Positions 1 to 64,000 of a stretch of DNA of 64,000 bases are shown piece after piece (position 1 is the first letter of the stretch; each line of letters starts with the position of its first letter). The DNA comes from Ignavibacteriales bacterium. Its GTDB lineage: Bacteria; Bacteroidota; Ignavibacteria; Ignavibacteriales; Melioribacteraceae. The notes under the pieces are model-generated. The model was not told where the DNA came from, did no database searches, and saw only the letters and a program-made list of their open reading frames with translations. The DNA lies in contig JAPLFF010000003.1 in the NCBI GenBank assembly GCA_026390775.1, positions 1 to 64,000 on the forward strand. The letters are read 5' to 3'. Made by a program: the position numbers and the translations under genes.

Positions 1-1143
1 ATTGCTGTAAATACAGACGCTCAAGTTCTCGAAGAGAGTTTGGCTACTCATAAAATTCAAATCGGAACAAATGTAACACGCGGACTTGGGGCAGGCGCAG
101 ATCCTAATGTAGGAAGAAAAGCGGCTGAAGAAGATCGGGATAAGATCACCCGCATTCTTGAAGGAAGTGATATGGTTTTTGTTACTTCCGGAATGGGTGG
201 AGGAACCGGTACAGGGGCAGCTCCGATTGTTGCATCTATTGCTAAAAGTCTTGGTGCTCTTGTAATCGGTATCGTTACAAAACCTTTCACGTGGGAAGGT
301 AAGTTGCGCATGAAAAATGCGGATGAAGGAATTAATGAACTGCGTCAATTGGTAGATAGTTTGATTGTTGTACCTAACAGCAGAATACTTAGTATTATAG
401 ATACAGCTACGGCAGCAAAAGCTGCATTCAACAAACCAAATGAAATTCTTTTTGAAGCAACCCGCGGCATTGCGGATATCATTACAGTGAAAGGAATTAT
501 TAATGTTGACTTTGCCGATGTAAGAACTGTAATGAGAGACAGCGGACAAGCATTAATGGGATGCGGAATTGCAAGTGGAGAAAATCGATCGGTTGAAGCT
601 GCACAAAAAGCAATTTCATCACCGCTGCTTGAAGGAATTTCTATTAAAGGTGCAAAGAATATTCTTCTAAACGTTACCGGTCCAACAAATATGACTATGG
701 CAGAAGTAGAAGCTGGTAATAATGTGATCTTTGAAGCTGCCGGAGAAGAAGCAAATGTAATCTTTGGAACAGTAATTAAAGATCAGATGAATGAATATGT
801 TTCTTACACAGTTATCGCAACTGGATTTGAATCTAAATCAGGCTCAAATCCTATTAGCAATTTGAAAACAGAAAAAGCAGAAAGAAAACGCGAAGAGAAA
901 AAAGTTGTAGGCATGGGCGGTTTTCCAACTAAACGCGGCTCGATGGAATTAGAAAATAGTGATGATCTGAATGTTCCTACTATCCTAAGAGTAAAGAAAA
1001 CAAGTCCGGATTTGTTTGATCAAAGCGGATTGGAAACCGGATTTAAAACTGAAAAGAATGATTATGAAGAGAACGATTATTACAGCAATAAGAATAGAGA
1101 TGAAGAAGACAGTTCATCATTCTTAAGAAAGATTATGGATTAA
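1..1143 (+). CDS. ftsZ: Cell division protein FtsZ (5' end outside window)
   Basis: Tubulin-like GTPase that polymerises into the division ring at midcell. The frame is open from base 1 (380 codons to the stop), so about the first 40-50 residues, including the start, lie outside the window. The tubulin signature GGGTGTGAAP is seen near residue 65, preceded by the GLGAGADPNVGR segment. The GTPase and C-terminal subdomains are followed by a charged linker. The tail carries two short segments resembling the FtsZ C-terminal peptide: VPTILRVKK about 50 residues from the end and SSSFLRKIMD at the very end. In the family such a peptide binds FtsA and other anchors. A TTG at base 40 could be mistaken for a start, but the sequence before it already matches FtsZ (AVNTDAQVLEES). 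Identity is certain from the motifs. Confidence 0.97.
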   Translation: MAVNTDAQVLEESLATHKIQIGTNVTRGLGAGADPNVGRKAAEEDRDKITRILEGSDMVFVTSGMGGGTGTGAAPIVASIAKSLGALVIGIVTKPFTWEGKLRMKNADEGINELRQLVDSLIVVPNSRILSIIDTATAAKAAFNKPNEILFEATRGIADIITVKGIINVDFADVRTVMRDSGQALMGCGIASGENRSVEAAQKAISSPLLEGISIKGAKNILLNVTGPTNMTMAEVEAGNNVIFEAAGEEANVIFGTVIKDQMNEYVSYTVIATGFESKSGSNPISNLKTEKAERKREEKKVVGMGGFPTKRGSMELENSDDLNVPTILRVKKTSPDLFDQSGLETGFKTEKNDYEENDYYSNKNRDEEDSSSFLRKIMD

Positions 1144-1182
1144 AGTTTTTCCTTTATGGTAAAAATAAAATAAAGGAGTACT

Positions 1183-1284
1183 ATGGACGGACTAATTTTA
1201 TTAGGAGCAATGCTTCTTTTTATAGCGCTCTTTTCAACAAAAGCTATCAGGATAATAAAATATTTAAAATCCGATAGTGAATAA
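1183..1284 (+). CDS. 33-residue single-span membrane micro-protein, unknown function
   Basis: A short frame of 33 codons begins with ATG 39 bases after the ftsZ stop. An AAGGAG ribosome-binding site lies at about 1173-1178, one of the strongest in the window. The product has a hydrophobic N-terminal half (LILLGAMLLFIALFSTKA) followed by a basic patch (RIIKYLK) and a polar end, the layout of a small inner-membrane protein with its C-terminus inside. Position suggests co-transcription with ftsZ. I do not recognise a family, and nothing in the sequence assigns a function. Support is the ribosome-binding site, spacing and composition only; conservation has not been tested. Confidence 0.5.
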   Translation: MDGLILLGAMLLFIALFSTKAIRIIKYLKSDSE

Positions 1285-1296
1285 TTCGGCAAAATT

Positions 1297-1358
1297 AAAG
1301 GCCGTAATTGGTTTTCTCCTTGTTGTGGTTAACAGATATGAAAATCAATGCGGCCTTT
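1297..1358 (+). terminator. Long hairpin, possible terminator of the ftsZ transcript
   Basis: Two nested complementary blocks form one long stem. AAAGGCCG (1297-1304) pairs with CGGCCTTT (1351-1358). Inside it ATTGGTTTTC (1307-1316) pairs with GAAAATCAAT (1340-1349) with a single G-U. A 2/1-base bulge separates the blocks and the loop is 23 bases. The 3' side runs into ATTTATTAAAG, only weakly U-rich, so this could be a terminator or another structured RNA element. Confidence 0.45.
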
Positions 1359-1449
1359 ATTTATTAAAGAAGAGTTAGCGATTTATCATTTTTCTTTTGT
1401 CAGCGGAATTGCTAATTTTATCCACCAAAAAGACACACAAATAAATCCT

Positions 1450-2181
1450 ATGAAAAAATTACTAATCCTTTTTTTGATATTAATTTTTTTTCGATTAACC
1501 AATGCTCAGGAAGGTGAAGATGTTGGCTGGGTTGCAAGATTTGGTGCAGCAGGCGGATTTTCTCCAACATTGGTTTTTCCTAATGTTGATGCAATTAATT
1601 TGCAGATAAAAAATATGGGATTGGAAAATCTTTCCAGTAAAGGAATGTTGGTTTATGGCGGCGGCGGTTATGCTTACATTATGCTTGTTGATAATTTAAG
1701 AATCGGTGGAATTGGTTTAAGCGGAACTCAAACTTCAAGTGGTTTTAACAATGGATTCAATAAAGAAGTAAAGTATAATTACGGACTTGGCGGCTTTACG
1801 GCAGAGTACACTTTACCATTCATAAAAAATATTGCTGTTTCGATTGGAGCGATTGTCGGCGTAGGGTCATCAAGCATTGAGATTTTTCAGAATAAAAATA
1901 ATTTTACTTGGAATGGAATATGGAGTGATGTTTCAAATAATTCTTCTCAGAACATCTATAAAAAAATTACTAATACTTTCTTAACAATTACTCCAACACT
2001 TAATGTTGATATTCCGCTAAGCAGATTTATTGCTTTCAGAATTGGCGGAGGATACATTACATCCTTAGCAAACAGTTGGAAAGCAGACAATGAACAAGAT
2101 ATTGGAAACGTTCCATCGGATTTAAGTAGCAGTTCGTTCTTTATTCAAACCGGAATCTACTTCGGATTAATTGCATTCTAA
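1450..2181 (+). CDS. Exported outer-membrane beta-barrel-like protein, unknown
   Basis: A 243-residue protein read from the ATG at 1450, which begins directly with a signal peptide (MKKLLILFLILIFFRLTNAQ). The same frame is open upstream to an ATG at 1348, but that start lies within the hairpin and would bury the signal peptide, so 1450 is preferred. The mature part is rich in glycine and alternating hydrophobic residues (for example VYGGGGYAYIML, FRIGGGYITSL) and ends in a phenylalanine-containing strand, as in small outer-membrane barrels. I recognise no named family. It stands just upstream of, and nearly touches, the dTDP-glucose dehydratase gene, so it may share its transcript. Confidence 0.65.
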   Translation: MKKLLILFLILIFFRLTNAQEGEDVGWVARFGAAGGFSPTLVFPNVDAINLQIKNMGLENLSSKGMLVYGGGGYAYIMLVDNLRIGGIGLSGTQTSSGFNNGFNKEVKYNYGLGGFTAEYTLPFIKNIAVSIGAIVGVGSSSIEIFQNKNNFTWNGIWSDVSNNSSQNIYKKITNTFLTITPTLNVDIPLSRFIAFRIGGGYITSLANSWKADNEQDIGNVPSDLSSSSFFIQTGIYFGLIAF

Positions 2182-2185
2182 ATTG

Positions 2186-3205
2186 ATGACAACTAAAAAC
2201 ATACTTGTAACCGGCGGTGCCGGATTCATTGGAAGTAACTTTATCAATTATATTCTTTCTAAACATGATGATTATTTTATTGTCAATTTAGATAAACTTA
2301 CTTACGCCGGTAATCTTGAAAACCTTAAAACGGTTGAGAAAAACAAGAATTATAGGTTCGTTAAAGGAGATATTATAAATAATGAGTTATTAGATTATCT
2401 TTTTAAGAGGTTTAATCTAAAATTTGTTATAAATTTCGCTGCAGAATCTCACGTTGATAGGAGTATACTCGGATCGGAAATTTTCTACCGAACAAATGTA
2501 ATAGGAACAACAGTTTTGCTCGAGGCTGCTCGCAGATATCAAGTTGAGAAATTTGTACAAATCTCTACCGATGAAGTTTATGGTAGTTTAGGTTCTACAG
2601 GTTTATTTACCGAAAAAACTCCGCTCAGTCCCAACAGTCCATATTCATCAAGTAAAGCAAGTGCAGATATGGCAGTTTTGTCATTTCATCACACTTATGG
2701 TTTGCCTGTTGTTATTACAAGATGTTCAAATAATTACGGACCACTTCAATTTCCGGAAAAATTAATTCCATTGATGATTATTAATTCTCTTAACGGGAAA
2801 AAACTTCCGGTATATGGCGATGGGTTAAATGTAAGAGATTGGATCTATGTTATTGATCATAACAAAGCAGTAGAACTTGTATTTGAAAATGGAAAGACAG
2901 GAGAAGTGTATAACATAGGTGCAAGTCGTGAGATGAAAAATATTGAGATTGTAAAATTGATTTTACAGAAACTCGGTAAAGGGGAAGAATTAATTGAGTA
3001 TGTAAAAGACAGACCCGGACATGACCGTAGGTATGCAATTGATTCATCAAAAATAAAAAATGAATTAGGATGGGCACCAAGTTTTAATTTTGAAATTGCC
3101 ATCGGCGAGACAATTGATTGGTATTTGCAAAACAAAAACTGGTGGGAAAGAATTATCTCCGGAGAATATCAAAAATATTATGAACTTCAATACAAAAATC
3201 GTTAA
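2186..3205 (+). CDS. rfbB: dTDP-glucose 4,6-dehydratase
   Basis: Extended short-chain dehydrogenase that converts dTDP-glucose to dTDP-4-keto-6-deoxyglucose, the entry step to dTDP-rhamnose and other deoxysugars. The ATG at 2186 gives 339 residues, near the family length. The NAD-binding TGGAGFIGS motif is at residues 9-17, the STDEVYGS segment near 130 and the catalytic YSSSK near 155. An in-frame TTG at 2171 overlaps the previous gene and is a poorer start. No rfbA, rfbC or rfbD is present in the window, so the rest of the pathway must be encoded elsewhere or another enzyme uses the product. It heads the polysaccharide region. Confidence 0.92.
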   Translation: MTTKNILVTGGAGFIGSNFINYILSKHDDYFIVNLDKLTYAGNLENLKTVEKNKNYRFVKGDIINNELLDYLFKRFNLKFVINFAAESHVDRSILGSEIFYRTNVIGTTVLLEAARRYQVEKFVQISTDEVYGSLGSTGLFTEKTPLSPNSPYSSSKASADMAVLSFHHTYGLPVVITRCSNNYGPLQFPEKLIPLMIINSLNGKKLPVYGDGLNVRDWIYVIDHNKAVELVFENGKTGEVYNIGASREMKNIEIVKLILQKLGKGEELIEYVKDRPGHDRRYAIDSSKIKNELGWAPSFNFEIAIGETIDWYLQNKNWWERIISGEYQKYYELQYKNR

Positions 3206-3304
3206 GTTTGTGACGTTCGAAAACCAACATGGAGTAATATACAACTGCCTCTTTCTACCTTTCTTTATTATTATCACTTTTTTTACAATTATAATCGAAC
3301 GCAA

Positions 3305-4750
3305 ATGAAAAAAATTATTTTATTACTAATCGCACTATCCATTGTGAACTCTGTTTATTCACAAGATCAGAACTCAACAGCTATCAGTAAAAGCGATCTT
3401 ACTAAAGCAAACATAATAAGTGTTACAGTTGGCGGGTCTTTCATTATTAACGGAACATTTCCTGCTTTTATAACAGAACGAGCTGATCAATTTCTCACAA
3501 GGATATTTACAGAAGCTAAATCTCAAGTTTTAACCGGCGCAAAAGATGAAAAACAGATGGCAAAAATTAAGGATGAATTTGAAAACTATGCCAAGCGCGA
3601 TATCCTTCTTAAAAGATTCTCCGGTGAAATGATAAAACTTGATCTAGAAAAATTTAGGCTAACCGGAGATTTTAAATTCAATCCCAATTTGAAAAATGAT
3701 GATGTAATAGTTTTTCCGGCGTATGATGAAGAGAGAAATTTTGTGGATGTAACAGGTGCTGTAAATAAACCTATTAAATTTCAATTTGTTGAAGGTGATA
3801 AGATCAGCGATGCAATTCTTTTTGCACAGGGAATTAACAAAGCTTATGATAATGTAAGTGAAGCTGAAATTTCCCGCCTAACAGAAAAAGGAACAAAAGA
3901 AGAAATAATTAATGTGAAATTGTCTGATGATTTTGTATTGCAAAGAGGTGATAGAGTTCGAATTCTTTTTGTCGAAAACAACAAAATGGATTTTAAAGTT
4001 TTAGTTCTTGGTGAAGTTAATAAACCGGGTGAAATAGCAATTACAAAAGACAACACCAATTTACGAGATGTAATAGTAAAAGCAGGCGGGTTTACAAATG
4101 ATGCGTGGTTGGAAAAAGCAGAACAGTTAAAAGGTACAAGTAAAACCCAGATGCTTAGAATGAAGTTGATAAAGGAGAGCTATGTTAAAGGGGAGCGCTT
4201 AAATTTATTAATGAGTGAAAGATATTTCAACGATCCATTTTTAGAACAAATGAAAATACTTAGAATGAATGATTTATACTCGGAAGATTCATTAACTATT
4301 ATAATCGATAATATGCTACGTGTTTTGCAGAATAATAGAACAATTGATTTTACCAAAGTTCTTATGCAAGGATCCGATGAAGGTAATAGCTTAGTATCTG
4401 ATGGTGATATAATTGTAATTCCAAAGAGAGAAGAATTAGTCTATGTATTTGGACAAGTAACTAATCCAGGGTACGTTTCTTTTAAGAAAGAAAAAGATCA
4501 TAATTATTATTTGACAAAAGCTGGCGGTGTTGGAAAAAATGCTCAAGATGATATTAAAATAATTAAGGGAAATTCATATGCTTGGTTTGACGCATCTGAA
4601 AAAATCCCAATTGACGCTGGAGATTTTATTTATGTACCGAAAGATGTTCCTAAGCCTTTTGAATATTACATGAAAAACATTGGAACTGTAGCGGGTATAG
4701 TCGGCAGTATAGCAACAATAATTTTACTGTTAATTCAATTTGGTAAATAA
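3305..4750 (+). CDS. SLBB-domain polysaccharide export protein (Wza-like role)
   Basis: A 481-residue exported protein. Residues 1-19 are a signal peptide (MKKIILLLIALSIVNSVYSQ) without a lipobox, so it is not a Wza-type lipoprotein. At least three SLBB-like units can be seen, each with the pattern V.G.V.KPG plus AGG: around residues 140, 240 and 380. A glycine-rich hydrophobic segment near the C-terminus (VAGIVGSIATIILLL) predicts a membrane span. In the family these proteins form the outer-membrane or periplasmic channel for capsule or exopolysaccharide. The Wzz-like gene follows 18 bases later, the usual pairing. A TAAGTTTG element at 3203-3210, about 95 bases upstream, matches the Bacteroidota -7 consensus, but I see no good -33 box. 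Confidence 0.82.
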   Translation: MKKIILLLIALSIVNSVYSQDQNSTAISKSDLTKANIISVTVGGSFIINGTFPAFITERADQFLTRIFTEAKSQVLTGAKDEKQMAKIKDEFENYAKRDILLKRFSGEMIKLDLEKFRLTGDFKFNPNLKNDDVIVFPAYDEERNFVDVTGAVNKPIKFQFVEGDKISDAILFAQGINKAYDNVSEAEISRLTEKGTKEEIINVKLSDDFVLQRGDRVRILFVENNKMDFKVLVLGEVNKPGEIAITKDNTNLRDVIVKAGGFTNDAWLEKAEQLKGTSKTQMLRMKLIKESYVKGERLNLLMSERYFNDPFLEQMKILRMNDLYSEDSLTIIIDNMLRVLQNNRTIDFTKVLMQGSDEGNSLVSDGDIIVIPKREELVYVFGQVTNPGYVSFKKEKDHNYYLTKAGGVGKNAQDDIKIIKGNSYAWFDASEKIPIDAGDFIYVPKDVPKPFEYYMKNIGTVAGIVGSIATIILLLIQFGK

Positions 4751-4768
4751 ATTTGAGAGAATTTAGAA

Positions 4769-5938
4769 ATGGCTGAGAATATAGGATTAAGTTTTTTTGA
4801 CTATCTAATAATAATTATCAAGTGGAAGAAGTTCTTAATTTCACTTGCCGTAGTGGTAGCCGTTTTATCATATCTTGGGGTCTACTTTTTAATTCCGCCT
4901 CAGTATGATGCCACAGCGGTTATTGTTCCCTCCGAACAAGATCAGATGGGTGGTATCACCTCTCTCTTAAAAAGTTTTTCAAATCTTCCTGTTAGCATTC
5001 CAGGATTAAAAAAATCTACCAGTACAGATATCTACAAGACAATTATTTATAGTCGCACATCAATGGAAAAATTGATCGAGAAATTCGGGTTGTACAAAGA
5101 ATATGGTTACCATACAATGGATGAGACTATCAATGAGGCAAGAAGTCACGTCTTTGCAGAGGAAACAAAAGAAAACGCGTATGAGATTACTGTCCGTGCC
5201 AGTTCACCCAAGAAAGCAGAAGAGATGTCTAACTTTCTTGTAGATCAACTTAACAGTACAATAATAGAAATGGATGTTAGAAAATCGAAAGAGAACAAAG
5301 AATTTCTTGCTAATCGGTATAGTGAAATCAAAGACAACTTGAAGAATTCTGAAGATTCTCTAACCAGATTTCAACAGGCGACAGGAATCTTGATGGCAGA
5401 AGACCAGACTAAGGCTTCAATTGAGGCGTACACCAAGCTGGAAGCTGACTTAGCTGCAAAACAGACAGAACTTTCGATTGTACAAAAACTTTATGGTCAA
5501 GATTCTCCGCAAGCATATAATTCAAAGATCTCAGTTACCGAGTATGAGAATAAGCTGAACAAAATCAAAGCTGGTACGGATGGTAACAATCTATTTCTTG
5601 CTATTAAAAATCTTCCCTCAAAAGCGATGAACTACTTACGCCGTTACAGAGATGTTAAGATCAATCAGGCAATGCTGGAATTCATAATTCCTCTTTATGA
5701 ACAAGCTCGTTTTGAGGAACAAAAAAATATTCCTTTTCTCCAAATCATAGATCATGCTAAAGCACCCGAGAAAAAAGCTTATCCCAAACGTTTTACTATT
5801 ACAATAGTTATTACTGCAATCATAATGTTCATAATGATTTTTGTAGTTATTCTACGCGAAGTCGCGGGAAATTCCGATGATCCGAAAGTTAAATTTGTAA
5901 GGAATAATTTATTTTCATTCCGAACGAAAAAGATCTAA
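4769..5938 (+). CDS. Wzz-type chain-length determinant protein
   Basis: A 389-residue inner-membrane protein of the polysaccharide co-polymerase class. A first transmembrane helix lies at about residues 16-40 (WKKFLISLAVVVAVLSYLG). A long periplasmic part with heptad-like charged stretches (residues 150-290) follows, then a Pro-containing segment (APEKKAYPKR) leading into the second helix near residues 345-368. That order is the Wzz family signature. No cytoplasmic tyrosine-kinase domain follows, so it is the kinase-free form. It regulates polymer length together with the Wzy-like protein encoded next. The ATG at 4769 follows a GAGAGAATTTAGAA stretch of modest ribosome-binding quality. Confidence 0.85.
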   Translation: MAENIGLSFFDYLIIIIKWKKFLISLAVVVAVLSYLGVYFLIPPQYDATAVIVPSEQDQMGGITSLLKSFSNLPVSIPGLKKSTSTDIYKTIIYSRTSMEKLIEKFGLYKEYGYHTMDETINEARSHVFAEETKENAYEITVRASSPKKAEEMSNFLVDQLNSTIIEMDVRKSKENKEFLANRYSEIKDNLKNSEDSLTRFQQATGILMAEDQTKASIEAYTKLEADLAAKQTELSIVQKLYGQDSPQAYNSKISVTEYENKLNKIKAGTDGNNLFLAIKNLPSKAMNYLRRYRDVKINQAMLEFIIPLYEQARFEEQKNIPFLQIIDHAKAPEKKAYPKRFTITIVITAIIMFIMIFVVILREVAGNSDDPKVKFVRNNLFSFRTKKI

Positions 5939-5951
5939 AAGCGCTGCTAAA

Positions 5952-7343
5952 TTGAAAATCATTACAGACTTTAACGATAACCAATATTCTGTAAAGAATA
6001 ATATTCAGTTATTCTCCATTGGTATAGGATTCAGTATTGTACTTGTACTTTCTTTTTACTTTGGGCTACCACTAGAATTATTTTTTCTTTTATTGGGTGT
6101 AATTATTTGTTCCGCTTTATTATTTAGTTTCAATCTGACATATTATATTTTTTTGGCACTAGCTTTTGTTCCATATGTGTACATTTTGAGAGTCCATCCC
6201 GCAGTTGTTTTTTCGATATTTTTATTGATAAGTGCCTTGATAAATTTCAAAGGCAATCTAATCAAAGAAGTTAATAACCAATTATGGTTTCCACTTTTAC
6301 TTTATTTTGTTTCGACTCTACCTTCTTTTGTAAATACACCAGCTCCTCTTTTAAGTTTGCGGGATTTATCTAATTTAATTTCCTTAATTATAGTTTTTTT
6401 CGTAACAATTCTTGGATTTCCTTCAAAGAAAAAAATGATGTTTGTCTTTTTCATTTTTATTACTGCTATATTTTTACATAGTCTTTTTGTCATCTATTTG
6501 GGGGTAACTACAGGCAAAAGAGTTTTGGGAATTTTAGGGGTCTATTATATTGATTATGCAGGACTTGGCAGTGTAATAACTTTTATTCTAGCATTATACA
6601 TGAAGGGTCTAAAAAAAGCTATTTTTTCAGCTATCTTTATTATTATCACATTAGGTTTAATACTCACTCAAACAAGAAATGCCTGGTTTTCGGCCGTGTT
6701 CACAATCGGGACTCTCATTTTATTCCTTTTTTTCAACGCAAAAAAAGCTTACATGAAACGATCTATTTTAATCTTTTTAACTTTGGCTGTTATTGTGTTA
6801 TTAATTGTATCTAGCAGCAGCACAGGGGTTGATGTAGGAGATAGATTAGATGTAAATAAGAGAGTTGTTTCCTTGACAGGTGATCCTGAAAGTGTTGGTT
6901 TAAATTCTTTCGTATCCAGAGCTATGATTTGGCATACAGCACTTTATGCATTTCTAGAACATCCAGTTATAGGAATTGGACCATATTCATTTAAACACAC
7001 ATCTCAATTATATTATGTTATCCCAAAAGGATTTTACGATCTTTATGTTGAGGGGAGAACCCCGCATATAACATACTTACAGGTACTCACTGAAACCGGC
7101 ATTGTTGGATTTATGGCTTTCCTATTTTTTATTATTGCGTTGATTAAATTATTAGTACAATCTTTAAAATTACTTATAGAAAGGGACGATTTTATTATTA
7201 CGTTAATGATAATCTGGTCCTTAGTGTATATAATATTTTCAATGATGATGACAGAATCCTGGTTATACGGCCCATATATTGTCTGGTTAGGTGTGCTTTT
7301 AGGCTTTCTAGTAAACAATAAAAAAAGATTAGAGAAGAATTAA
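5952..7343 (+). CDS. Wzy/WaaL-like O-antigen polymerase or ligase
   Basis: A 463-residue polytopic membrane protein starting at a TTG 14 bases after wzz. About a dozen hydrophobic spans are visible. The large periplasmic loop before the last spans carries the Wzy_C-type sequence: HPVIGIGPYSFK, then HITYLQVLTETGIVG near residue 375. Family members join lipid-linked oligosaccharides, either into chains (Wzy) or onto lipid A (WaaL), and sequence alone does not separate the two. Position between the chain-length gene and the flippase favours Wzy. A second member of the family lies at 21764-22966. Confidence 0.82.
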   Translation: MKIITDFNDNQYSVKNNIQLFSIGIGFSIVLVLSFYFGLPLELFFLLLGVIICSALLFSFNLTYYIFLALAFVPYVYILRVHPAVVFSIFLLISALINFKGNLIKEVNNQLWFPLLLYFVSTLPSFVNTPAPLLSLRDLSNLISLIIVFFVTILGFPSKKKMMFVFFIFITAIFLHSLFVIYLGVTTGKRVLGILGVYYIDYAGLGSVITFILALYMKGLKKAIFSAIFIIITLGLILTQTRNAWFSAVFTIGTLILFLFFNAKKAYMKRSILIFLTLAVIVLLIVSSSSTGVDVGDRLDVNKRVVSLTGDPESVGLNSFVSRAMIWHTALYAFLEHPVIGIGPYSFKHTSQLYYVIPKGFYDLYVEGRTPHITYLQVLTETGIVGFMAFLFFIIALIKLLVQSLKLLIERDDFIITLMIIWSLVYIIFSMMMTESWLYGPYIVWLGVLLGFLVNNKKRLEKN

Positions 7344-7348
7344 TAACT

Positions 7349-8818
7349 ATGCCTTCCGACAGAAAAAACTCTACATCACTTGCGATACAATTTATAATAA
7401 CTTTAGTATCATCATTGATTACTCTTAAGCTTAACATCTTAAATTATGGTCAAAATATTTTTGGTAGTTGGATAGTATTGGCATCTATATGGGGTTTTAG
7501 TACTACAATAGATTTTGGTTTTGGAACAGCAATAGTAAAATATGTAGCACAATATAAAGAACAAAAAGAAGTGCTAAATAAAATATTGTCATCAATTTTC
7601 TATGTATTTCTTTCCTTTGGCTTTATACTATTTACTTTTTGTATTACAATAGCATACTTCTTTTATTTTAACAATGCATCTATAGTATCTTTAAATTATC
7701 TAAAAGTATTCCAATATGTTTTTTTTATTCTAGGTATATCCTTTCTCTGCCAGTATTTATCAATATTTTTCAAATCCATCTTAGAGGGATTGAATAATTT
7801 TGCAATCACTAGCGTGATTTCAATTGGTCAGTATTTACTCATTTTAAGTGGAGTTATATTTATTTACGTATTCCGGTTGGGAATCGTTTGGCTTGCGTAT
7901 GTATATCTCATTACATCTGTTATTATACTTATCTCTTACATCTTCTATTTTAATAATAAAATTGGATTTATTAAAATCAAAGTTGTCGATTTTGACCTAA
8001 GAGAAGCTAAAAAAGTATTTAGATTTAGTTTTTCAATACAATTGATGAATACATTTAATACTTTAATTGATCCCATTATAAAGTATATGATTAGCAATTT
8101 CTATAACATTGGGTCCGTACCGGCGTATGAAATTGCTAAACGTTTTGCAGTTGCTATCTCAGGATTATTTTTTAATACATTTAAAATTATTTTACCCAAA
8201 GCAAGCTCCTTAAAAACTCCGCAAGAGATTATTTCATTTTTAAAAAATGAAATAATCAAATATTCAAAAATTGGTGTAATCTATTCTGGTTTATCCTTTG
8301 GCATTTTTTTGTTCCCGGTAATATTAATAATTCACATTGTTTTTAATATTAAGGAAGCGCTATTAATATTTATGATTTTAGCTCTACCAGAATCAGTCAA
8401 TAATTTTGGATACTCCATATATAATTTTTTGTTAGGAAGAGGAAGGGTGCGTATTTTAGTAATAATTCAGTTCTTCAACCTAATTTCTGTAATTATTGGT
8501 TTTAGTCTTTTTCATAATGTCTTAGGTTTGATTGGTTACTTTTTTTCTGTTAGTGTCGCCAATATTTCCATGATCATATACATTCATAGAGTATGGGATA
8601 TTCCTTTATCAGTTATTTATAAAAAGAGTAAGCTTTATAAATTACTATTGTTAATAATTCTTATGTGTTTCTCAACAATTGTTTTTTATTATAATTGGAT
8701 TTCCGATATATATTTATTTCCTTCTATCAGTATTGTTTCGATATTTATTTTCTATTCAGATCTGAAGGAGATCTTAATTCAGTTTATTACCCCTATTATG
8801 CATCAGTATAAAAAGTAA
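7349..8818 (+). CDS. Wzx-type polysaccharide flippase (MATE-like fold)
   Basis: A 489-residue protein with about 12-14 predicted membrane spans and the N-terminal layout of the O-antigen translocase family (TTIDFGFGTAIVKYVAQYKEQ near residue 55, where other members have an LxDFGL-type motif). It would move undecaprenyl-diphosphate-linked units to the periplasmic face of the inner membrane. It follows the wzy-like gene by 5 bases, consistent with one operon of SLBB, wzz, wzy and wzx. It is markedly AT-rich. Its product is intact, unlike the two flippase stubs at 15331 and 24239. Confidence 0.82.
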   Translation: MPSDRKNSTSLAIQFIITLVSSLITLKLNILNYGQNIFGSWIVLASIWGFSTTIDFGFGTAIVKYVAQYKEQKEVLNKILSSIFYVFLSFGFILFTFCITIAYFFYFNNASIVSLNYLKVFQYVFFILGISFLCQYLSIFFKSILEGLNNFAITSVISIGQYLLILSGVIFIYVFRLGIVWLAYVYLITSVIILISYIFYFNNKIGFIKIKVVDFDLREAKKVFRFSFSIQLMNTFNTLIDPIIKYMISNFYNIGSVPAYEIAKRFAVAISGLFFNTFKIILPKASSLKTPQEIISFLKNEIIKYSKIGVIYSGLSFGIFLFPVILIIHIVFNIKEALLIFMILALPESVNNFGYSIYNFLLGRGRVRILVIIQFFNLISVIIGFSLFHNVLGLIGYFFSVSVANISMIIYIHRVWDIPLSVIYKKSKLYKLLLLIILMCFSTIVFYYNWISDIYLFPSISIVSIFIFYSDLKEILIQFITPIMHQYKK

Positions 8819-8856
8819 GATGAATATCACGCTATAGAATATTTTAGGAACAAACC

Positions 8857-9873
8857 TTGAATAATAAACCACTAGTTTCAGCGATAGTTTCAACATATAA
8901 TTCCGTAAAATTTATCAGCGGTAAAATAGAAGACTTATTAAACCAAACAATTGCGGATAGGCTGGAAATTATTATTGTTAATAGTGGTTCACAGCAAGAT
9001 GAAGATACTATTATTAAGGAATATTTAGGGAAGCACGCTAATATTAAATATATCAAGACCGAAGAAAGAGAAACCATATATAAAGCATGGAATCGAGGAA
9101 TTAAAATTGCAACCGGTAAATATATCACAAATGCAAATACGGATGATAGGTTGAGGTGTGATGCTCTCGCAATTTTAGCATACGAGTTGGAATCCGATTG
9201 TGGTGTTGCTCTTGTTTATGCTGATCAATACATAACAACCATTCAAAACGAGAAATATTTGTTATCTAAAAAATCAAAAATTGTAAGAATGCCAGAATTT
9301 GATTATTTAGTCCAATTAGAAAGGTGTATCGTTTTTTCCCAACCCATGTGGAGATCTTCTCTTCATCATCAAGATAATTTTTGGTTTGATGAGGAATTGG
9401 AGGTCTGTGGCGATCATGAGTTTGAACTGAAAATCTCAGCAAAATATAAGATGAAACACATTTCACAAGTTTTAGGGAATTTTTATAAGTCGCCAGAGAA
9501 TGACAACAAATCATTTCAAAACATCCAGAGGATTGATTTAGAGCGGAAACAAATTACTTTCAAATACATGCAAAAGTATGTGGATCGAATGAAGGATGAG
9601 GAATTAATTGAACTCATAAGAATGTTCAGAACTATTATTTTTATGCCAATGTGGCTCAGTAGAATATTTATTAGAATAAAAAGTTCAACGATAAAAAGAA
9701 AACATGTATTCTCCCAAGAATTTATTTATTTGATATCAATTATTATTTATGAGAAAAAACAAAAGATTGATTTAGCAATTCGGTACTGTAAAAAATACTT
9801 AGATCATAGGCATTCATGGAGAATAGAAAATAAGTACCAACAATTAAAAAATTGGAATGAAAATGAAGGATAA
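8857..9873 (+). CDS. GT2-family glycosyltransferase
   Basis: A 338-residue family-2 glycosyltransferase with a GT-A fold. The N-terminus reads VSAIVSTYNSVKFISG, followed by IIIVNSGSQQDE and then NTDDR near residue 96 in the place of the metal-binding DxD. Start is a TTG at 8857 with TAGGAA upstream. The C-terminal 100 residues are basic and contain no clear membrane span, so it is probably a peripheral cytoplasmic enzyme. Donor and acceptor cannot be read from sequence. It lies in the same direction as its neighbours with an intergenic gap of 38 bases before it and 8 after. Confidence 0.83.
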   Translation: MNNKPLVSAIVSTYNSVKFISGKIEDLLNQTIADRLEIIIVNSGSQQDEDTIIKEYLGKHANIKYIKTEERETIYKAWNRGIKIATGKYITNANTDDRLRCDALAILAYELESDCGVALVYADQYITTIQNEKYLLSKKSKIVRMPEFDYLVQLERCIVFSQPMWRSSLHHQDNFWFDEELEVCGDHEFELKISAKYKMKHISQVLGNFYKSPENDNKSFQNIQRIDLERKQITFKYMQKYVDRMKDEELIELIRMFRTIIFMPMWLSRIFIRIKSSTIKRKHVFSQEFIYLISIIIYEKKQKIDLAIRYCKKYLDHRHSWRIENKYQQLKNWNENEG

Positions 9874-9881
9874 ATTGATAG

Positions 9882-11084
9882 ATGAAACCGACGATTTTAT
9901 TTGTTGACAATGATCCAGGTTATTCTGGCCCGACTGTCTCTATGAATTATTTAATCGATTCTTTCATAGAGAATAATTATAAGATAGGATTAGTAACTAA
10001 CAAAAGCAAGAGTCTCATATTAGAATATGAAAAGAAAAACGTAAAACTTTATTCTTTTTCAACAAATCTTTACTTAAATCTTCATTTTACAAATCAATAT
10101 TCTTTTATTACTGTTAAAGGATGTTACTTCTTCCTACAAATGCTTTTTAGGTTAATAAAGGGAACATTAATAGCTTACTCAGTAATAAGAAAAGCTAAAC
10201 CAGATTTAGTTTACATTAATGAATATGTTTTATTACAATTTGCCATTGCAGCAAAACTTCAGAAAATACCATCTTTCACTCATATAAGGAGCCAATTTCT
10301 TAAAGGCACATTTGGATTAAGAAAGAAATGGCTTTCGTCAGTATTACTAAAGTGTAATGAAAAAATATTTGCAATAACACCACAAGAAGCAAATCAGATT
10401 GTTGTTAAATCAATGAATAAGAGAAATAAAATAATTATCGTCCCAGAATTTTTGAATGATGAAAATTTCAAAATAGATTATCCTGTGAGCGAAATAAAAA
10501 AAAACATTGGTATTCCGGAGTCAAAAAAAATAATCTTAATGTTAGGAGGAATTGAAAAGGTAAAGGGGACTTATGAGTTGATCGAAGCAATAAGTTTATT
10601 AAAAAATGAATTACCATTAATATTCTTAGTTATAGCTGGTAATTTTCATAAGTATCCTTCAAATCTTAAATACTGGAAAAGATGTCAAAAGTTTATTGAA
10701 TTAAATAATCTTAAGGACCATATTATAATATTACCTCCAGTAAAAAATGCGAATCATCTGATTGCGATTGCAGATATCGTAGTATCAAGTTCTATTCTAT
10801 CTCACTTTTCCAGACCAGTTATTGAGGCTTGGGCAAAAATGAAACCTGTTATCGCCGCTAAAAGTATTCATTCAATCGAATATATTGAAGATGGTACCAA
10901 TGGGTTACTTTATGATCCAGCATCGTCTAAAGAATTGAAAGAGAAAATAAAAATGATTCTAGAAAACTCTGCTTTACGTTTACGTATTAGTGAGAACGGT
11001 TATAAAAAGGCACAGACAATCTATAATGGTAGAATTAATACAAAGATTATCATCGATGAGTCTAATCGAATTATTAATAGATAA
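9882..11084 (+). CDS. GT4-family glycosyltransferase
   Basis: A 400-residue GT-B enzyme. The N-terminal domain begins ILFVDNDPGYSGPTVSMNYL, with the glycine-rich acceptor loop replaced by GYSGPT. The C-terminal donor domain carries LMLGGIEKVKGTYELIEA near residue 225 and the nucleotide-sugar binding region around SHFSRPVIEAWAKMKPVIA near residue 310, which matches the family's E-x7-E region, with E at VIEAW. It is a retaining transferase by family. Specificity is unknown. The ATG at 9882 lies 8 bases after the preceding stop. Confidence 0.82.
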   Translation: MKPTILFVDNDPGYSGPTVSMNYLIDSFIENNYKIGLVTNKSKSLILEYEKKNVKLYSFSTNLYLNLHFTNQYSFITVKGCYFFLQMLFRLIKGTLIAYSVIRKAKPDLVYINEYVLLQFAIAAKLQKIPSFTHIRSQFLKGTFGLRKKWLSSVLLKCNEKIFAITPQEANQIVVKSMNKRNKIIIVPEFLNDENFKIDYPVSEIKKNIGIPESKKIILMLGGIEKVKGTYELIEAISLLKNELPLIFLVIAGNFHKYPSNLKYWKRCQKFIELNNLKDHIIILPPVKNANHLIAIADIVVSSSILSHFSRPVIEAWAKMKPVIAAKSIHSIEYIEDGTNGLLYDPASSKELKEKIKMILENSALRLRISENGYKKAQTIYNGRINTKIIIDESNRIINR

Positions 11085-11096
11085 GCTGCAGAAAAT

Positions 11097-12065
11097 ATGA
11101 GTATTTCTTATATCTACATCTGTAAATACTGTAATAGCGAAACTGTTATGAATTATTTTAAATTGCGTGAAATGATGTTTGGGTTAAAAGATGAATTTGA
11201 GTATGTAGAATGCGCAAATTGTAGTAGTATACAAATCGTAGAAATTCCTTCTAACTTGGCAAAGTATTATCCCGCTAACTATTTATCTTTTGAATTAAAG
11301 CATGAAAACGGATTGAAGCGTTGGCTTAAACTGAAGAGATTTGAAAATTCTTACAGTAGTAAAGGTTTATTAGGAAAAATTATTAATAAATTATGGTGGG
11401 CCCCACAGATTGGAAAATTTTTAAAAGTTACTGGTGTTAAACTTACTGATGCAATTCTTGATGTTGGCAGTGGTGAAGGTGAGTTATTATTTCTGATGCA
11501 CCAATATGGATTTTCTAATTTATCCGGAATTGATCCATTTATTTCCAGCGGTAAAAGTCTATTTAAAGGATTAAATCTTATTAAGGGAAGTATACAAGAT
11601 GTTAACGAGAAATATGATCTTATCATGTTTAATCACTCTTTAGAACATGTTGCTGATCCCATAAAAGATTTATTAAAAGCCGCTACATTATTAAACCCCA
11701 ATAAGTATGTATTAATTCGCATTCCGGTTGTTGGTGGCTATGCCTGGAGAACATATGGTGTTAATTGGGTTCAGTTAGATGCACCCCGTCACTTGTCAAT
11801 TCCAACAGTAACCGGAATTAGAGAATTAGCTGCTCTAACCGGGTTCTCTTTGGATAATGTAATTTATGAATCTTGGGATTTTCAGTTCTGGGGAAGCGAA
11901 CAATTTCAAAATGATATTTCTCTTCATGACAATAGATCTTTATGGCTTAAGTCAAAGGAATCAATTTTTTCAAAAAAACAGATTAAAGACTATAGAAAGA
12001 AAGCTGAACAACTTAATCAGAATAATGATGGTGATATGGCTTGTTTCTTCCTTCGCAAATTATAA
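11097..12065 (+). CDS. Class I SAM-dependent methyltransferase with N-terminal Cys motif
   Basis: A 322-residue protein. Two CxxC pairs (C9/C12 and C39/C42) form a likely zinc-binding knuckle before the methyltransferase domain. SAM motif I is at about residue 119 (ILDVGSGEGELLF), followed by the HSLEHV segment near 182 and a conserved RIPVVGGYAWRTYGVNW stretch. This layout is common for sugar C- or O-methyltransferases in polysaccharide clusters. A close paralogue lies at 23201-24156 but is interrupted by a frameshift; conserved blocks such as YAW..YG..WVQ.DAPRH are shared. The start ATG at 11097 is 12 bases after the previous stop. Confidence 0.8.
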   Translation: MSISYIYICKYCNSETVMNYFKLREMMFGLKDEFEYVECANCSSIQIVEIPSNLAKYYPANYLSFELKHENGLKRWLKLKRFENSYSSKGLLGKIINKLWWAPQIGKFLKVTGVKLTDAILDVGSGEGELLFLMHQYGFSNLSGIDPFISSGKSLFKGLNLIKGSIQDVNEKYDLIMFNHSLEHVADPIKDLLKAATLLNPNKYVLIRIPVVGGYAWRTYGVNWVQLDAPRHLSIPTVTGIRELAALTGFSLDNVIYESWDFQFWGSEQFQNDISLHDNRSLWLKSKESIFSKKQIKDYRKKAEQLNQNNDGDMACFFLRKL

Positions 12066-12083
12066 TTATTTTTTTGGAGCAGA

Positions 12084-13007
12084 GTGTTACCCTCGGTAGA
12101 TATATTAATAGTAAATTGGAATTCCGGGACATTATTATCAGAGTGTATTCGTTCAATTAACAATGCAGTTCAAAGTAGTTTTAATCTGAACAGAGTTGTT
12201 GTTATAGATAATGCATCGAACGATGGGTCGCTTGATAATCTTGAAAATATAAATCTACCTTTGACAATAATTAGAAATGCGCGAAATCTTGGTTTTGCAA
12301 AAGCATGCAATCAAAGTGCCCAGGCTAGCGAAGCAGATTATCTATTATTCCTAAATCCTGATACTCTTCTTTTTAAAAATTCATTGAGTGCACCAATCGC
12401 ATTTATGCAGGGAATAGGGAATGAGGTTGTTGGAATTATTGGAGTCCAATTAATTGATGAAAAAAATAATGTAAGTAGAACATGTTCAAGATTTCCAAAT
12501 ACATTTAGTTTGATATATATGTCTTTAGGTTTAGACCGGTTATTTCCAAAAATTTTCCCCGGTCATTTTATGACCGAATGGAATCATCAGGAGAGCAAAG
12601 TTGTTGATCAAGTAATGGGTGCATATTTTTTCGTTCGAAGAAATCTCTTTGAAAGATTAAACGGATTTGACGAAAGATTTTTTGTGTATTTCGAAGATCT
12701 TGATTTTTCATTGAGAGCTAAAAAAATAGGTTATAAGATTTATTATTTATCAATGGCCCAAGTATTTCATAAAGGTGGCGGGACTTCCGAAAAAATAAAA
12801 GCAGATAGACTTTTCTACATTTTGCGGAGTAAACTTCTTTTTAGCAAAAAACATTTTCACAAATTTTCTTTTTTAATAATAGCTGCCACAACTTTTTTTG
12901 TTGAACCATTTGTAAGAATTATCGGTTCTATGCTCAAAAATTCTTTTAATGATACTGCTGAAATTGTGAAAGCTTACAAAAAACTGATTACAAATTTTAA
13001 TGACTAA
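12084..13007 (+). CDS. GT2-family glycosyltransferase, rhamnosyltransferase-like
   Basis: A 307-residue GT-A enzyme. Visible motifs are DILIVNWNSG at the N-terminus, VVVIDNASNDGS, NLGFAKACNQ, FLNPDT in place of DxD near residue 92, and FFVYFEDLDFSLRAKKIGY near residue 210, all typical of the WcaA/rhamnosyltransferase-like GT2 subgroup. A hydrophobic C-terminal stretch (FSFLIIAATTFFVEPF) may bind the membrane. Start is GTG at 12084 with GGAG at 12076-12079. The gene overlaps the next one by 8 bases, implying translational coupling. Confidence 0.83.
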   Translation: MLPSVDILIVNWNSGTLLSECIRSINNAVQSSFNLNRVVVIDNASNDGSLDNLENINLPLTIIRNARNLGFAKACNQSAQASEADYLLFLNPDTLLFKNSLSAPIAFMQGIGNEVVGIIGVQLIDEKNNVSRTCSRFPNTFSLIYMSLGLDRLFPKIFPGHFMTEWNHQESKVVDQVMGAYFFVRRNLFERLNGFDERFFVYFEDLDFSLRAKKIGYKIYYLSMAQVFHKGGGTSEKIKADRLFYILRSKLLFSKKHFHKFSFLIIAATTFFVEPFVRIIGSMLKNSFNDTAEIVKAYKKLITNFND

Positions 13008-14094
13008 TCGGAAAAAAATATCAATAAAGATACTTGCATTAACACGGTATAGTACTCTCGGGGCAAGCAGCAGGTTTCGTATTTACCAATACCTCCCTTA
13101 TTTACGAGAACATGGCTGTGAATTTACCATACAACCGCTGCTTAGTGATAAGTATATAAGTCATCTTTACAATAAGACACCTCTTCCATTGTTGGAGATT
13201 ATAAAAAAATATTTCGAAAGAATTTTATTGCTGCTCAGAAAAAATCAGTTTGATATTATTTGGCTGCAGCAGGAAGCATTTCCATGGATACCTGCATGGT
13301 TCGAAACAGCTTTGATCAAATCAAATGTTCCAGTTATTGTTGATTATGACGACGCTTTTTTTCACCGCTACGATATGAACAAATATTCTCTTATTAAAAA
13401 GTTACTTGGAAAGAAGATTGATAAAATTATGAGTATTGCAGAGGTAGTAGTCGTTGGGAATCAATATCTGGCCGAAAGAGCAATTCAAAACAAGGCCAAG
13501 AATGTAAAAATTCTTCCAACTGTTATTGATTTTGATAAATACGCGGTGAAGACTAAATCCGAAATTCAAGAGCTTTTTACAATTGGCTGGGTTGGTTCTC
13601 CACTTAACTCAAAATATGTTAAATATATTGAAAGTGAGTTGAGGGATTTCTGTTATAAATCAAATTCAATAGTGCATCTCATTGGCACTGGAATTATCGA
13701 ATTAAAGGATATACCTCATAAAATAATTAGTTGGAATGAGTCGACGGAATTGATTGAAATAAGAAAATTTGATGTTGGTATTATGCCGCTGATGGATAAC
13801 CCTTGGGAAAGGGGCAAGTGTGGATTCAAGCTTATTCAATATATGGCATGCGGCATTCCTGTCATTGCCTCACCGGTTGGCATAAATCAAGAATTGGTAA
13901 CAGATGGTGTTAATGGATTTTTAGCCAAGACTGAAGATGACTGGTTAAAATATTTGAAAATATTAAAGAATAATCCTGATTTAAGAAAACAAATGGGGCT
14001 GAATGGACGTAAATTAGTAGAAGATAAATTTACTTTACAAATTAATGCACCCATTCTGACACAAATTTTGAGGAAAGCAGCATTTCCTTCTTAA
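13000..14094 (+). CDS. GT-B glycosyltransferase (GT4-like)
   Basis: A 364-residue enzyme starting at an ATG inside the end of the preceding gene. The N-terminus (ILALTRYSTLGASSRFRIYQYL) is a form seen in GT4-like proteins whose acceptor domain starts with the S.SRFR motif. The donor domain contains IGWVGSPLNSKYV near residue 200 and GKCGFKLIQYMACGIPVIASPVG near residue 275, the sugar-nucleotide binding region. It is probably cytoplasmic. Substrate is unknown. An unusual acidic segment VDYDDAFFHRYD sits near residue 120. Confidence 0.8.
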   Translation: MTNRKKISIKILALTRYSTLGASSRFRIYQYLPYLREHGCEFTIQPLLSDKYISHLYNKTPLPLLEIIKKYFERILLLLRKNQFDIIWLQQEAFPWIPAWFETALIKSNVPVIVDYDDAFFHRYDMNKYSLIKKLLGKKIDKIMSIAEVVVVGNQYLAERAIQNKAKNVKILPTVIDFDKYAVKTKSEIQELFTIGWVGSPLNSKYVKYIESELRDFCYKSNSIVHLIGTGIIELKDIPHKIISWNESTELIEIRKFDVGIMPLMDNPWERGKCGFKLIQYMACGIPVIASPVGINQELVTDGVNGFLAKTEDDWLKYLKILKNNPDLRKQMGLNGRKLVEDKFTLQINAPILTQILRKAAFPS

Positions 14095-14118
14095 TTGTTC
14101 TGTAAAAATTATATTATT

Positions 14119-15249
14119 ATGAAAATATTGTTAGTCATAACTAAATCTGAAATAGGCGGAGCCCAAGTATTTCTTTTAAATCTGGCACGTTCACTCAAAA
14201 AAATGGGTTGCGATGTTGAAGTGGCTGCCGGAGACGGTAATTATCTTCCCAGCGAACTTGAAAAAAATAATATAACATTTCATTACTTAAACTCGTTGAA
14301 AAGAAATTTCAGCGTTCTGAATTCGTTTTATTTTATTTATGATCTTTATCGCTTGTTACAAGTAAATAGTTATGACATAATCCATCTTAATAGTTCTAAT
14401 ACTCTGATAGGTGCAATCTCTTCTTTCTTCCTTAAAAAAAGACCCAAGGCAATTTTTACTTTTCATGGGCTATCATTCATTGATAAAAATTTTAAAACCA
14501 ATAGCTTTATTAAAGTCTTAGCGAAAGTATATTTTAAAATCCTATTAAAAGCAGTTAATAAAACTGTCTTTGTGAGCAATATAAATTACATAGAATCGAA
14601 AGAAGCTAGAATTGTGAAATCCGCTGAAGTGATATATAATGGATTGGATGAAATTCAAATGCATTATCTAACTGAGAAAGACGCACGCAGCTATTTCTCA
14701 AATAAGTGTAACCTTGATTTGTCTAACGAGTTCTTAATTGGATCAACAGGCAGATTAGCCTATCAGAAGAATTATGAGTTCCTTATAGAAAATTATTCTT
14801 CAATAAAGAAAAAGATACCGAACGCAAAGGTGATTATTATTGGAGACGGTCCCGATTATGAAAAATATAAAGCACAAATTCTTAAACTTGAAATTCAAAA
14901 TGAGTTTTTCATGATTGGAGCTATAAAAGACTCTTATCAATATATAAAAGCATTCGACGTATTTACCCTTCCTTCCCGTTATGAAGGTTTATCCATTAGT
15001 CTTATCGAAGCAATATTTGCAGAGATACCTATACTTGCTTCAAATGTCGGTGGCAATCCGGAAAATGTAGATCATTGTGAAGAACAGTTATTTGATCTCT
15101 ATGATATAAATGATTATATAAATAAACTCGAAAATATTAGAAGGAAGAAAGAATTTTTTAAAAATTACAATATTGCTCTTAAATCTAAATTTTCCCTCAA
15201 TAAAATGGTGCAGAGTTATTTAAATTTATATCAGTCCCTGATTAAATAA
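14119..15249 (+). CDS. GT4-family glycosyltransferase
   Basis: Read from the ATG at 14119 (376 residues), which places the family N-terminus MKILLVITKSEIGGAQVFLLNLA at the start. The frame opens eight codons earlier at a TTG, but those codons add nothing recognisable. The donor domain has GSTGRLAYQKNYEFLIE near residue 205 and LPSRYEGLSISLIEAIFAEIPILAS near residue 290, the E-x7-E motif of retaining GT4 enzymes. It is the last intact gene of the first plus-strand block. Immediately behind it the sequence breaks down into a flippase remnant. Confidence 0.84.
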   Translation: MKILLVITKSEIGGAQVFLLNLARSLKKMGCDVEVAAGDGNYLPSELEKNNITFHYLNSLKRNFSVLNSFYFIYDLYRLLQVNSYDIIHLNSSNTLIGAISSFFLKKRPKAIFTFHGLSFIDKNFKTNSFIKVLAKVYFKILLKAVNKTVFVSNINYIESKEARIVKSAEVIYNGLDEIQMHYLTEKDARSYFSNKCNLDLSNEFLIGSTGRLAYQKNYEFLIENYSSIKKKIPNAKVIIIGDGPDYEKYKAQILKLEIQNEFFMIGAIKDSYQYIKAFDVFTLPSRYEGLSISLIEAIFAEIPILASNVGGNPENVDHCEEQLFDLYDINDYINKLENIRRKKEFFKNYNIALKSKFSLNKMVQSYLNLYQSLIK

Positions 15250-15330
15250 TTGTTCTTATTGACATGTTTTAATTCATTTATTAAAATTTCTACTTTGTAT
15301 CACAAATACTTTTTTTAATCCCTAAGGTGT

Positions 15331-15517
15331 GCCATCGATAAAGTAACAAAAAATGTTTTTTCGCTTTCGTTTGGACAAGCTATGGCGTTTGTTCTAAATG
15401 TTATTGCAATTGTTCTATCCGCCCGGTTTTTTAGGTGTAGAAAATTTCGGAATGTTCAGCAGTCTTCTATCCATCATTGGCATTCTTTACTACTACATGA
15501 TTAGATTGAAAACATGA
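15331..15517 (+). pseudogene. Flippase (Wzx) N-terminal remnant, frameshifted and truncated
   Basis: Conceptual translation gives IDKVTKNVFSLSFGQAMAF and onward to LSARF in one frame, then FLGVENFGMFSSLLSIIGIL in another. The switch is at a run of six T (15427-15432) where five would keep the frame. The joined sequence is the first 55-60 residues of an O-antigen flippase, including the family ARFLG..NFG motif. No start codon is evident, and everything after the first two or three spans is missing. The second frame ends at a TGA that overlaps the ATG of the next gene. It matches the other stub at 24239-24472 position for position. Confidence 0.75.
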
Positions 15518-16632
15518 AAAATCTTAAGATTGCTATTGTTCATGATTGGCTGACCGGTATGCGTGGCGGGGAGAAGGTATTAGAAGTACTTTGTGAACTG
15601 TATCCCGGTGCTACACTTGTTACTCTTCTTCATAATAAAGGTATGTTATCTACTGCCATCGAGAAGATGAATATCAAAACCTCTTTCATTGATAAACTTC
15701 CCTTGAAAGAAAAAAAATATAGAAATTATCTACCTCTATTTCCCCTGGCAATCGAGTTGATTGATTTCTTAGAATATGATCTCATAATTTCTACAAGCCA
15801 TTGCGTTGCAAAAGGTGCAAAACCTGGAAAGAATGGATTGCATATTTGTTACTGCCATACGCCAATGCGCTACATCTGGGAAATGTATGATGAATACTTC
15901 GGGAAAGATAAAGCGGGATTATTGACCAGAACCGCGATGAGTATCTTTGCACCACAATTACGTAAATGGGATGTACGAACAAGCGGTCGTGTGCATTATT
16001 ACATTGCAAACTCTTATAACGTTGCCAAACGGATAAAACAATATTATAACCGCCGAGCCGATGTTATTCATCCGCCGGTTGATACATCTCTTTTTCAACT
16101 TTCCGAGAAAGATGAAGGATATTTTTTGATTGTAAGCGCACTAGTACCGTATAAAAAAGTTGATATTGCAATTGAAGCATTTAACAAAATAAGAAGAAGA
16201 TTAGTTATAGTCGGCGCAGGACCGGAAAGTGAAAAACTAAAATCAATTGCTGAAAACAATATTGAATTTCTTGGGTGGCGCAACGATAGTGAACTTGCAA
16301 AAATTTACGCCGGCTGCCGTGCTTTAATTTTTCCCGGCATAGAAGATTTTGGAATTGTTCCTCTCGAAGCTATGGCAAGTGGAAAGCCGGTTATTGCTTT
16401 TGGAAAAGGGGGAGCGCTTGAAACTGTAATAGGCAAAGGAGATAATGCAACGGGAATATTTTTCTATGAACAAACAGCAGAATCGTTAATTAAAGCAATT
16501 GCTGATTTTGAAAAGGTGAATTTCAATCCTCTATCAATACGTACTCACGCGCTAAAATTTGATCGCGTTCTGTTTAAGGAGAAGATCAAAAAGTATATTG
16601 AAGAAAAAACAGCAGTTCATTTCACGAAATGA
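15514..16632 (+). CDS. GT4-family glycosyltransferase, WbaZ-like
   Basis: A 372-residue GT-B enzyme with the characteristic start IAIVHDWLTGMRGGEKVLE of the WbaZ-type mannosyltransferase subgroup. Other landmarks are CYCHTPMRYIWEMYDEYF near residue 112, IHPPVDTSLF near 188, and IFPGIEDFGIVPLEAMASGKPVIAFG near 272, holding the EDFG..PLEAMA donor-binding motif. Family members add mannose or a related sugar in O-antigen assembly, but specificity here is not proven. It is less AT-rich than the preceding genes and closes the first plus-strand block. The convergent murJ-like gene ends 31 bases downstream. Confidence 0.85.
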   Translation: MKNLKIAIVHDWLTGMRGGEKVLEVLCELYPGATLVTLLHNKGMLSTAIEKMNIKTSFIDKLPLKEKKYRNYLPLFPLAIELIDFLEYDLIISTSHCVAKGAKPGKNGLHICYCHTPMRYIWEMYDEYFGKDKAGLLTRTAMSIFAPQLRKWDVRTSGRVHYYIANSYNVAKRIKQYYNRRADVIHPPVDTSLFQLSEKDEGYFLIVSALVPYKKVDIAIEAFNKIRRRLVIVGAGPESEKLKSIAENNIEFLGWRNDSELAKIYAGCRALIFPGIEDFGIVPLEAMASGKPVIAFGKGGALETVIGKGDNATGIFFYEQTAESLIKAIADFEKVNFNPLSIRTHALKFDRVLFKEKIKKYIEEKTAVHFTK

Positions 16633-16663
16633 ATTTGTTAAATATGTAACTATTCTCAATGGA

Positions 16664-18199
16664 TTATTTACGCAGCTCTTTCAGATAAGTTCTAATCCCG
16701 TTAAGCTTATCCCGAAAAACAAAAATTGTAATAAACGAAAAAGCGAGAAATAGAACTGTCCCGATTACTAATGTTTTTAATAAAATGACCAAACTACTTT
16801 CAGAAATACTTAAATCATCAAACCATAAATTCGAAAAGAACCTTCCTATCAAAATCATAACCGCCGTGCTCATTATGATCAGGAATAGCTTAAACATTAT
16901 ATTCTTATCAAACCGAACTCCTTTTACTCGTTTAAGAAAGTAAAGCAGTGCACCATTGTTGATCCATACAAAGATTACCCATGCTATTGTAAGTGTTTCG
17001 ATGCCGGAAAATGTTTTTGATAGAATAAAAAGAATAATTGCTTGGATCAAAATGAAAATTAGATTTAAGAAAATGATATTCTTGATAGCTCTCAATGAAT
17101 AAAAAATGTTAGCTATAACGGAATTTAGAAGAAATGGAATTAACCCGAGCGACATTATCTTCAAAGCAAAAGATGTTTCCATGCTATCGTGCAATGTAAA
17201 ATGTCCTCGTTGGTAAATTAGCTGAATTATTGGTCCAGATAAAACTGAAAAGAGAAGTACAAAAAAGGAAGAGGTTACAACTGAAAAAAGAATACCATTA
17301 TTTGTTGCATTCAAAAATTCTTTTTCATTTCCTTCTGTAATTGATTTTGTCTGAATCGGAAGAAGAGATGTACTGATGGCAAAACTAAAAATTGTTAATG
17401 GCAGCAACATTATTTTTGCCGCATACTGGTAATGAGAAAATGTTCCTACTACAAAAGAGTATGCAAAATATCTTTCGATTAAACCGGAAACGCTTGGCAG
17501 TAGAGAATTACCAAACACCATCAATACAATGGCGCCCCAACCCAGCATATTGAATTTATTTGTATCCGAATTATCTGATTCAACTGGTTGAATTTTTTGA
17601 ATCAAATAAAGTTGATAAACAAAAAAGAGAATCCCACCGAAAAGAAATCCAAGCGGAAGAGAAACAATCCCAAAGTATTTTGTGAACAGAATTAGAAATA
17701 CGATTGATGAAACATTCAGAAAGACGATCAATCTTCCCGGATTTGTAATATTCCCTTTCATTTGGAGAAGTGCAGAGAAAACTCCGTTTGCTACTAGAAA
17801 AGAAGCGAGAATTAAAAATAACTGGGATGTTTCGATTATAATTTGCACCATTGCTTGTGAACGTGTAAATATCAACGGAATGAGTTTTTCTGCTAGAGGA
17901 TAAAGTAAAAGCGAGCACACGAACAGAACTGCAAAAGATTTCAGCCCAACTTTAGAAAGCGAGCTGGAAATATTTTTTAGCTTTTTGATCTCCGTTGAGT
18001 AGGATAATGTGCCGGAAAGAATAGATGAGTTAGCAGCTATTGCAATATCAAACAATAAGAGTGTTGTAAGATATGCGTCGGTAATTTCGTTTGCACCAAA
18101 CTTGGAAGCCATTAAAGCTTCCCGAACAAAACCGAGCAAACGACCTAATAAAGCAAAAGCGCTCAAACCGATTAAACTAGGCAACCATTTTTTAAGCAT
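16664..18199 (-). CDS. MurJ/MviN-family lipid-linked saccharide flippase
   Basis: A 511-residue membrane protein with about 14 spans. The N-terminus carries LLGRLLGFVREALMASKFGANEITDAYL, matching the GxxRE and DAY motifs of MurJ. MurJ itself flips lipid II for peptidoglycan. Position inside a polysaccharide cluster and next to glycosyltransferases suggests this copy may serve exopolysaccharide export instead; sequence alone cannot decide. It overlaps the next minus-strand gene (18192-19337) by 8 bases, so the two are coupled. It is encoded opposite to the flanking genes and converges on 15514-16632 without a visible terminator between them. Confidence 0.82.
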   Translation of the reverse strand: MLKKWLPSLIGLSAFALLGRLLGFVREALMASKFGANEITDAYLTTLLLFDIAIAANSSILSGTLSYSTEIKKLKNISSSLSKVGLKSFAVLFVCSLLLYPLAEKLIPLIFTRSQAMVQIIIETSQLFLILASFLVANGVFSALLQMKGNITNPGRLIVFLNVSSIVFLILFTKYFGIVSLPLGFLFGGILFFVYQLYLIQKIQPVESDNSDTNKFNMLGWGAIVLMVFGNSLLPSVSGLIERYFAYSFVVGTFSHYQYAAKIMLLPLTIFSFAISTSLLPIQTKSITEGNEKEFLNATNNGILFSVVTSSFFVLLFSVLSGPIIQLIYQRGHFTLHDSMETSFALKIMSLGLIPFLLNSVIANIFYSLRAIKNIIFLNLIFILIQAIILFILSKTFSGIETLTIAWVIFVWINNGALLYFLKRVKGVRFDKNIMFKLFLIIMSTAVMILIGRFFSNLWFDDLSISESSLVILLKTLVIGTVLFLAFSFITIFVFRDKLNGIRTYLKELRK

Positions 18200-19337
18200 T
18201 TTCTTTTTTCATTAAGAGTTTGAGGTAAAGATTTTCTGTTTCATTTATCATTTTAGAAATATTAAAGTCGCGCGCAACTTTTTCATAAGCATTTGACGCC
18301 AATACTTTGCAGAGTTCATTATCCTCTAAGAGGCGAATTAATGCTAAAGAAATAGCAGTTGAATTCTTTGGAGGAACTAGAAGTCCTTCTTTACCAGATT
18401 CAATAATTTCAACAATCCCGTTAACTTCTGTTGCTACAATCGGTTTCTTGGCCGCCATCGCTTCTAAAAGAACAAGAGGTAATCCTTCCCACAAAGAAGG
18501 CAAAACAAAAATATCTATTTGTGCCAACAACTCCGGAATATTTGTTTGATTTCCCCAAAAAGTAAAATAATTATAAACACCATTTTTCTTTGCTAAAGAT
18601 TCTAAACTATTGCGAAGTTCTCCATCACCTATTAATACAAACTTTACGTATGGATAACTTTTCAATACATTTTTAGAAGCTTCTATTAGATATTCATAAC
18701 CTTTCTGGTAGTGAAGTCTCCCAACAGAACCGATAATTACTGTATCCTTTTCCGTTTTAAGTTTAATCTTATTATTAATATTTCCATTGTAATGAGAAAA
18801 TTTATCGACTTCAATTCCATTGTGAATTACAACTGCTTTTTCCTTTTTTACTATTCCAACTTTTAATCCAATATCGAAATCATTTTGAGCAACACATATT
18901 GTACAATCAGTAAACCTGAGTAGAAATTTATCAATTGACTTGTAAATTTTTTTCAATAAAGATTGACCAAAATTTAGGTAATGTATACCATGATATGTGT
19001 GGATTACCACACATTTAGGGATAAAAACCGTTGCAATTCTTCCATAAAAGCCGGCGGTACCGCCGTGTGTATGTAAAATAGTTGGGGAATTTTTTTTAAG
19101 AATTCTATAAGTTTTTATTAATAATGGAATACTTGGGCGGTTCGAAATCTTAATCGGATGAACTTTAATATTAATCTTTCTTAATTCGTCAACAAGATAT
19201 CCCTCATGTTCGCATACAACTTCAACTTCAAATTTAGATTTATCCAGTTTCTGTACAAGCCAAAGTAAATGTTGTTGTCCACCACCCATTTTTGCTTCAT
19301 CAATAAACATCAATATTTTAATTTTGGATGGAATCAA
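18192..19337 (-). CDS. GT4-family glycosyltransferase
   Basis: A 381-residue GT-B enzyme. It starts MIPSKIKILMFIDEAKMGGGQQHLLWL, with the glycine-rich acceptor loop. HTHGGTAGFYGR lies near residue 92. In the donor domain GSVGRLHYQKGYEYLIEA is near residue 210 and LPSLWEGLPLVLLEAMAAKKPIVATEV near 285, the E-x7-E motif. It is the middle gene of a three-gene minus-strand unit (GT2, GT4, MurJ-like) with overlaps of 4 and 8 bases. Substrate is unknown. Confidence 0.84.
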   Translation of the reverse strand: MIPSKIKILMFIDEAKMGGGQQHLLWLVQKLDKSKFEVEVVCEHEGYLVDELRKINIKVHPIKISNRPSIPLLIKTYRILKKNSPTILHTHGGTAGFYGRIATVFIPKCVVIHTYHGIHYLNFGQSLLKKIYKSIDKFLLRFTDCTICVAQNDFDIGLKVGIVKKEKAVVIHNGIEVDKFSHYNGNINNKIKLKTEKDTVIIGSVGRLHYQKGYEYLIEASKNVLKSYPYVKFVLIGDGELRNSLESLAKKNGVYNYFTFWGNQTNIPELLAQIDIFVLPSLWEGLPLVLLEAMAAKKPIVATEVNGIVEIIESGKEGLLVPPKNSTAISLALIRLLEDNELCKVLASNAYEKVARDFNISKMINETENLYLKLLMKKENA

Positions 19338-20146
19338 TTTAGTTTTCCAAATAATTTCAAATATTTCATTAATATTATTTGTTCTAACTTGGATTTATGT
19401 TTTTGGTAATAGTAAAGTTGACTTTCGCGGTATTTTTGAACAAGAAATTTTTGGTTTGATCCGTTAAAACTTCCGCCGCGCAAATGGATTAAAGATGATT
19501 CAGGAAAGTAGAGAACCTTCATCCCTTTAGCAACAGCTCTTGCGCATAGATCTTTATCTTCAAAATACATAAAGAATGATTCATCAAAACCACTCAGTTC
19601 GAGAAATAATTTTTTCCGTATAAATAATGCGGCACCGGTTACCCAACCTTTTTGTCCCTTCCTTAAATATTTTCGATTGATAAAATTGAGAGCTAACCTA
19701 TTCTTTTCATCAACGGCTGAATAAAGAATTTTGTCTAAGAACTCCATTGATATTGAAGGAAGTTTGCCGCAAGATAACTGTAAAGATTTATCTTTATTTA
19801 GAAGTTTTGGTCCAATAATTCCGATTGTGGAATCCTTGTAGAATTCTTCTTCAATCTTTTTTAGAAATTCGGTTGTTATTATTACATCGTTATTTATGAA
19901 AAGTAATATATCACCTAAGGATTTTTGTGCAGCTAAATTATTTGCAGCTCCAAATCCTAAATTTTTTTCACTACGTATTACCGCTAAATCCGGAAATTCT
20001 TTAGTGAATTTTATGGCTTCAGGTTCAGTTGAATTGTTATCAACCAGAATTATTTCAAAATTATTTTTCTGATGTTTTAAAAATGACTCGATCGCATCTC
20101 TGGTTAGACTGCTATTGTTATGTTGAATCATAATTACGGAAATCAT
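19334..20146 (-). CDS. GT2-family glycosyltransferase, rhamnosyltransferase-like
   Basis: A 270-residue GT-A enzyme starting MISVIMIQHNNSSLTRDAIES. Motifs are IILVDNNSTEPE, NLGFGAANNLAAQ, FINNDV in the DxD position near residue 89, and FFMYFEDKDLCARAVAKG near residue 195. It is first in the minus-strand unit, so that unit's promoter should lie in the 188-base divergent gap with the PGT gene at 20335. Same subgroup as 12084-13007 and the N-terminal half of 27920-29908. Confidence 0.84.
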   Translation of the reverse strand: MISVIMIQHNNSSLTRDAIESFLKHQKNNFEIILVDNNSTEPEAIKFTKEFPDLAVIRSEKNLGFGAANNLAAQKSLGDILLFINNDVIITTEFLKKIEEEFYKDSTIGIIGPKLLNKDKSLQLSCGKLPSISMEFLDKILYSAVDEKNRLALNFINRKYLRKGQKGWVTGAALFIRKKLFLELSGFDESFFMYFEDKDLCARAVAKGMKVLYFPESSLIHLRGGSFNGSNQKFLVQKYRESQLYYYQKHKSKLEQIILMKYLKLFGKLN

Positions 20147-20274
20147 AATATCCTGTTTGTGTCTCTGAATTATATTAATTTAATAAAAAGAGTTCGTATT
20201 CTTCTGATAATTCACTTATATCTATTATAATTAGAGTCAATTTTATAAATTCGATTTCACTATAATAAATAAAA

Positions 20275-20293
20275 AATGTAATTAAATTACATT
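20275..20293. promoter_or_regulatory. Palindrome in divergent promoter region, operator candidate
   Basis: AATGTAATT-A-AATTACATT is a perfect 9-bp inverted repeat around one central base, lying 42 bases before the PGT start at 20335 and 129 bases from the divergent GT2 start. A TATAAT at 20261-20266 lies just upstream on the plus strand, but no clear -35 pairs with it. Size and symmetry fit a dimeric regulator site. High AT content makes chance palindromes more likely, so this is only a candidate. Confidence 0.3.
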
Positions 20294-20334
20294 CAATAAT
20301 TTTTTATAATCATGTTAATAATCAAAACAAATCA

Positions 20335-21735
20335 ATGATAGCAAATCAGAAATCACTTTATTCAGTTAAACTTTGGTTGGATTTACTTCTGCTGAATTTG
20401 TCTTTTCTCTTTTCAGCATGGATTGCGCAGCCATCGCACATTCTTTATGAAAGACCGTACATGTTTTTTTTACTGTTTACGCTTAACATCGTGTGGTATT
20501 TCACAACTAATGTGACTGATTTCTATGACAATTTTAGCCCGCATGAATTTTTCTTTCAAGCAACTATTATTTTTAAAAATGTTTTAGTTCAGATTGTTGC
20601 CGCTATTATTTTCATCTTTATAAAAAAGGAAGATTTATTCACACGTAATTTCATCATCTTTTATTTTGTGTTTCTTGTACTTCTTGTTGGTTTCAGAACA
20701 ATCTCTTTCAGATTGATTCAAAGTGTACTGCGCAAAAAAGGTAAATATGTTAGAAATTTAGCAGTCATTGGGGCTAATAGTATTGGTATCGAGTTTATTA
20801 AGCTAGTTGAGTCGAATCCGAATTTTGGCTTTCAGATCGTTGGATTTATTGATGAAAAACCTAATACGAATGAAAAATATTTAGGCGGATTAGAAAGACT
20901 TAGCGAAATTTTAACTGAACAAAAAATTGACGAAGTGGTAATTGCAATTCCAAATTGCGATTCTCACAAACTTAGTCGTATCATAAATATCTGCAACAAA
21001 AATGCAGTAAGAATACATATCATTCCCGACTATTTTCAGTTTCTATCGAAAAAATTTTTATTAAGTACTATAGGAAACTTTCCGATTATAACTGTTCGCG
21101 ATGAGCCGCTAGCTGAAATACAATGGCGATTTGTTAAGCGAACATTTGATATCTTCTTCTCGCTTGCAGTATTGATTTTTGTCCTAAGCTGGTTGATTCC
21201 GGTAATTTCAATAATAGTTAAATTATCATCACGCGGATCAATCTTTTTTATTCAAGACCGTATTGGCTTAAAGAATGAAAAATTCCGGTGTTTCAAATTC
21301 CGTTCGATGTATAGTGAACAAAAGCTTCGAGAAAATGATTTTAATCCTACGATGGAAAACGATCCGCGGGTAACAAAAATTGGAAGGTTTCTACGACGAA
21401 CAAATCTTGATGAGCTTCCACAGTTGTGGAATATTCTTAAAGGAGAAATGTCAATTGTAGGTCCACGTCCTCACGCCGTCGCTTTCAATCAAGAATACAT
21501 CCACTACTTCGATGCGATTAAATTACGTCATCTGGTTAAACCCGGTCTAACCGGATGGGCTCAAGTTCACGGATTAAGAGGAGATATTACAGATCCGGTA
21601 GAGAATAGAAAAAGAACCATCGAAAGAATTGAGTATGATATCTGGTATATCGAAAATTGGAATTTCTGGTTAGATATTCAGATCATACTTCTAACAATTT
21701 GGCAAATGTTAACTCGTAGTACCAAAGGTTACTAG
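20335..21735 (+). CDS. Polyprenyl-phosphate sugar-1-phosphate transferase (WcaJ-like)
   Basis: A 466-residue PGT that moves a sugar-1-phosphate from a nucleotide sugar to undecaprenyl phosphate, the first membrane step of repeat-unit assembly. Order of parts: N-terminal membrane spans (about residues 10-120), a Rossmann-like CoA_binding_3 domain (about 135-250), then the bacterial sugar transferase domain with VKRTFDIFFSL, FKFRSMYSEQ, the catalytic Asp-Glu in NLDELPQLWNILKGEMS, IVGPRPHA and KPGLTGWAQVHG. The closing RIEYDIWYIENW segment is also present. The family usually transfers glucose- or galactose-1-phosphate. It stands alone on the plus strand between two minus-strand units. Confidence 0.9.
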   Translation: MIANQKSLYSVKLWLDLLLLNLSFLFSAWIAQPSHILYERPYMFFLLFTLNIVWYFTTNVTDFYDNFSPHEFFFQATIIFKNVLVQIVAAIIFIFIKKEDLFTRNFIIFYFVFLVLLVGFRTISFRLIQSVLRKKGKYVRNLAVIGANSIGIEFIKLVESNPNFGFQIVGFIDEKPNTNEKYLGGLERLSEILTEQKIDEVVIAIPNCDSHKLSRIINICNKNAVRIHIIPDYFQFLSKKFLLSTIGNFPIITVRDEPLAEIQWRFVKRTFDIFFSLAVLIFVLSWLIPVISIIVKLSSRGSIFFIQDRIGLKNEKFRCFKFRSMYSEQKLRENDFNPTMENDPRVTKIGRFLRRTNLDELPQLWNILKGEMSIVGPRPHAVAFNQEYIHYFDAIKLRHLVKPGLTGWAQVHGLRGDITDPVENRKRTIERIEYDIWYIENWNFWLDIQIILLTIWQMLTRSTKGY

Positions 21736-21763
21736 GATTTTTATTCTCAATTTGAAACTACTA

Positions 21764-22966
21764 TTACTCATTTAGTCTTATCGAACGTTCTATTGAAGAA
21801 AGTAATGCAACAAAAAATGCAAATTGAACAGATATTGTTATTGAAGTAATGAATCCCGATGTCAGAGACGCCAAGCAAAAACCTATTAGCACTATCAAAA
21901 TTCCATGAACTGTGCTTCTTGCTAAATCATTTTTGGAATTCTTTTTCAAATATCTGATACATCCGCGAAAAATGTAAAAGATTAAGAATAAGTAAGAGAT
22001 AATTCCGATGATACCAGATTCAAAATAAATTTCTATATATTCATTGTGCCAACTACCAATTCCTTTATCTACAAGTTTATTTGAAAGTGGGAATATATCT
22101 TTGAATGTTCTTGGACCAAAACCAAGCAGTGGATGATCAAATGCTAATAGCGACGCCCCTTCCCAGAGTATATCTCTATCAGATAGAGTAGTAGGACTCT
22201 CAATACGATGTTTTATTTCTTCATCATTAAGTTGAAATGAAATAAATGATAAAGCCCCCGCAAGCACTAAAACAATCAACGCGAGTTTAAGATCAATTTT
22301 TTTTATGATTAATGCAAATATCAAAACAATGAATGCGATGGCAATATTAGTTCTTCCTAATGAAGTGATAAGAGCTGTAAAAATAAAAACCAATGTGATC
22401 GCCCAAATCCAGTTAGAATATTTAAACTTCAACTCTCGGTAAGTGAATAAAGTTATTGTAAATGATTGCATGAGGAATAGAGAAAAAACAGAGTACCCTG
22501 ATGAAAAAGATTGAGAACGGTTCACAAATCTCAAATCGAACTTAACAATACCAACTAATGCAACAAAGACAGATGAAACTAGAAATACAACAAGAATAAT
22601 ATTCATTTTCTTGTAAAATACTTTGACATAAAAACTGAAGACTAATATTCCAATGTAAAGTAATGCTTCCTTATACAATGCTGGAATACTTGTTGCCGGA
22701 TAATTTGAAAAAATTATTGATAATATTCTAATAATGCCAAATAAAAAAATTACAAGGATATAACCGTCTACAGCGTTTTTTTTATATTCAAATCTTTCAA
22801 ACAAATATAGAACAAATAACAGTATGAGAAATAATTGCAAAAGAAAAATGGAAATCATTATGCTGGATATTGTTGTGCAAAAAAGTATAAAAACGTATTG
22901 TTGAGGGAATCTACTTTTTACAGGTTTGTTGTTACTGGTAAGATCAGCAAAATATTTTTTCAACAT
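21764..22966 (-). CDS. Wzy/WaaL-like O-antigen ligase or polymerase
   Basis: A 400-residue protein with about 10-12 hydrophobic spans. The large loop near residue 270 carries WEGASLLAFDHPLLGFGPRTF and then GIGSWHNEYIEIYFESGIIG, the Wzy_C signature with the conserved histidine. It is a single minus-strand gene converging on the PGT gene 28 bases away. Together with 5952-7343 the cluster has two proteins of this family; one may polymerise and the other ligate to a carrier, or they may serve different glycans. Confidence 0.8.
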   Translation of the reverse strand: MLKKYFADLTSNNKPVKSRFPQQYVFILFCTTISSIMISIFLLQLFLILLFVLYLFERFEYKKNAVDGYILVIFLFGIIRILSIIFSNYPATSIPALYKEALLYIGILVFSFYVKVFYKKMNIILVVFLVSSVFVALVGIVKFDLRFVNRSQSFSSGYSVFSLFLMQSFTITLFTYRELKFKYSNWIWAITLVFIFTALITSLGRTNIAIAFIVLIFALIIKKIDLKLALIVLVLAGALSFISFQLNDEEIKHRIESPTTLSDRDILWEGASLLAFDHPLLGFGPRTFKDIFPLSNKLVDKGIGSWHNEYIEIYFESGIIGIISYLFLIFYIFRGCIRYLKKNSKNDLARSTVHGILIVLIGFCLASLTSGFITSITISVQFAFFVALLSSIERSIRLNE

Positions 22967-23200
22967 AAATAATTTCCTTATTGTTCAGTAAAATATAGCT
23001 TAAAAATTTCTTGTTTTCACGAATGAACCTATTATTCGTATATTGAATTATCGGAAACCCTGAAGAATTTAATACAAGTTAGTAACTGAAGTAAGTCGAA
23101 CGCTGATTGAAACAGCATCGAATAATTATTTTAAATTACTATAAAATAGTTGGAGTTCATTTCATTTTTTAATTTTCATTACCTTATCAAAGTAGAAACC

Positions 23201-24156
23201 ATGCAATGTAGAATTTGCGGTAATCAAAAAAATAATCAAGAATATGAAGCTAAAGAAATGATGTTTGGATATAGGGATGTCTTCCTTTATTTCCAGTGCT
23301 CAATGTGCGATTGTCTGCAGATTGAAAAATTTCCTTCCGATATTTCAAAGTATTACTCAGATGGCTACTATTCGTATAAACTAAACTCGAAGTTGAATTT
23401 TATTGAGAGGTTAGTAAAAAATTTGAGAAATGAATATGCTGTCTTCAATAAAGGAATTATTGGAAAACTATTATATGCCAAATATCCGGCAATAGAATAT
23501 AGAGCTCTTGCTTACCTTCCGATAAAAAAAGACTATAATATTCTTGATGTTGGATGTGGAGCAGGCATATTTCTACACTCACTTCGTGAAATTGGATTTA
23601 AAAACCTTCTTGGGATTGATCCTTTTAATGAGAAAGATATTGAATATGGAAATGGTTTAAGAATTCAAAAAAAAATATACATGAGGTTCAGGGCAAATGG
23701 GATGTGATAATGTTTCATCATTCTCTTGAACATATTTATGAACAAGAAAAAATATTAAAAATTGTATTTGATTTATTAAAACCCGGTGGCTATTGTATAA
23801 TTAGAGTTCCGACTGTTTCTTCTTATGCATGGAAGAACTATGGAATGAAATGGGTACAGATAGATGCGCCTAGACATTATTATCTTCATTCTATCAAGAG
23901 TATTGAAATTCTTTCCGGAAAAACAAACTTTGAGCTTAACAACGTTATTTATGACTCGACAGCTTTTCAATTCTGGGGAAGTGATCAGTATTTAAAGAAC
24001 ATACCGCTGAATGACCCACATTCATATTTAAGGAATCCTAAGAATTCCCTTTTTTCGAAAAAAGATATTTCGGGGTTTTCCAAACGTGCTAAGGAACTTA
24101 ATGCTGCCAAACAGGGAGACCAAGCGGTTTTTTACTTAAAAAAAATAGTCAAATAA
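23201..24156 (+). pseudogene. SAM methyltransferase interrupted by a frameshift at an A9 run
   Basis: Paralogue of 11097-12065. From the ATG at 23201 the frame encodes two CxxC pairs, the EMMFGYRDVF block and SAM motif I (ILDVGCGAGIFLHSL), then runs out at a TGA at 23705-23707. The rest (DVIMFHHSLEH onward to the end at 24156) continues in the -1 frame. The switch lies at nine A (23667-23675). Ten would give an uninterrupted protein reading KKNIHEVQGKWDVIMF, matching the intact paralogue in layout. It could be a dead gene, a phase-variable or slippage-rescued gene, or a sequencing error. All conserved downstream motifs are intact, so loss, if real, is recent. Confidence 0.8.
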
Positions 24157-24238
24157 TTCCGGATAGTTGTAATGATTTCAGAAGAATCTATTTCAATTAC
24201 TCTGATTTGTATTTCGATTGTTGATTAAATAAAAAATT

Positions 24239-24472
24239 TTGTGTTTTCAAAACTTCATTGATTTTTTTTCTCAATTCAATAAACTGGCCCAAAATGTCAT
24301 ATCACAATCAATGGAACAAGCGACAACGATTGTCCTTCACCAAATCTCAATACTTTTTGCTGCTCGCTTTCTTGGCGTCAACAAGGTTGGATTTTTTAGC
24401 GATCTCCTCGCAATAATTGGAATACTCTCAAAATTTGTGGATTTTTGTGTCGAGCTTATTACCTTAAGATAA
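24239..24472 (+). pseudogene. Flippase (Wzx) N-terminal stub
   Basis: A 77-codon open frame whose middle reads LAQNVISQSMEQATTIV and then ILFAARFLGVNKVGFFSDLL to IGILSKFVDF. This is the first 60-65 residues of an O-antigen flippase, with the ARFLG motif and the start of the LxDFGL-type segment. It ends abruptly after CVELITLR; the remaining 400 or so residues are absent. The frame opens at a TTG without a good ribosome-binding site. It is homologous to the stub at 15331-15517 and cut at nearly the same residue. Confidence 0.7.
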
Positions 24473-24578
24473 TTTTAATCTTAGGATGGGAAAAAAGTAC
24501 TGAAATTTTAATATTTTCTCTCACGAATTTGTTGTGATATGAATTTCCATTGAACATTTAATTTTGGATTAGTTTTAA

Positions 24579-25775
24579 ATGAAATATAACGTAATTGTTA
24601 TTGGCGCAGGTATTGTCGGATTAGCTTCTGCGTTGAAGATTCTAGAGAAGAATCGTTCACTAAAATTACTTATACTGGAAAAAGAAAATAGTGTAGCAAA
24701 ACATCAAACAGGAAATAACAGCGGGGTTATTCATTCCGGCATTTATTATAAACCCGGAAGTTTGAAAGCACAGAATTGCGTCAGCGGATATAAAATGCTG
24801 ATTAATTTTTGCAATGAGAATCAAGTCCGTTACAATATTTGCGGAAAAGTGATTGTTGCAGTTACTGAAAAAGAAATTCCCGTAATGGAAAATATTCTTG
24901 ATCGTGGAAACAAAAATGGCCTTAAGGGATTAAAAAGATTAACACGTACAGAAGTGAGAGAAATTGAACCGCACGTTGATTGTGTTGCGGGAATTTTTGT
25001 TCCTCAAACTGGAATAATTGATTACAGCGAAGTGTCGGAAAAATATCTCGAACTAATTAAACGCGCTGAAGGAAAAATAGAATTCAATACTGATGTAAAA
25101 AATTTATTAATTAAGAATGATGAATGTGAAGTAATTACCTCAAAAGGTGTTTTCAAATCCAATGTTGTAGTTACATGTGCAGGATTATTTGCAGATAGAA
25201 TCACAAAAATGACTCATCCGGATTTGCAATTGCGTCTTATTCCTTTTCGCGGTGAATATTATAAATTGAAGGTAGAAAAAAATAATTTGGTGAATGCTCT
25301 TATTTATCCCGTACCCGATCCGGCTTTTCCATTCTTAGGTGTTCATTTTACTAAAATGATTAATGGAGAAAGAGAATGTGGTCCGAATGCAGTTCTTTCC
25401 TTTAAGCGGGAAGGATATACGAAAACAAGTTTTAATTTACTCGATACATTTGAAACCTTTACTTGGAACGGCTTTCATAAATTGATTAAAAAACATTGGA
25501 GAATGGGATTAAGCGAGTTTTACAGATCGTATAACAAAAAAGCATTTGTTAGAGCGTTAAATAAATTGATTCCCGAAGTAACTGCAAAGGATCTTGCACC
25601 CGGTGGTGCCGGTGTGCGGGCTCAAGCATGCTTAAAAGATGGAAGTTTACTTGATGATTTTTATATTGTCGAAGATAAAAAAGTTGTTCACGTTTGCAAT
25701 GCACCTTCTCCTGCTGCTACCGCTTCGTTATCAATAGGAAATTTTATTTCTGATAAAGTTTTAACAAAAATTTAA
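24579..25775 (+). CDS. lhgO: L-2-hydroxyglutarate oxidase/dehydrogenase, LhgO family
   Basis: A 398-residue FAD enzyme of the DAO superfamily that oxidises L-2-hydroxyglutarate to 2-oxoglutarate, passing electrons to the membrane quinone pool in known members. The FAD-binding VIGAGIVGLASALKILE is at residues 6-22. The family signature KHQTGNNSGVIHSGIYYKPGS lies near residue 45, and the closing APGGAGVRAQA and NAPSPAATASLSIG segments are present. Length is normal. It is placed inside a polysaccharide cluster and separated from the next PGT gene by one base, which implies co-transcription. Its metabolic link to the cluster is unclear. Confidence 0.87.
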   Translation: MKYNVIVIGAGIVGLASALKILEKNRSLKLLILEKENSVAKHQTGNNSGVIHSGIYYKPGSLKAQNCVSGYKMLINFCNENQVRYNICGKVIVAVTEKEIPVMENILDRGNKNGLKGLKRLTRTEVREIEPHVDCVAGIFVPQTGIIDYSEVSEKYLELIKRAEGKIEFNTDVKNLLIKNDECEVITSKGVFKSNVVVTCAGLFADRITKMTHPDLQLRLIPFRGEYYKLKVEKNNLVNALIYPVPDPAFPFLGVHFTKMINGERECGPNAVLSFKREGYTKTSFNLLDTFETFTWNGFHKLIKKHWRMGLSEFYRSYNKKAFVRALNKLIPEVTAKDLAPGGAGVRAQACLKDGSLLDDFYIVEDKKVVHVCNAPSPAATASLSIGNFISDKVLTKI

Positions 25776-25776
25776 T

Positions 25777-27180
25777 ATGAACAAACGAACCGAAAAATTT
25801 TTAATACTGACTACGGATTTTATAGCAGTTAATCTTGCGTGGATTTTATTTTTCTACGTTCGGGTCCAAACCGGCTGGTTCGAGTTAATCGCTCAGCCCG
25901 ATATCCTTCTTTCAATGATCGCTGTTTATTTTTATTGGCTCATCTTTTTTACTTTTGTAGGAATGTACCGTACATGGTTTGCTCTCTCAAGATTTGATGA
26001 ATTATCTACGTTGTTCAAAGCATCGTTTGTAGGCGTCTTCATTTTATTCTTTTTAGTATTGTATGATGATTACGCAAACGGCGTTACCACCTCAGTTCGA
26101 TTTTATATTTTCCTTTACTGGGGAATTTTTCTTTTTGTTGTTAGTGCGGGAAGATTATTCATTAGAAGTCTTCAACGAAGACTTCTTATTAAAGGAATCG
26201 GAAGACGGAATGCTCTTATCGTAGGGTTCAATTCTAAAGCAAACGAAATTCATAATTCGATTCTCAAATTCCGTGAACTTGGTGTTGATGTCGTAGCTTA
26301 TGTTGATGTTGACGGTTCTCAACTTAACAATTCATTTAAAAATATTTCTGTTGTAGATACAATTCACAATCTGGAATCTGTTCTGGAAAATTATCAGATC
26401 AAAAATGTTATAATTTCTCTGGGACGGCATGAAGAAGAAACTATTCTTGAAGTGATTTCACGTTGTGAAGGAAAGAACGTTGAGATAAAAATCGTTCCCG
26501 ATCTTTATGATATAATAAGCGGGCAGGCAAAGATCTCTCAACTTTATAGTTTTCCTCTGATTGATGTAATGCCGGAGCTAATGCCCGAGTGGGAAAAGAA
26601 AATAAAAAGGTTGATGGATGTTTTCCTGTCCTTTGTTCTTATTGTTTTAACTTCACCAGCAACTTTATTAACAGCACTAATTATAAAATTAGACAGTAAA
26701 GGACCTGTATTTTTCAAGCAAGAGCGTGCCGGAATGAACGGAAAAGTTTTTAAGATGGTTAAGTTTAGAACAATGATTGCAGATGCGGAAAAACATACCG
26801 GTCCGATTTGGTCGGCAAAAGATGATACCAGAATCACTAAAATTGGTAGATTCGTCCGTAAAGTACACCTTGATGAAATCCCGCAAGTTTTTAATGTACT
26901 GAAAGGCGACATGAGTTTTGTCGGACCGCGTCCCGAACGGCCTTTCTTTGTAGAAAAACTTTCTCATGAAATTCCGCTTTACAAAAGAAGATTAAAAGTA
27001 AGACCGGGAATTACCGGCTGGGCGCAAGTAAAACATAAATACGATGAGACAATAGAGGATGTAAAAGTTAAACTTCGTTATGATTTATTCTATATTGAAA
27101 ACATGAGTTTAAGAATGGATTTTAAAATAATTTTCAGAACTGTTTTTGTAGTATTATTCGGTAAAGATCATTACGATTAA
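25777..27180 (+). CDS. Polyprenyl-phosphate sugar-1-phosphate transferase (exopolysaccharide PGT)
   Basis: A 467-residue PGT. N-terminal spans (about residues 10-115) are followed by a CoA_binding_3 Rossmann-like domain (about 140-245) and the sugar transferase domain: KRLMDVFLSFVLIVL, GPVFFKQERAGMNGKVF, VKFRTM, the catalytic Asp-Glu in HLDEIPQVFNVLKGDMSFVGPRPE, and RPGITGWAQVKHKYD. All expected motifs are intact. It starts one base after lhgO and is followed 15 bases later by the Dpm1-like gene. It differs from the copy at 20335, which points to a second priming sugar or a second glycan. Confidence 0.9.
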   Translation: MNKRTEKFLILTTDFIAVNLAWILFFYVRVQTGWFELIAQPDILLSMIAVYFYWLIFFTFVGMYRTWFALSRFDELSTLFKASFVGVFILFFLVLYDDYANGVTTSVRFYIFLYWGIFLFVVSAGRLFIRSLQRRLLIKGIGRRNALIVGFNSKANEIHNSILKFRELGVDVVAYVDVDGSQLNNSFKNISVVDTIHNLESVLENYQIKNVIISLGRHEEETILEVISRCEGKNVEIKIVPDLYDIISGQAKISQLYSFPLIDVMPELMPEWEKKIKRLMDVFLSFVLIVLTSPATLLTALIIKLDSKGPVFFKQERAGMNGKVFKMVKFRTMIADAEKHTGPIWSAKDDTRITKIGRFVRKVHLDEIPQVFNVLKGDMSFVGPRPERPFFVEKLSHEIPLYKRRLKVRPGITGWAQVKHKYDETIEDVKVKLRYDLFYIENMSLRMDFKIIFRTVFVVLFGKDHYD

Positions 27181-27195
27181 AAATTAAATTTAATT

Positions 27196-27912
27196 ATGAA
27201 AGCAATTGTAATAATTCCGACATACAACGAGATTCACAATATCAGAAAACTGATTCCCGATCTTCTCGCATCTTATCCTTCACTTGATATTTTAATTGTG
27301 GATGATAATTCCCCGGATGGAACAGCAAATGCAGTTGATGAAATGATCAAAAATAATTCTCGCGTAAAGATTATTAAACGAGAAGGAAAAAAGGGACTCG
27401 GTACAGCTTACGTTGCCGGATTTAAATACATGCTGGCAAATGGGTATGATTGCGCTGTTCAGATGGATGCTGATTTCTCACACGACCCTAAGGAAATTAA
27501 AAGATTTTTAGAAGAAGTAAAAGATCATGATCTGATAATCGGCAGTAGATATATTTACGGAGTTCGTGTTATCAACTGGCCGATCAGAAGATTAGTGTTA
27601 AGTTATTCCGCAAATCTTTATTCAAGAATTATTACCGGTATGCCGGTTAAAGACGGAACCGGAGGATTTAAATGCTTCCGCCGCAAAGTATTGGAAGCAA
27701 TAAATCTTGATGCAATTCACTCTAACGGTTATTCATTTCAGATAGAAATGAATTATAAAGCATGGAAAAAAGGATTTAAGCTTATTGAAATTCCAATAAC
27801 TTTTGTTGATAGAGTACATGGCACTTCAAAGATGTCTAAGAAAATTGTTCGCGAAGCGGTTATTATGGTATGGAAGTTAAGATTGCAAAGTATTTTCGGC
27901 ACATTAAATTAA
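27196..27912 (+). CDS. Polyprenol-phosphate mannose/glucose synthase-like GT2
   Basis: A 238-residue GT-A enzyme resembling DPM1/Ppm1. The start IIPTYNEIHNIRKLIPDLL, the IVDDNSPDGTA segment, GLGTAYVAGFKY and the DxD in MDADFSHDPKEI (near residue 95) are all present, as is DGTGGFKCFRRKVL near 155. It lacks C-terminal membrane spans, like the catalytic domain of bacterial Ppm1. It probably makes a polyprenyl-phosphate sugar used by periplasmic transferases. It sits 8 bases before the GT2/pseudo-PGT fusion gene. Confidence 0.86.
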   Translation: MKAIVIIPTYNEIHNIRKLIPDLLASYPSLDILIVDDNSPDGTANAVDEMIKNNSRVKIIKREGKKGLGTAYVAGFKYMLANGYDCAVQMDADFSHDPKEIKRFLEEVKDHDLIIGSRYIYGVRVINWPIRRLVLSYSANLYSRIITGMPVKDGTGGFKCFRRKVLEAINLDAIHSNGYSFQIEMNYKAWKKGFKLIEIPITFVDRVHGTSKMSKKIVREAVIMVWKLRLQSIFGTLN

Positions 27913-27919
27913 GAGTGCA

Positions 27920-29908
27920 ATGATTGATCTCTCAATAATAATTATCAATTATAACGTAAAAGAATTTTTACTTAATCTTCTGGATTCAATACGTAAAGCG
28001 ATAAAAAATATTTCTACGGAAATAATTATTGTTGATAATACTTCAGATGACGGCAGCGTTGAAATCCTACGAGAGAAATTTCCCAATATTAAATTAATAG
28101 CCAACAAGAAAAATGTGGGATTCGGATCTGCAAACAATCAAGCAATGGAATCTGCAAAAGGGAAATATTTTTTGTTTATCAATCCCGATGCAATTGTTAG
28201 AGAAGATACTTTATTAAAAATGTTGGAGTTCTTTGATAAAACTCCACAAGTTGGAATTGCCGGCTGCAAGGTATTAAATCCCGATGGTTCGTTACAGCTT
28301 TCATGCAGAAGAAGTTTCCCCAGACCATGGACATCATTTACAAAAGTTATGGGATTGAGTAAACTTTTTCCGAAGAGCCGTTTGTTCGCACGTTATAATT
28401 TAACCTACCTTGATGAAAATCAAACTTACGAAGTTGATGCTGTTAGCGGCGCTTTTATGATGATGAGAAAAGAAGTCTATGAGAAGATAGGCGGATTCGA
28501 TCAGCAATTTTTTATGTACGGCGAAGATCTTGATCTCTGTTACCGGGTGCAAAAATCCGGTTATAAAGTTTTTTATGTACACAACACCGAAATAATTCAT
28601 TACAAAGGAGAGAGTACAAAGAGAAGCAGTTTAGATGAAACAAAAATCTTTTACGACGCTATGCATCTTTTTGTCCGTAAACATTTTTCTTCCTCATTCA
28701 TCGTTGAGTCAATTCTTCAGACAGCGATTCTTTTCAGAAAACTAATTGCTTTTGCAAATATTTATAAGCTTGCGTTTCTTTCAATTATTGTTGACTTCTT
28801 TACTTTTTCAACATCTATTCTTCTTGCTGCAAATATATATTCTAATGAGCATTGGAGGGGTTTCCCGAATTATGTAAAACCTTGGGCCTATTTTATCCCT
28901 GCCTTTATTCAAATTATAATATCGTCTGTAAGCGGCTCGTATAGTAAAAAAACATTTTCAATTTTACGCACAGTTATTTCTCTATTGTTTGGAATGATCT
29001 TTTTATCTGCACTAACTTATTTCTTCAAACAAGTAGCATTCAGCCGTGCAGTTGTTTTAATAACGTATGCACTTGCTCTTGTTTTCTTTTTGTTCTGGAG
29101 AATCGCTCTTAAAGTAATTTTTAAGATCGGACTCGAGACGGATACAAGGAAATCCCGCACGTTAATTGTAGCAAGTGAATCTAAAGCAGAAGAACTTGCA
29201 TCAAAATTGAAATCAACATTTACGAAACTTTATCAAATTGTTGGGATTATTGGATTGACCAGAAAAAATATTGGTGGGAAGATCGGCACTTATAAAATAC
29301 TTGGAACGGTTGATAACATAAAAAAAATAATTACTGATGAAAAAGTTGATAAAGTAATCTTTTCTTCAGATGATCTATCGTTCAATCAAATGTTTTCTGT
29401 TGTTGCCGAATGCCAAGGAGAAAATGCCGAGTTTCTTGTTGCAGGTAAGGAATTAGATTATCTAGTCGGCAAATCTTCCATAACAATGCTGGATGATATT
29501 CCGTTACTGAAAGTGCAGTATAATATTTCTTCGTATTTTCACCGCGCATCAAAACAAATGCTGGATATAATACTTGCATCCTTAATTTTGTTTTTGGTTT
29601 ATCCTTTCATATATTTATTTCAGAAGCTGAGATCAAAAAAGAGCAAATTCACTCAATTCATCCTCAAAATCCCGAGTGTTTTCATAGGGAAGAAAAGTTT
29701 TGTTGGACCACGTGATAATTCTTATCACGGTGATTTATATGTCGGGAAAACCGGATTAACCGGATTCTGGTTTGTAGAAAATTTTTTAGAGAATGATACA
29801 GAAGAAACAAAAAAGCTGGACATCTTTTACGCAAAAAATCAAAACATTTGGTTAGACCTCGAAATACTTGGAAAAACACTTTCAAAAATGTTTTTTAGTG
29901 CGGAGTAG
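27920..29908 (+). CDS. GT2 glycosyltransferase fused to a degenerate PGT-like membrane domain
   Basis: A 662-residue protein with two parts. Residues 1 to about 245 are a rhamnosyltransferase-like GT2 domain: [41 protein letters not shown] and [19 protein letters not shown]. From about 285 on it looks like a PGT: four membrane spans, a Rossmann-like domain (about 410-530; [27 protein letters not shown]), one further span at about 550-575 after [14 protein letters not shown], then [20 protein letters not shown] and [16 protein letters not shown]. Missing from that PGT end are the FF.Q.R.G....F...KFR block and the catalytic Asp-Glu segment (LDEIPQ in the copy at 25777). About 60-70 residues between the last span and the GPR motif are gone. 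The PGT half is therefore predicted inactive and may anchor or scaffold the GT2. Confidence 0.82.
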
Positions 29909-29910
29909 AA

Positions 29911-30861
29911 ATGGCAAAAAATATACTGGATTTTGAGAAGCCCATAATTGAACTTGAAAAAAAGATTGATGAAATGCGGAAGTACGAAGGGCAACTTAAT
30001 ATTTCTGATGAGATAAAAACACTCGAAGAAAAAGTTTTTCAACTCAAGAAAAATATTTATAACGATCTTACTCGCTGGCAGCGTGTTCAGCTCGCCCGTC
30101 ATCCCGAGCGTCCTTATACTCTGGATTATATATACATGATAACGGAAAATTTTATTGAGATGCACGGAGATAGATTGTTCAAGGATGATAAAGCAATTGT
30201 TGGTGGATTAGCGATGCTTGACGAACAAAAAGTTATGATCATCGGTCATCAAAAAGGACGGGATACTAAATCTAACGTTTATAGAAATTTTGGAATGTCC
30301 AATCCCGAAGGTTACCGCAAAGCATTACGCTTAATGAAACTTGCAGAGAAATTTAAGATTCCCGTTATTACTATGCTTGATACTCCGGGCGCTTATCCCG
30401 GAATTGAAGCCGAAGAACGCGGACAGGCAGAAGCAATTGCCAGAAATCTTTTAGAGATGAGCCGTCTTCGCGTACCAATTATTGTTACAATTATCGGTGA
30501 AGGTGCTAGCGGAGGCGCATTAGGAATAGGAATTGGTGATAGAGTTTTAATGTTACAAAATACTTGGTATTCGGTAATTAGTCCTGAATCTTGTTCAAGT
30601 ATTTTATGGAGAAGTTGGGAATATAAAGAGACTGCTGCAGAAGCATTAAAACTAACTGCCGAAGATTTATTAGAACAAGGTATTATTGATCGGATTGTTA
30701 CCGAACCATTAGGCGGTGCTCATAAAGATCATCTGCAAATTGCAAGCACCTTAAAATCCGTACTGAAAGAAGAACTTTCATTGTTATTGAAAATAAAACC
30801 TGAGAAGTTGATACAGAACCGTCTTGAAAAATTTGCTAAGATGGGAATGTATATTGAATAA
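29911..30861 (+). CDS. accA: Acetyl-CoA carboxylase carboxyltransferase subunit alpha
   Basis: A 316-residue subunit of the carboxyltransferase, which with AccD moves CO2 from biotin to acetyl-CoA to give malonyl-CoA for fatty acid synthesis. It is recognised by the N-terminal helical part ([15 protein letters not shown]), [44 protein letters not shown] and [19 protein letters not shown], then [20 protein letters not shown]. Length is normal. It starts 2 bases after the fusion gene stop, with GGAG just before that stop, so it may be read on the polysaccharide transcript. accD is not in this window. Confidence 0.96.
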
Positions 30862-30952
30862 TAAAAACTAAATCCAAAGTACAAAATTCAAAAACATTTT
30901 TTTGGATTTTGCGTTTATACTTTTTCTAAACTGAAAAAATTCAAATTACCTT

Positions 30953-31366
30953 ATGCTCACACACGTTACTGAAATTCGGGTTAGATATGCCGATACGGAT
31001 AAGATGCAGTTTGTTTATAACGGAAAATATTTGGAATATTTTGAAGTTGGAAGAACAGAATTATTACGTGCAACCGGACTCTCTTACAGCGAAGTCGAAA
31101 AAAAAGGTTATCAACTTCCGTTGATAGAAGCCGGATTAAAATATTATCTTCCTGCGGTATACGACGACATTCTTGAAATCCATTCGTGTGTTAAAGAATT
31201 GTACTCTCCCAAAGTTCACATTGAATATGTTGTGAAAAGAAAAAATACAGATGAATTGATTGCTGAGGGATTTACAACGCATATCTTTATTCGAACAGAT
31301 ACAAAAAAGGCCGTCCGTCCGCCTAAAGATTATGTAGCTGCACTGGAACCGTTTTTCAAAAAATAA
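30953..31366 (+). CDS. Acyl-CoA thioesterase, YbgC/4HBT family
   Basis: A 137-residue hotdog-fold thioesterase. The start THVTEIRVRYADTDKMQFVYNGKYLEYFEVGRTELLR contains the catalytic aspartate context of the 4HBT family (RYADTD..G.VY...Y), seen in YbgC and FadM. It hydrolyses acyl-CoA in the cytoplasm; chain-length preference cannot be read. It lies between accA and a flippase gene, so lipid metabolism is a reasonable context. The start ATG has a weak upstream site. Confidence 0.85.
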   Translation: MLTHVTEIRVRYADTDKMQFVYNGKYLEYFEVGRTELLRATGLSYSEVEKKGYQLPLIEAGLKYYLPAVYDDILEIHSCVKELYSPKVHIEYVVKRKNTDELIAEGFTTHIFIRTDTKKAVRPPKDYVAALEPFFKK

Positions 31367-31416
31367 TTATTAAAGTTTACCGGAGAAAAAATACTTCGGC
31401 CGGATTAAGTTTTGAA

Positions 31417-32880
31417 ATGTTAGAAAAGATAAAAGAACTTACCAAAGACACAGCGATTTATGGAATAAGCACAATTGTCGGAAGATTTCTGGGATTTTTT
31501 CTAATACCATTTTATACAAATGTAATTAACACACACGATTTTGGAATTTACTCCAATATCTACGCTTACCTTGCCTTTTTAAACATATTTTTTATCTACG
31601 GAATGGATGCAGCTTTTATGAAATATGCATCCATAAATCAAAATGTTGAAAAGAGGAAAACTTTTTCAACTGCATATCTATTCGTTACGTTAACTACAAT
31701 TTTGTTGGCAGTAATATTATATCTTTTAAAAACCCCGTTTTCAAGATTAATGGAAATTCCTAATGAGTATTCAAAACTATATTACTATTTAATAATCATT
31801 TTGATTTTTGATACGTTAGCTCTTGTGCCTTTTGCTAACCTAAGGTTAGAAAGAAAAGCGGGAAAATTCACTTCAATAAAACTCTCAAACATAATATTAA
31901 ATCTTGCTCTTAATTTTATTTTAGTCTTAAAATTCAAACTTGGTATTGAAGCAATATTTTTAGCTAATCTTATTGCATCTGCGTTTTCTTTTTTAGTGCT
32001 TACGCCGGAAATATTTAAAATAATCTCCATCAAAATTGATAAAGACCTTTTAAGAAAGCTTTTGAAATTTGGTATTCCGTATTTACCGGCAAGTTTAGCT
32101 GCAATGGTTGTTCAGGTAGTAGATCGTCCTGTTGTGCTGGCTATGACAAATGAATCCACGCTTGGTATATACCAGGCGAATTACAAACTCGGAATTTTTA
32201 TGATGCTCTTTGTTTCAATGTTTCAATTTGCTTGGCAGCCGTTTTTTCTAAATAATGCGAAAGAAAAAAATGCTAAAGATATTTTTGCAAAAGTACTAAC
32301 ACTGTTTTTACTTGTATCAAGTATGATCTGGATTGTTCTTACTTTATTTGTAGAAGATTTTGCCAGGTTTGAATTCATGCCCGGGAAATCAATTATTGGT
32401 AAAGAATATTTAAGCGGTATAGCAATTGTCCCGATTATTCTTCTCGGTTATCTTTTCAACGGAATTTATTACAACTTTCAGGCTGGAATTTATATTGAAG
32501 AGAAAACAAAATATTTTCCATTTGTAACTGGAGCCGGAGCGCTGGTTAATGTTGTTGTAAATATTTTGTTAATACCAATTCTTGGTTTAATTGGTGCGGC
32601 TATAGCAACTTTAGCAAGTTATGTTGTTATGGCAACCGGATTGTATTTCTTCTCTCAAAAGTATTACAAGATAAAATATGAATACGGTAAAGTATTTAAA
32701 ATCTTAGCTACAATAGTTATTACATGTATAATCTATTATTATTTTTATTATGAAGTAGGATTAACCATGTTGTATAAATTTATTTTACTTTTTTGTTTTA
32801 TCGGTTCATTATTAGCAATGCGGGTCGTTGAGAAAAATGAAATTATCCGTTTAGTTAAAATGCTTCTTCGTGTCAAGTAG
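31417..32880 (+). CDS. Polysaccharide flippase, Wzx/MATE-like
   Basis: A 487-residue protein with about 14 predicted spans. It starts with KELTKDTAIYGISTIVGRFLGFFLIPFYTN, the usual entry of the polysaccharide biosynthesis flippase family, and has the HDFGIYSNIYAYLAFLNI segment near residue 45. This is the third intact flippase of the window, after 7349-8818 and 16664-18199. It closes the glycan region on the right; the next gene is dut. GGAG precedes the start at 31380-31384 but is rather far (about 30 bases), so ribosome binding at the ATG is not obvious. Confidence 0.83.
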   Translation: MLEKIKELTKDTAIYGISTIVGRFLGFFLIPFYTNVINTHDFGIYSNIYAYLAFLNIFFIYGMDAAFMKYASINQNVEKRKTFSTAYLFVTLTTILLAVILYLLKTPFSRLMEIPNEYSKLYYYLIIILIFDTLALVPFANLRLERKAGKFTSIKLSNIILNLALNFILVLKFKLGIEAIFLANLIASAFSFLVLTPEIFKIISIKIDKDLLRKLLKFGIPYLPASLAAMVVQVVDRPVVLAMTNESTLGIYQANYKLGIFMMLFVSMFQFAWQPFFLNNAKEKNAKDIFAKVLTLFLLVSSMIWIVLTLFVEDFARFEFMPGKSIIGKEYLSGIAIVPIILLGYLFNGIYYNFQAGIYIEEKTKYFPFVTGAGALVNVVVNILLIPILGLIGAAIATLASYVVMATGLYFFSQKYYKIKYEYGKVFKILATIVITCIIYYYFYYEVGLTMLYKFILLFCFIGSLLAMRVVEKNEIIRLVKMLLRVK

Positions 32881-32967
32881 TTTTTTATCTTTTCTAAGTA
32901 TTTAAAAAACAAGAAGAAATAAAATTTCTTTTATCATAACTTATCATCGCAATTCTAGAAAAACATT

Positions 32968-33423
32968 ATGAAATCAATACAAATAAAAATTCAGCATATC
33001 ACTAATAAATTTAAAGATATACTAATGCCTGAGTATGCAACTGAAGGCAGTAGCGGTCTTGATCTACGTGCAGCTGTTGAAACCGAAATGAAAATTGAAA
33101 AAAGTAAAGTTGGATTAATCCCGACAAATCTAAAAGTTGAAATTCCAGTTGGTTATGAAATACAAATTCGTCCACGTAGTGGACTTGCTGCAAAAAATGG
33201 AATTGGAGTTTTAAATTCACCGGGAACAATTGATTCTGATTACCGCGGGGAAATCAAAGTGATCTTATTCAATTTTAGTAATGAAGAGTTTATTATCAAA
33301 CGCGGTGATAGAATTGCTCAGATGGTTGTTACAAAAGTTTACCGTGCTAATTTAATTTTAACAGATGAGTTGGAAAAGAGTAAACGCGGTGATGGCGGTT
33401 TTGGACACACAGGGAAAAAATAA
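32968..33423 (+). CDS. dut: dUTP diphosphatase
   Basis: A 151-residue trimeric dUTPase that converts dUTP to dUMP and diphosphate, keeping uracil out of DNA. All five family motifs are visible in order: SSGLDLRA (31-38), the conserved Asp region around PTNLKVEIP, RPRSGLAAKNGIGVLNSPG (about 71-89) followed by IDSDYRGEI, RGDRIAQMV, and the C-terminal RGDGGFGHTGK arm that closes over the active site. Length is normal. It lies 72 bases before dnaE with a hairpin in the gap. Confidence 0.96.
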   Translation: MKSIQIKIQHITNKFKDILMPEYATEGSSGLDLRAAVETEMKIEKSKVGLIPTNLKVEIPVGYEIQIRPRSGLAAKNGIGVLNSPGTIDSDYRGEIKVILFNFSNEEFIIKRGDRIAQMVVTKVYRANLILTDELEKSKRGDGGFGHTGKK

Positions 33424-33427
33424 TTGA

Positions 33428-33472
33428 GAATTGCGAATGGAGAATTGATAATTGATTCTCAATTCGCAATTC
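33428..33472. repeat. Imperfect 45-nt inverted repeat between dut and dnaE
   Basis: GAATTGCGAAT (33428-33438) pairs with ATTCGCAATTC (33462-33472), and inside it GAGAAT (33440-33445) pairs with ATTCTC (33455-33460), with one G/A mismatch between the blocks. That makes a 17-bp stem on a 9-base loop. The neighbouring CTCAATTCGG at about 33479-33488 repeats the same words. No U-run follows, so it looks more like a dispersed palindromic repeat than a classical terminator. Confidence 0.55.
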
Positions 33473-33495
33473 TAAATTCTCAATTCGGATTTTAG

Positions 33496-36400
33496 ATGTC
33501 AGATTTTGTTCACATACATAACCATTCGCATTACAGTCTGCAGGACGGCGCATGCACGGTTGAAGATTTAATTCATGCTGCTAAAAAAAATAATATGCAT
33601 GCAGTTGCGTTGACAGATCATGGAGTAATGTTTGGTTCTGCGGAGTTCTATAAGAAAGCAAAGCAGGAAGGGGTCAAACCGCTTGTTGGAATGGAAGCCT
33701 ACATTGTAATTGATGGAACACGTTTCGATAGGAAAGGAGACGATCCGAATAATCTGAAAAAAAAATCAAAACCTTATAATCATCTTTTATTGCTAGCTAA
33801 GAATGAGACCGGTTATAAAAATTTGATGAAGCTTACAACTATCGGTTACATTGAAGGATTTTATTATAGACCAAGAATTGATCTTGAAATACTTGCCAAA
33901 TATAGTGAAGGATTAATTTGTACTTCAGCTTGTCCTGCCGGACCAATCTCAACACCAATAATTAATGATGATTATACTAAAGCCCGTTCAACTGCCATAA
34001 AATTAAAAGAAATTTTTGGAGATGATTTTTATCTCGAAATTCAAGATCACGGAATGGATATAGAAAAACCGATTCTTGATACAATGCCTAAGCTTGCCGC
34101 AGATCTTGGTATTAAATTAGTTGCTACAAATGATATTCATTATATCGAAAAAGATCATTCGATCGCACATAATATTTTAATTCAACTTGGCGATAAAACC
34201 GGAACAGTTGATTATAAAGATTTGCGGTACGGAACCGATCAGATATATTTTAAATCCGCAGATGAAATGAAAAAGCTTTTCAAAAATTATAAAGGTGCAA
34301 TTGAAAACACCATAGAGATCGAAGAAAAAATAAATTTACAATTAGATTTTCGCGGGCACCAATTTCCGCAATTTCCAATTCCACAAAATTCCAAAGCAAA
34401 AAATTTAGAAGAATATCTCGAACAACTTGCAGAAGATAGATTAGAGAGTACTTATAAAAAAGTAACTCCGGAAATAGAAGAGCGTTTCAAATTTGAGATA
34501 GATGTTATTAAACAAATGGGTTATGCCGGTTATTTTTTAGTCGTGCAGGATTTTATTAATGCAGCAAAACAAAGAGGAATTCCCGTTGGTCCAGGCAGAG
34601 GAAGTGCTGCCGGAAGTTTGGTAGCTTATGTTTTAGGAATAACAAATGTCGATCCGTTGAAATATAATTTGTTATTCGAACGGTTTCTAAATCCCGCACG
34701 TAAATCAATGCCTGATATTGATGTTGATTTCGCCGATGATAAGCGCGGTGAAGTTATTAATTATGTAAAAGAAAAATACGGTGAGAATTCAGTTGCGCAG
34801 ATTATAACTTTTAACAGATTATCATCACGCGCAGTATTAAAAGATGTAGCACGCGTACTAAAAATTCCAATTCCAACCGTAGAAAAAATTACAAAATGGA
34901 TTCCATCAAAGTTTGGACGTGTTTACGATCTTGATCAAGCATTAAACGAAGTTCCAGAACTTGCGTGGGTAAACAAATCCGACGATCCAATAATTCAAGA
35001 ACTTATTAAGTATGCTAAAATTCTTGAAGGAATGAACCGCAATGCATCTAAACATGCTGCAGGTGTTGTTATCACTCCGGGTGAAGTAAGTGATTTTGTT
35101 CCTCTTGCAATTTACGGCGATGATAATTCGATCGTTACACAATTTAATATGAAGGATCTTGAAGATGCCGGATTATTAAAAATGGATTTTCTTGGGCTAA
35201 GAACTTTATCAATCATTAGAGATACGATCGAGTTAGTAAAACAATCCAGCAAAATTGAAATTGATATTGATAATATTCCAACAGACGATGCTAAGACATA
35301 TGAAGTTTTCAGCAAGGGACAGACAACTGCAGTGTTCCAGTTTGAAAGTGCCCCGATGCGTGAGTATCTAAAAAAACTTAGACCAACCAGTATAAATGAT
35401 CTTGCTGCAATGAACGCACTTTACCGTCCCGGCCCTATGGAATTTATTGATGATTTTCTTTCCCGGAAAAACGGAAAAAGACAAATAAAATATTTACATC
35501 AAGTACTTGAGCCGATACTTAAAGAAACAAATGGTATTATTGTTTATCAGGAACAAGTAATTCAGATTGCAAATAAAGTTGCAGGAATGAGTTTAGCCGA
35601 AGCAGATCTTCTTCGCCGTGCTATGGGTAAAAAAGATTTGAAAGCTATGGCTGAGCAGAAAGAAAAATTTACCGAAGGTGCGGTAAAAAATAATATCAGC
35701 AAAAAAATTGCCGAAGAAATTTTTGAAGCTATAGATAAATTTGCTAATTACGGATTTAACAAAAGTCACGCTGTTGCTTATTCTATTGTAGCATATCAAA
35801 CGGCATATTTAAAAGCTCATTACTTAGAAGAATTTCTTGCAGCAAACCTTTCGAATGAATATGGCAACACTGATAAAGTTACTAATTTACTTGAAGATTG
35901 CCGTAAACTTAATGTTAAAGTACTTCCTCCGGATATCAATAATCCATCTGTAAAATTCGGCGTTAAGAATAAGCAAATTATTTTCGGAATGAGTGCAATA
36001 AAGAACGTCGGAGTTAATGCTGTAGAGATTATTAAATCATCACATAAAAAACTTGGAAGAAATTTTAAAAGCATTTATGATTTCTGTGCGAATGTTGATA
36101 ATCGTGTTGTCAACAAACGTGCGTTGGAAGGATTAGTTCTTGCAGGTGCATTCGATCTGTGCGGCGGTTCTCGGGCGCAGAACTTTTTAGCAGTTGAAGA
36201 ATCTCTTACTTTCGGTAACAAAGTACAATCAGTAAAAGGTTCTCTGTCAGATAGTTTATTCTCTAGTGATTCGGATGCGATGCACATTTACGAACCAAAA
36301 CTTCCAGATATTCGTCCATGGGAAACAAAAGAACGTTTGAAAAAAGAAAGAGAAGTGCTTGGATTTTATTTAACCGATCATCCGCTGAGAAAATATGAAA

Positions 36401-36954
36401 TAGAATACAACTCATTTGCAACAGTTCATCTTGGTGAAATGGAAACTTATAAGTTCAACGAATCAGTGAGAGCATGTGGAGTTGTAACCGAAGTAAGAAC
36501 AAAGATAGACAAGCGCGGAAATCAAATGGTGTTTTTTAAGTTAGATGATTTCAGCGGTTCATGTGAATGTTTGATGTTCTCAAAAGTTTTTGCAACATGT
36601 GAAAACTTAATTGCACTTGAGTCAACTATTCTAGTAACGGGTAAATTAGAAAGCAGCGGAGATGCTGTAAAACTACATGTTGATGAAGCAATTTCACTCG
36701 ACAATGCAAAACAAAAACTAACTAAGAGAATCGGAATTATTATAGATAAGAATTCAAACCAAGCAAGCACGGTTACAGAGATTAAAAAATTAATTGAAGA
36801 GAATGAAGGAACACTGCCGGTTCTTATCTGCATAAAAGATAACGGTGTTATGCGGGAATTTCATATCAATTATAAAATTTCATTCAACTCAGAATTCATT
36901 CCTAAAGTAAAAAAACTTCTTGGTGAAGAATCAATTGTTTATTTAGCTACTTAA
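33496..36954 (+). CDS. dnaE: DNA polymerase III subunit alpha
   Basis: The 1152-residue replicative polymerase. The N-terminal PHP domain starts VHIHNHSHYSLQDGA and continues with VALTDHGVMFG. The palm carries GPGRGSAAGSLVAYVLGI near residue 366 and the catalytic aspartates in PDIDVDFADDKR (D409 and D411), with the third acidic region in KMDFLGLRTLS near residue 565. Further on are ALYRPGPMEF, RRAMGKKD and FNKSHAVAYS. A C-terminal OB-fold region is seen around residues 980-1060 (ACGVVTEVRTK, FFKLDDFSG). It is of normal DnaE1 length, with no intein and no exonuclease insertion. Start ATG at 33496. Confidence 0.97.
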   Translation: MSDFVHIHNHSHYSLQDGACTVEDLIHAAKKNNMHAVALTDHGVMFGSAEFYKKAKQEGVKPLVGMEAYIVIDGTRFDRKGDDPNNLKKKSKPYNHLLLLAKNETGYKNLMKLTTIGYIEGFYYRPRIDLEILAKYSEGLICTSACPAGPISTPIINDDYTKARSTAIKLKEIFGDDFYLEIQDHGMDIEKPILDTMPKLAADLGIKLVATNDIHYIEKDHSIAHNILIQLGDKTGTVDYKDLRYGTDQIYFKSADEMKKLFKNYKGAIENTIEIEEKINLQLDFRGHQFPQFPIPQNSKAKNLEEYLEQLAEDRLESTYKKVTPEIEERFKFEIDVIKQMGYAGYFLVVQDFINAAKQRGIPVGPGRGSAAGSLVAYVLGITNVDPLKYNLLFERFLNPARKSMPDIDVDFADDKRGEVINYVKEKYGENSVAQIITFNRLSSRAVLKDVARVLKIPIPTVEKITKWIPSKFGRVYDLDQALNEVPELAWVNKSDDPIIQELIKYAKILEGMNRNASKHAAGVVITPGEVSDFVPLAIYGDDNSIVTQFNMKDLEDAGLLKMDFLGLRTLSIIRDTIELVKQSSKIEIDIDNIPTDDAKTYEVFSKGQTTAVFQFESAPMREYLKKLRPTSINDLAAMNALYRPGPMEFIDDFLSRKNGKRQIKYLHQVLEPILKETNGIIVYQEQVIQIANKVAGMSLAEADLLRRAMGKKDLKAMAEQKEKFTEGAVKNNISKKIAEEIFEAIDKFANYGFNKSHAVAYSIVAYQTAYLKAHYLEEFLAANLSNEYGNTDKVTNLLEDCRKLNVKVLPPDINNPSVKFGVKNKQIIFGMSAIKNVGVNAVEIIKSSHKKLGRNFKSIYDFCANVDNRVVNKRALEGLVLAGAFDLCGGSRAQNFLAVEESLTFGNKVQSVKGSLSDSLFSSDSDAMHIYEPKLPDIRPWETKERLKKEREVLGFYLTDHPLRKYEIEYNSFATVHLGEMETYKFNESVRACGVVTEVRTKIDKRGNQMVFFKLDDFSGSCECLMFSKVFATCENLIALESTILVTGKLESSGDAVKLHVDEAISLDNAKQKLTKRIGIIIDKNSNQASTVTEIKKLIEENEGTLPVLICIKDNGVMREFHINYKISFNSEFIPKVKKLLGEESIVYLAT

Positions 36955-36998
36955 TTAAAAGTAATTTCAAGTATTGATATCAAACAGCGGTAGATTGA

Positions 36999-37029
36999 TT
37001 TGATTTCATTTTCGTATTTCTTAAGTTTG
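36999..37029 (+). promoter_or_regulatory. Bacteroidota-type promoter (TTTG-N19-TAAGTTTG)
   Basis: TTTG at 36999-37002, exactly 19 bases, then TAAGTTTG at 37022-37029. This is a full match to the -33 TTTG and -7 TAnnTTTG consensus known for Bacteroidota primary sigma factors. Transcription would begin near 37036, about 23 bases before the FabL-like gene's start. It is the clearest promoter match I found in the window. Confidence 0.6.
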
Positions 37030-37058
37030 TGCCGTTATAAATTAAAAAGGAAAAATAA

Positions 37059-37877
37059 ATGGAAAAAAAGTGGGCGCTAATACTAGGAGCTTCCAGCGGA
37101 TTTGGAGGTGCGTCTGCAGTTGAACTTGCAAAGAATGGCTACAATATTTTTGGCGTTCATTTAGATCGTCAAGCAACAATACCGTCAGTTCAACAAGTAA
37201 TAAAAAAAATTGAAAAGACCGGACAGAAGGCGGTCTTCTTTAATATAAATGCAGCAGATCAAATTAAGATCAACGATACACTGGACGAAATCAAAGAAAG
37301 ATTTGCAACCAAAGAACATCCTCATGTTCATGTTCTTATTCATTCTCTTGCTTTCGGAACTCTAAAACCATATATCACAAAAAATCCAAACGATAGTATT
37401 TCTCCTGCACAAATGAGTATGACTCTAGATGTTATGGCTCATTCGTTAGTTTATTGGACACAGGGATTAATCCAAAGAGATTTGTTTGCAAACAACGGTA
37501 GAATATTTGCTCTTACAAGTGCTGGTTCACATACAGTAATACCAAATTACGGAGCTGTATCTGCTGCTAAAGCTGCATTGGAATCTCACATCCGTCAACT
37601 TGCAGTTGAACTTGGACCAATGAGTATTACATGTAACTCAATTATGGCAGGCGTTACTGATACACCCGCAGGAAGAAAAATTCCAATGTTCGATAAAATG
37701 CTTCACACGGCTAAATCGAAAAATCCGCGCGGCAAACTTACCACACCTGAAGAAGTAGCAAAAGCAATAATACTTTTATGTGATGAAAAAGCTGATTGGA
37801 TTTCAGGAAATGTAATTGGTGTGGACGGCGGAGAATACATAGTAAATTATATCGGTGAAAAAACTTATAACAAATAA
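37059..37877 (+). CDS. SDR enoyl-ACP reductase-like protein (FabL type)
   Basis: A 272-residue short-chain dehydrogenase. The cofactor loop is GASSGFGGASA (about residues 10-20) and IHSLAFG follows near residue 97. The catalytic pair is Y164 and K171 in NYGAVSAAKAALESH, a Y-x6-K spacing used by enoyl-ACP reductases of the FabI/FabL group rather than the Y-x3-K of other SDRs. The classical SDR glycine motif and C-terminal SGNVIGVDGG make it closer to FabL than to FabI. It would reduce enoyl-ACP in fatty acid elongation. Annotation as a generic SDR is the alternative. It is followed 15 bases later by an acyl-CoA dehydrogenase. Confidence 0.75.
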   Translation: MEKKWALILGASSGFGGASAVELAKNGYNIFGVHLDRQATIPSVQQVIKKIEKTGQKAVFFNINAADQIKINDTLDEIKERFATKEHPHVHVLIHSLAFGTLKPYITKNPNDSISPAQMSMTLDVMAHSLVYWTQGLIQRDLFANNGRIFALTSAGSHTVIPNYGAVSAAKAALESHIRQLAVELGPMSITCNSIMAGVTDTPAGRKIPMFDKMLHTAKSKNPRGKLTTPEEVAKAIILLCDEKADWISGNVIGVDGGEYIVNYIGEKTYNK

Positions 37878-37892
37878 ATTCCGGAAGGATTG

Positions 37893-39035
37893 ATGAATGA
37901 ATTTACTTTAACTGAAGAACAACAAATGCTGCGGGATATGACCCGCGATTTTGTTAACAACGAGATAAAACCAATTGCTGCTAAGATAGATGCAGAAGAA
38001 AAAATTCCTAAAGAACTAATTAAAAAACTTGGTGAGCTTGGATTTTTAGGAGTAGTATTTCCCGAAGAATATGGTGGAGGAGGATTTGGTGAAGTTGGTT
38101 ATTGTTTGATGCAAGAAGAAATAGCTCGCGGTTGTATGTCCACGGCAACATTTATCGGGGCTCATCAATCAATAGGTTCAAATGTAATTTATATCGGTGG
38201 TACAGAAGAACAGAAACTGAAATATTTAACTCCCCTTGCCAGAGGTGAAAAAATTGGTGCGTTCTGTTTAACTGAAGCACAAGCTGGTTCGGATTCATTC
38301 AATGTAAAAACGCGCGCACATCTCGAGGGAAACGAATGGGTGATTAACGGAGAAAAATTGTGGATAACAAACGGAGGGATTGCAGATATTGTTTCTGTGT
38401 TTGCAAGAACGAATAAAGGTATCAGTGCTTTTATTGTGGAAACAGAAACTCCCGGATTTAGTGCAGGTCCGCCTGAAAAGAAAATGGGAATTAAAGGAAG
38501 TACAACAAATGCAATTACTTTTGATAATGTTCGAATACCAAAAGAAAATTTAATAGGAACAGATGGTCGCGGATTTATTTTAGCTATGAAGACCTTAAAC
38601 GCAGGAAGATTAGGATTAGGTGCCGCATGTTTAGGTGCTGCAAAAGAACTTTTAGAAATGTCAACCCAATACGCAAAACAAAGAAAACAGTTTGATCAAT
38701 CGATCTCCAATTTTCAAGCAATACAATTTATGCTTTCAGAAATGGCAACATTGCTTTATGCTATGGAGTCAATGGTATATAGAACTGCAATTGATTACGA
38801 TGAAAAGAAAGATGTAAATCGTCAATCAGCAATAGTAAAAATTTTTTGTTCTGAATCTCTTGATAAGATTGCAGATCATGCAGTTCAAATTCACGGTGGT
38901 ATGGGATATTCGCGCGAACTTCCAATAGAAAGATTTTACAGGGATTCCCGCATCAATAGAATTTTTGAAGGGACAACTGAAATTCAAAAAGGGATTATTG
39001 CAAGAGAAGTTTTAAAAAAGAACGGTGTTGTTTAA
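37893..39035 (+). CDS. Acyl-CoA dehydrogenase
   Basis: A 380-residue FAD enzyme introducing a trans-2 double bond into acyl-CoA. Landmarks are FTLTEEQQMLRDMTRDFV at the start, EEYGGGGFGEVGY, FCLTEAQAGSD (FAD and substrate loop, near residue 127), WVINGEKLWITNGG, MGIKGSTTNAITFDNVRIP and QIHGGMGYSRELPIERFYRDSRI. The catalytic glutamate is in RIFEGTTEIQ near residue 363. The ATG at 37893 is preferred because GGAAGG (37883-37888) is correctly spaced; the TTG at 37890 is too close. It follows the FabL-like gene, so both likely share the promoter at 36999. Confidence 0.92.
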   Translation: MNEFTLTEEQQMLRDMTRDFVNNEIKPIAAKIDAEEKIPKELIKKLGELGFLGVVFPEEYGGGGFGEVGYCLMQEEIARGCMSTATFIGAHQSIGSNVIYIGGTEEQKLKYLTPLARGEKIGAFCLTEAQAGSDSFNVKTRAHLEGNEWVINGEKLWITNGGIADIVSVFARTNKGISAFIVETETPGFSAGPPEKKMGIKGSTTNAITFDNVRIPKENLIGTDGRGFILAMKTLNAGRLGLGAACLGAAKELLEMSTQYAKQRKQFDQSISNFQAIQFMLSEMATLLYAMESMVYRTAIDYDEKKDVNRQSAIVKIFCSESLDKIADHAVQIHGGMGYSRELPIERFYRDSRINRIFEGTTEIQKGIIAREVLKKNGVV

Positions 39036-39077
39036 AAGATTATGTTTTTTATAATTCATTAAGGAGTAGTTACAAAA

Positions 39078-39398
39078 ATGAAACCATTTACTTTTACAGA
39101 TGGAAATTTTGATGCTGAAGCTTTGAAGTCTAATCTTCCTGTGATTGTTGATTTCTGGGCAGCATGGTGCGGACCTTGCAAAATGATTGCACCAATCATT
39201 GAAGACTTAGCTGGTGAGTATGAAGGCAAAGTTAAAATCGGCAAACTTGATGTAGATGAAAATCAGCAAACAGCAATAAAGTATGGAGTAAGAAGCATCC
39301 CCACAGTTTTATTTTTAAAGGATGGAAAAGTTGTTGAAACAATCATTGGTGCTGTTCCTAAATCTATGTTTGCCGAAAAAATAACAAAATTAGTTTAA
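39078..39398 (+). CDS. trxA: Thioredoxin
   Basis: A 106-residue cytoplasmic dithiol reductase. The redox motif WCGPC lies at residues 30-34 (C31, C34), and the cis-proline loop SIPTVLF near residue 75. Length and fold match thioredoxin 1. An AAGGAG site at 39061-39066 precedes the ATG by 11 bases. It follows the acyl-CoA dehydrogenase by 42 bases and may be part of the same transcript. Confidence 0.95.
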   Translation: MKPFTFTDGNFDAEALKSNLPVIVDFWAAWCGPCKMIAPIIEDLAGEYEGKVKIGKLDVDENQQTAIKYGVRSIPTVLFLKDGKVVETIIGAVPKSMFAEKITKLV

Positions 39399-39414
39399 CC
39401 TTATATACACTTAA

Positions 39415-40410
39415 ATGAATTTTCATATCAGAGCACTTCTTTATCTAATAACGCTGTTCTTCTTAAATAGTGTTTCATTTTCACAATTGGAAATGTGGAA
39501 GCATTATGATAAAACCAACAGCGGTTTACCAACAAATTGTATTCGGCAGGTTGTTCAAGACAAGAAAGGCATTTATTGGATAGCAACACTTGATAGTGGC
39601 TTAGTTCGTTTTGATGGGAAAAATTGGAAAGTTTATAATAAGAGCAATTCACCCATTCCACACAATTATATTTATAGCATTGATTTCGATAAATTTGGTT
39701 ACATATGGATTGGAACCTATGGTGGTGGATTAGTAAGATTTAATGGAAAAGATGATTGGAAAATTTTTAATGAGTCCAATTCCGGTTTACCATGTAACTG
39801 GATCTATACAGTAGCAATTGATAAATATTCAAATGTATGGATCGGAACATCAAATGGAGGATTTGCAATATACAATAGGAAAAAATGGAAAGTTTATAAT
39901 ACAGAAAATTCAATACTAAAAGAGCACAAAGTAACCTATATTTATTTTGACAAGTATAATGATGCGTGGATAGGAACCTCTGGCCTTATGTACCGTATTA
40001 AAAAAGGTAAATGGTTTAGTGAAGAACAATTTAATTATAACTCAGTTGATGATGCTTGTTATTGGATAACAGAAGATGGTAATAAAAATGTTTTCTTTTG
40101 TTATAAGTTTGGTTCTATTGTATTTTATGATTGGAAAAAATTTACGATTTACACACCAACAAATTCATGTTTACCTTTCCTTGGGTATTATTCTATTGCA
40201 GTAGATAAGAAAAATATATTGTGGGGTGGATCATTCGGAAATGGGTTGTTAAGATTTGAAAATAACAAATGCCAAGTATGGAATAAATCAAATTCAGAAC
40301 TAGAGGATAATCTTATATTTAATGTCAGAGTAGATAAGAATAACAATAAATGGATCTCAACTTATTTTGGTGGAATTTTTATTTATAATGAAAAGGGAGT
40401 TAAATTCTAA
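39415..40410 (+). CDS. Exported beta-propeller protein (two-component-regulator propeller repeats)
   Basis: A 331-residue protein. Residues 1-24 are a signal peptide (ALLYLITLFFLNSVSFSQ). The mature part is about seven repeats of 40-48 residues with the pattern W..Y...NS.LP...I......DK...WIGT..GGL.R. Such Reg_prop repeats normally form the periplasmic sensor of hybrid histidine kinases, but here no transmembrane helix, kinase or DNA-binding domain follows, so it is a free-standing exported propeller. Ligand is unknown. The ATG at 39415 has only a weak upstream site. A 556-base gap follows it. Confidence 0.8.
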   Translation: MNFHIRALLYLITLFFLNSVSFSQLEMWKHYDKTNSGLPTNCIRQVVQDKKGIYWIATLDSGLVRFDGKNWKVYNKSNSPIPHNYIYSIDFDKFGYIWIGTYGGGLVRFNGKDDWKIFNESNSGLPCNWIYTVAIDKYSNVWIGTSNGGFAIYNRKKWKVYNTENSILKEHKVTYIYFDKYNDAWIGTSGLMYRIKKGKWFSEEQFNYNSVDDACYWITEDGNKNVFFCYKFGSIVFYDWKKFTIYTPTNSCLPFLGYYSIAVDKKNILWGGSFGNGLLRFENNKCQVWNKSNSELEDNLIFNVRVDKNNNKWISTYFGGIFIYNEKGVKF

Positions 40411-40966
40411 TTCGATAATTTTTTAGAAAGAAGATGGCAATTAAATTGAAAGTCGTTAATTCCTAAATTATTTTCATTCGGGAAAATTTATACAAAGAAA
40501 TTTTTTTCAGTAATGGTAAATATCTAAAATCAATTTAATAGGTTTAATGATTTACTTTTTTATAGTTTAGAATTAGAATTAATTTATAAAAATTGAGCTA
40601 CTGGAATTAAACCTTGACAAATAAAACGGAAGGTGTTAAATTCAATTAAAAATAAAGGGCCTCTAAGTAAAAGTACACAAAAAACACAATTTTGCTCTTG
40701 ATTTAGAAATCACATTAGTTTATCTTGGAATCACTTCAAACAAGAGAAAAACAATTTTTCGTGTCATTAGTATTAGACTTACAAAGAAAGCCATTTGTTC
40801 CGGAAATATTAGGACAAAATTAAAATTATTGAACTGTTATTATTAAGTTTTCTGTAATTAGAATTAATAATTCACTTCTAAAAAAAGGAGGTAGTGGTTG
40901 ACATTTTTTTTACAAGTTTTTCCATTCAAAAACCCTTTCTTTAATTAACAAATAAGGAGTAAAAAT
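40411..40966. other. 556-base AT-rich intergenic region before the TonB receptor
   Basis: No frame in this stretch resembles a protein and I see no tRNA or terminator hairpin. It contains a sigma70-like promoter candidate at 40614-40642, a second TTGACA at 40898-40903 without a good -10, and a ribosome-binding site AAGGAG at about 40952-40957. AAGGAGGTAG at 40885-40894 looks like an orphan ribosome-binding site. It is the longest gene-free stretch in the window and probably holds the regulatory region of the receptor operon. Confidence 0.6.
40614..40642 (+). promoter_or_regulatory. Sigma70-like promoter candidate (TTGACA-N17-TAAATT)
   Basis: TTGACA (40614-40619) is a full -35 match, followed by 17 bases and TAAATT (40637-40642), four of six matches to TATAAT. 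The resulting leader to the receptor gene would be about 320 bases, long for an mRNA leader. Bacteroidota-type promoters use a different consensus, so the match could be chance in AT-rich DNA. Confidence 0.25.
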
Positions 40967-43900
40967 ATGCATCGAAAGATTTTTTACTTTTTGCTACTTC
41001 TAATTCTTTGTCCTGTTTTAATTAATGCAGGTACAAAGGGTAGAATTAAGGGAAAAGTAACTGACTTGCAAACTGGCGACATCTTAATTGGTGCCAACGT
41101 GGTTGTTGTTGGAACAACAGCCGGAGCTAACACAGATGCAAGCGGTGAGTTTCTCATCCAAAATTTGGATCCAGGTGTTTATGAAATTAAAATTTCATAC
41201 GTCGGTTATAAGACCATCACAGTTTCTAATTTAAGAGTAAGTGCTGATCTTACAACATACAGGGACGTTCAACTTCCTAGCCAAGATATTGAAGTTGGTT
41301 CTGTTACGATTACTGCACAGAGACCAATGGTTCAAAAGGATAACACAAATGCTGTTAGAATTACAACAAGTGAAGATATTTCTGCTTTACCAGTTAGAAA
41401 TGTGACAAGCATTATTGGTTTAACGGCAGGTGTTGTTCTTCAAAATGGTTATATTTTTATTCGAGGTGGTAGAACTGATGAAGTTGGATACTATCTTGAA
41501 GGAATCTCCACAAGAAATCCTCTTTCCAATCTCAATGCTGTTACAGTAAGCCAGGATGCAATCGAAGAAATTCAAGTTCAGTCTGGTGGTTACCCTGCTG
41601 AATTTGGTGGTGCTAACTCTGGAATTGTTCGTCAGCAATTAAAATCTGGAGGCAACAACTTTAAAACCAGTATAGAATGGATTACTGATAACCTTGGGTT
41701 CAAGAGTAAAGCCAATGCTTTTGATGGTCAAAAAACTCTGGGCGCTTATACATGGGGTTATAGTGAAATGAGCGGAGTTTTTAGCGGCCCTGTTACTGAT
41801 AAATTAAAAATGTTTTTTAATCTTGATTATGTTTACAACAGAGATGGTAACCCACAACCTAATCCTGGTATAAATTTAGGGCGGATAGGGGATCCTAGTA
41901 CGAAAGATACTTTACCAAATTATGTTTACCCTGCTGGACCTCAAGCAGGCAGACAAACCACAAACTATACTTTTACCGGTACACTTAACTATGATCTAAG
42001 ACCAATATTATTAAGATTGACTGGAAGCTATACTACTAGTAAAGGAGATATTAGTGGTAATACTGGTGTTGGTGTTAGAGATTTTATGAATACCCGTTAT
42101 GGAGAGGGTGATAATACTAATGGTTCATTTACTCTAAAAATGACGCACGTAATTAGTGATAAAATTTTCTATGAAATTACCGGTGGTTACTATATAAGAA
42201 ATTCTGAAACTTTTGACAAAGCTTTAGGTAGTAATTATTGGGGTTATGGAGATAGTACTGTAAATGCTGCTGCTGGATGGACAATTCCAAGAGCCCCTAG
42301 AGATTTACGTGATTATGCAACTTATAAATCAGCATTTGGAAATGATGTGCCTGCAAGAGGTTTAGGACTTTTTGCATGGTTTTTTGCACAGAATGGTGCA
42401 GTACCAGTTAATTATAGCAAATTCAATCAAACTTCGTTCTCCATTAATGGAAGTTTAACTATGTTATTAGGAAAATTTAATACAGTAAAAATTGGTGGAG
42501 AATATCAACAATATACTCTTAGGAATTGGTCGGGTGTTGGTGCAACTACTTTGGCTAGAACTTATAATAATAGATTAGCCGTTAATACAGCCAACCTTTC
42601 CTCAGACGAAATTAAGAAAGATATTTTAAGAGGTGGTGGAGTTAATAATTATGGTTTTGATGTACTTGGCAATGTATATGATGGCAGTGGTTTTGATGCA
42701 CCTCATAAACCCGTATTTGCTGCAGCATATATTCAAGATAAAATTGAGTTTGAAGATCTTATTATTAACTTAGGTTTGAGATTCGATTATATAGATATTG
42801 ATAACATGACATTAAAAGATCCTACTTTACCGGATTTAGCTGTTATTAAGGGAAGTACAGATTTAAATCCTGATGGATTTGTTAAAACATCATCATTTTC
42901 TTCTGTTAGCCCTAGAATTGGTTTTTCATTCCCTATAACAACATCTTCAATGTTCCATGCACAGTATGGAACATTCGTTCAACAGCCCCAGCTCCAAAAT
43001 GTATACGAGGGATATTATAGCTTCATGCAAAAGATTGTTGGTGCTGGTAATTTCTATGCTACTGTTACTGGTCCGAATCTTAGACCAACAAGAACAACCC
43101 AGTATGAATTAGGATTTACACAGCAAGTCACTGATTTTATTTCTTTTGATATTACAGGATTTTACAGAGATATTCGAGATCAGGTTGAGTATATAAAACA
43201 ACCCGTTCAAAGCATTTCTAGTTACTCCCCAGCTTATTATATTGACGGGAATGGTGATTTTGCTACAACAAAGGGAGTTGAAATAGCATTAAATATGCGT
43301 AGGTGGGAACGTCTACAGGTTAATGCTTCTATATCTTTCCAGGATGCTCAAGGAACGGGTTCTTCACCAAACCAAAAATCCGGATTGGTATTCCAGCCGT
43401 TAGACGGAAGTACAATTTATGCACCCAAAAATGTTACACCATTAGTACAAAATAGACCTTTGTTTGGTAATATTTCTATTGATTACAGATGGGGTAACAA
43501 TGATGGAGGTCCAATATTACAAAATCTAGGGTTATCCGCATTAATTACTTTTAATACTGGTCATGGGTTTACATTGGGTTATGGTAATGCTCAGGCAGAA
43601 ACTGATACAAGAAACAGATACCCTATTGAAGCGCTTAATTCATCTTTAACACCATCTGAACTACAGGTAGATTTAAGGATAGATAAGACTTTCAAGCTTG
43701 GCGATAAATTAGGTCTCAATGTCTATCTCTACGTCATTAATTTGTTTGATGCTGTGAATGTAGATAATGTATTTTTGAAAACAGGTACAGCGACTGATAA
43801 TGGTGTACTAAGCGATCCTAAACTTAGTGCTACATTGATTAAAACTTATGGTCAAGACTATATCAACATGTATAAAGCCATAAATTTAGATTATCAATTA

Positions 43901-43981
43901 GGTTGGGGAGGACAAGGTTTAGGTGGTAATTTATTTGGTCCGCCACGGCAAGTTCGCTTAGGCGTAAGATTAGAGTATTAA
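40967..43981 (+). CDS. TonB-dependent outer-membrane receptor with carboxypeptidase-regulatory-like domain
   Basis: A 1004-residue outer-membrane transporter. Signal peptide at residues 1-22 (FYFLLLLILCPVLINAG), then a carboxypeptidase regulatory-like beta-sandwich (about 24-110; GRIKGKVTDLQTGDILIGANV, YEIKISYVGYKT). The plug domain (about 125-230) contains FIRGGRTDEVGYYLEGI and IQVQSGGYPAEFGGANSGIV. The rest is a 22-strand barrel ending in RQVRLGVRLEY with a terminal aromatic residue. It imports a substrate using TonB energy; the substrate is unknown. No SusD-like partner is present. The neighbours are instead a large T9SS-like secreted protein and a PorV-like protein. A strong AAGGAG precedes the ATG. 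Confidence 0.92.
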   Translation: MHRKIFYFLLLLILCPVLINAGTKGRIKGKVTDLQTGDILIGANVVVVGTTAGANTDASGEFLIQNLDPGVYEIKISYVGYKTITVSNLRVSADLTTYRDVQLPSQDIEVGSVTITAQRPMVQKDNTNAVRITTSEDISALPVRNVTSIIGLTAGVVLQNGYIFIRGGRTDEVGYYLEGISTRNPLSNLNAVTVSQDAIEEIQVQSGGYPAEFGGANSGIVRQQLKSGGNNFKTSIEWITDNLGFKSKANAFDGQKTLGAYTWGYSEMSGVFSGPVTDKLKMFFNLDYVYNRDGNPQPNPGINLGRIGDPSTKDTLPNYVYPAGPQAGRQTTNYTFTGTLNYDLRPILLRLTGSYTTSKGDISGNTGVGVRDFMNTRYGEGDNTNGSFTLKMTHVISDKIFYEITGGYYIRNSETFDKALGSNYWGYGDSTVNAAAGWTIPRAPRDLRDYATYKSAFGNDVPARGLGLFAWFFAQNGAVPVNYSKFNQTSFSINGSLTMLLGKFNTVKIGGEYQQYTLRNWSGVGATTLARTYNNRLAVNTANLSSDEIKKDILRGGGVNNYGFDVLGNVYDGSGFDAPHKPVFAAAYIQDKIEFEDLIINLGLRFDYIDIDNMTLKDPTLPDLAVIKGSTDLNPDGFVKTSSFSSVSPRIGFSFPITTSSMFHAQYGTFVQQPQLQNVYEGYYSFMQKIVGAGNFYATVTGPNLRPTRTTQYELGFTQQVTDFISFDITGFYRDIRDQVEYIKQPVQSISSYSPAYYIDGNGDFATTKGVEIALNMRRWERLQVNASISFQDAQGTGSSPNQKSGLVFQPLDGSTIYAPKNVTPLVQNRPLFGNISIDYRWGNNDGGPILQNLGLSALITFNTGHGFTLGYGNAQAETDTRNRYPIEALNSSLTPSELQVDLRIDKTFKLGDKLGLNVYLYVINLFDAVNVDNVFLKTGTATDNGVLSDPKLSATLIKTYGQDYINMYKAINLDYQLGWGGQGLGGNLFGPPRQVRLGVRLEY

Positions 43982-44008
43982 TGGTTTAATTAATATATGG
44001 AGAACAAA

Positions 44009-47000
44009 ATGAGATTAAAAACAATTATAAACTTGAGTATATTATTACTGTTTGTTTCTTTTTCGACTCAAATTTCTTGGGCAAAAGGAACAGATGGTAA
44101 TAAGAACTCTCTTAATAAAACCCTAGGTCTTCCTACCATTACTAAATTTAACATTAATAATATTTCTACTTTTATTTATGCAAATGGTTGGTCAGATGTT
44201 ACTGGAAGTAACCCGGGGTATACATATCCTACACTAAGTGGAAAGACTGCAAACTTTCAATCCGGATTCTTATTTGGCGGTTATATTGGTAACCCGGCGG
44301 ATAATGTATTGCGAATTGGCGGTTCAGTTTATCGTACTTCCTTAACAGCTGGTAGAATATTATCTCCCGGTGTAGCAGATGATCCGAATAATGCGAATGT
44401 AAGAATATATAGAGTAAGGAGAGATTACAAAATCGGCTCGGTTGCAACAGAAATGTTAGATGAAGGTAAATCTGAAACCGACGTTAGAGCACAGTATGAA
44501 AAAGATTGGAACGAATGGCCTGCACAATGGGGTGCACCATATCAAGATGTTAATGGCAATGGTGTATATGAACCAACTATAGATATTCCAGGTGTTCCTG
44601 GAGCCGATCAAACAATCTGGTTCGTTGCTAATGATTTAAATGCGACTCAAGCTGCAACCTTTTATCAAACTACTCCTATGGGAGTAGAAGAGCAGTGCAC
44701 AGTCTGGGGATATAAAGCCGCAGGTGCATTAGGTAATATGTTATTTAAAAAATATGTATTGATTAATAAAAACGCCCAGAGCAAAGACTTTAATCAATTT
44801 TATGTTTCGTATTGGGACGACATAGATATTGGCGGTGGAGCATACGACCTTGCCGGATGTGATACAACATTAGATGCAACTGGTAAACCAAGGAGCTTAT
44901 TCTTCACTTATAGCGGTATTCCGAATAATTCACAGTATGGACTTACACCACCTGCTACCGGATTAGATTTCTTCCAAGGTCCAAAAGTTCGGGGGTTGGC
45001 TACTGATACTGCTATATATAACGGGAAATATTGGCCCGGTTATAAAAATTTACCAATGTCAGCTAGTTATTTCTTTATTAATCCGGATGCTATTTACGCT
45101 GATCCTAATCAGAATGCTGCTATTGGAATTACACAATGGTATCGTCTTTTCCAGGGCCAAGTATCAACCACAGGTATTCCGATGCAAGATCCATTTACTC
45201 TCAAGAATACTAAATTTGGATTCGCTGGAAACGTGTTTACCAAAACTGGATGGTTAGATGGAGTTCAGTTTGCGCCTGGTGATAGAAGAGATGGTGGAGT
45301 ATGCGGACCTTTTACATTAGCGTATGGCGATACTCAAGAGGTTGTTATAGCAGAAATGAGCGCCGGTGCAACTGCCGGAATTGATAATATTGCTGCTTTA
45401 AGACTTTTATTTAATTACGATGATGTTGCTCAAATTGCATACAATCGTTTATTTAAATTACCAGCGCCAGCTCCGCAGCCAACACTTGCTATCACCCCTC
45501 TTGATAAACAATTGGTCTTAGATTGGGGTAGTAACGCTGCAGCAGTAACAGCTACTGAAAGCTTTGATAATCTTGGTTATAAGTTCCAAGGTTATAATCT
45601 TTATCAATTACCATCTAATTCTGCTTCTATTTCAGATGGAATTTTGTTGAAAACGTTTGATATTGTAGATGGTATTACTGTAATTCTTGACAAAAAGGCA
45701 GATCCTAGTTCTGGAGCTCTTGTAGATTATGTTGCCGCTAATGGAAGTGATTACTTAAAAAGATCATACTTGGTAACTGAGGATAAGTTGGCGGGTGCAC
45801 CGGAACTGCATAATGGATCTAAATATTATTTTGCACTTTCAAGTTATTCCTACAATCCAAATCCACCGTTTGGAGATAAAGTACTCAATAATCCTTTAGC
45901 TATTATTACGGCAATTCCACACGCGCCAGATCCCGGCGTAGGCTATAATGGAAAAGCTGATGCTGCTCTTAGTATACTTCGTACAGGTGGCCTATCTGAT
46001 GGTACTGTTACAGGTAAAGTTATCGATCCTTCAAAAAGTACAGGAGATAATTATAGAGTTAGTTTTGAAACAGATGCAAATGATAATATAGTTTGGAAAC
46101 TTACTGATGTAACCAAGAATGTTGTTAGATTATCCGGCCAAGATCAAAATATTGGGGATGCTTCTACAATAATTGATGGAATACAAATTCAAGCTAATGG
46201 ACCAGCTTTAGGAATCAATAGTTATGCTTTCACTCCTTCAGCTGATAGATGGCTTGATTATTACAGTGGACCAGATTTAGGAATTAATTTCCTAGGAAGT
46301 TCAGTCACTCCAGACCAATATGTTAAAATTGAAGTAAGATTTCTTTCAACTCCAACTGGTCAGAATGCTTATAGATATTTGCGCGGCGGAACTCCAAATT
46401 ATGGCTATCAGGATTATATACCACAGTATTTTACTTGTTGGGATGTTACACATAGTCCTGCTCGTCAATTGTCGGTAGCTTATGTAACGCAGAAAGGTCA
46501 ACCAACCGAACACCTGCCGTGGCAACCAACAACAGATCCTGGAACAAGCAGAGAATATTTCTTTCCTCTTCCAAATGCATACACAGCAACTCCAGATCCA
46601 GTATTAATGGCGGGAATACCAAATAGTGGAGTTTATCCAGCAATGTTTGCTTTATGGCCACAGTTAAGAGCAGGAAAAACATTCAATCCCCAAGCAGGGC
46701 AAATTTTTACAATTACACCTTTTTTTGTTAATACGACCGCAGATGTTTTCACTTTTACAACTCCATCTGTTTCTTCTTATGACGCAAATAAAGCTATAGA
46801 GGATGTTAAAAATATTAACGTATTCCCAAATCCTTATTACGGAGTTAATCCGCAAGAATTAACAAAGTATAATAGATGGGTAACATTTAGCCATTTACCC
46901 GCCAGCGCTACAATTCGTATATTCAATTTAGCAGGGCAGTTAGTAAGAACAATAACACACAATGACGGAACGCAATTCCAGCGTTGGGATTTACAAAATG

Positions 47001-47122
47001 AAAATAACCTTCCAGTTGGCAGCGGGTTATATATTGTTCATATTGATATGCCGGATTTAGGAACAACGAAAATATTAAAAGTGGCGATTATTCAAGAGAA
47101 ACAAATCTTGGATATATTCTAA
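44009..47122 (+). CDS. Large secreted protein with T9SS type A-like C-terminal domain
   Basis: A 1037-residue exported protein. The ATG at 44009 is preferred over 43997 because GGAG at 44000-44003 sits in front of it and the signal peptide then begins at once (MRLKTIINLSILLLFVSFS). The last 90 residues show a sorting-domain-like pattern: VFPNPYYG, then ATIRIFNLAGQLVRTI, W.L.N and GSGLYIVHI, as in T9SS type A C-terminal domains. The middle is beta-rich with no catalytic motif that I recognise; residues near 500-620 may include a fibronectin-type fold. It is encoded between a TonB receptor and a PorV-like protein, the class of shuttle protein T9SS substrates need. Confidence 0.75.
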   Translation: MRLKTIINLSILLLFVSFSTQISWAKGTDGNKNSLNKTLGLPTITKFNINNISTFIYANGWSDVTGSNPGYTYPTLSGKTANFQSGFLFGGYIGNPADNVLRIGGSVYRTSLTAGRILSPGVADDPNNANVRIYRVRRDYKIGSVATEMLDEGKSETDVRAQYEKDWNEWPAQWGAPYQDVNGNGVYEPTIDIPGVPGADQTIWFVANDLNATQAATFYQTTPMGVEEQCTVWGYKAAGALGNMLFKKYVLINKNAQSKDFNQFYVSYWDDIDIGGGAYDLAGCDTTLDATGKPRSLFFTYSGIPNNSQYGLTPPATGLDFFQGPKVRGLATDTAIYNGKYWPGYKNLPMSASYFFINPDAIYADPNQNAAIGITQWYRLFQGQVSTTGIPMQDPFTLKNTKFGFAGNVFTKTGWLDGVQFAPGDRRDGGVCGPFTLAYGDTQEVVIAEMSAGATAGIDNIAALRLLFNYDDVAQIAYNRLFKLPAPAPQPTLAITPLDKQLVLDWGSNAAAVTATESFDNLGYKFQGYNLYQLPSNSASISDGILLKTFDIVDGITVILDKKADPSSGALVDYVAANGSDYLKRSYLVTEDKLAGAPELHNGSKYYFALSSYSYNPNPPFGDKVLNNPLAIITAIPHAPDPGVGYNGKADAALSILRTGGLSDGTVTGKVIDPSKSTGDNYRVSFETDANDNIVWKLTDVTKNVVRLSGQDQNIGDASTIIDGIQIQANGPALGINSYAFTPSADRWLDYYSGPDLGINFLGSSVTPDQYVKIEVRFLSTPTGQNAYRYLRGGTPNYGYQDYIPQYFTCWDVTHSPARQLSVAYVTQKGQPTEHLPWQPTTDPGTSREYFFPLPNAYTATPDPVLMAGIPNSGVYPAMFALWPQLRAGKTFNPQAGQIFTITPFFVNTTADVFTFTTPSVSSYDANKAIEDVKNINVFPNPYYGVNPQELTKYNRWVTFSHLPASATIRIFNLAGQLVRTITHNDGTQFQRWDLQNENNLPVGSGLYIVHIDMPDLGTTKILKVAIIQEKQILDIF

Positions 47123-47141
47123 AAATAGGAGAGATAAAAAT

Positions 47142-48182
47142 ATGAATAAATTAAAATTATTTTTGATAGTTGCCACTATATCTGTCATTTTTAGCAATCT
47201 CATTTTTGCTGATGGCGGTAATAGAGTTGGCACAGCAGGTTCAACACAATTATTGATTCCTGTGGGAACTAGAGGTATTGCAATGAACTCAACAACACTT
47301 ACTGATTCAAGAGGTGTTGAAGCTCTTTTTTGGAACCCGGCAAACCTTGCAAGAGAAGAAGGTACTTCAGTTACTTTCACTCATTCTAGTTACATAGCTG
47401 ATATTGGAGTTGATTACGGAGCTTTAGGATTTAATCTTGGTAAACTTGGTTCTATAGCTCTTTCAATTAAATCATTATCCATAGGAGATATTGCAATTAC
47501 TACTGTAGATAATCCGGATGGAAATGGTCAATTTTTTCAACCTAAATTCATCACAACCGGATTAACCTATTCAATAATGTTAAGCGATAGAATTTCAGTT
47601 GGTATTACTACAAATCTTAATTTTGAAAAGATGGCTGAGGTGTCAAAATCCAATGTTAGCTTTAATGTTGGTATTTCTTATACTAATTTAGCTAATATTA
47701 ATGGTTTGGCATTAGGTATTGTTTTGAAGAATTTTGGCATTCAATCCAGCTTTGCTGGTACCGGATTGAATATTCTTTCAAAAGGTGAATATGGTTACTT
47801 GAGACAAGGAAATAACTATTATACAGTACAGGCAGCATCAGAAGAATTACCGACTACATTGGAGTTAGGTCTTGGTTATCGCTTTGCATTCGGCAAGGAT
47901 AACGCACTTCAACTTAATGGCGTATTTCAGAATAGCAATTTCAACTATGATGAATATCGTGTGGGTTTGGAATATGCTTTTCAGGATATGATATTCTTAC
48001 GCGGCGGTTATCTCTTTATGCCTGGAACTACTGATACTAATGCTAAAGAAACCACATTAACCGGTGGCTTAGGAGTTAAATTTGGTCTAGGCGGTAATCT
48101 AAAGGTATTAATAGATTACGCATACCAGAAAAGAGTATTATTTAATGATACTCACACATTTGGTGTAAGCCTTGCCTTTTAA
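47142..48182 (+). CDS. PorV/PorQ-family outer-membrane protein
   Basis: A 346-residue outer-membrane barrel. Signal peptide at residues 1-23, then the family entry RVGTAGSTQLLIPVGTRGIAMNS and the diagnostic GVEALFWNPANLAR near residue 55. The rest alternates glycine-rich beta strands (LSIKSLSIGDIAIT, LELGLGYRF, FLRGGYLF) and ends in a terminal phenylalanine strand. In Bacteroidota PorV (LptO) takes T9SS cargo to the attachment complex; other family members have transport roles. It is the third gene of a likely operon with the receptor and the secreted protein, and it is followed by a strong terminator. A good AGGAG site precedes the start. Confidence 0.82.
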   Translation: MNKLKLFLIVATISVIFSNLIFADGGNRVGTAGSTQLLIPVGTRGIAMNSTTLTDSRGVEALFWNPANLAREEGTSVTFTHSSYIADIGVDYGALGFNLGKLGSIALSIKSLSIGDIAITTVDNPDGNGQFFQPKFITTGLTYSIMLSDRISVGITTNLNFEKMAEVSKSNVSFNVGISYTNLANINGLALGIVLKNFGIQSSFAGTGLNILSKGEYGYLRQGNNYYTVQAASEELPTTLELGLGYRFAFGKDNALQLNGVFQNSNFNYDEYRVGLEYAFQDMIFLRGGYLFMPGTTDTNAKETTLTGGLGVKFGLGGNLKVLIDYAYQKRVLFNDTHTFGVSLAF

Positions 48183-48200
48183 CTGATTTAATATTTACAA

Positions 48201-48237
48201 AAAACCTGAGCTGATTTTTTTCGGCTCAGGTTTTTTT
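48201..48237 (+). terminator. Rho-independent terminator after the PorV-like gene
   Basis: AAAACCTGAGCTGA pairs with TCGGCTCAGGTTTT across a five-T loop (one G-U), giving a stem of about 14 bp followed by a T-run to 48237. It lies 19 bases after the stop and should end the receptor/secreted-protein/PorV transcript. Confidence 0.9.
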
Positions 48238-48307
48238 ATTTTATAACAACAGTTCTTGCCCGCCGACATGCATGTTTGTATTTTTAGTTAAGTGATATTT
48301 AATAACG

Positions 48308-48336
48308 TTGATAATAGGTTTACTAATAAGTAAATA
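48308..48336 (+). promoter_or_regulatory. Promoter candidate before the GWxTD gene
   Basis: TTGATA (48308-48313), 17 bases, TAAATA (48331-48336) resembles a sigma70 promoter. A TATATTTTG at 48335-48343 alternatively approximates a Bacteroidota -7 element with one extra base. Placement after a terminator and about 50 bases before the next start makes a promoter expected here; which reading is right is open. Confidence 0.3.
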
Positions 48337-48383
48337 TATTTTGTAAAATAAACTTACACGAAAAATCAAGAGGACTAAATTTT

Positions 48384-49763
48384 ATGAAGAATATCTTTAT
48401 CGTTTTATGTTCATTGTTTTTATTTGCTTCGGTTGTCCAAGCTCAAAATGAATTGGGATTTGAATTCGATTATGCAAAATTTAATTATGATTCCACCTCT
48501 GTTTACCTAGAGTTTTATTATGAACTGAATCCAAAGAACATGCAGATTATAGCTACTGATAAAGGGTCGTTAACGGAGGCAATGGTTCATATCGAAATGA
48601 AGAACACGGAAACAAATTCTTTCTTCATAAATAAGGATTGGAGAATTCAAAATATTATTAACCCTGCTGAACATGATAGTAATTCCAAATCGCTTGCTGG
48701 TATGCTGGGGTTTGTTGTTCCTAGCGGAAAATATACATTACAAGTGCTGGCGCGCGATTCAAAGAATCCGAATCTAAACAAAAAGATTAATGAAACGCTC
48801 TTTATAACGCCATTCAAAAAGGATATATTTTCTATCAGCGATCTTGAAATTGCCAATAACATAAAAAAGGAGAATGCAGACCCGCAATCAATTTTCTACA
48901 AAAACACCTTGGAAATAATTCCAAATCCCGAAATGGTGTATACTCATAACTCGCCGGTTCTGTTTTATTATGCTGAATTATATAATTTGAAGTTAGAAAA
49001 TGAAAAGAAGGATTTTTCCTTGCAGAAATTACTTTATAACAGTGCAGGAGTACCTGTTTATAAGAGTACCAAAAATATTAAGCAGTCAAATGATGCAGTT
49101 GTGGAATATGGCATGGTTAATTTATTAAAGTATCCGTCTGATTCTTATAACTTTGTGTTGAGTTTAATTGATCCTACAACGAACAAAGCTTTTATTTCCT
49201 CAAAACGTTTTTACATCTTTAATCCGAATGTTGTAGATACCAGTAAAACTTTTCAGTTGAACACCGGTGTAATAGGAAGCGAATTTGGAATTTTTACATT
49301 GGATGAATGCGATAAAATGTTTTTGCAAGCAAAATATATTGCAAGCGATCGTGAAATAAGCCAATATAAAAGTCTTGACTCAGTTAAAGCTAAAAGAGAA
49401 TTTCTTTATAATTTTTGGCGAAATAGAGATACTGATCCTTCTACTCCTCAGAATGAATTTAAGGAAGAGTATATGAAACGAGTAGCTTACGCAAATAAAA
49501 ATTTTACTTCTATGTTGAAGGAAGGATTTTTAACTGATAGAGGAAGAGTTGTATTATTGTACGGCGAGCCTGATCAACGTGATTTTTATCCAAGCGATGC
49601 CGGCTTGAAACCGTATGAAGTTTGGTTTTATAATCAAATCGAAGGCGGTGTTAATTTTTATTTTGGTGATGTAACAGGTTTTGGTAATTATGAACTGCTG
49701 CATTCAACAAAACGTGATGAAGTGAAAGATGAGAATTGGATGAGACGTATTAGCTCTCAATAA
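48384..49763 (+). CDS. Exported GWxTD-domain protein
   Basis: A 459-residue protein with a signal peptide (MKNIFIVLCSLFLFASVVQAQ) and a beta-rich N-terminal two thirds. The C-terminal 120 residues match the GWxTD domain, here with GFLTD in place of GWxTD: FWRNRDTDPSTPQNEF, YMKRVAYANKNF, GFLTDRGRVVLLYGEPDQ, KPYEVWFYNQIEGGVNFYF. The domain is common in Ignavibacteria, Acidobacteria and relatives and its function is not established. A degraded second copy of this gene lies at 50993-51476. An AGAGGA stretch precedes the ATG. Confidence 0.85.
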   Translation: MKNIFIVLCSLFLFASVVQAQNELGFEFDYAKFNYDSTSVYLEFYYELNPKNMQIIATDKGSLTEAMVHIEMKNTETNSFFINKDWRIQNIINPAEHDSNSKSLAGMLGFVVPSGKYTLQVLARDSKNPNLNKKINETLFITPFKKDIFSISDLEIANNIKKENADPQSIFYKNTLEIIPNPEMVYTHNSPVLFYYAELYNLKLENEKKDFSLQKLLYNSAGVPVYKSTKNIKQSNDAVVEYGMVNLLKYPSDSYNFVLSLIDPTTNKAFISSKRFYIFNPNVVDTSKTFQLNTGVIGSEFGIFTLDECDKMFLQAKYIASDREISQYKSLDSVKAKREFLYNFWRNRDTDPSTPQNEFKEEYMKRVAYANKNFTSMLKEGFLTDRGRVVLLYGEPDQRDFYPSDAGLKPYEVWFYNQIEGGVNFYFGDVTGFGNYELLHSTKRDEVKDENWMRRISSQ

Positions 49764-49935
49764 TTATATTAAGTAGGACCAAATATAAAATTGAATTCTT
49801 CGTTATCATTTTTTTTGCTTAATCTCTTACTTTAGATCTTAAAGCAACACTCAGAATTACTTATTATATAATTTTTTATGTTTTTAATTACAACTTAACA
49901 TTTTTCTAAACTCTAAAACACTAGTGAAATATAAA

Positions 49936-50796
49936 ATGAAAATAAACATTAGATATTCATTATTATTTATTTATTTGTTGTTATTTATTGCTACTTCTTT
50001 CTCGGAAGCTAAAACAGAAAAAGTAAGATCAAAAGATGGAGTTGAGATTGCTTATGTAGTAAAAGGCAAAGGAGAACCTGCATTGGTATTTGTTCACGGT
50101 TGGTGTTGGGATAAATCAATTTGGGAAAACCAGGTTAATGTATTTTCATCAAAGTATAAGGTAATTACAATTGATCTTGCTGGGCATGGTGAATCAGGAT
50201 CAAATAGAAAAGATTGGACTATGAGAGCATTTGGAGAAGATATAGCTTCTGTGGTTAATAAGTTAAAATTAGAAAAAGTGATTTTGGTTGGACATTCGAT
50301 GGGTGGTAATATAATTCTAGAAGCCGCGAAAACATTAGGCAATAAGGTAATAGGATTGATAGGTGCAGATACTTTTCAGAAATTTGAAGAAGGTGAACCA
50401 GCAGATCTTGCAGAAAAATATTTGTCAACATTTAAAGATAATTTTGTAGGAAGCACAAAAGAATATGTTAAATTATTGTTTTTAGAAACTTCTGATTCAA
50501 CTTTAGTTGAGAGAGCAATAAAAAAAATGACATCAGCCCCGCAAAAAATTGCCATTGATATACTTAGAAATTCATATAAATACAATTCGATTAAAGCTGT
50601 AAAAGATCTACAAATTCCAATCGTTTCGATAAATTGTGATCAATTTCCAGTAAATCTTGATGAAAATTTAAAGGTTACAAAAAATTTCAAAGTAAAAAAG
50701 ATGCATGGGGTTGGTCATTTTGTAATGCTCGAAGATCCAAATCGCTTTAATCAGCTGCTCGAAGAAACGATCCAGGAATTAGTGAAGAACGAATAA
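49936..50796 (+). CDS. Exported alpha/beta-hydrolase
   Basis: A 286-residue serine hydrolase read from the ATG at 49936; the GTG at 49924 is in frame but would precede the signal peptide (KINIRYSLLFIYLLLFIATSFSEA). The oxyanion segment is VFVHGWCWDKSIW near residue 53. The nucleophile elbow GHSMGG puts the catalytic serine at residue 121, and the histidine is in GVGHFVMLEDP near the C-terminus. Substrate is unknown; esterase or epoxide-hydrolase-like activity is possible. It stands between the intact GWxTD gene and the duplication scar, so it may have entered after the duplication or be part of the original unit. Confidence 0.83.
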   Translation: MKINIRYSLLFIYLLLFIATSFSEAKTEKVRSKDGVEIAYVVKGKGEPALVFVHGWCWDKSIWENQVNVFSSKYKVITIDLAGHGESGSNRKDWTMRAFGEDIASVVNKLKLEKVILVGHSMGGNIILEAAKTLGNKVIGLIGADTFQKFEEGEPADLAEKYLSTFKDNFVGSTKEYVKLLFLETSDSTLVERAIKKMTSAPQKIAIDILRNSYKYNSIKAVKDLQIPIVSINCDQFPVNLDENLKVTKNFKVKKMHGVGHFVMLEDPNRFNQLLEETIQELVKNE

Positions 50797-50843
50797 TCAT
50801 TTTTAATTGATTCTTGTATTCGATTTTTCGTATTGTTCTAATA

Positions 50844-51005
50844 ATGAAAATACATATCAGACACAAACTTGAATATTTTGCCTTTATTTCTTTTGTCCAA
50901 CTGTTTCGAATTCTAGGTTTACAAGGAACCCGCAAAAGTGCTAATTATCTTGCTTATCTTTTGTATTATTTAATTCCTCTTCGTAAGCAAGTTATTATGC
51001 AAAAT
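50844..51005 (+). pseudogene. Acyltransferase 5' fragment (duplicate of 51482-52357)
   Basis: From the ATG at 50844 the frame reads LEYFAFISFVQLFRILGLQGTR, LAYLLYYLIPLRKQVIMQNL. This lines up with the start of the intact acyltransferase at 51482 (FFFFILFSKIFKVIGLRGTR, FIYYVIHIRKKIVIENL). After residue 54 the match ends at a shared word TTATGCAAAATTTAA and the DNA continues as GWxTD-gene sequence. The open frame goes on to 51101 but encodes out-of-frame GWxTD sequence, so the 85-codon frame is a chimaera. Confidence 0.75.
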
Positions 51006-51476
51006 TTAATTATGATTCAACCTCTGTCCTTGAGTTTTATTATGGTCTTAATCCTAAGAACATACAGGTTTTCAGCAGCAATAAAAGCCTCGATTCACTA
51101 AAGCTAAAAGGGAATTACTTTATGATTTTTGGCAAATTAGTGATATGATCTTTCAACTCCTCAAAATGAGTTTAATGAAGAATATATGAAACGAGTTGCT
51201 TACGATAATAAAAATTTTACTTCAATGATGAGAGAAGAATACTTAACTGATAAAGGAAGAGTTGTATTATTGTACGGCGAGCCTGATCAATATGATTTTT
51301 ACACGAATGATTCGCAGCTAAAACCTTATGAAGTTTGGTTCTATAATGAAATTGAAGGTGGTGTTAATTTTTATTTTGGTGATGTAACAGGTTTTAGTAA
51401 TTATAAATTACTCCATTATTCTCTAAGTGGTGAGATTAAAGATGAAAATTGGGAAGCAAGGATTAAGGTTAATTAA
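50993..51476 (+). pseudogene. Degraded GWxTD gene copy (internally deleted, frameshifted)
   Basis: Three blocks match the gene at 48384-49763 in three different frames. KFNYDSTSVLEFYYGLNPKN matches KFNYDSTSVYLEFYYELNPKN near the N-terminus of the intact copy. Then SLDS and KAKRELLYDFW match the stretch before the GWxTD domain, and finally STPQNEFNEEYMKRVAYDNKNF runs on through LTDKGRVVLLYGEPDQ to the end at 51476. About 900 bases of the middle and the whole signal peptide are missing. The last 96 codons (from the ATG at 51186) are open and encode an almost complete GWxTD domain, but without a secretion signal. Confidence 0.8.
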
Positions 51477-51481
51477 CAATT

Positions 51482-52357
51482 ATGTTTAACAAAAATAAAA
51501 TAGAATTCTTTTTTTTCATTCTTTTTTCTAAAATATTTAAGGTTATTGGGCTTAGAGGTACACGAGAATTTGCGAAACTTCTGGGCTCTTTTATTTATTA
51601 TGTAATACATATCCGAAAAAAAATTGTTATCGAAAATCTAACTTCTGCATTTCCTGAAAAGGGCAAAAAAGAGATAGAGCAGATAGCACAAAGGAATTAT
51701 CAGAACATCTTTCTTACTTTTTTTGAATTCATGTATTATCCTAACTCCAATAAGGAAGAGATTAAGTCGATGTTGAATATTCCGAATCTCGATTTAATGA
51801 AAAATAAAATGGAAGAAAGCAAGGGAATGATTTTTTTAACCGGTCATTTCGGAAGTTGGGAAATTGGAGGTTTAGCCGCAGCTCTTCTAATGAATTATCC
51901 TTTTCATGTTCTTGCAAAGCCGCAAAGAAATCCATATATAACAGAGTGGTGGAAAAATACACGTGAAATGTTTGGCAATAAAGAAATTTGGCTCGGTGTT
52001 TCTATTCGTCAAATATTTGAAGTGTTAAAAAGCAGAGGCATATTATGTGTTGTTGCTGATCAGCGTGGTCCTATGGATAGTCCAAGAGTAAATTTTTTTG
52101 GCAGACAGACTGCTTTTTATACCGGTACTGCTTCAATCATTTTAAAAGTAAAATGCAATGTTATTATGGGTGCAATAATACGACAAAGCGATTATTCTTA
52201 TAAAACAGAAATTGAAGAATTAGTTATTGATGATCTCGGTAAGAATCAAAACGATCAGATTAAAGAAATAACACAAAAGTATATCTCCTTTTTAGAAAAG
52301 CATATTAGAAATTATCCAGAACAATATTTTTGGATGCATAAAATTTGGAAGTATTAG
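51482..52357 (+). CDS. Lysophospholipid/lipid A-type acyltransferase (LpxL/HtrB family)
   Basis: A 291-residue inner-membrane acyltransferase. The N-terminal hydrophobic helix (FFFFILFSKIFKVIGL) anchors it. The catalytic H-x4-E motif is H122-FGSW-E127 within FLTGHFGSWEIGG, and the later block VVADQRGPMDSPRVNFFGR near residue 192 is typical of LpxL/HtrB proteins that add secondary acyl chains to lipid A or related lipids. Length is normal. It lies 6 bases after the GWxTD remnant, and its stop overlaps the GTG of the next gene (TAGTG). Its 5' end is the source of the fragment at 50844. Confidence 0.87.
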   Translation: MFNKNKIEFFFFILFSKIFKVIGLRGTREFAKLLGSFIYYVIHIRKKIVIENLTSAFPEKGKKEIEQIAQRNYQNIFLTFFEFMYYPNSNKEEIKSMLNIPNLDLMKNKMEESKGMIFLTGHFGSWEIGGLAAALLMNYPFHVLAKPQRNPYITEWWKNTREMFGNKEIWLGVSIRQIFEVLKSRGILCVVADQRGPMDSPRVNFFGRQTAFYTGTASIILKVKCNVIMGAIIRQSDYSYKTEIEELVIDDLGKNQNDQIKEITQKYISFLEKHIRNYPEQYFWMHKIWKY

Positions 52358-53373
52358 TGCAAGAAAAAATACTTGTAATACAAACTGCATTCCTGGGTGA
52401 TGCGGTGTTAACCCTTCCAATGATTCAGAAACTTAAAGAATTAAATCCGTTCTCAATAATAAGTGTATTGTGTATCCCTTCTACCAAAGAATTAATTGAG
52501 CATTCTCCATCAGTGAATGATGTAATTGTATATGATAAAAGAGGGAAGCAAAAATCATTATCTAGTTTTTTTAGATTAAGTAATTTTATCCGACACGAAA
52601 GATTTACTAGAATATATTCTCCTCATCGCTCAATTCGTACATCTCTAATCGTTTTACTCTCTAGTTGTAAACTTACTTATGGTTTTAATAACGCAAGTTG
52701 GAGTTTTATTTACAAGTTCAAGATCGAGTACCATAATAATAAACATGAAGTAGCGCGTAATCTTGATTTAATTGGGGTTGATACAAATAATGATAATTGG
52801 AAAATATTACCAATTGTAGATATTGATTCATCACTTGGAAATAATACTGAGAGCATAATCAGAAATCTTACTAATAAAAAGGTAGCTGCTGTAGCTCCCG
52901 GTTCTGTTTGGAAAACTAAAATATATCCGAGAGAAAATTATATTGAAATAATAAAGTTCTTAATTGAGAAAAATTATTTTATTGTTTTACTTGGAGGTAA
53001 AGACGATGAACTATTATGCAGAGGAGTAGAAAAAGAATTTGCAGACTCGGTAAAATCGTTTGCCGGAAAATTGAGCATTATTGAATCTATTTCATTGTTG
53101 AAAAAATGTTCAGTTCTAATTTCGAATGATAGCGCACCAACACATCTTGGAATGATTGCTAATATTCCAACATTGACAATATACTGTTCAACAGTGCCCG
53201 CTTTTGGATTTTCACCATATAATGCAAAGAGTAATTACATTTCATATGATGATCTAAGTTGTAAACCATGTGGAATCCATGGTAGGAATCAATGCCCGAT
53301 ACAAACTTTTGATTGCGGTTATAAACTTTTACCTCAAGCAGTTTTCACTTCCTTAGATAAAATGAATCTGTAG
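52357..53373 (+). CDS. GT9-family LPS heptosyltransferase-like protein
   Basis: A 338-residue GT-B enzyme of the ADP-heptose:LPS family. It begins ILVIQTAFLGDAVLTLPMIQKLKE, with the GD..L motif, and carries VAAVAPGSVWKTKIYPRENY near residue 180 and the donor site LISNDSAPTHLGMIANIPTLTIY near residue 262, where family members have the conserved D..H.A. The GTG at 52357 overlaps the upstream stop by one base and is preferred to the TTG at 52345. It probably adds a heptose or related sugar to the lipid core, in keeping with the acyltransferase before it. A cysteine cluster (CKPCGIHGRNQCPI) near the C-terminus is typical of the WaaF-like branch. Confidence 0.87.
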   Translation: MQEKILVIQTAFLGDAVLTLPMIQKLKELNPFSIISVLCIPSTKELIEHSPSVNDVIVYDKRGKQKSLSSFFRLSNFIRHERFTRIYSPHRSIRTSLIVLLSSCKLTYGFNNASWSFIYKFKIEYHNNKHEVARNLDLIGVDTNNDNWKILPIVDIDSSLGNNTESIIRNLTNKKVAAVAPGSVWKTKIYPRENYIEIIKFLIEKNYFIVLLGGKDDELLCRGVEKEFADSVKSFAGKLSIIESISLLKKCSVLISNDSAPTHLGMIANIPTLTIYCSTVPAFGFSPYNAKSNYISYDDLSCKPCGIHGRNQCPIQTFDCGYKLLPQAVFTSLDKMNL

Positions 53374-53425
53374 TAAGAAAAAGTAACTGCAAATTCATAT
53401 ATTTACCTACTTAAAAGAGCGTTAA

Positions 53426-54265
53426 ATGAAGTGGTTTAATTTAGAGAATATTAAGAATTCATCATTCTATATCACACCTAATCTTCCAATTATAACAACT
53501 AAACGTTACAAGTTTAGCATACTTAGAACAGCCGCATATATAAGCATATACACAATAGCAGCTTGGTTTCTGTTGATTATTATTTTAACCGTAACACCTC
53601 TAAAAGATTATGTCTTTGTGATTGATAATAGCGATCTAAAAGCACAAACAGAAAAAATCAAAGAATTACAAAACAAAGTTGTTATTCTCACAGATCAACT
53701 TCAGGAACTTGCTTCTACTAATGAACGGATGCGTTATGCAATGAAATTAGCCGGTAGAGATTCTATCAAACCTAACGATGCGCTATATGATACTATGAGA
53801 AAAAAGATAGATAAAAAAATTAACATGGGCGGTAATATTTATGCGGTTTTTGTTTCTTTTATAGAAAAATATTTTGGTGTAAAAAATAATTTTCAATCAT
53901 TCTTTTTTATTGAACCAACAAACGGGGTTATTACTCAAGGTTTTAATTCAGCTAATGGACATATGGGAATTGATTTCGGCGTTGCATCCGGTTCTCCGGT
54001 TTATGCATCTGCTGGTGGATTAATAATATTTGCAGAATATACAGTTGAATCAGGTTACCAAATTATGATACAACATGATGATAATTACTTAACTATTTAT
54101 AAACATTGTTCATCGTTAGTAAAGAAAATCCGGGAACGTGTTGCTCAAGGAGAATTGATTGCACTTAGCGGAAATACAGGTAAAAATACTACTGGTCCGC
54201 ATCTTCATTTTGAAATTTGGCAGAATGGTAAACCGATTGATCCACAAAAAATTTTATCAAAGTAG
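53426..54265 (+). CDS. M23-family (LytM) metallopeptidase
   Basis: A 279-residue membrane-anchored murein endopeptidase. A transmembrane helix lies at about residues 36-57 (YISIYTIAAWFLLIIILTV), a coiled coil at about 68-105 (KAQTEKIKELQNKVVILTDQLQEL), and the M23 domain from about 170. Zinc ligands are H179 and D183 in GHMGIDFG, and H261 in HLHFE (H259 being the second conserved histidine). All are present, so it should be active. The bactofilin gene follows 12 bases later, a pairing widely linked to cell-shape control. Confidence 0.92.
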   Translation: MKWFNLENIKNSSFYITPNLPIITTKRYKFSILRTAAYISIYTIAAWFLLIIILTVTPLKDYVFVIDNSDLKAQTEKIKELQNKVVILTDQLQELASTNERMRYAMKLAGRDSIKPNDALYDTMRKKIDKKINMGGNIYAVFVSFIEKYFGVKNNFQSFFFIEPTNGVITQGFNSANGHMGIDFGVASGSPVYASAGGLIIFAEYTVESGYQIMIQHDDNYLTIYKHCSSLVKKIRERVAQGELIALSGNTGKNTTGPHLHFEIWQNGKPIDPQKILSK

Positions 54266-54277
54266 GAGAAATATTTC

Positions 54278-54646
54278 ATGACAAGTAAAAAAGATTCTTT
54301 AGCTGAAGATGTAAGCATTATTAGTAATAGCGTTAAGATTGATGGAAATCTTTTTAGTGAAGGAAATGTTCGAATAGATGGAGTTGTACATGGGAATGTT
54401 TCGGTAAATGGCAATTTGACTGTCGGAGACGGAAGTGAAATACAAGGCGAAGTAATGGCCAAAAATATTACTATGAGCGGAAAAGTCTTAGGAAAAGTAA
54501 CTGCTCAAGAAAAAATAAAATTAGAATCTAAGTGTGTTCTAAAAGGCGACCTTATTACAAAATTTCTTGTGATTGATGAAGGCGCATATTTTGAAGGTTA
54601 TAGTCATATGAATAATTCCAATTCGTTAAATATTAATGAAGGATGA
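54278..54646 (+). CDS. Bactofilin (polymer-forming cytoskeletal protein)
   Basis: A 122-residue protein whose core is a right-handed beta-helix made of short repeats (IDGNLFSEGNVRIDGVVHG, VSVNGNLTVGDGSEIQGEV, MSGKVLGKVTAQEKIKLE), the DUF583 pattern. Bactofilins polymerise without nucleotides near the membrane and position cell-wall enzymes. Partner here is very likely the M23 peptidase encoded immediately upstream. An AGGAGA site at 54265-54270 precedes the ATG. The last codons overlap the atpZ start by four bases, which joins the shape genes to the ATP synthase transcript. Confidence 0.93.
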   Translation: MTSKKDSLAEDVSIISNSVKIDGNLFSEGNVRIDGVVHGNVSVNGNLTVGDGSEIQGEVMAKNITMSGKVLGKVTAQEKIKLESKCVLKGDLITKFLVIDEGAYFEGYSHMNNSNSLNINEG

Positions 54647-54900
54647 TTTCAGAAAACAAGTTCACCGAAAAATTTTCTAATTCCTTAAAAGATGTTGGAC
54701 CATATTTAGGTCTGGGGACTCAGCTTGCAGCTACAATTGTATTAATGTTTTTTTTAGGAAGATGGTTAGATTCTCAATTTAAAACTTTCCCTCTTTTACT
54801 AATTCTTTTTTCCTTTATTGGCGGTTTCGCAGCGATATATAACTTCATCAAAACAGTTCTACAATTAAATAATAAAAAGAAAGATGCAAAAAAAAGCTAA
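54643..54900 (+). CDS. AtpZ/AtpI-family ATP synthase accessory protein
   Basis: An 85-residue protein with two membrane spans (about residues 22-42 and 48-72) and the family sequence GLGTQLAATIVLMFFLGRWLD. Members help assemble the c-ring or move Mg2+ with their partner. It begins with an ATGA overlap on the bactofilin gene, and the next gene begins within its last 17 bases. It is first in the F-type ATPase series. AtpZ is the better match because of the short length and glycine-rich first span. Confidence 0.8.
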   Translation: MISENKFTEKFSNSLKDVGPYLGLGTQLAATIVLMFFLGRWLDSQFKTFPLLLILFSFIGGFAAIYNFIKTVLQLNNKKKDAKKS

Positions 54901-55273
54901 AATAGCACTAATTATCTCGGTAATTACTATTATGTTTTTATCTCTTCTAATTTTTATGAATAGTCTTTCCGTTGAAATTGGTAATGCTCTTATTCTTGCT
55001 ATCGTGATTTCTGTTCTTAATTTTCTTCTCTTTTTGGGTTCATTCAATTATTCAGTTAAAAAATCAAACAAAATCTTCCTCCTTTTTACAGTAGGAGGCA
55101 TGGGAATCCGGCTTTTGCTAATGCTTGCCGCTGTTTTTGTAAGCATAAAATTCTTGAAAGTTGACTTGGTTGGGTTTATATTTGGATTCTTTATTTGGTA
55201 TGTTTTTCTATTAATTTATGAAATATCCATCGTCCAATTTGGTTTGGAAGGGCGCAAAACACAACAAGAATGA
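54884..55273 (+). CDS. AtpI-like membrane protein of the ATP synthase operon
   Basis: A 129-residue protein with four predicted spans (about 7-25, 31-52, 63-86 and 92-115). The third span has GGMGIRLLLMLAAVFVS, in the place where AtpI-like proteins have a conserved arginine-containing helix. It overlaps the preceding gene by 17 bases and ends 3 bases before atpB. Position and topology suggest the ATP synthase subunit I role; sequence similarity to classical AtpI is weak, so an unnamed operon-specific protein remains possible. Confidence 0.6.
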   Translation: MQKKAKIALIISVITIMFLSLLIFMNSLSVEIGNALILAIVISVLNFLLFLGSFNYSVKKSNKIFLLFTVGGMGIRLLLMLAAVFVSIKFLKVDLVGFIFGFFIWYVFLLIYEISIVQFGLEGRKTQQE

Positions 55274-55276
55274 AAA

Positions 55277-56125
55277 ATGTGGATTAACAATCCTAATATC
55301 GTTACGGATACAGTAAAGATTGCCGTAGAGGCGACAAAAAAGCAAGATACTAGCTGGATTATGCATCATGTTCTTGATGCTCGAGAACTTGATTTTTCGC
55401 CATTTGGAGTAATCCATTTACCGCAACTTCATCTTTTTGGAATTGATATTTCGATTACAAAACATGTTGTATTTATGTGGTTGGCTTTAGTGATTCTGGT
55501 GGTTACGTTTATTTTTGTTGCAAGATCATATAAGAAATCATTAATTCCTCGAGGTATTACAAATCTCACTGAAGTATTAATTGTTTTTGTTCGTGATGAA
55601 ATTGCAAGACCAACAATTGGTAAAGGGAACGAAAGATTTTTACCATATTTATTAACTATGTTCTTCTTCATTTTGACTTGTAATTTTTTAGGATTGATTC
55701 CTTACGGCTCAACTGCCACAAGCAACATCGCAGTAACTGCAACACTCGCAATAATCTCTTTCATCGTAATACAAGTCGGTGGAATGATGAAGAATGGTAT
55801 GTTCGGGTACTTTAAAGGATTGGTCCCGCATGGAATTCCAATGTGGTTATTGCCAATAATGATACCGGTCGAATTACTAGGTCTATTTACTAAGCCCTTT
55901 GCATTGGCTATTCGTCTTTTCGCGAATATGACTGCCGGACATATTGTGATTATGGCATTACTTGGATTGATATTTATTCTTCATACTTATGTTGTTGTCC
56001 CGGTATCAATCTCATTTGCACTTTTTATATTTTTATTAGAAATACTTGTTGCGCTTCTTCAAGCGTATATTTTTACAATGCTTTCCGGTTTATTTATCGG
56101 AATGGCTGTACATCAAGAACATTAA
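55277..56125 (+). CDS. atpB: F0F1 ATP synthase subunit a
   Basis: A 282-residue membrane subunit forming the proton half-channels next to the c-ring. The essential arginine is in PFALAIRLFANMTAGHIVIM near residue 215, and LFILEILVALLQAYIFTMLSGLF-type helix 5 follows. An N-terminal extension of about 60 residues precedes the first span (HVVFMWLALVILVVTFIFV), a form seen in Bacteroidota and Chlorobi. It starts 3 bases after the AtpI-like gene. Confidence 0.95.
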   Translation: MWINNPNIVTDTVKIAVEATKKQDTSWIMHHVLDARELDFSPFGVIHLPQLHLFGIDISITKHVVFMWLALVILVVTFIFVARSYKKSLIPRGITNLTEVLIVFVRDEIARPTIGKGNERFLPYLLTMFFFILTCNFLGLIPYGSTATSNIAVTATLAIISFIVIQVGGMMKNGMFGYFKGLVPHGIPMWLLPIMIPVELLGLFTKPFALAIRLFANMTAGHIVIMALLGLIFILHTYVVVPVSISFALFIFLLEILVALLQAYIFTMLSGLFIGMAVHQEH

Positions 56126-56155
56126 TTTTATTAACAGTCATAAAGGAGTAATCAA

Positions 56156-56383
56156 ATGGAAGGAATGGGTTTTGCATATTTAGCAGCTGGTTTTGGTGCT
56201 GCATTAACAGTTATTGGTGGTGCTTTCGGTATTGGTAAATTAGCAAGTTCTGCAATGGAAGCAAGTGGTCGTCAACCTGAAGCTGCTGGCGATATTAGAA
56301 CATCAATGATTATTGCAGCCGCTCTTATTGAAGGTATTTCTCTTTTTGCTCTTGTTATTTGTATTCTTTTAGCTCTTAAATAA
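56156..56383 (+). CDS. atpE: F0F1 ATP synthase subunit c
   Basis: A 75-residue hairpin of two helices forming the rotor ring. The glycine-rich first helix (AAGFGAALTVIGGAFGIG) is followed by the polar loop GRQPEA, which contacts gamma and epsilon. The carboxylate that carries the ion is E59 in AAALIEGISLF. There is glycine, not serine or threonine, directly after E59, so the Na+-type ligand set is not evident and proton coupling is more likely. A strong AAGGAG site precedes the ATG. Confidence 0.96.
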   Translation: MEGMGFAYLAAGFGAALTVIGGAFGIGKLASSAMEASGRQPEAAGDIRTSMIIAAALIEGISLFALVICILLALK

Positions 56384-56419
56384 TTTTTAAAAAGATCTCT
56401 TTCAAAAACCGGATTCGAA

Positions 56420-56965
56420 ATGAATACAATAAGTTATTTACTGCTTTTTGCGTTTTCAGAAGGCGGTGAAAAAGGCGGCAGTCCACTGGATGTAAATCCC
56501 GGTGTAATATTATGGACTGTTGTTACATTTATTTTCCTTTTGCTGATTTTGAAAAAAATTGCATGGAAGCCGATATTAAATTCCTTAAGTGAAAGAGAAA
56601 ATTTCATAAAAGATTCTCTTGAAAAAGCTGATAAGGCGCAAAAAGAAGCCGAGAAGTTGATCGCGGATAATAAAGTTAGTTTTGTTAAAGCAGAAGAAGA
56701 AGCACATAAAATCATTGAACAAAGCAGGGAATTAGCAGAAAAGCTTAAGACACAGATTCTTGCAGAAAGTAAATCTCAAGCAAAAAAGATGATTGTTGAT
56801 GCAACTTCTGAAATTGAGAGAAAAAATGCCGAAGCTTTTAACAAGCTAAAAGATCAAGTTGCAGATATTGCAGTAAATGCTGCTGAGAAAATCTTAAGAG
56901 AAAATCTTGATAAAGATAAACAAGTAAAATTGGTTAATAAATACTTGGATGATCTAAAGAATTAG
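56420..56965 (+). CDS. atpF: F0F1 ATP synthase subunit b
   Basis: A 181-residue stator subunit. A single span at about residues 27-48 ([23 protein letters not shown]) is followed by a long charged helix that dimerises and ends at the delta subunit. An N-terminal tail rich in glycine and glutamate ([14 protein letters not shown]) precedes the span. No second b-type (b') gene is present. It ends one base before atpH. Confidence 0.94.
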
Positions 56966-56966
56966 A

Positions 56967-57524
56967 ATGAGTGTTTATCGAATTTCATATCGTTATGCAA
57001 ATTCTCTTATGCAGTTAGCTGAAGAGAAAATGATATTCAAGAAAGTTTCTGATGATGCGGAACTAATTTTTAACACTTTAAATTCCTCAAAAGAATTGAG
57101 ATCGGTTTTGAAAAGTCCTGTTGTAAAATTAAACGATAAAAAATCTTTACTGCAAAAAATTTTCGAAAAGAAAATCAGCAATGAAACTGCTAGCTTTATC
57201 AACTTTGTTGTTGAAAAGAATCGCGAGGATATTCTCTTTGACATATTCAAAGAATTTATTGCACTTGCGGATAAGAAAAATGGAATTGTTAAAGCAAGAG
57301 TAGTTTCTCCTTTTGATCTAAACGATCAATCGAAACAAAAAATGATTGATGATCTTAGTAAGAAAACAAACAAGAAAGTTTCTGCAAATTATAATATTGA
57401 CACAGATTTAATTGGCGGATTTATTGTGCGCATCGAAGATACGGTTTATGACGCCTCAGTAAAACATCAATTAAGTTTATTAAGAAAGAAGTTTTCAGAA
57501 GAAATAATCTTATCTAATAATTAA
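56967..57524 (+). CDS. atpH: F0F1 ATP synthase subunit delta
   Basis: A 185-residue peripheral stator subunit linking b to the top of the alpha/beta crown. The all-helical N-terminal domain starts YRISYRYANSLMQLAEEK. The family C-terminal signature is seen as DTDLIGGFIVRIEDTVYDASVKHQLSLLRKKF. It starts one base after atpF. A perfect 18-base palindrome lies between it and atpA. Confidence 0.94.
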   Translation: MSVYRISYRYANSLMQLAEEKMIFKKVSDDAELIFNTLNSSKELRSVLKSPVVKLNDKKSLLQKIFEKKISNETASFINFVVEKNREDILFDIFKEFIALADKKNGIVKARVVSPFDLNDQSKQKMIDDLSKKTNKKVSANYNIDTDLIGGFIVRIEDTVYDASVKHQLSLLRKKFSEEIILSNN

Positions 57525-57531
57525 AAATTTA

Positions 57532-57549
57532 ATCCCGATTAATCGGGAT
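57532..57549. repeat. Perfect 18-base palindrome between atpH and atpA
   Basis: ATCCCGATTAATCGGGAT equals its own reverse complement. It lies 7 bases after the atpH stop and about 20 before the atpA start. There is no U-run, so it is not a terminator. Its CCCG/CGGG word also occurs in the rplS terminator stem. It could be a dispersed repeat or an RNA-processing hairpin. Confidence 0.5.
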
Positions 57550-57569
57550 CCATATTGGAGAAAAATACA

Positions 57570-59117
57570 ATGGCGGAAATAAGACCCGATGAAGTTTCTG
57601 CGATATTAAGAAAACAACTGGCTGGATTCGAAAACGAAACCGACATTTATGAAGTAGGAACTGTTCTTCAAGTTGGTGATGGTATTGCACGAGTTTATGG
57701 TTTATCAAAAGTTATGGCGAGCGAGCTTGTTGAATTTCCTAATAATGTAACGGGAATGGTTTTGAATCTTGATGAAGATTCTGTCGGCTGTGTTCTCTTT
57801 GGTGAAAGCACATTAATCAAAGAAGGAGATACGGTTAAACGGACAAATCGTGTTGCATCTTTTCCGGTTGGTGAAAAACTTCTCGGAAGAGTTGTAGATC
57901 CGCTTGGTGTTCCGTTAGATGGAAAAGGTACTGTTCAATTTGAAAAATATATGCCTATTGAACGTAAAGCATTAGGTGTTATTCAACGGCAGCCGGTTAA
58001 AGAACCATTGCAAACCGGTATAACAGCTATTGATGCGATGATTCCAATCGGACGCGGACAGCGTGAGTTGATCATTGGTGACCGCCAGACAGGTAAAACA
58101 GCTGTAGCGATTGATGCTATTATAAATCAAAAAAATACTCATACTGCTGAAGCAAAAAAGTATGGTGTGAATCCTGTTTATTGTGTTTACGTTGCCATCG
58201 GTCAAAAAAATTCTACAGTAGCCCAAGTAGTTGCAAAACTTGAAGAAGCCGGCGCAATGGAATATACAACTGTCGTTGCAGCAGCAGCCTCAACACCCGC
58301 ACCGTTACAATACATAGCTCCTTATTCCGGTGCAACTCTCGGAGAATATTTTAGAGATAACGGAAAGCACGCTCTTGTTATTTATGATGATCTTTCAAAA
58401 CAAGCTGTTGCATACCGTGAACTTTCTTTGTTGTTAAGAAGACCTCCCGGACGTGAAGCATATCCCGGAGATGTTTTCTATTTACATTCACGTTTGTTAG
58501 AGAGGGCTTCAAAGTTGAGTGATGAGCTTGGCGGTGGAAGTTTAACTGCATTACCGATAATTGAAACACAGCAGGGAGACGTTTCGGCTTACATTCCTAC
58601 AAATGTTATTTCTATTACAGACGGACAAATTTATCTCGAGCCAAACTTATTCAATGCCGGTGTGCGTCCAGCTATCAATGTTGGTATCTCGGTATCCCGT
58701 GTTGGCGGTAATGCTCAAATCAAAGGAATGAAAAAAGTTGCTGGTTCATTGAAGCTTGATCTTGCACAGTATCGTGAACTTGAAGCGTTTGCCAAATTTG
58801 GTTCTGATCTTGATAAATCTACATTAAGAACGCTTGGAAAAGGAGCTAGACTAGTTGAATTATTAAAGCAAGGTCAATACGCTCCTGTTCCTGTTGAAAA
58901 ACAAGTGTTAAGCGTCTTTGTAGGGACAAATAATTATTTCGAAACGATTGAAGTTAAAGATGTAAAAAGATTTGAAAAAGAATTTTTGGAATATGTCGAT
59001 TTGAAGTATCCTCAAATTCTTGAAAACATTCTCGTAACAAAAGAGATGAAAGACGATACTTTACAGTTAGTAAAAAAAGCTGTTGAAGAATTTGTTGAGA
59101 AATTTAAAAAGAGTTAA
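57570..59117 (+). CDS. atpA: F0F1 ATP synthase subunit alpha
   Basis: A 515-residue crown subunit, regulatory nucleotide-binding partner of beta. The ATG at 57570 is chosen because TTGGAG at 57555-57560 is its ribosome-binding site; reading that TTG as a start would add five non-family residues. It starts [16 protein letters not shown]. Walker A is [11 protein letters not shown] near residue 170. [32 protein letters not shown] and the [11 protein letters not shown] region are all present. Length is normal. No beta subunit gene follows within the window. Confidence 0.97.
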
Positions 59118-59127
59118 ATCTTAAACG

Positions 59128-60012
59128 ATGGCAACATTACGCGACATAAAGAGCAGAATCAAAGGTGTTAAGAACACACAGCAAATAACCAAAGCTATGA
59201 AGATGGTTGCTGCTGCGCGTCTGCGTCGTGCTCAGGAGAATATTGTTAATGCAAAACCATATTCTAGAAAAATTGCCGAAATGCTTCAACATTTACTCAA
59301 TGTCGAAAAGAATTTTAGCAATCCTCTTTTAATGGAAAGAGAAGTAAAGAAAATTTCTCTAATAGTTGTAACATCAGATCGTGGTTTGTGCGGCGGATTT
59401 AACATGAATATTATCCGCAAGACCGAAGAAATTATTAAAGATCAGTATGCCGGCTACCATCAAAGCGGAAATTTATTGTTGTACTGCGTCGGCAAAAAAG
59501 GAAATGATTATTTCACAAAAAAAAATTACAAAGTTGAGGGTTCCTACCCTGGTATTTTTTCCAACTTGAAATTTGAATTTGCTTCCGGACTTATTAAAGA
59601 GCTTACTAGTAAATATATCTCCGGTGAAACTGATAAAGTTTTAATTATTTATAATGAGTTTAAATCTGTCATTCAACAAAAGACAACCGTTGAACAATTG
59701 TTCCCAATTAAACCATTTGAAGCAAAGGTAAACGAACCGATTCATGATATTAATTACATTTATGAACCTGACAAAGCTAATATTATCAACAAGCTTTTAC
59801 CTAAACATCTTAATACTCAAATGTGGACAGCATTACTTGATTCTTATGCTGCAGAATTGGGTGCAAGAATGACAGCAATGGATATGGCAACCGAAAATGC
59901 AAAAGAGTTAATTCGTTCATTAAACCTTACTTATAATAAGGTCCGCCAAGCATCCATCACAAAAGAGATATTAGAAATTGTGTCTGGAGCAAATGCTCTC
60001 AAGGAATCTTAA
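59128..60012 (+). CDS. atpG: F0F1 ATP synthase subunit gamma
   Basis: A 294-residue central shaft. The N-terminal helix (TLRDIKSRIKGVKNTQQITKAMKMVAAARLRRAQ) and the C-terminal helix (ARMTAMDMATENAKELIRSLNLTYNKVRQASIT) are the two conserved coiled-coil strands, and the middle SDRGLCGGFNMNI is also typical. It is the last ATP synthase gene here: atpD and atpC are missing, as expected in Bacteroidota and Chlorobi, where they are often a separate operon. About 57 bases separate it from ffh. Confidence 0.96.
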   Translation: MATLRDIKSRIKGVKNTQQITKAMKMVAAARLRRAQENIVNAKPYSRKIAEMLQHLLNVEKNFSNPLLMEREVKKISLIVVTSDRGLCGGFNMNIIRKTEEIIKDQYAGYHQSGNLLLYCVGKKGNDYFTKKNYKVEGSYPGIFSNLKFEFASGLIKELTSKYISGETDKVLIIYNEFKSVIQQKTTVEQLFPIKPFEAKVNEPIHDINYIYEPDKANIINKLLPKHLNTQMWTALLDSYAAELGARMTAMDMATENAKELIRSLNLTYNKVRQASITKEILEIVSGANALKES

Positions 60013-60022
60013 GCTGTTAGAA

Positions 60023-60053
60023 TTTGAAATGAATACTCTTTTTATTATCTTTA
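60023..60053 (+). promoter_or_regulatory. Bacteroidota-type promoter candidate for ffh operon
   Basis: TTTG (60023-60026), exactly 19 bases, then TATCTTTA (60046-60053), matching TAnnTTTG except for the last base. Transcription would begin near 60060, about 10 bases before the ffh start. Spacing is identical to the full match at 36999-37029. Confidence 0.4.
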
Positions 60054-60069
60054 ATTTAAGTTGGACTAT

Positions 60070-61404
60070 ATGCTCGAGGATTTGACCGAGAAAATTGAGA
60101 AGACGCTCAAAAAAATTACCGGTCAAGGTAAATTAACCGAAGCAAATATTTCCGATACGCTTCGAGATATTCGCCGTGTTCTTTTAGATGCTGATGTAAA
60201 TTATAAAGTTGCTAAACAATTTATTGAAGATGTTAAAGCGAATGCGCTTGGCAAGGAAGTTCTAACTTCAGTTACTCCCGGTCAACTTATCACAAAGATT
60301 ATGTATGATGAGTTAACCAGACTTTTAGGTAGTACCGGCTCTGAGTTAAGATTAAATGCTTCCGGAATTACTGTAATAATGTTGATTGGACTTCAAGGTT
60401 GCGGTAAAACAACTTTTAGCGCAAAACTTGCTAAGTATTTGAAAGATAGAAATAGAAATGTTCTTTTAGTTGCTGCTGACGTTTATCGGCCTGCTGCTAT
60501 TGATCAATTGAAAATATTAGGTTCTCGAATTTCAGTTCCGGTTTTTTCGATTGAAGGAAGTAAAGAGCCGGTAAAGATTGCTTCCGAGTCACTGAACTAT
60601 GCGAAGGAAAACGGACTTAACACCGTTATCATTGATACAGCCGGTCGTTTGCATGTTGATGAAAATATGATGAACGAAGTTGCACAGATTAAAGCTAATG
60701 TTAAACCGACAGAAACTTTGTTTGTGATTGATTCGATGACCGGACAAGATGCTGTGAATTCCGCTAAAGCTTTTCATGAAAAAGTTGATTTTGACGGCGT
60801 TGTAGTTACAAAACTTGATGGTGATTCTCGTGGAGGTTGTGTTCTTTCGGTTAGAGCGGTTGTAGACCGCCCTGTTAAGTTTGCTAGTCTTGGTGAAAAT
60901 TTAGATTCTATCGAAATTTTTTATCCGGATAGAATGGCATCAAGAATTCTTGGCAAAGGCGATGTGATTTCTCTTGTTGAAAAAGCTCAATCTCAGTTTA
61001 ATGAGAAAGAAACTGAAGATCTGGAAAAGAGATTTCGTGAGAACAAATTCGACTTTGACGATTTCTTGAAGCAGATTAAAATGATTAAGAAAATGGGTTC
61101 CTTGAAAAGTTTACTTGGTATGGTTCCGGGTGTTAGTTCTGCGATAAAGAATGCAGATGTTGATGATAAACAGTTGGTAAGAGTTGAATCAATAATTCAG
61201 TCAATGACAAAAAAAGAACGGGTAAGTCCAAAAATATTAAACGGAAGCAGAAGAAAAAGAATTGCTCGAGGAAGTGGAAATAGTGTTCAGGACGTTAATA
61301 GATTGATAAAGCAGTTTGAGCAGATGCAGCAGATGATGAAAATGATGAGTAAGAATTCCGGAAAGTTTTCGGTACCAAACCTGCCCACCGGCAGGCGGGT
61401 TTGA
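60070..61404 (+). CDS. ffh: Signal recognition particle protein Ffh
   Basis: A 444-residue GTPase that binds 4.5S RNA and signal sequences and docks with FtsY. The ATG at 60070 gives the family start LEDLTEKIEKTLKKITGQGK; the TTG at 60061 adds three residues. The N domain is followed by the G domain with GLQGCGKTTFSAKLA near residue 108, VAADVYRPAA, DTAGRLHVDE and TKLDGDSRGG. The methionine-rich M domain ends in FEQMQQMMKMMSK. The last nine residues (PNLPTGRRV) are encoded by a GC-rich palindromic repeat that also supplies the context of the stop. Confidence 0.97.
   Translation: MLEDLTEKIEKTLKKITGQGKLTEANISDTLRDIRRVLLDADVNYKVAKQFIEDVKANALGKEVLTSVTPGQLITKIMYDELTRLLGSTGSELRLNASGITVIMLIGLQGCGKTTFSAKLAKYLKDRNRNVLLVAADVYRPAAIDQLKILGSRISVPVFSIEGSKEPVKIASESLNYAKENGLNTVIIDTAGRLHVDENMMNEVAQIKANVKPTETLFVIDSMTGQDAVNSAKAFHEKVDFDGVVVTKLDGDSRGGCVLSVRAVVDRPVKFASLGENLDSIEIFYPDRMASRILGKGDVISLVEKAQSQFNEKETEDLEKRFRENKFDFDDFLKQIKMIKKMGSLKSLLGMVPGVSSAIKNADVDDKQLVRVESIIQSMTKKERVSPKILNGSRRKRIARGSGNSVQDVNRLIKQFEQMQQMMKMMSKNSGKFSVPNLPTGRRV
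61380..61399. repeat. GC-rich palindromic repeat inside the end of ffh
   Basis: CCTGCCCACCGGCAGGCGGG, with CCTGCC pairing with GGCAGG over a CACC loop. It is a sharp GC-rich block in an AT-rich region. A diverged relative (13 of 17 bases match) lies at 48255-48271 in the intergenic region after the PorV gene. Looks like a dispersed short repeat. Confidence 0.55.
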
Positions 61405-61451
61405 AAAACATAAAATATAATTAGAAAATAAAATCAATAAGGAGTAACAAA

Positions 61452-61889
61452 TTGGCAGTTAAGTTAAGATTAAGAAAAATGGGAAAAAAGAAACAACCGA
61501 TCTATAAGGTTGTTGCGGCAGATTCACGTTCACCAAGAGATGGTAAATTTATTGAAGCAATTGGTCTTTACAATCCTAAGACTAATCCGGCAACAGTAGA
61601 AATAAAAGAAGAACGCGCTTTATATTGGCTTGGTGTTGGTGCGCAACCAACAGATACAGTAAAAAATCTTTTGTCAAATCAAGGAATAATTCTTAAAAGA
61701 GAATTGAAAAAGAATGGTTTGAGCGAAGAACAGATCTCTGTAAAATTAGATGATTGGAAAAAGATTAAAGAAGCTAATCTTGCTTCATCATTAAAGAAAA
61801 AATCAGAAAAAGCAAAAACAAAAAAAGCATCTGTTGAAAAGAAAGATAGCGAAACGGAAGTAAAGGGCACTACTTCCGAACAAGCATAA
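61452..61889 (+). CDS. rpsP: 30S ribosomal protein S16 with basic/acidic C-terminal extension
   Basis: A 145-residue protein whose first 80 residues are S16: [40 protein letters not shown], then [22 protein letters not shown]. The remaining 60 residues are rich in lysine, glutamate and serine ([18 protein letters not shown]) and look unstructured, an extension seen in this group. Start is TTG at 61452, preceded by AAGGAG at 61439-61444. No ATG exists upstream in frame that fits. Confidence 0.95.
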
Positions 61890-61957
61890 ATCTATTTTCT
61901 GTTTTGCTTGCTTCTTAATAACGTACCCTGGTAGTCACTTAATTTAAAGGTACTCTC

Positions 61958-62191
61958 ATGAAGGAATTTATTGAATTTATAGCCAAACACCTTGTTGACG
62001 CTCCGGATAGTGTTACTCTTGAGGAAACAACTCCCGATGAAAAAACTATCGAGTTGTCTCTGAAAGTTGGTGCGGAAGATGTCGGCAAAGTAATAGGGAA
62101 ACAAGGTAAAACTGCTCAGGCAATGAGAACCTTGCTTACTGCTATTGCGGCTAAAGAAGGCAAGCGTGCTATCTTAAAAATATTAGATTAA
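61958..62191 (+). CDS. khpA: KH-domain RNA-binding protein KhpA
   Basis: A 77-residue single KH domain. The RNA-binding GxxG loop is GKQG in VGKVIGKQGKTAQAMRTLL near residue 50. Such proteins, encoded between rpsP and rimM in many bacteria, bind RNA together with KhpB/Jag. Start ATG at 61958; the ribosome-binding site is weak (AAAGGTA). Confidence 0.92.
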   Translation: MKEFIEFIAKHLVDAPDSVTLEETTPDEKTIELSLKVGAEDVGKVIGKQGKTAQAMRTLLTAIAAKEGKRAILKILD

Positions 62192-62201
62192 AATTTCGGT
62201 T

Positions 62202-62720
62202 GTGGATGATTTTTTTCTGATTGCAGAAGTAAAAGCTGTTTATGGCTCAAAAGGTTTCGTACTAATTGAGTCTTATTCTGATTTTTCCGAAAGATTTTTT
62301 AAGCTAAATTCTGTTTACTTAGAGTTCTTTAGCTCAAGGAAAGAGTTCTTTGTCGAAAATGTTATGGAAGTTGATGGTAATATTGCCCTCAAGTTCAAAG
62401 GGTTTGATAACAACGAAGATGTAAAATTTCTTCTTGACAAAAAAATCTACGTTGATAAAGAGCATTCCGTTAAACTTTCTGCTGATACATATTTTATTCA
62501 TGATTTGATTGGAAGTGAAGTATTTCAAGGATCAAAATTAATCGGGTTTCTTGAAGATGTTTTAATTCTTCATTCTAATGATGTATATGTAATTAGAGAT
62601 GCTGACAAAAAGAAAATTTTAATACCGGCAATTAAAGATTATGTACAATCTTTCGATCCGGAAAAGAAAAGATTAGAACTAATACCCGATTGCGATTTGC
62701 TTTACGATGATGAGAATTGA
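62202..62720 (+). CDS. rimM: Ribosome maturation factor RimM
   Basis: A 172-residue 30S assembly factor that binds S19. The N-terminal domain reads FLIAEVKAVYGSKGFVLIES, and the C-terminal PRC-barrel part has TYFIHDLIGSEVF near residue 105 and ILIPAIKDYVQSFD near 145. Start is GTG at 62202, 10 bases after khpA. It overlaps trmD by 14 bases. The sequence is more divergent than its neighbours, as is usual for this protein. Confidence 0.9.
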   Translation: MDDFFLIAEVKAVYGSKGFVLIESYSDFSERFFKLNSVYLEFFSSRKEFFVENVMEVDGNIALKFKGFDNNEDVKFLLDKKIYVDKEHSVKLSADTYFIHDLIGSEVFQGSKLIGFLEDVLILHSNDVYVIRDADKKKILIPAIKDYVQSFDPEKKRLELIPDCDLLYDDEN

Positions 62721-63390
62721 TATTATTTCTGCCGTGCCTGACTCTCTTGTAAGTCCGCTTAATACAAGCATATTAAAAAGAGCGCAGGAACGAAAAAAAG
62801 TTGAGATCATTGTGCACAATCTTCGTGATTATGCTTACGATAAACACAAACAGATTGATGATAAACCGTTTGGTGGTGGTCCGGGAATGTTACTTAAGCC
62901 GGAACCGTTCTTTGAATGTATTGAAAAACTTATTAGTGAGAGAAAGTACGATCATATTATCTTTCCAACACCGGGCGGAAAAATTTATGATCAAAAACTT
63001 GCAAATGATTTTTCAATGACTGAAAATTTAATGATAATTGCCGGGCATTATAAAGGTGTTGATGATAGAGTCCGAGAACGATTTGCAACCGATGAAATTT
63101 CTATCGGAAGATATGTATTAACAGGCGGTGAGATAGTTGCTCTTGCAATTATTGATTCTGTAGTTAGGCTTATACCTGGAGTATTGAATGATAGTGAGTC
63201 TGCGCTTAACGATTCGCTGATGGACGGCGACATAATAGAAGCACCTTACTACACACGTCCGGCTGAATACAAAGATTTGAAAGTTCCGGAAGTTTTACTA
63301 TCAGGACATGAAAAAAAAGTTAAAGAGTGGAAAGAAGAACAATCAAAAATTTTAACTGAACATTGGAAAAAAATAAATAGTATGGAGTAA
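62707..63390 (+). CDS. trmD: tRNA (guanine-N1)-methyltransferase TrmD
   Basis: A 227-residue SPOUT enzyme that methylates G37 of tRNAs and prevents frameshifting. The start MRIDIISAVPDS, the KPFGGGPGMLLKPEPF loop and the knot region GHYKGVDDRVRERF followed by SIGRYVLTGGEIVALAIIDSVVRLIPGV hold the SAM site. Two adjacent ATG codons (62707 and 62710) are both possible. It overlaps rimM, so the two are coupled. Length is slightly below the 240-250 typical of the family. Confidence 0.96.
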   Translation: MMRIDIISAVPDSLVSPLNTSILKRAQERKKVEIIVHNLRDYAYDKHKQIDDKPFGGGPGMLLKPEPFFECIEKLISERKYDHIIFPTPGGKIYDQKLANDFSMTENLMIIAGHYKGVDDRVRERFATDEISIGRYVLTGGEIVALAIIDSVVRLIPGVLNDSESALNDSLMDGDIIEAPYYTRPAEYKDLKVPEVLLSGHEKKVKEWKEEQSKILTEHWKKINSME

Positions 63391-63396
63391 TAAGAA

Positions 63397-63744
63397 ATGG
63401 ACAAGCTAAAAGAATTCACAGCAGATTTTATGCGCACGGATTTTCCCGCATTTAAACCTGGCGATCATATCAGATTGCATGTTAGAGTAATTGAAGGCGA
63501 TAAAGAAAGAATTCAGCCTTTTGATGGAGATGTAATAAACATTCGTGGAACGGGATTGAACAAAACGTTCACGGTCCGTAAAATTGCCAGCGGTGTAGGC
63601 GTGGAAAGAATATTTTCATACAGCTCACCAAAATTGGCTAAAGTTGAAATGGTTCGTGAGGGTAAAGTCAGAAGAGCAAAACTTTTCTACTTACGAGAGC
63701 TCTCCGGTAAAGCGGCACGTATTAAAGACAAAAACGTAAAGTAA
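63397..63744 (+). CDS. rplS: 50S ribosomal protein L19
   Basis: A 115-residue ribosomal protein at the interface of the two subunits. [45 protein letters not shown] and [21 protein letters not shown] are the family signatures. It starts 6 bases after trmD and ends the ffh-rpsP-khpA-rimM-trmD-rplS operon, with a terminator 21 bases after the stop. Confidence 0.97.
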
Positions 63745-63765
63745 TAACCAAAATTTAATTTCTCT

Positions 63766-63796
63766 AATCCCGCTTCTTTAGCGGGATTTTTATTTT
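63766..63796 (+). terminator. Rho-independent terminator after rplS
   Basis: AATCCCGC (63766-63773) pairs with GCGGGATT (63781-63788) over a 7-base loop, followed by TTTATTTT. A good intrinsic terminator 21 bases after the rplS stop. Confidence 0.9.
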
Positions 63797-63815
63797 AAAT
63801 ATTTCGGAAAATCAG

Positions 63816-64000
63816 ATGAAATTGATCCTGCCAAAAAATGTTTTTTCTGCTATCTTGAAAACTGCGTTACCTCAAGAATATCAAACAGAAATATTGTATC
63901 AAGAATCTTCTCTTATTTGTAAAAGTCTCGAATACAACACTTCGGCAATTGCTTTAATTCCATCGTTGGAATTAGTAAATCACCGCAATTTATTTGTTTC
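63816..64000 (+). CDS. Start of an unidentified gene (3' end outside window)
   Basis: An open frame from the ATG at 63816 to the window end, 61 full codons. It reads MKLILPKNVFSAILKTALPQ, and later ALIPSLELVNHRNLFV. The last part is faintly like the start of MqnA-type or solute-binding proteins (AL.PS.E), but this is too little to name a family. It follows a terminator and has GGAAAATCAG upstream, a poor ribosome-binding site. Confidence 0.45.
   Translation, partial: MKLILPKNVFSAILKTALPQEYQTEILYQESSLICKSLEYNTSAIALIPSLELVNHRNLFV

Follow-up and report, generated by a model that had tools for sequence, protein, structure and literature searches.

The window, by which we mean the whole stretch of 64,000 nucleotides that was analysed, holds the following run of genes on its forward strand.

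25777..27180, + strand: intact large monoPGT, 467 aa (PF02397 1-178, 2e-70)
27196..27912, + strand: Dpm1-like GT2, 238 aa (PF00535, 7.4e-30)
27920..29908, + strand: GT2-pseudoPGT fusion gene, 662 aa (ORF scan, Pfam, TIGR03025, AlphaFold2 model)
29911..30861, + strand: accA, a frequent downstream neighbour of the fusion (Pfam, locus comparison)
31417..32880, + strand: Wzx-type flippase (PF01943, 8.2e-18)

The PGT at 25777 had been called intact in the initial annotation and indeed is, since its Bac_transf match runs from profile position 1 to 178. Models of polyprenyl-phosphate sugar synthases score under their cut-offs for the Dpm1-like GT2. The region upstream of the PGT is occupied by a glycan cluster (Wzy, Wzx, Wzz, SLBB and a number of GTs); another intact PGT lies there, at 20335 of the window.

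Some further observations concern the surroundings. An L-2-hydroxyglutarate oxidase-like gene (24579-25775; NF008726, 543.8 bits) stands directly before the PGT, as it also does in several relatives. At 23150-24156 a short frame of 185 aa overlaps with one of 150 aa, and to the eye the pair looks like one SAM methyltransferase in two pieces. The chain of genes after the fusion, namely accA, 4HBT thioesterase, Wzx, dUTPase and dnaE (29911-36954), recurs in several genomes of the order.

Domain architecture of the fusion

The fusion protein is divided as follows.

27920..28669, + strand: GT2 (GT-A) domain, aa 1-250, with NPD and GEDLDLC motifs retained (PF00535, family alignment, PDB matches)
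28766..29122, + strand: four-helix membrane bundle, aa 283-401 (model helices, TIGR03025 alignment)
29141..29455, + strand: DUF / CoA_binding_3 Rossmann-like domain, aa 408-512 (PF13727, 3nkl structure match)
29456..29524, + strand: region of the WbaP dimer beta-hairpin, aa 513-535 (model strands)
29534..29629, + strand: re-entrant/interfacial helix of the PGT core, aa 539-570 (model helices, conserved residues)
29630..29674, + strand: junction, aa 571-585, where the KFR block is missing and the Asp-Glu dyad replaced (motif counts, WbaP profile alignment)
29675..29893, + strand: C-terminal PGT remnant, aa 586-658, including 21 protein letters not shown (Bac_transf, PglC match)

The GED motif is a hallmark of GT2 enzymes. 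The fusion carries both a D-x-D-like and an E-D motif, and its Glycos_transf_2 match (PF00535, residues 5-191, E 3.6e-28) reaches 99 bits against a cut-off of 23.3. Among the 189 family proteins gathered, the NPD motif is found in all 189 and an ED-type pattern in 184. Its PDB matches include Leptospira 6P61 (Z 25.1), the fucosyltransferase WrtF (Z 23.7) and the rhamnosyltransferase RmlT (Z 22.5), a likeness at Z 22-25 that consists in the common GT-A fold and is confined to the GT2 part. The presence of rmlC in the genome allows dTDP-rhamnose as a putative donor.

The AlphaFold2 model of the whole protein alone (mean pLDDT 87.5, pTM 0.78) displays the GT2, the four helices, the DUF and the PGT core. 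When this model was compared by Foldseek, WbaP (8T53) came at rank 16 (2.5e-11), amid GT2 structures; the whole-model comparison behind the Z scores given above tested the GT2 part only, and the C-terminal half was therefore folded separately (mean pLDDT 86.7). WbaP is then the sole PDB chain with E up to 0.001 (1.5e-12). In a second comparison it scores Z 14.3 across 328 residues, at an rmsd as large as 16.6, and PglC 8g1n aligns at Z 10.8 over 123 residues and 3.2 A.

The helices of the bundle occupy residues 283-307, 320-338, 348-368 and 376-401 of the model. PF13727 (CoA_binding_3) matches residues 342-499 with E 2.4e-10, and the DUF resembles the UDP-quinovosamine 4-dehydrogenase 3nkl (Z 13.5); by eye, the first Rossmann glycine has become Ala in the window protein. 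In the hairpin region there are strands at 514-516 and 521-523, and confidence is low at 526-531. Helices 539-559 and 561-570 form the re-entrant/interfacial element of the PGT core, where K545 is kept in 159, D549 in 162 and P562 in 154 of the 172 full-length relatives. Behind the junction, Y637 is invariant (172/172) and D646 nearly so (170/172). TIGR03025 spans residues 291-566 and a second stretch, at 149.7 bits against a cut-off of 295.55.

As to the large monotopic PGTs of the TIGR03025/WbaP type, the fusion has their four-helix bundle and PF13727 DUF, while a full PF02397 catalytic domain, the KFR block and the Asp-Glu dyad are all absent from it. WbaP of Salmonella enterica (8T53) shares the bundle, the DUF, the hairpin region, the re-entrant helix and the C-terminal tail, but in the fusion the KFR block is deleted, the dyad is gone and a GT2 domain stands in front. 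With the small monotopic PGT PglC of Campylobacter concisus (8G1N, 8E37), the remaining PGT core aligns over the same 123 residues (27% identity with 8G1N), without the catalytic segment. Bifunctional monoPGTs (Bi-PGTs) are named in the accessible part of PMC10942596, and they resemble the fusion in that a functional domain is joined to a monoPGT; the monoPGT part of the fusion, however, is without catalytic elements, so that it does not fall among them.

A PGT half without its catalytic centre

The initial annotation held that the C-terminal half keeps the frame of a PGT and lacks its KFR block and Asp-Glu motif. This is what we find: both are missing from the 662-aa protein, and Bac_transf (PF02397) matches it only from profile position 96 to 178 of 179 (residues 586-658, E 2.2e-10). 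The catalytic block of the PGT domain goes here by the name KFR. A profile of 67 C-terminal halves, compared with the PDB, aligns on both sides of one long stretch that only WbaP has, and this stretch contains KFR and ends near the dyad. The helix that follows the dyad in WbaP is retained in the fusion family without the dyad itself, whose D-E aligns by eye to Q579-F580 of the fusion. The Asp-Glu dyad is named in PMC10942596.

A KFR-like or DE-like pattern occurs in none of the 172 full-length relatives (those of 590-760 aa out of the 189 gathered; some may be one genome drawn from two collections, as perhaps L044 and L129, whose contigs are equally long, and hence not all are independent). 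Thus the Asp-Glu, whose constancy of absence the annotation had left to be checked, is missing from all the full-length carriers of the same fusion that were compared. In 60 active-type PGTs of the same loci, KFR-like patterns are found in 59, DE-like ones in 57 and both in 56. To enter this control a protein had to match one of the window's two PGTs in BLAST along more than 330 residues of the query, a rule that is biased towards complete proteins. The median spacing from D549 to G590 is 40 residues in fusions versus 96 in active PGTs, so that about 56 residues have been lost from the pseudo-PGT part. Columns 578-579 are both acidic in none of the 172; in four of them two acidic residues stand side by side at some point within 563-588, but in no case do they resemble a dyad.

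The finding would have to be read differently if relatives carried a full active PGT in the same region, and no family member in the set carries the active motifs. When PF02397 was searched in 118 genomes of the phylum, 107 had a match, and at least four complete PGTs lie in frames of more than 700 aa. One of them, in a genome of the window's class, is L269:2578-4941 on the - strand (788 aa, genome G062), a GT2 joined to a complete large PGT with KFRSM and DEVPQ. The same genome also has a pseudo-PGT fusion (L091); the PGT of L269 groups with active PGTs on the tree, and its GT2 looks to the eye like another type. Frames of 740 aa in G038 and G052 that seemed to join GT2 and PGT were rejected, because the ORF scan resolves them into neighbouring genes, a GT2 of 268-270 aa followed by a PGT of 471-475 aa.

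Three more of these long frames were listed. In two genomes of the window's class, G079 (L096:8126-10498, - strand) and G108 (L270:697-3192, + strand), a WecA/MraY-type polytopic transferase (PF00953) is fused to a complete large monoPGT (PF13727 and PF02397), which brings both PGT superfamilies into one protein; the one at L096 lies in the vicinity of a pseudo-PGT fusion. An unusually long frame of 730 aa with a complete PGT, KYRSM and DEVPQ, lies on the - strand of L268 (G111).

The dead half is nevertheless preserved. Pooled over seven close pairs, which share sequences and so are not independent, dN/dS is 0.046 for the GT2, 0.075 for the linker, 0.10 for the bundle (aa 291-400), 0.052 for the DUF (aa 405-512), 0.016 for the hairpin region, and 0.10 each for the core remnant and the tail. 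The hairpin value is the lowest, but it comes from 23 codons only, with a dS of 0 in one pair and no estimate in another. With pooled values of 0.016-0.10, the PGT part is under strong purifying selection as judged from these sequence comparisons. Since it has lost both catalytic elements and is yet preserved by selection, it likely serves a non-catalytic role, and we regard the C-terminal half as a pseudoenzyme on the strength of its lost motifs and of the selection on the protein.

The fusion is also widespread. It is present at full length in 54 of 57 genomes, the window's own included, at 46-100% identity; in two of the remaining three it is cut by contig ends, and the third (G042) has distant GT2 matches only. 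At E up to 1e-60, the class gave a match in 278 of its 294 genomes and the phylum-wide draw in 222 of 395, counts that take in reduced forms and GT2-only matches. At least 80 named records, among them Stygiobacter (71%), Kryptonium, Neomarinimicrobiota, Calditrichaeota, a TA06 bacterium, Balneolales, Hymenobacter, Prolixibacter, Saprospiraceae and others, extend the spread among the matches listed over Ignavibacteria, Kryptonium, Neomarinimicrobiota, Calditrichaeota and Bacteroidia. Because the same fusion recurs in so many genomes, the possibility that the join is an assembly artefact, which had been raised, can be set aside.

In a quick, unrooted tree of 54 C-terminal parts, which contains some long rows, the 22 pseudo-PGTs make up one side of a branch with SH-aLRT 100. 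As they sit across that branch from the active enzymes, the window's pseudo-PGT did not arise by recent duplication of the PGT at 25777. Given that the pseudo-PGTs group on one side of a well-supported branch, we infer, from a tree without a root, that the catalytic loss would have happened once, before Bacteroidota and their relatives diverged.

Reduced relatives and gene neighbourhood

Evolution has trimmed some members further. Fourteen relatives of 366-414 aa terminate shortly past the GT2. Taken singly, their tails score poorly against the DUF model (a single tail reaches 34 bits, five score between 9 and 18, six stay below 6 and two have no hit), and taken together as a profile they match DUF plus hairpin with an hhalign probability of 98.4 and E 6.7e-15, in a single comparison. 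The same profile has no match to the bundle (hhalign probability 0.2) or the PGT remnant (0.4). A hairpin strand like IIGS is readable by eye in nine of the 14.

The set is delimited as follows. L079 is GT2 alone and was excluded from the 14 tails and included on the tree, which thus has 15 reduced rows; L085 is probably not an ortholog and was excluded from the reduced set; L073 (520 aa, in which bundle and DUF are scored) belongs to neither set. On a quick GT2 tree of 93 rows, with 33 of its 90 inner branches open, the 15 reduced rows require five changes, at least three of them forced by starred branches. Fourteen reduced rows fall in the half with named Bacteroidia and one, L068, falls outside it; the branches leading to L075 and L079 are long. 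Among the 20 loci L207-L226, some full-length forms included, recR is near in six and pdhC in five, and synteny accordingly supports orthology for a part only. Given the changes required on the GT2 tree and the tails that are still DUF-like, loss of the spans and the PGT remnant can evidently occur and has probably done so more than once, with the DUF-like tail staying.

The neighbourhood was counted within four genes on the same strand. In 24 loci of the window's order, ten of which do not have four visible genes on both sides, the 25777-type PGT is near in 23, the Dpm1-like gene in 24, accA in 22 and Wzx in 15. In 20 loci from the rest of the class the PGT is near in 12, the Dpm1-like gene in 12 and accA in 17, and in 17 from the rest of the phylum set (L107-L126, where three of 20 were dropped with the gene below the pick-up threshold) the figures are 10, 11 and 10. 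The loci L207-L226 gave 0, 0 and 1 of 20, but these are short loci of 7.5-9 kb, and only two of them are complete to four genes on either flank. Of the 55 named loci, drawn mostly from Bacteroidia (L147-L206, five others excluded), the PGT is found in one, the Dpm1-like gene in none, recR in 20 and pdhC in 13; neither the PGT nor the Dpm1-like gene occurs in any of the 27 named loci longer than 18 kb. The idea of the initial annotation, a glycosyltransferase held beside both the active PGT and the Dpm1-like enzyme, therefore fits the window's order, where the first is a neighbour in 23 and the second in all 24 of the loci, but it is not general, with one and none of the 55 named loci.

Two observations belong to this comparison. 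A gene of about 370-410 aa lies between the PGT and the Dpm1-like gene in L034, L088, L090, L093, L094, L096, L098, L100 and L105-L108; these loci are mostly outside the window's order, and the gene is absent from the window. FpgA of Flavobacterium psychrophilum was considered as an ortholog and rejected, since according to the accessible part of PMC4293000 it has 319 aa and adjoins another glycosyltransferase-like gene; recR is held by 20 of our 55 named loci.

The accessible parts of PMC12871550 and PMC8729774 describe the core-glycan enzymes of Bacteroidota protein O-glycosylation as not known, and for that reason the fusion seemed a candidate for the core-glycan step. We compared the enrichment of D-[ST]-[AILVMT] in secreted proteins, using a crude signal-peptide rule. 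In the window genome, sampled as the 64 kb window and 20 stretches of 20 kb (400 kb), all on contig C3, secreted proteins have 94 motifs against 87 expected (z 0.9), which is no enrichment, and the reversed motif was seen 108 times against 84 expected. Nor was there enrichment in G355, whose fusion relative is a reduced form (94 against 101). The same script, applied to 56 pooled named loci, mostly Bacteroidia, gave 260 against 146 (z 12.2). With the test negative in the window genome, a link to O-glycosylation is not supported there; in Bacteroidia it may still exist.

What the dead half may do

It seems to us about equally likely to be right or wrong that the fusion is a GT2 of a lipid-linked glycan pathway which is paired or regulated through the DUF/hairpin module of its pseudo-PGT. 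Its GT2 would add a sugar onto the polyprenyl-diphospho-sugar made by a PGT. The DUF and the first part of the hairpin would be the lasting function, a module for dimerisation and/or nucleotide sensing that sets the assembly or activity of the GT2, and the bundle, re-entrant helix and tail would serve as a membrane dock where present. Pairing or sensing is the likeliest lasting role because, within the dead half, change is slowest in DUF and hairpin, and a DUF can still be recognised after reduction. The initial annotation had offered anchor, nucleotide-sugar sensor or scaffold as reasons for keeping the domain. A non-catalytic role is likely, and the persistence of the DUF leaves room for a sensor or scaffold; the anchor is weakened as a main role, because the reduced relatives have lost spans and remnant while their tails, as a profile, still match the DUF.

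Known systems make pairing and sensing conceivable. In the WbaP dimer, nearly all contacts between the two DUFs are made by a hairpin crossing over from one to the other; UMP, UDP and UTP stabilise this DUF, and UMP is also an inhibitor of the enzyme (all from the accessible part of PMC10942596). In Myxococcus xanthus the PGT EpsZ is stimulated by EpsW, which according to a model favours its dimer, so that a large PGT there has a dimer state proposed to be under the control of a partner; the regulator in that system is a response regulator and not a pseudo-PGT (PMC12802240). Among the papers listed in searches of the open literature, outside which most subscription papers lie, we found no description of a GT2 fused to a degenerate PGT. 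Our own structure models of the fusion are of single chains.

One may imagine instead, as a more specific form of the scaffold in the initial annotation, that the pseudo-PGT pairs, via bundle and DUF hairpin, with the active PGT upstream and so couples the addition of the first and second sugar. Large PGTs do dimerise through the same elements (PMC10942596, accessible part), and a 25777-type PGT is near in most loci of the order and in more than half of those in the rest of the class and the phylum set. The partner, however, is near in none of L207-L226, few as their complete views are, in a single named locus and in none of the long ones, and the reduced forms are without the bundle; in our opinion this makes such a heterodimer rather unlikely.

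The near-invariant Y637 and D646 point, as far as conservation can, to a role beyond the DUF where the remnant is present. Together with K545 and the PglC fold retained over 123 residues, they would suit a cradle in which the re-entrant helix and the remnant no longer catalyse anything but continue to bind the polyprenyl-diphospho-sugar on behalf of the GT2. Yet there are reduced relatives without either element, and we consider a cradle improbable.

That the dead half is nothing but a passive membrane anchor for the GT2 may be suggested by the four confident helices of the model. The 172 full-length members were chosen by length, so that the spans are kept through the choice of the set; in the reduced relatives the spans are lost from proteins whose tails match the DUF profile, and the pace of evolution is lower in DUF and hairpin than in the bundle. 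We find a mere anchor very doubtful. A decaying relic, an assembly error or a frameshift might be thought of in view of the missing catalytic block, but with the fusion at full length in 54 of 57 genomes and dN/dS far below 1 the chance of this is negligible.

Returning to pairing or regulation through the DUF/hairpin module, a wider speculation can be put forward, although we hold it to be on the unlikely side. Across Bacteroidota and their relatives, a pseudo-PGT subunit might control the entry into a lipid-linked glycan pathway that is conserved: a domain swap of the hairpin, with an active PGT or with itself, would let nucleotide levels and the state of the initiating enzyme decide whether the second sugar is added, and certain lineages would have trimmed this subunit to its essential core of GT2 and DUF.

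Nucleotide sensing and dimerisation have been proposed for the DUF of WbaP, and the fusion bears on what the DUF does in large PGTs. Evolution has here carried out a separation experiment, in which the DUF stayed where the PGT chemistry and, in some lineages, the spans and the remnant went. Since the DUF is kept without PGT chemistry, its function may be tested apart from PGT catalysis.
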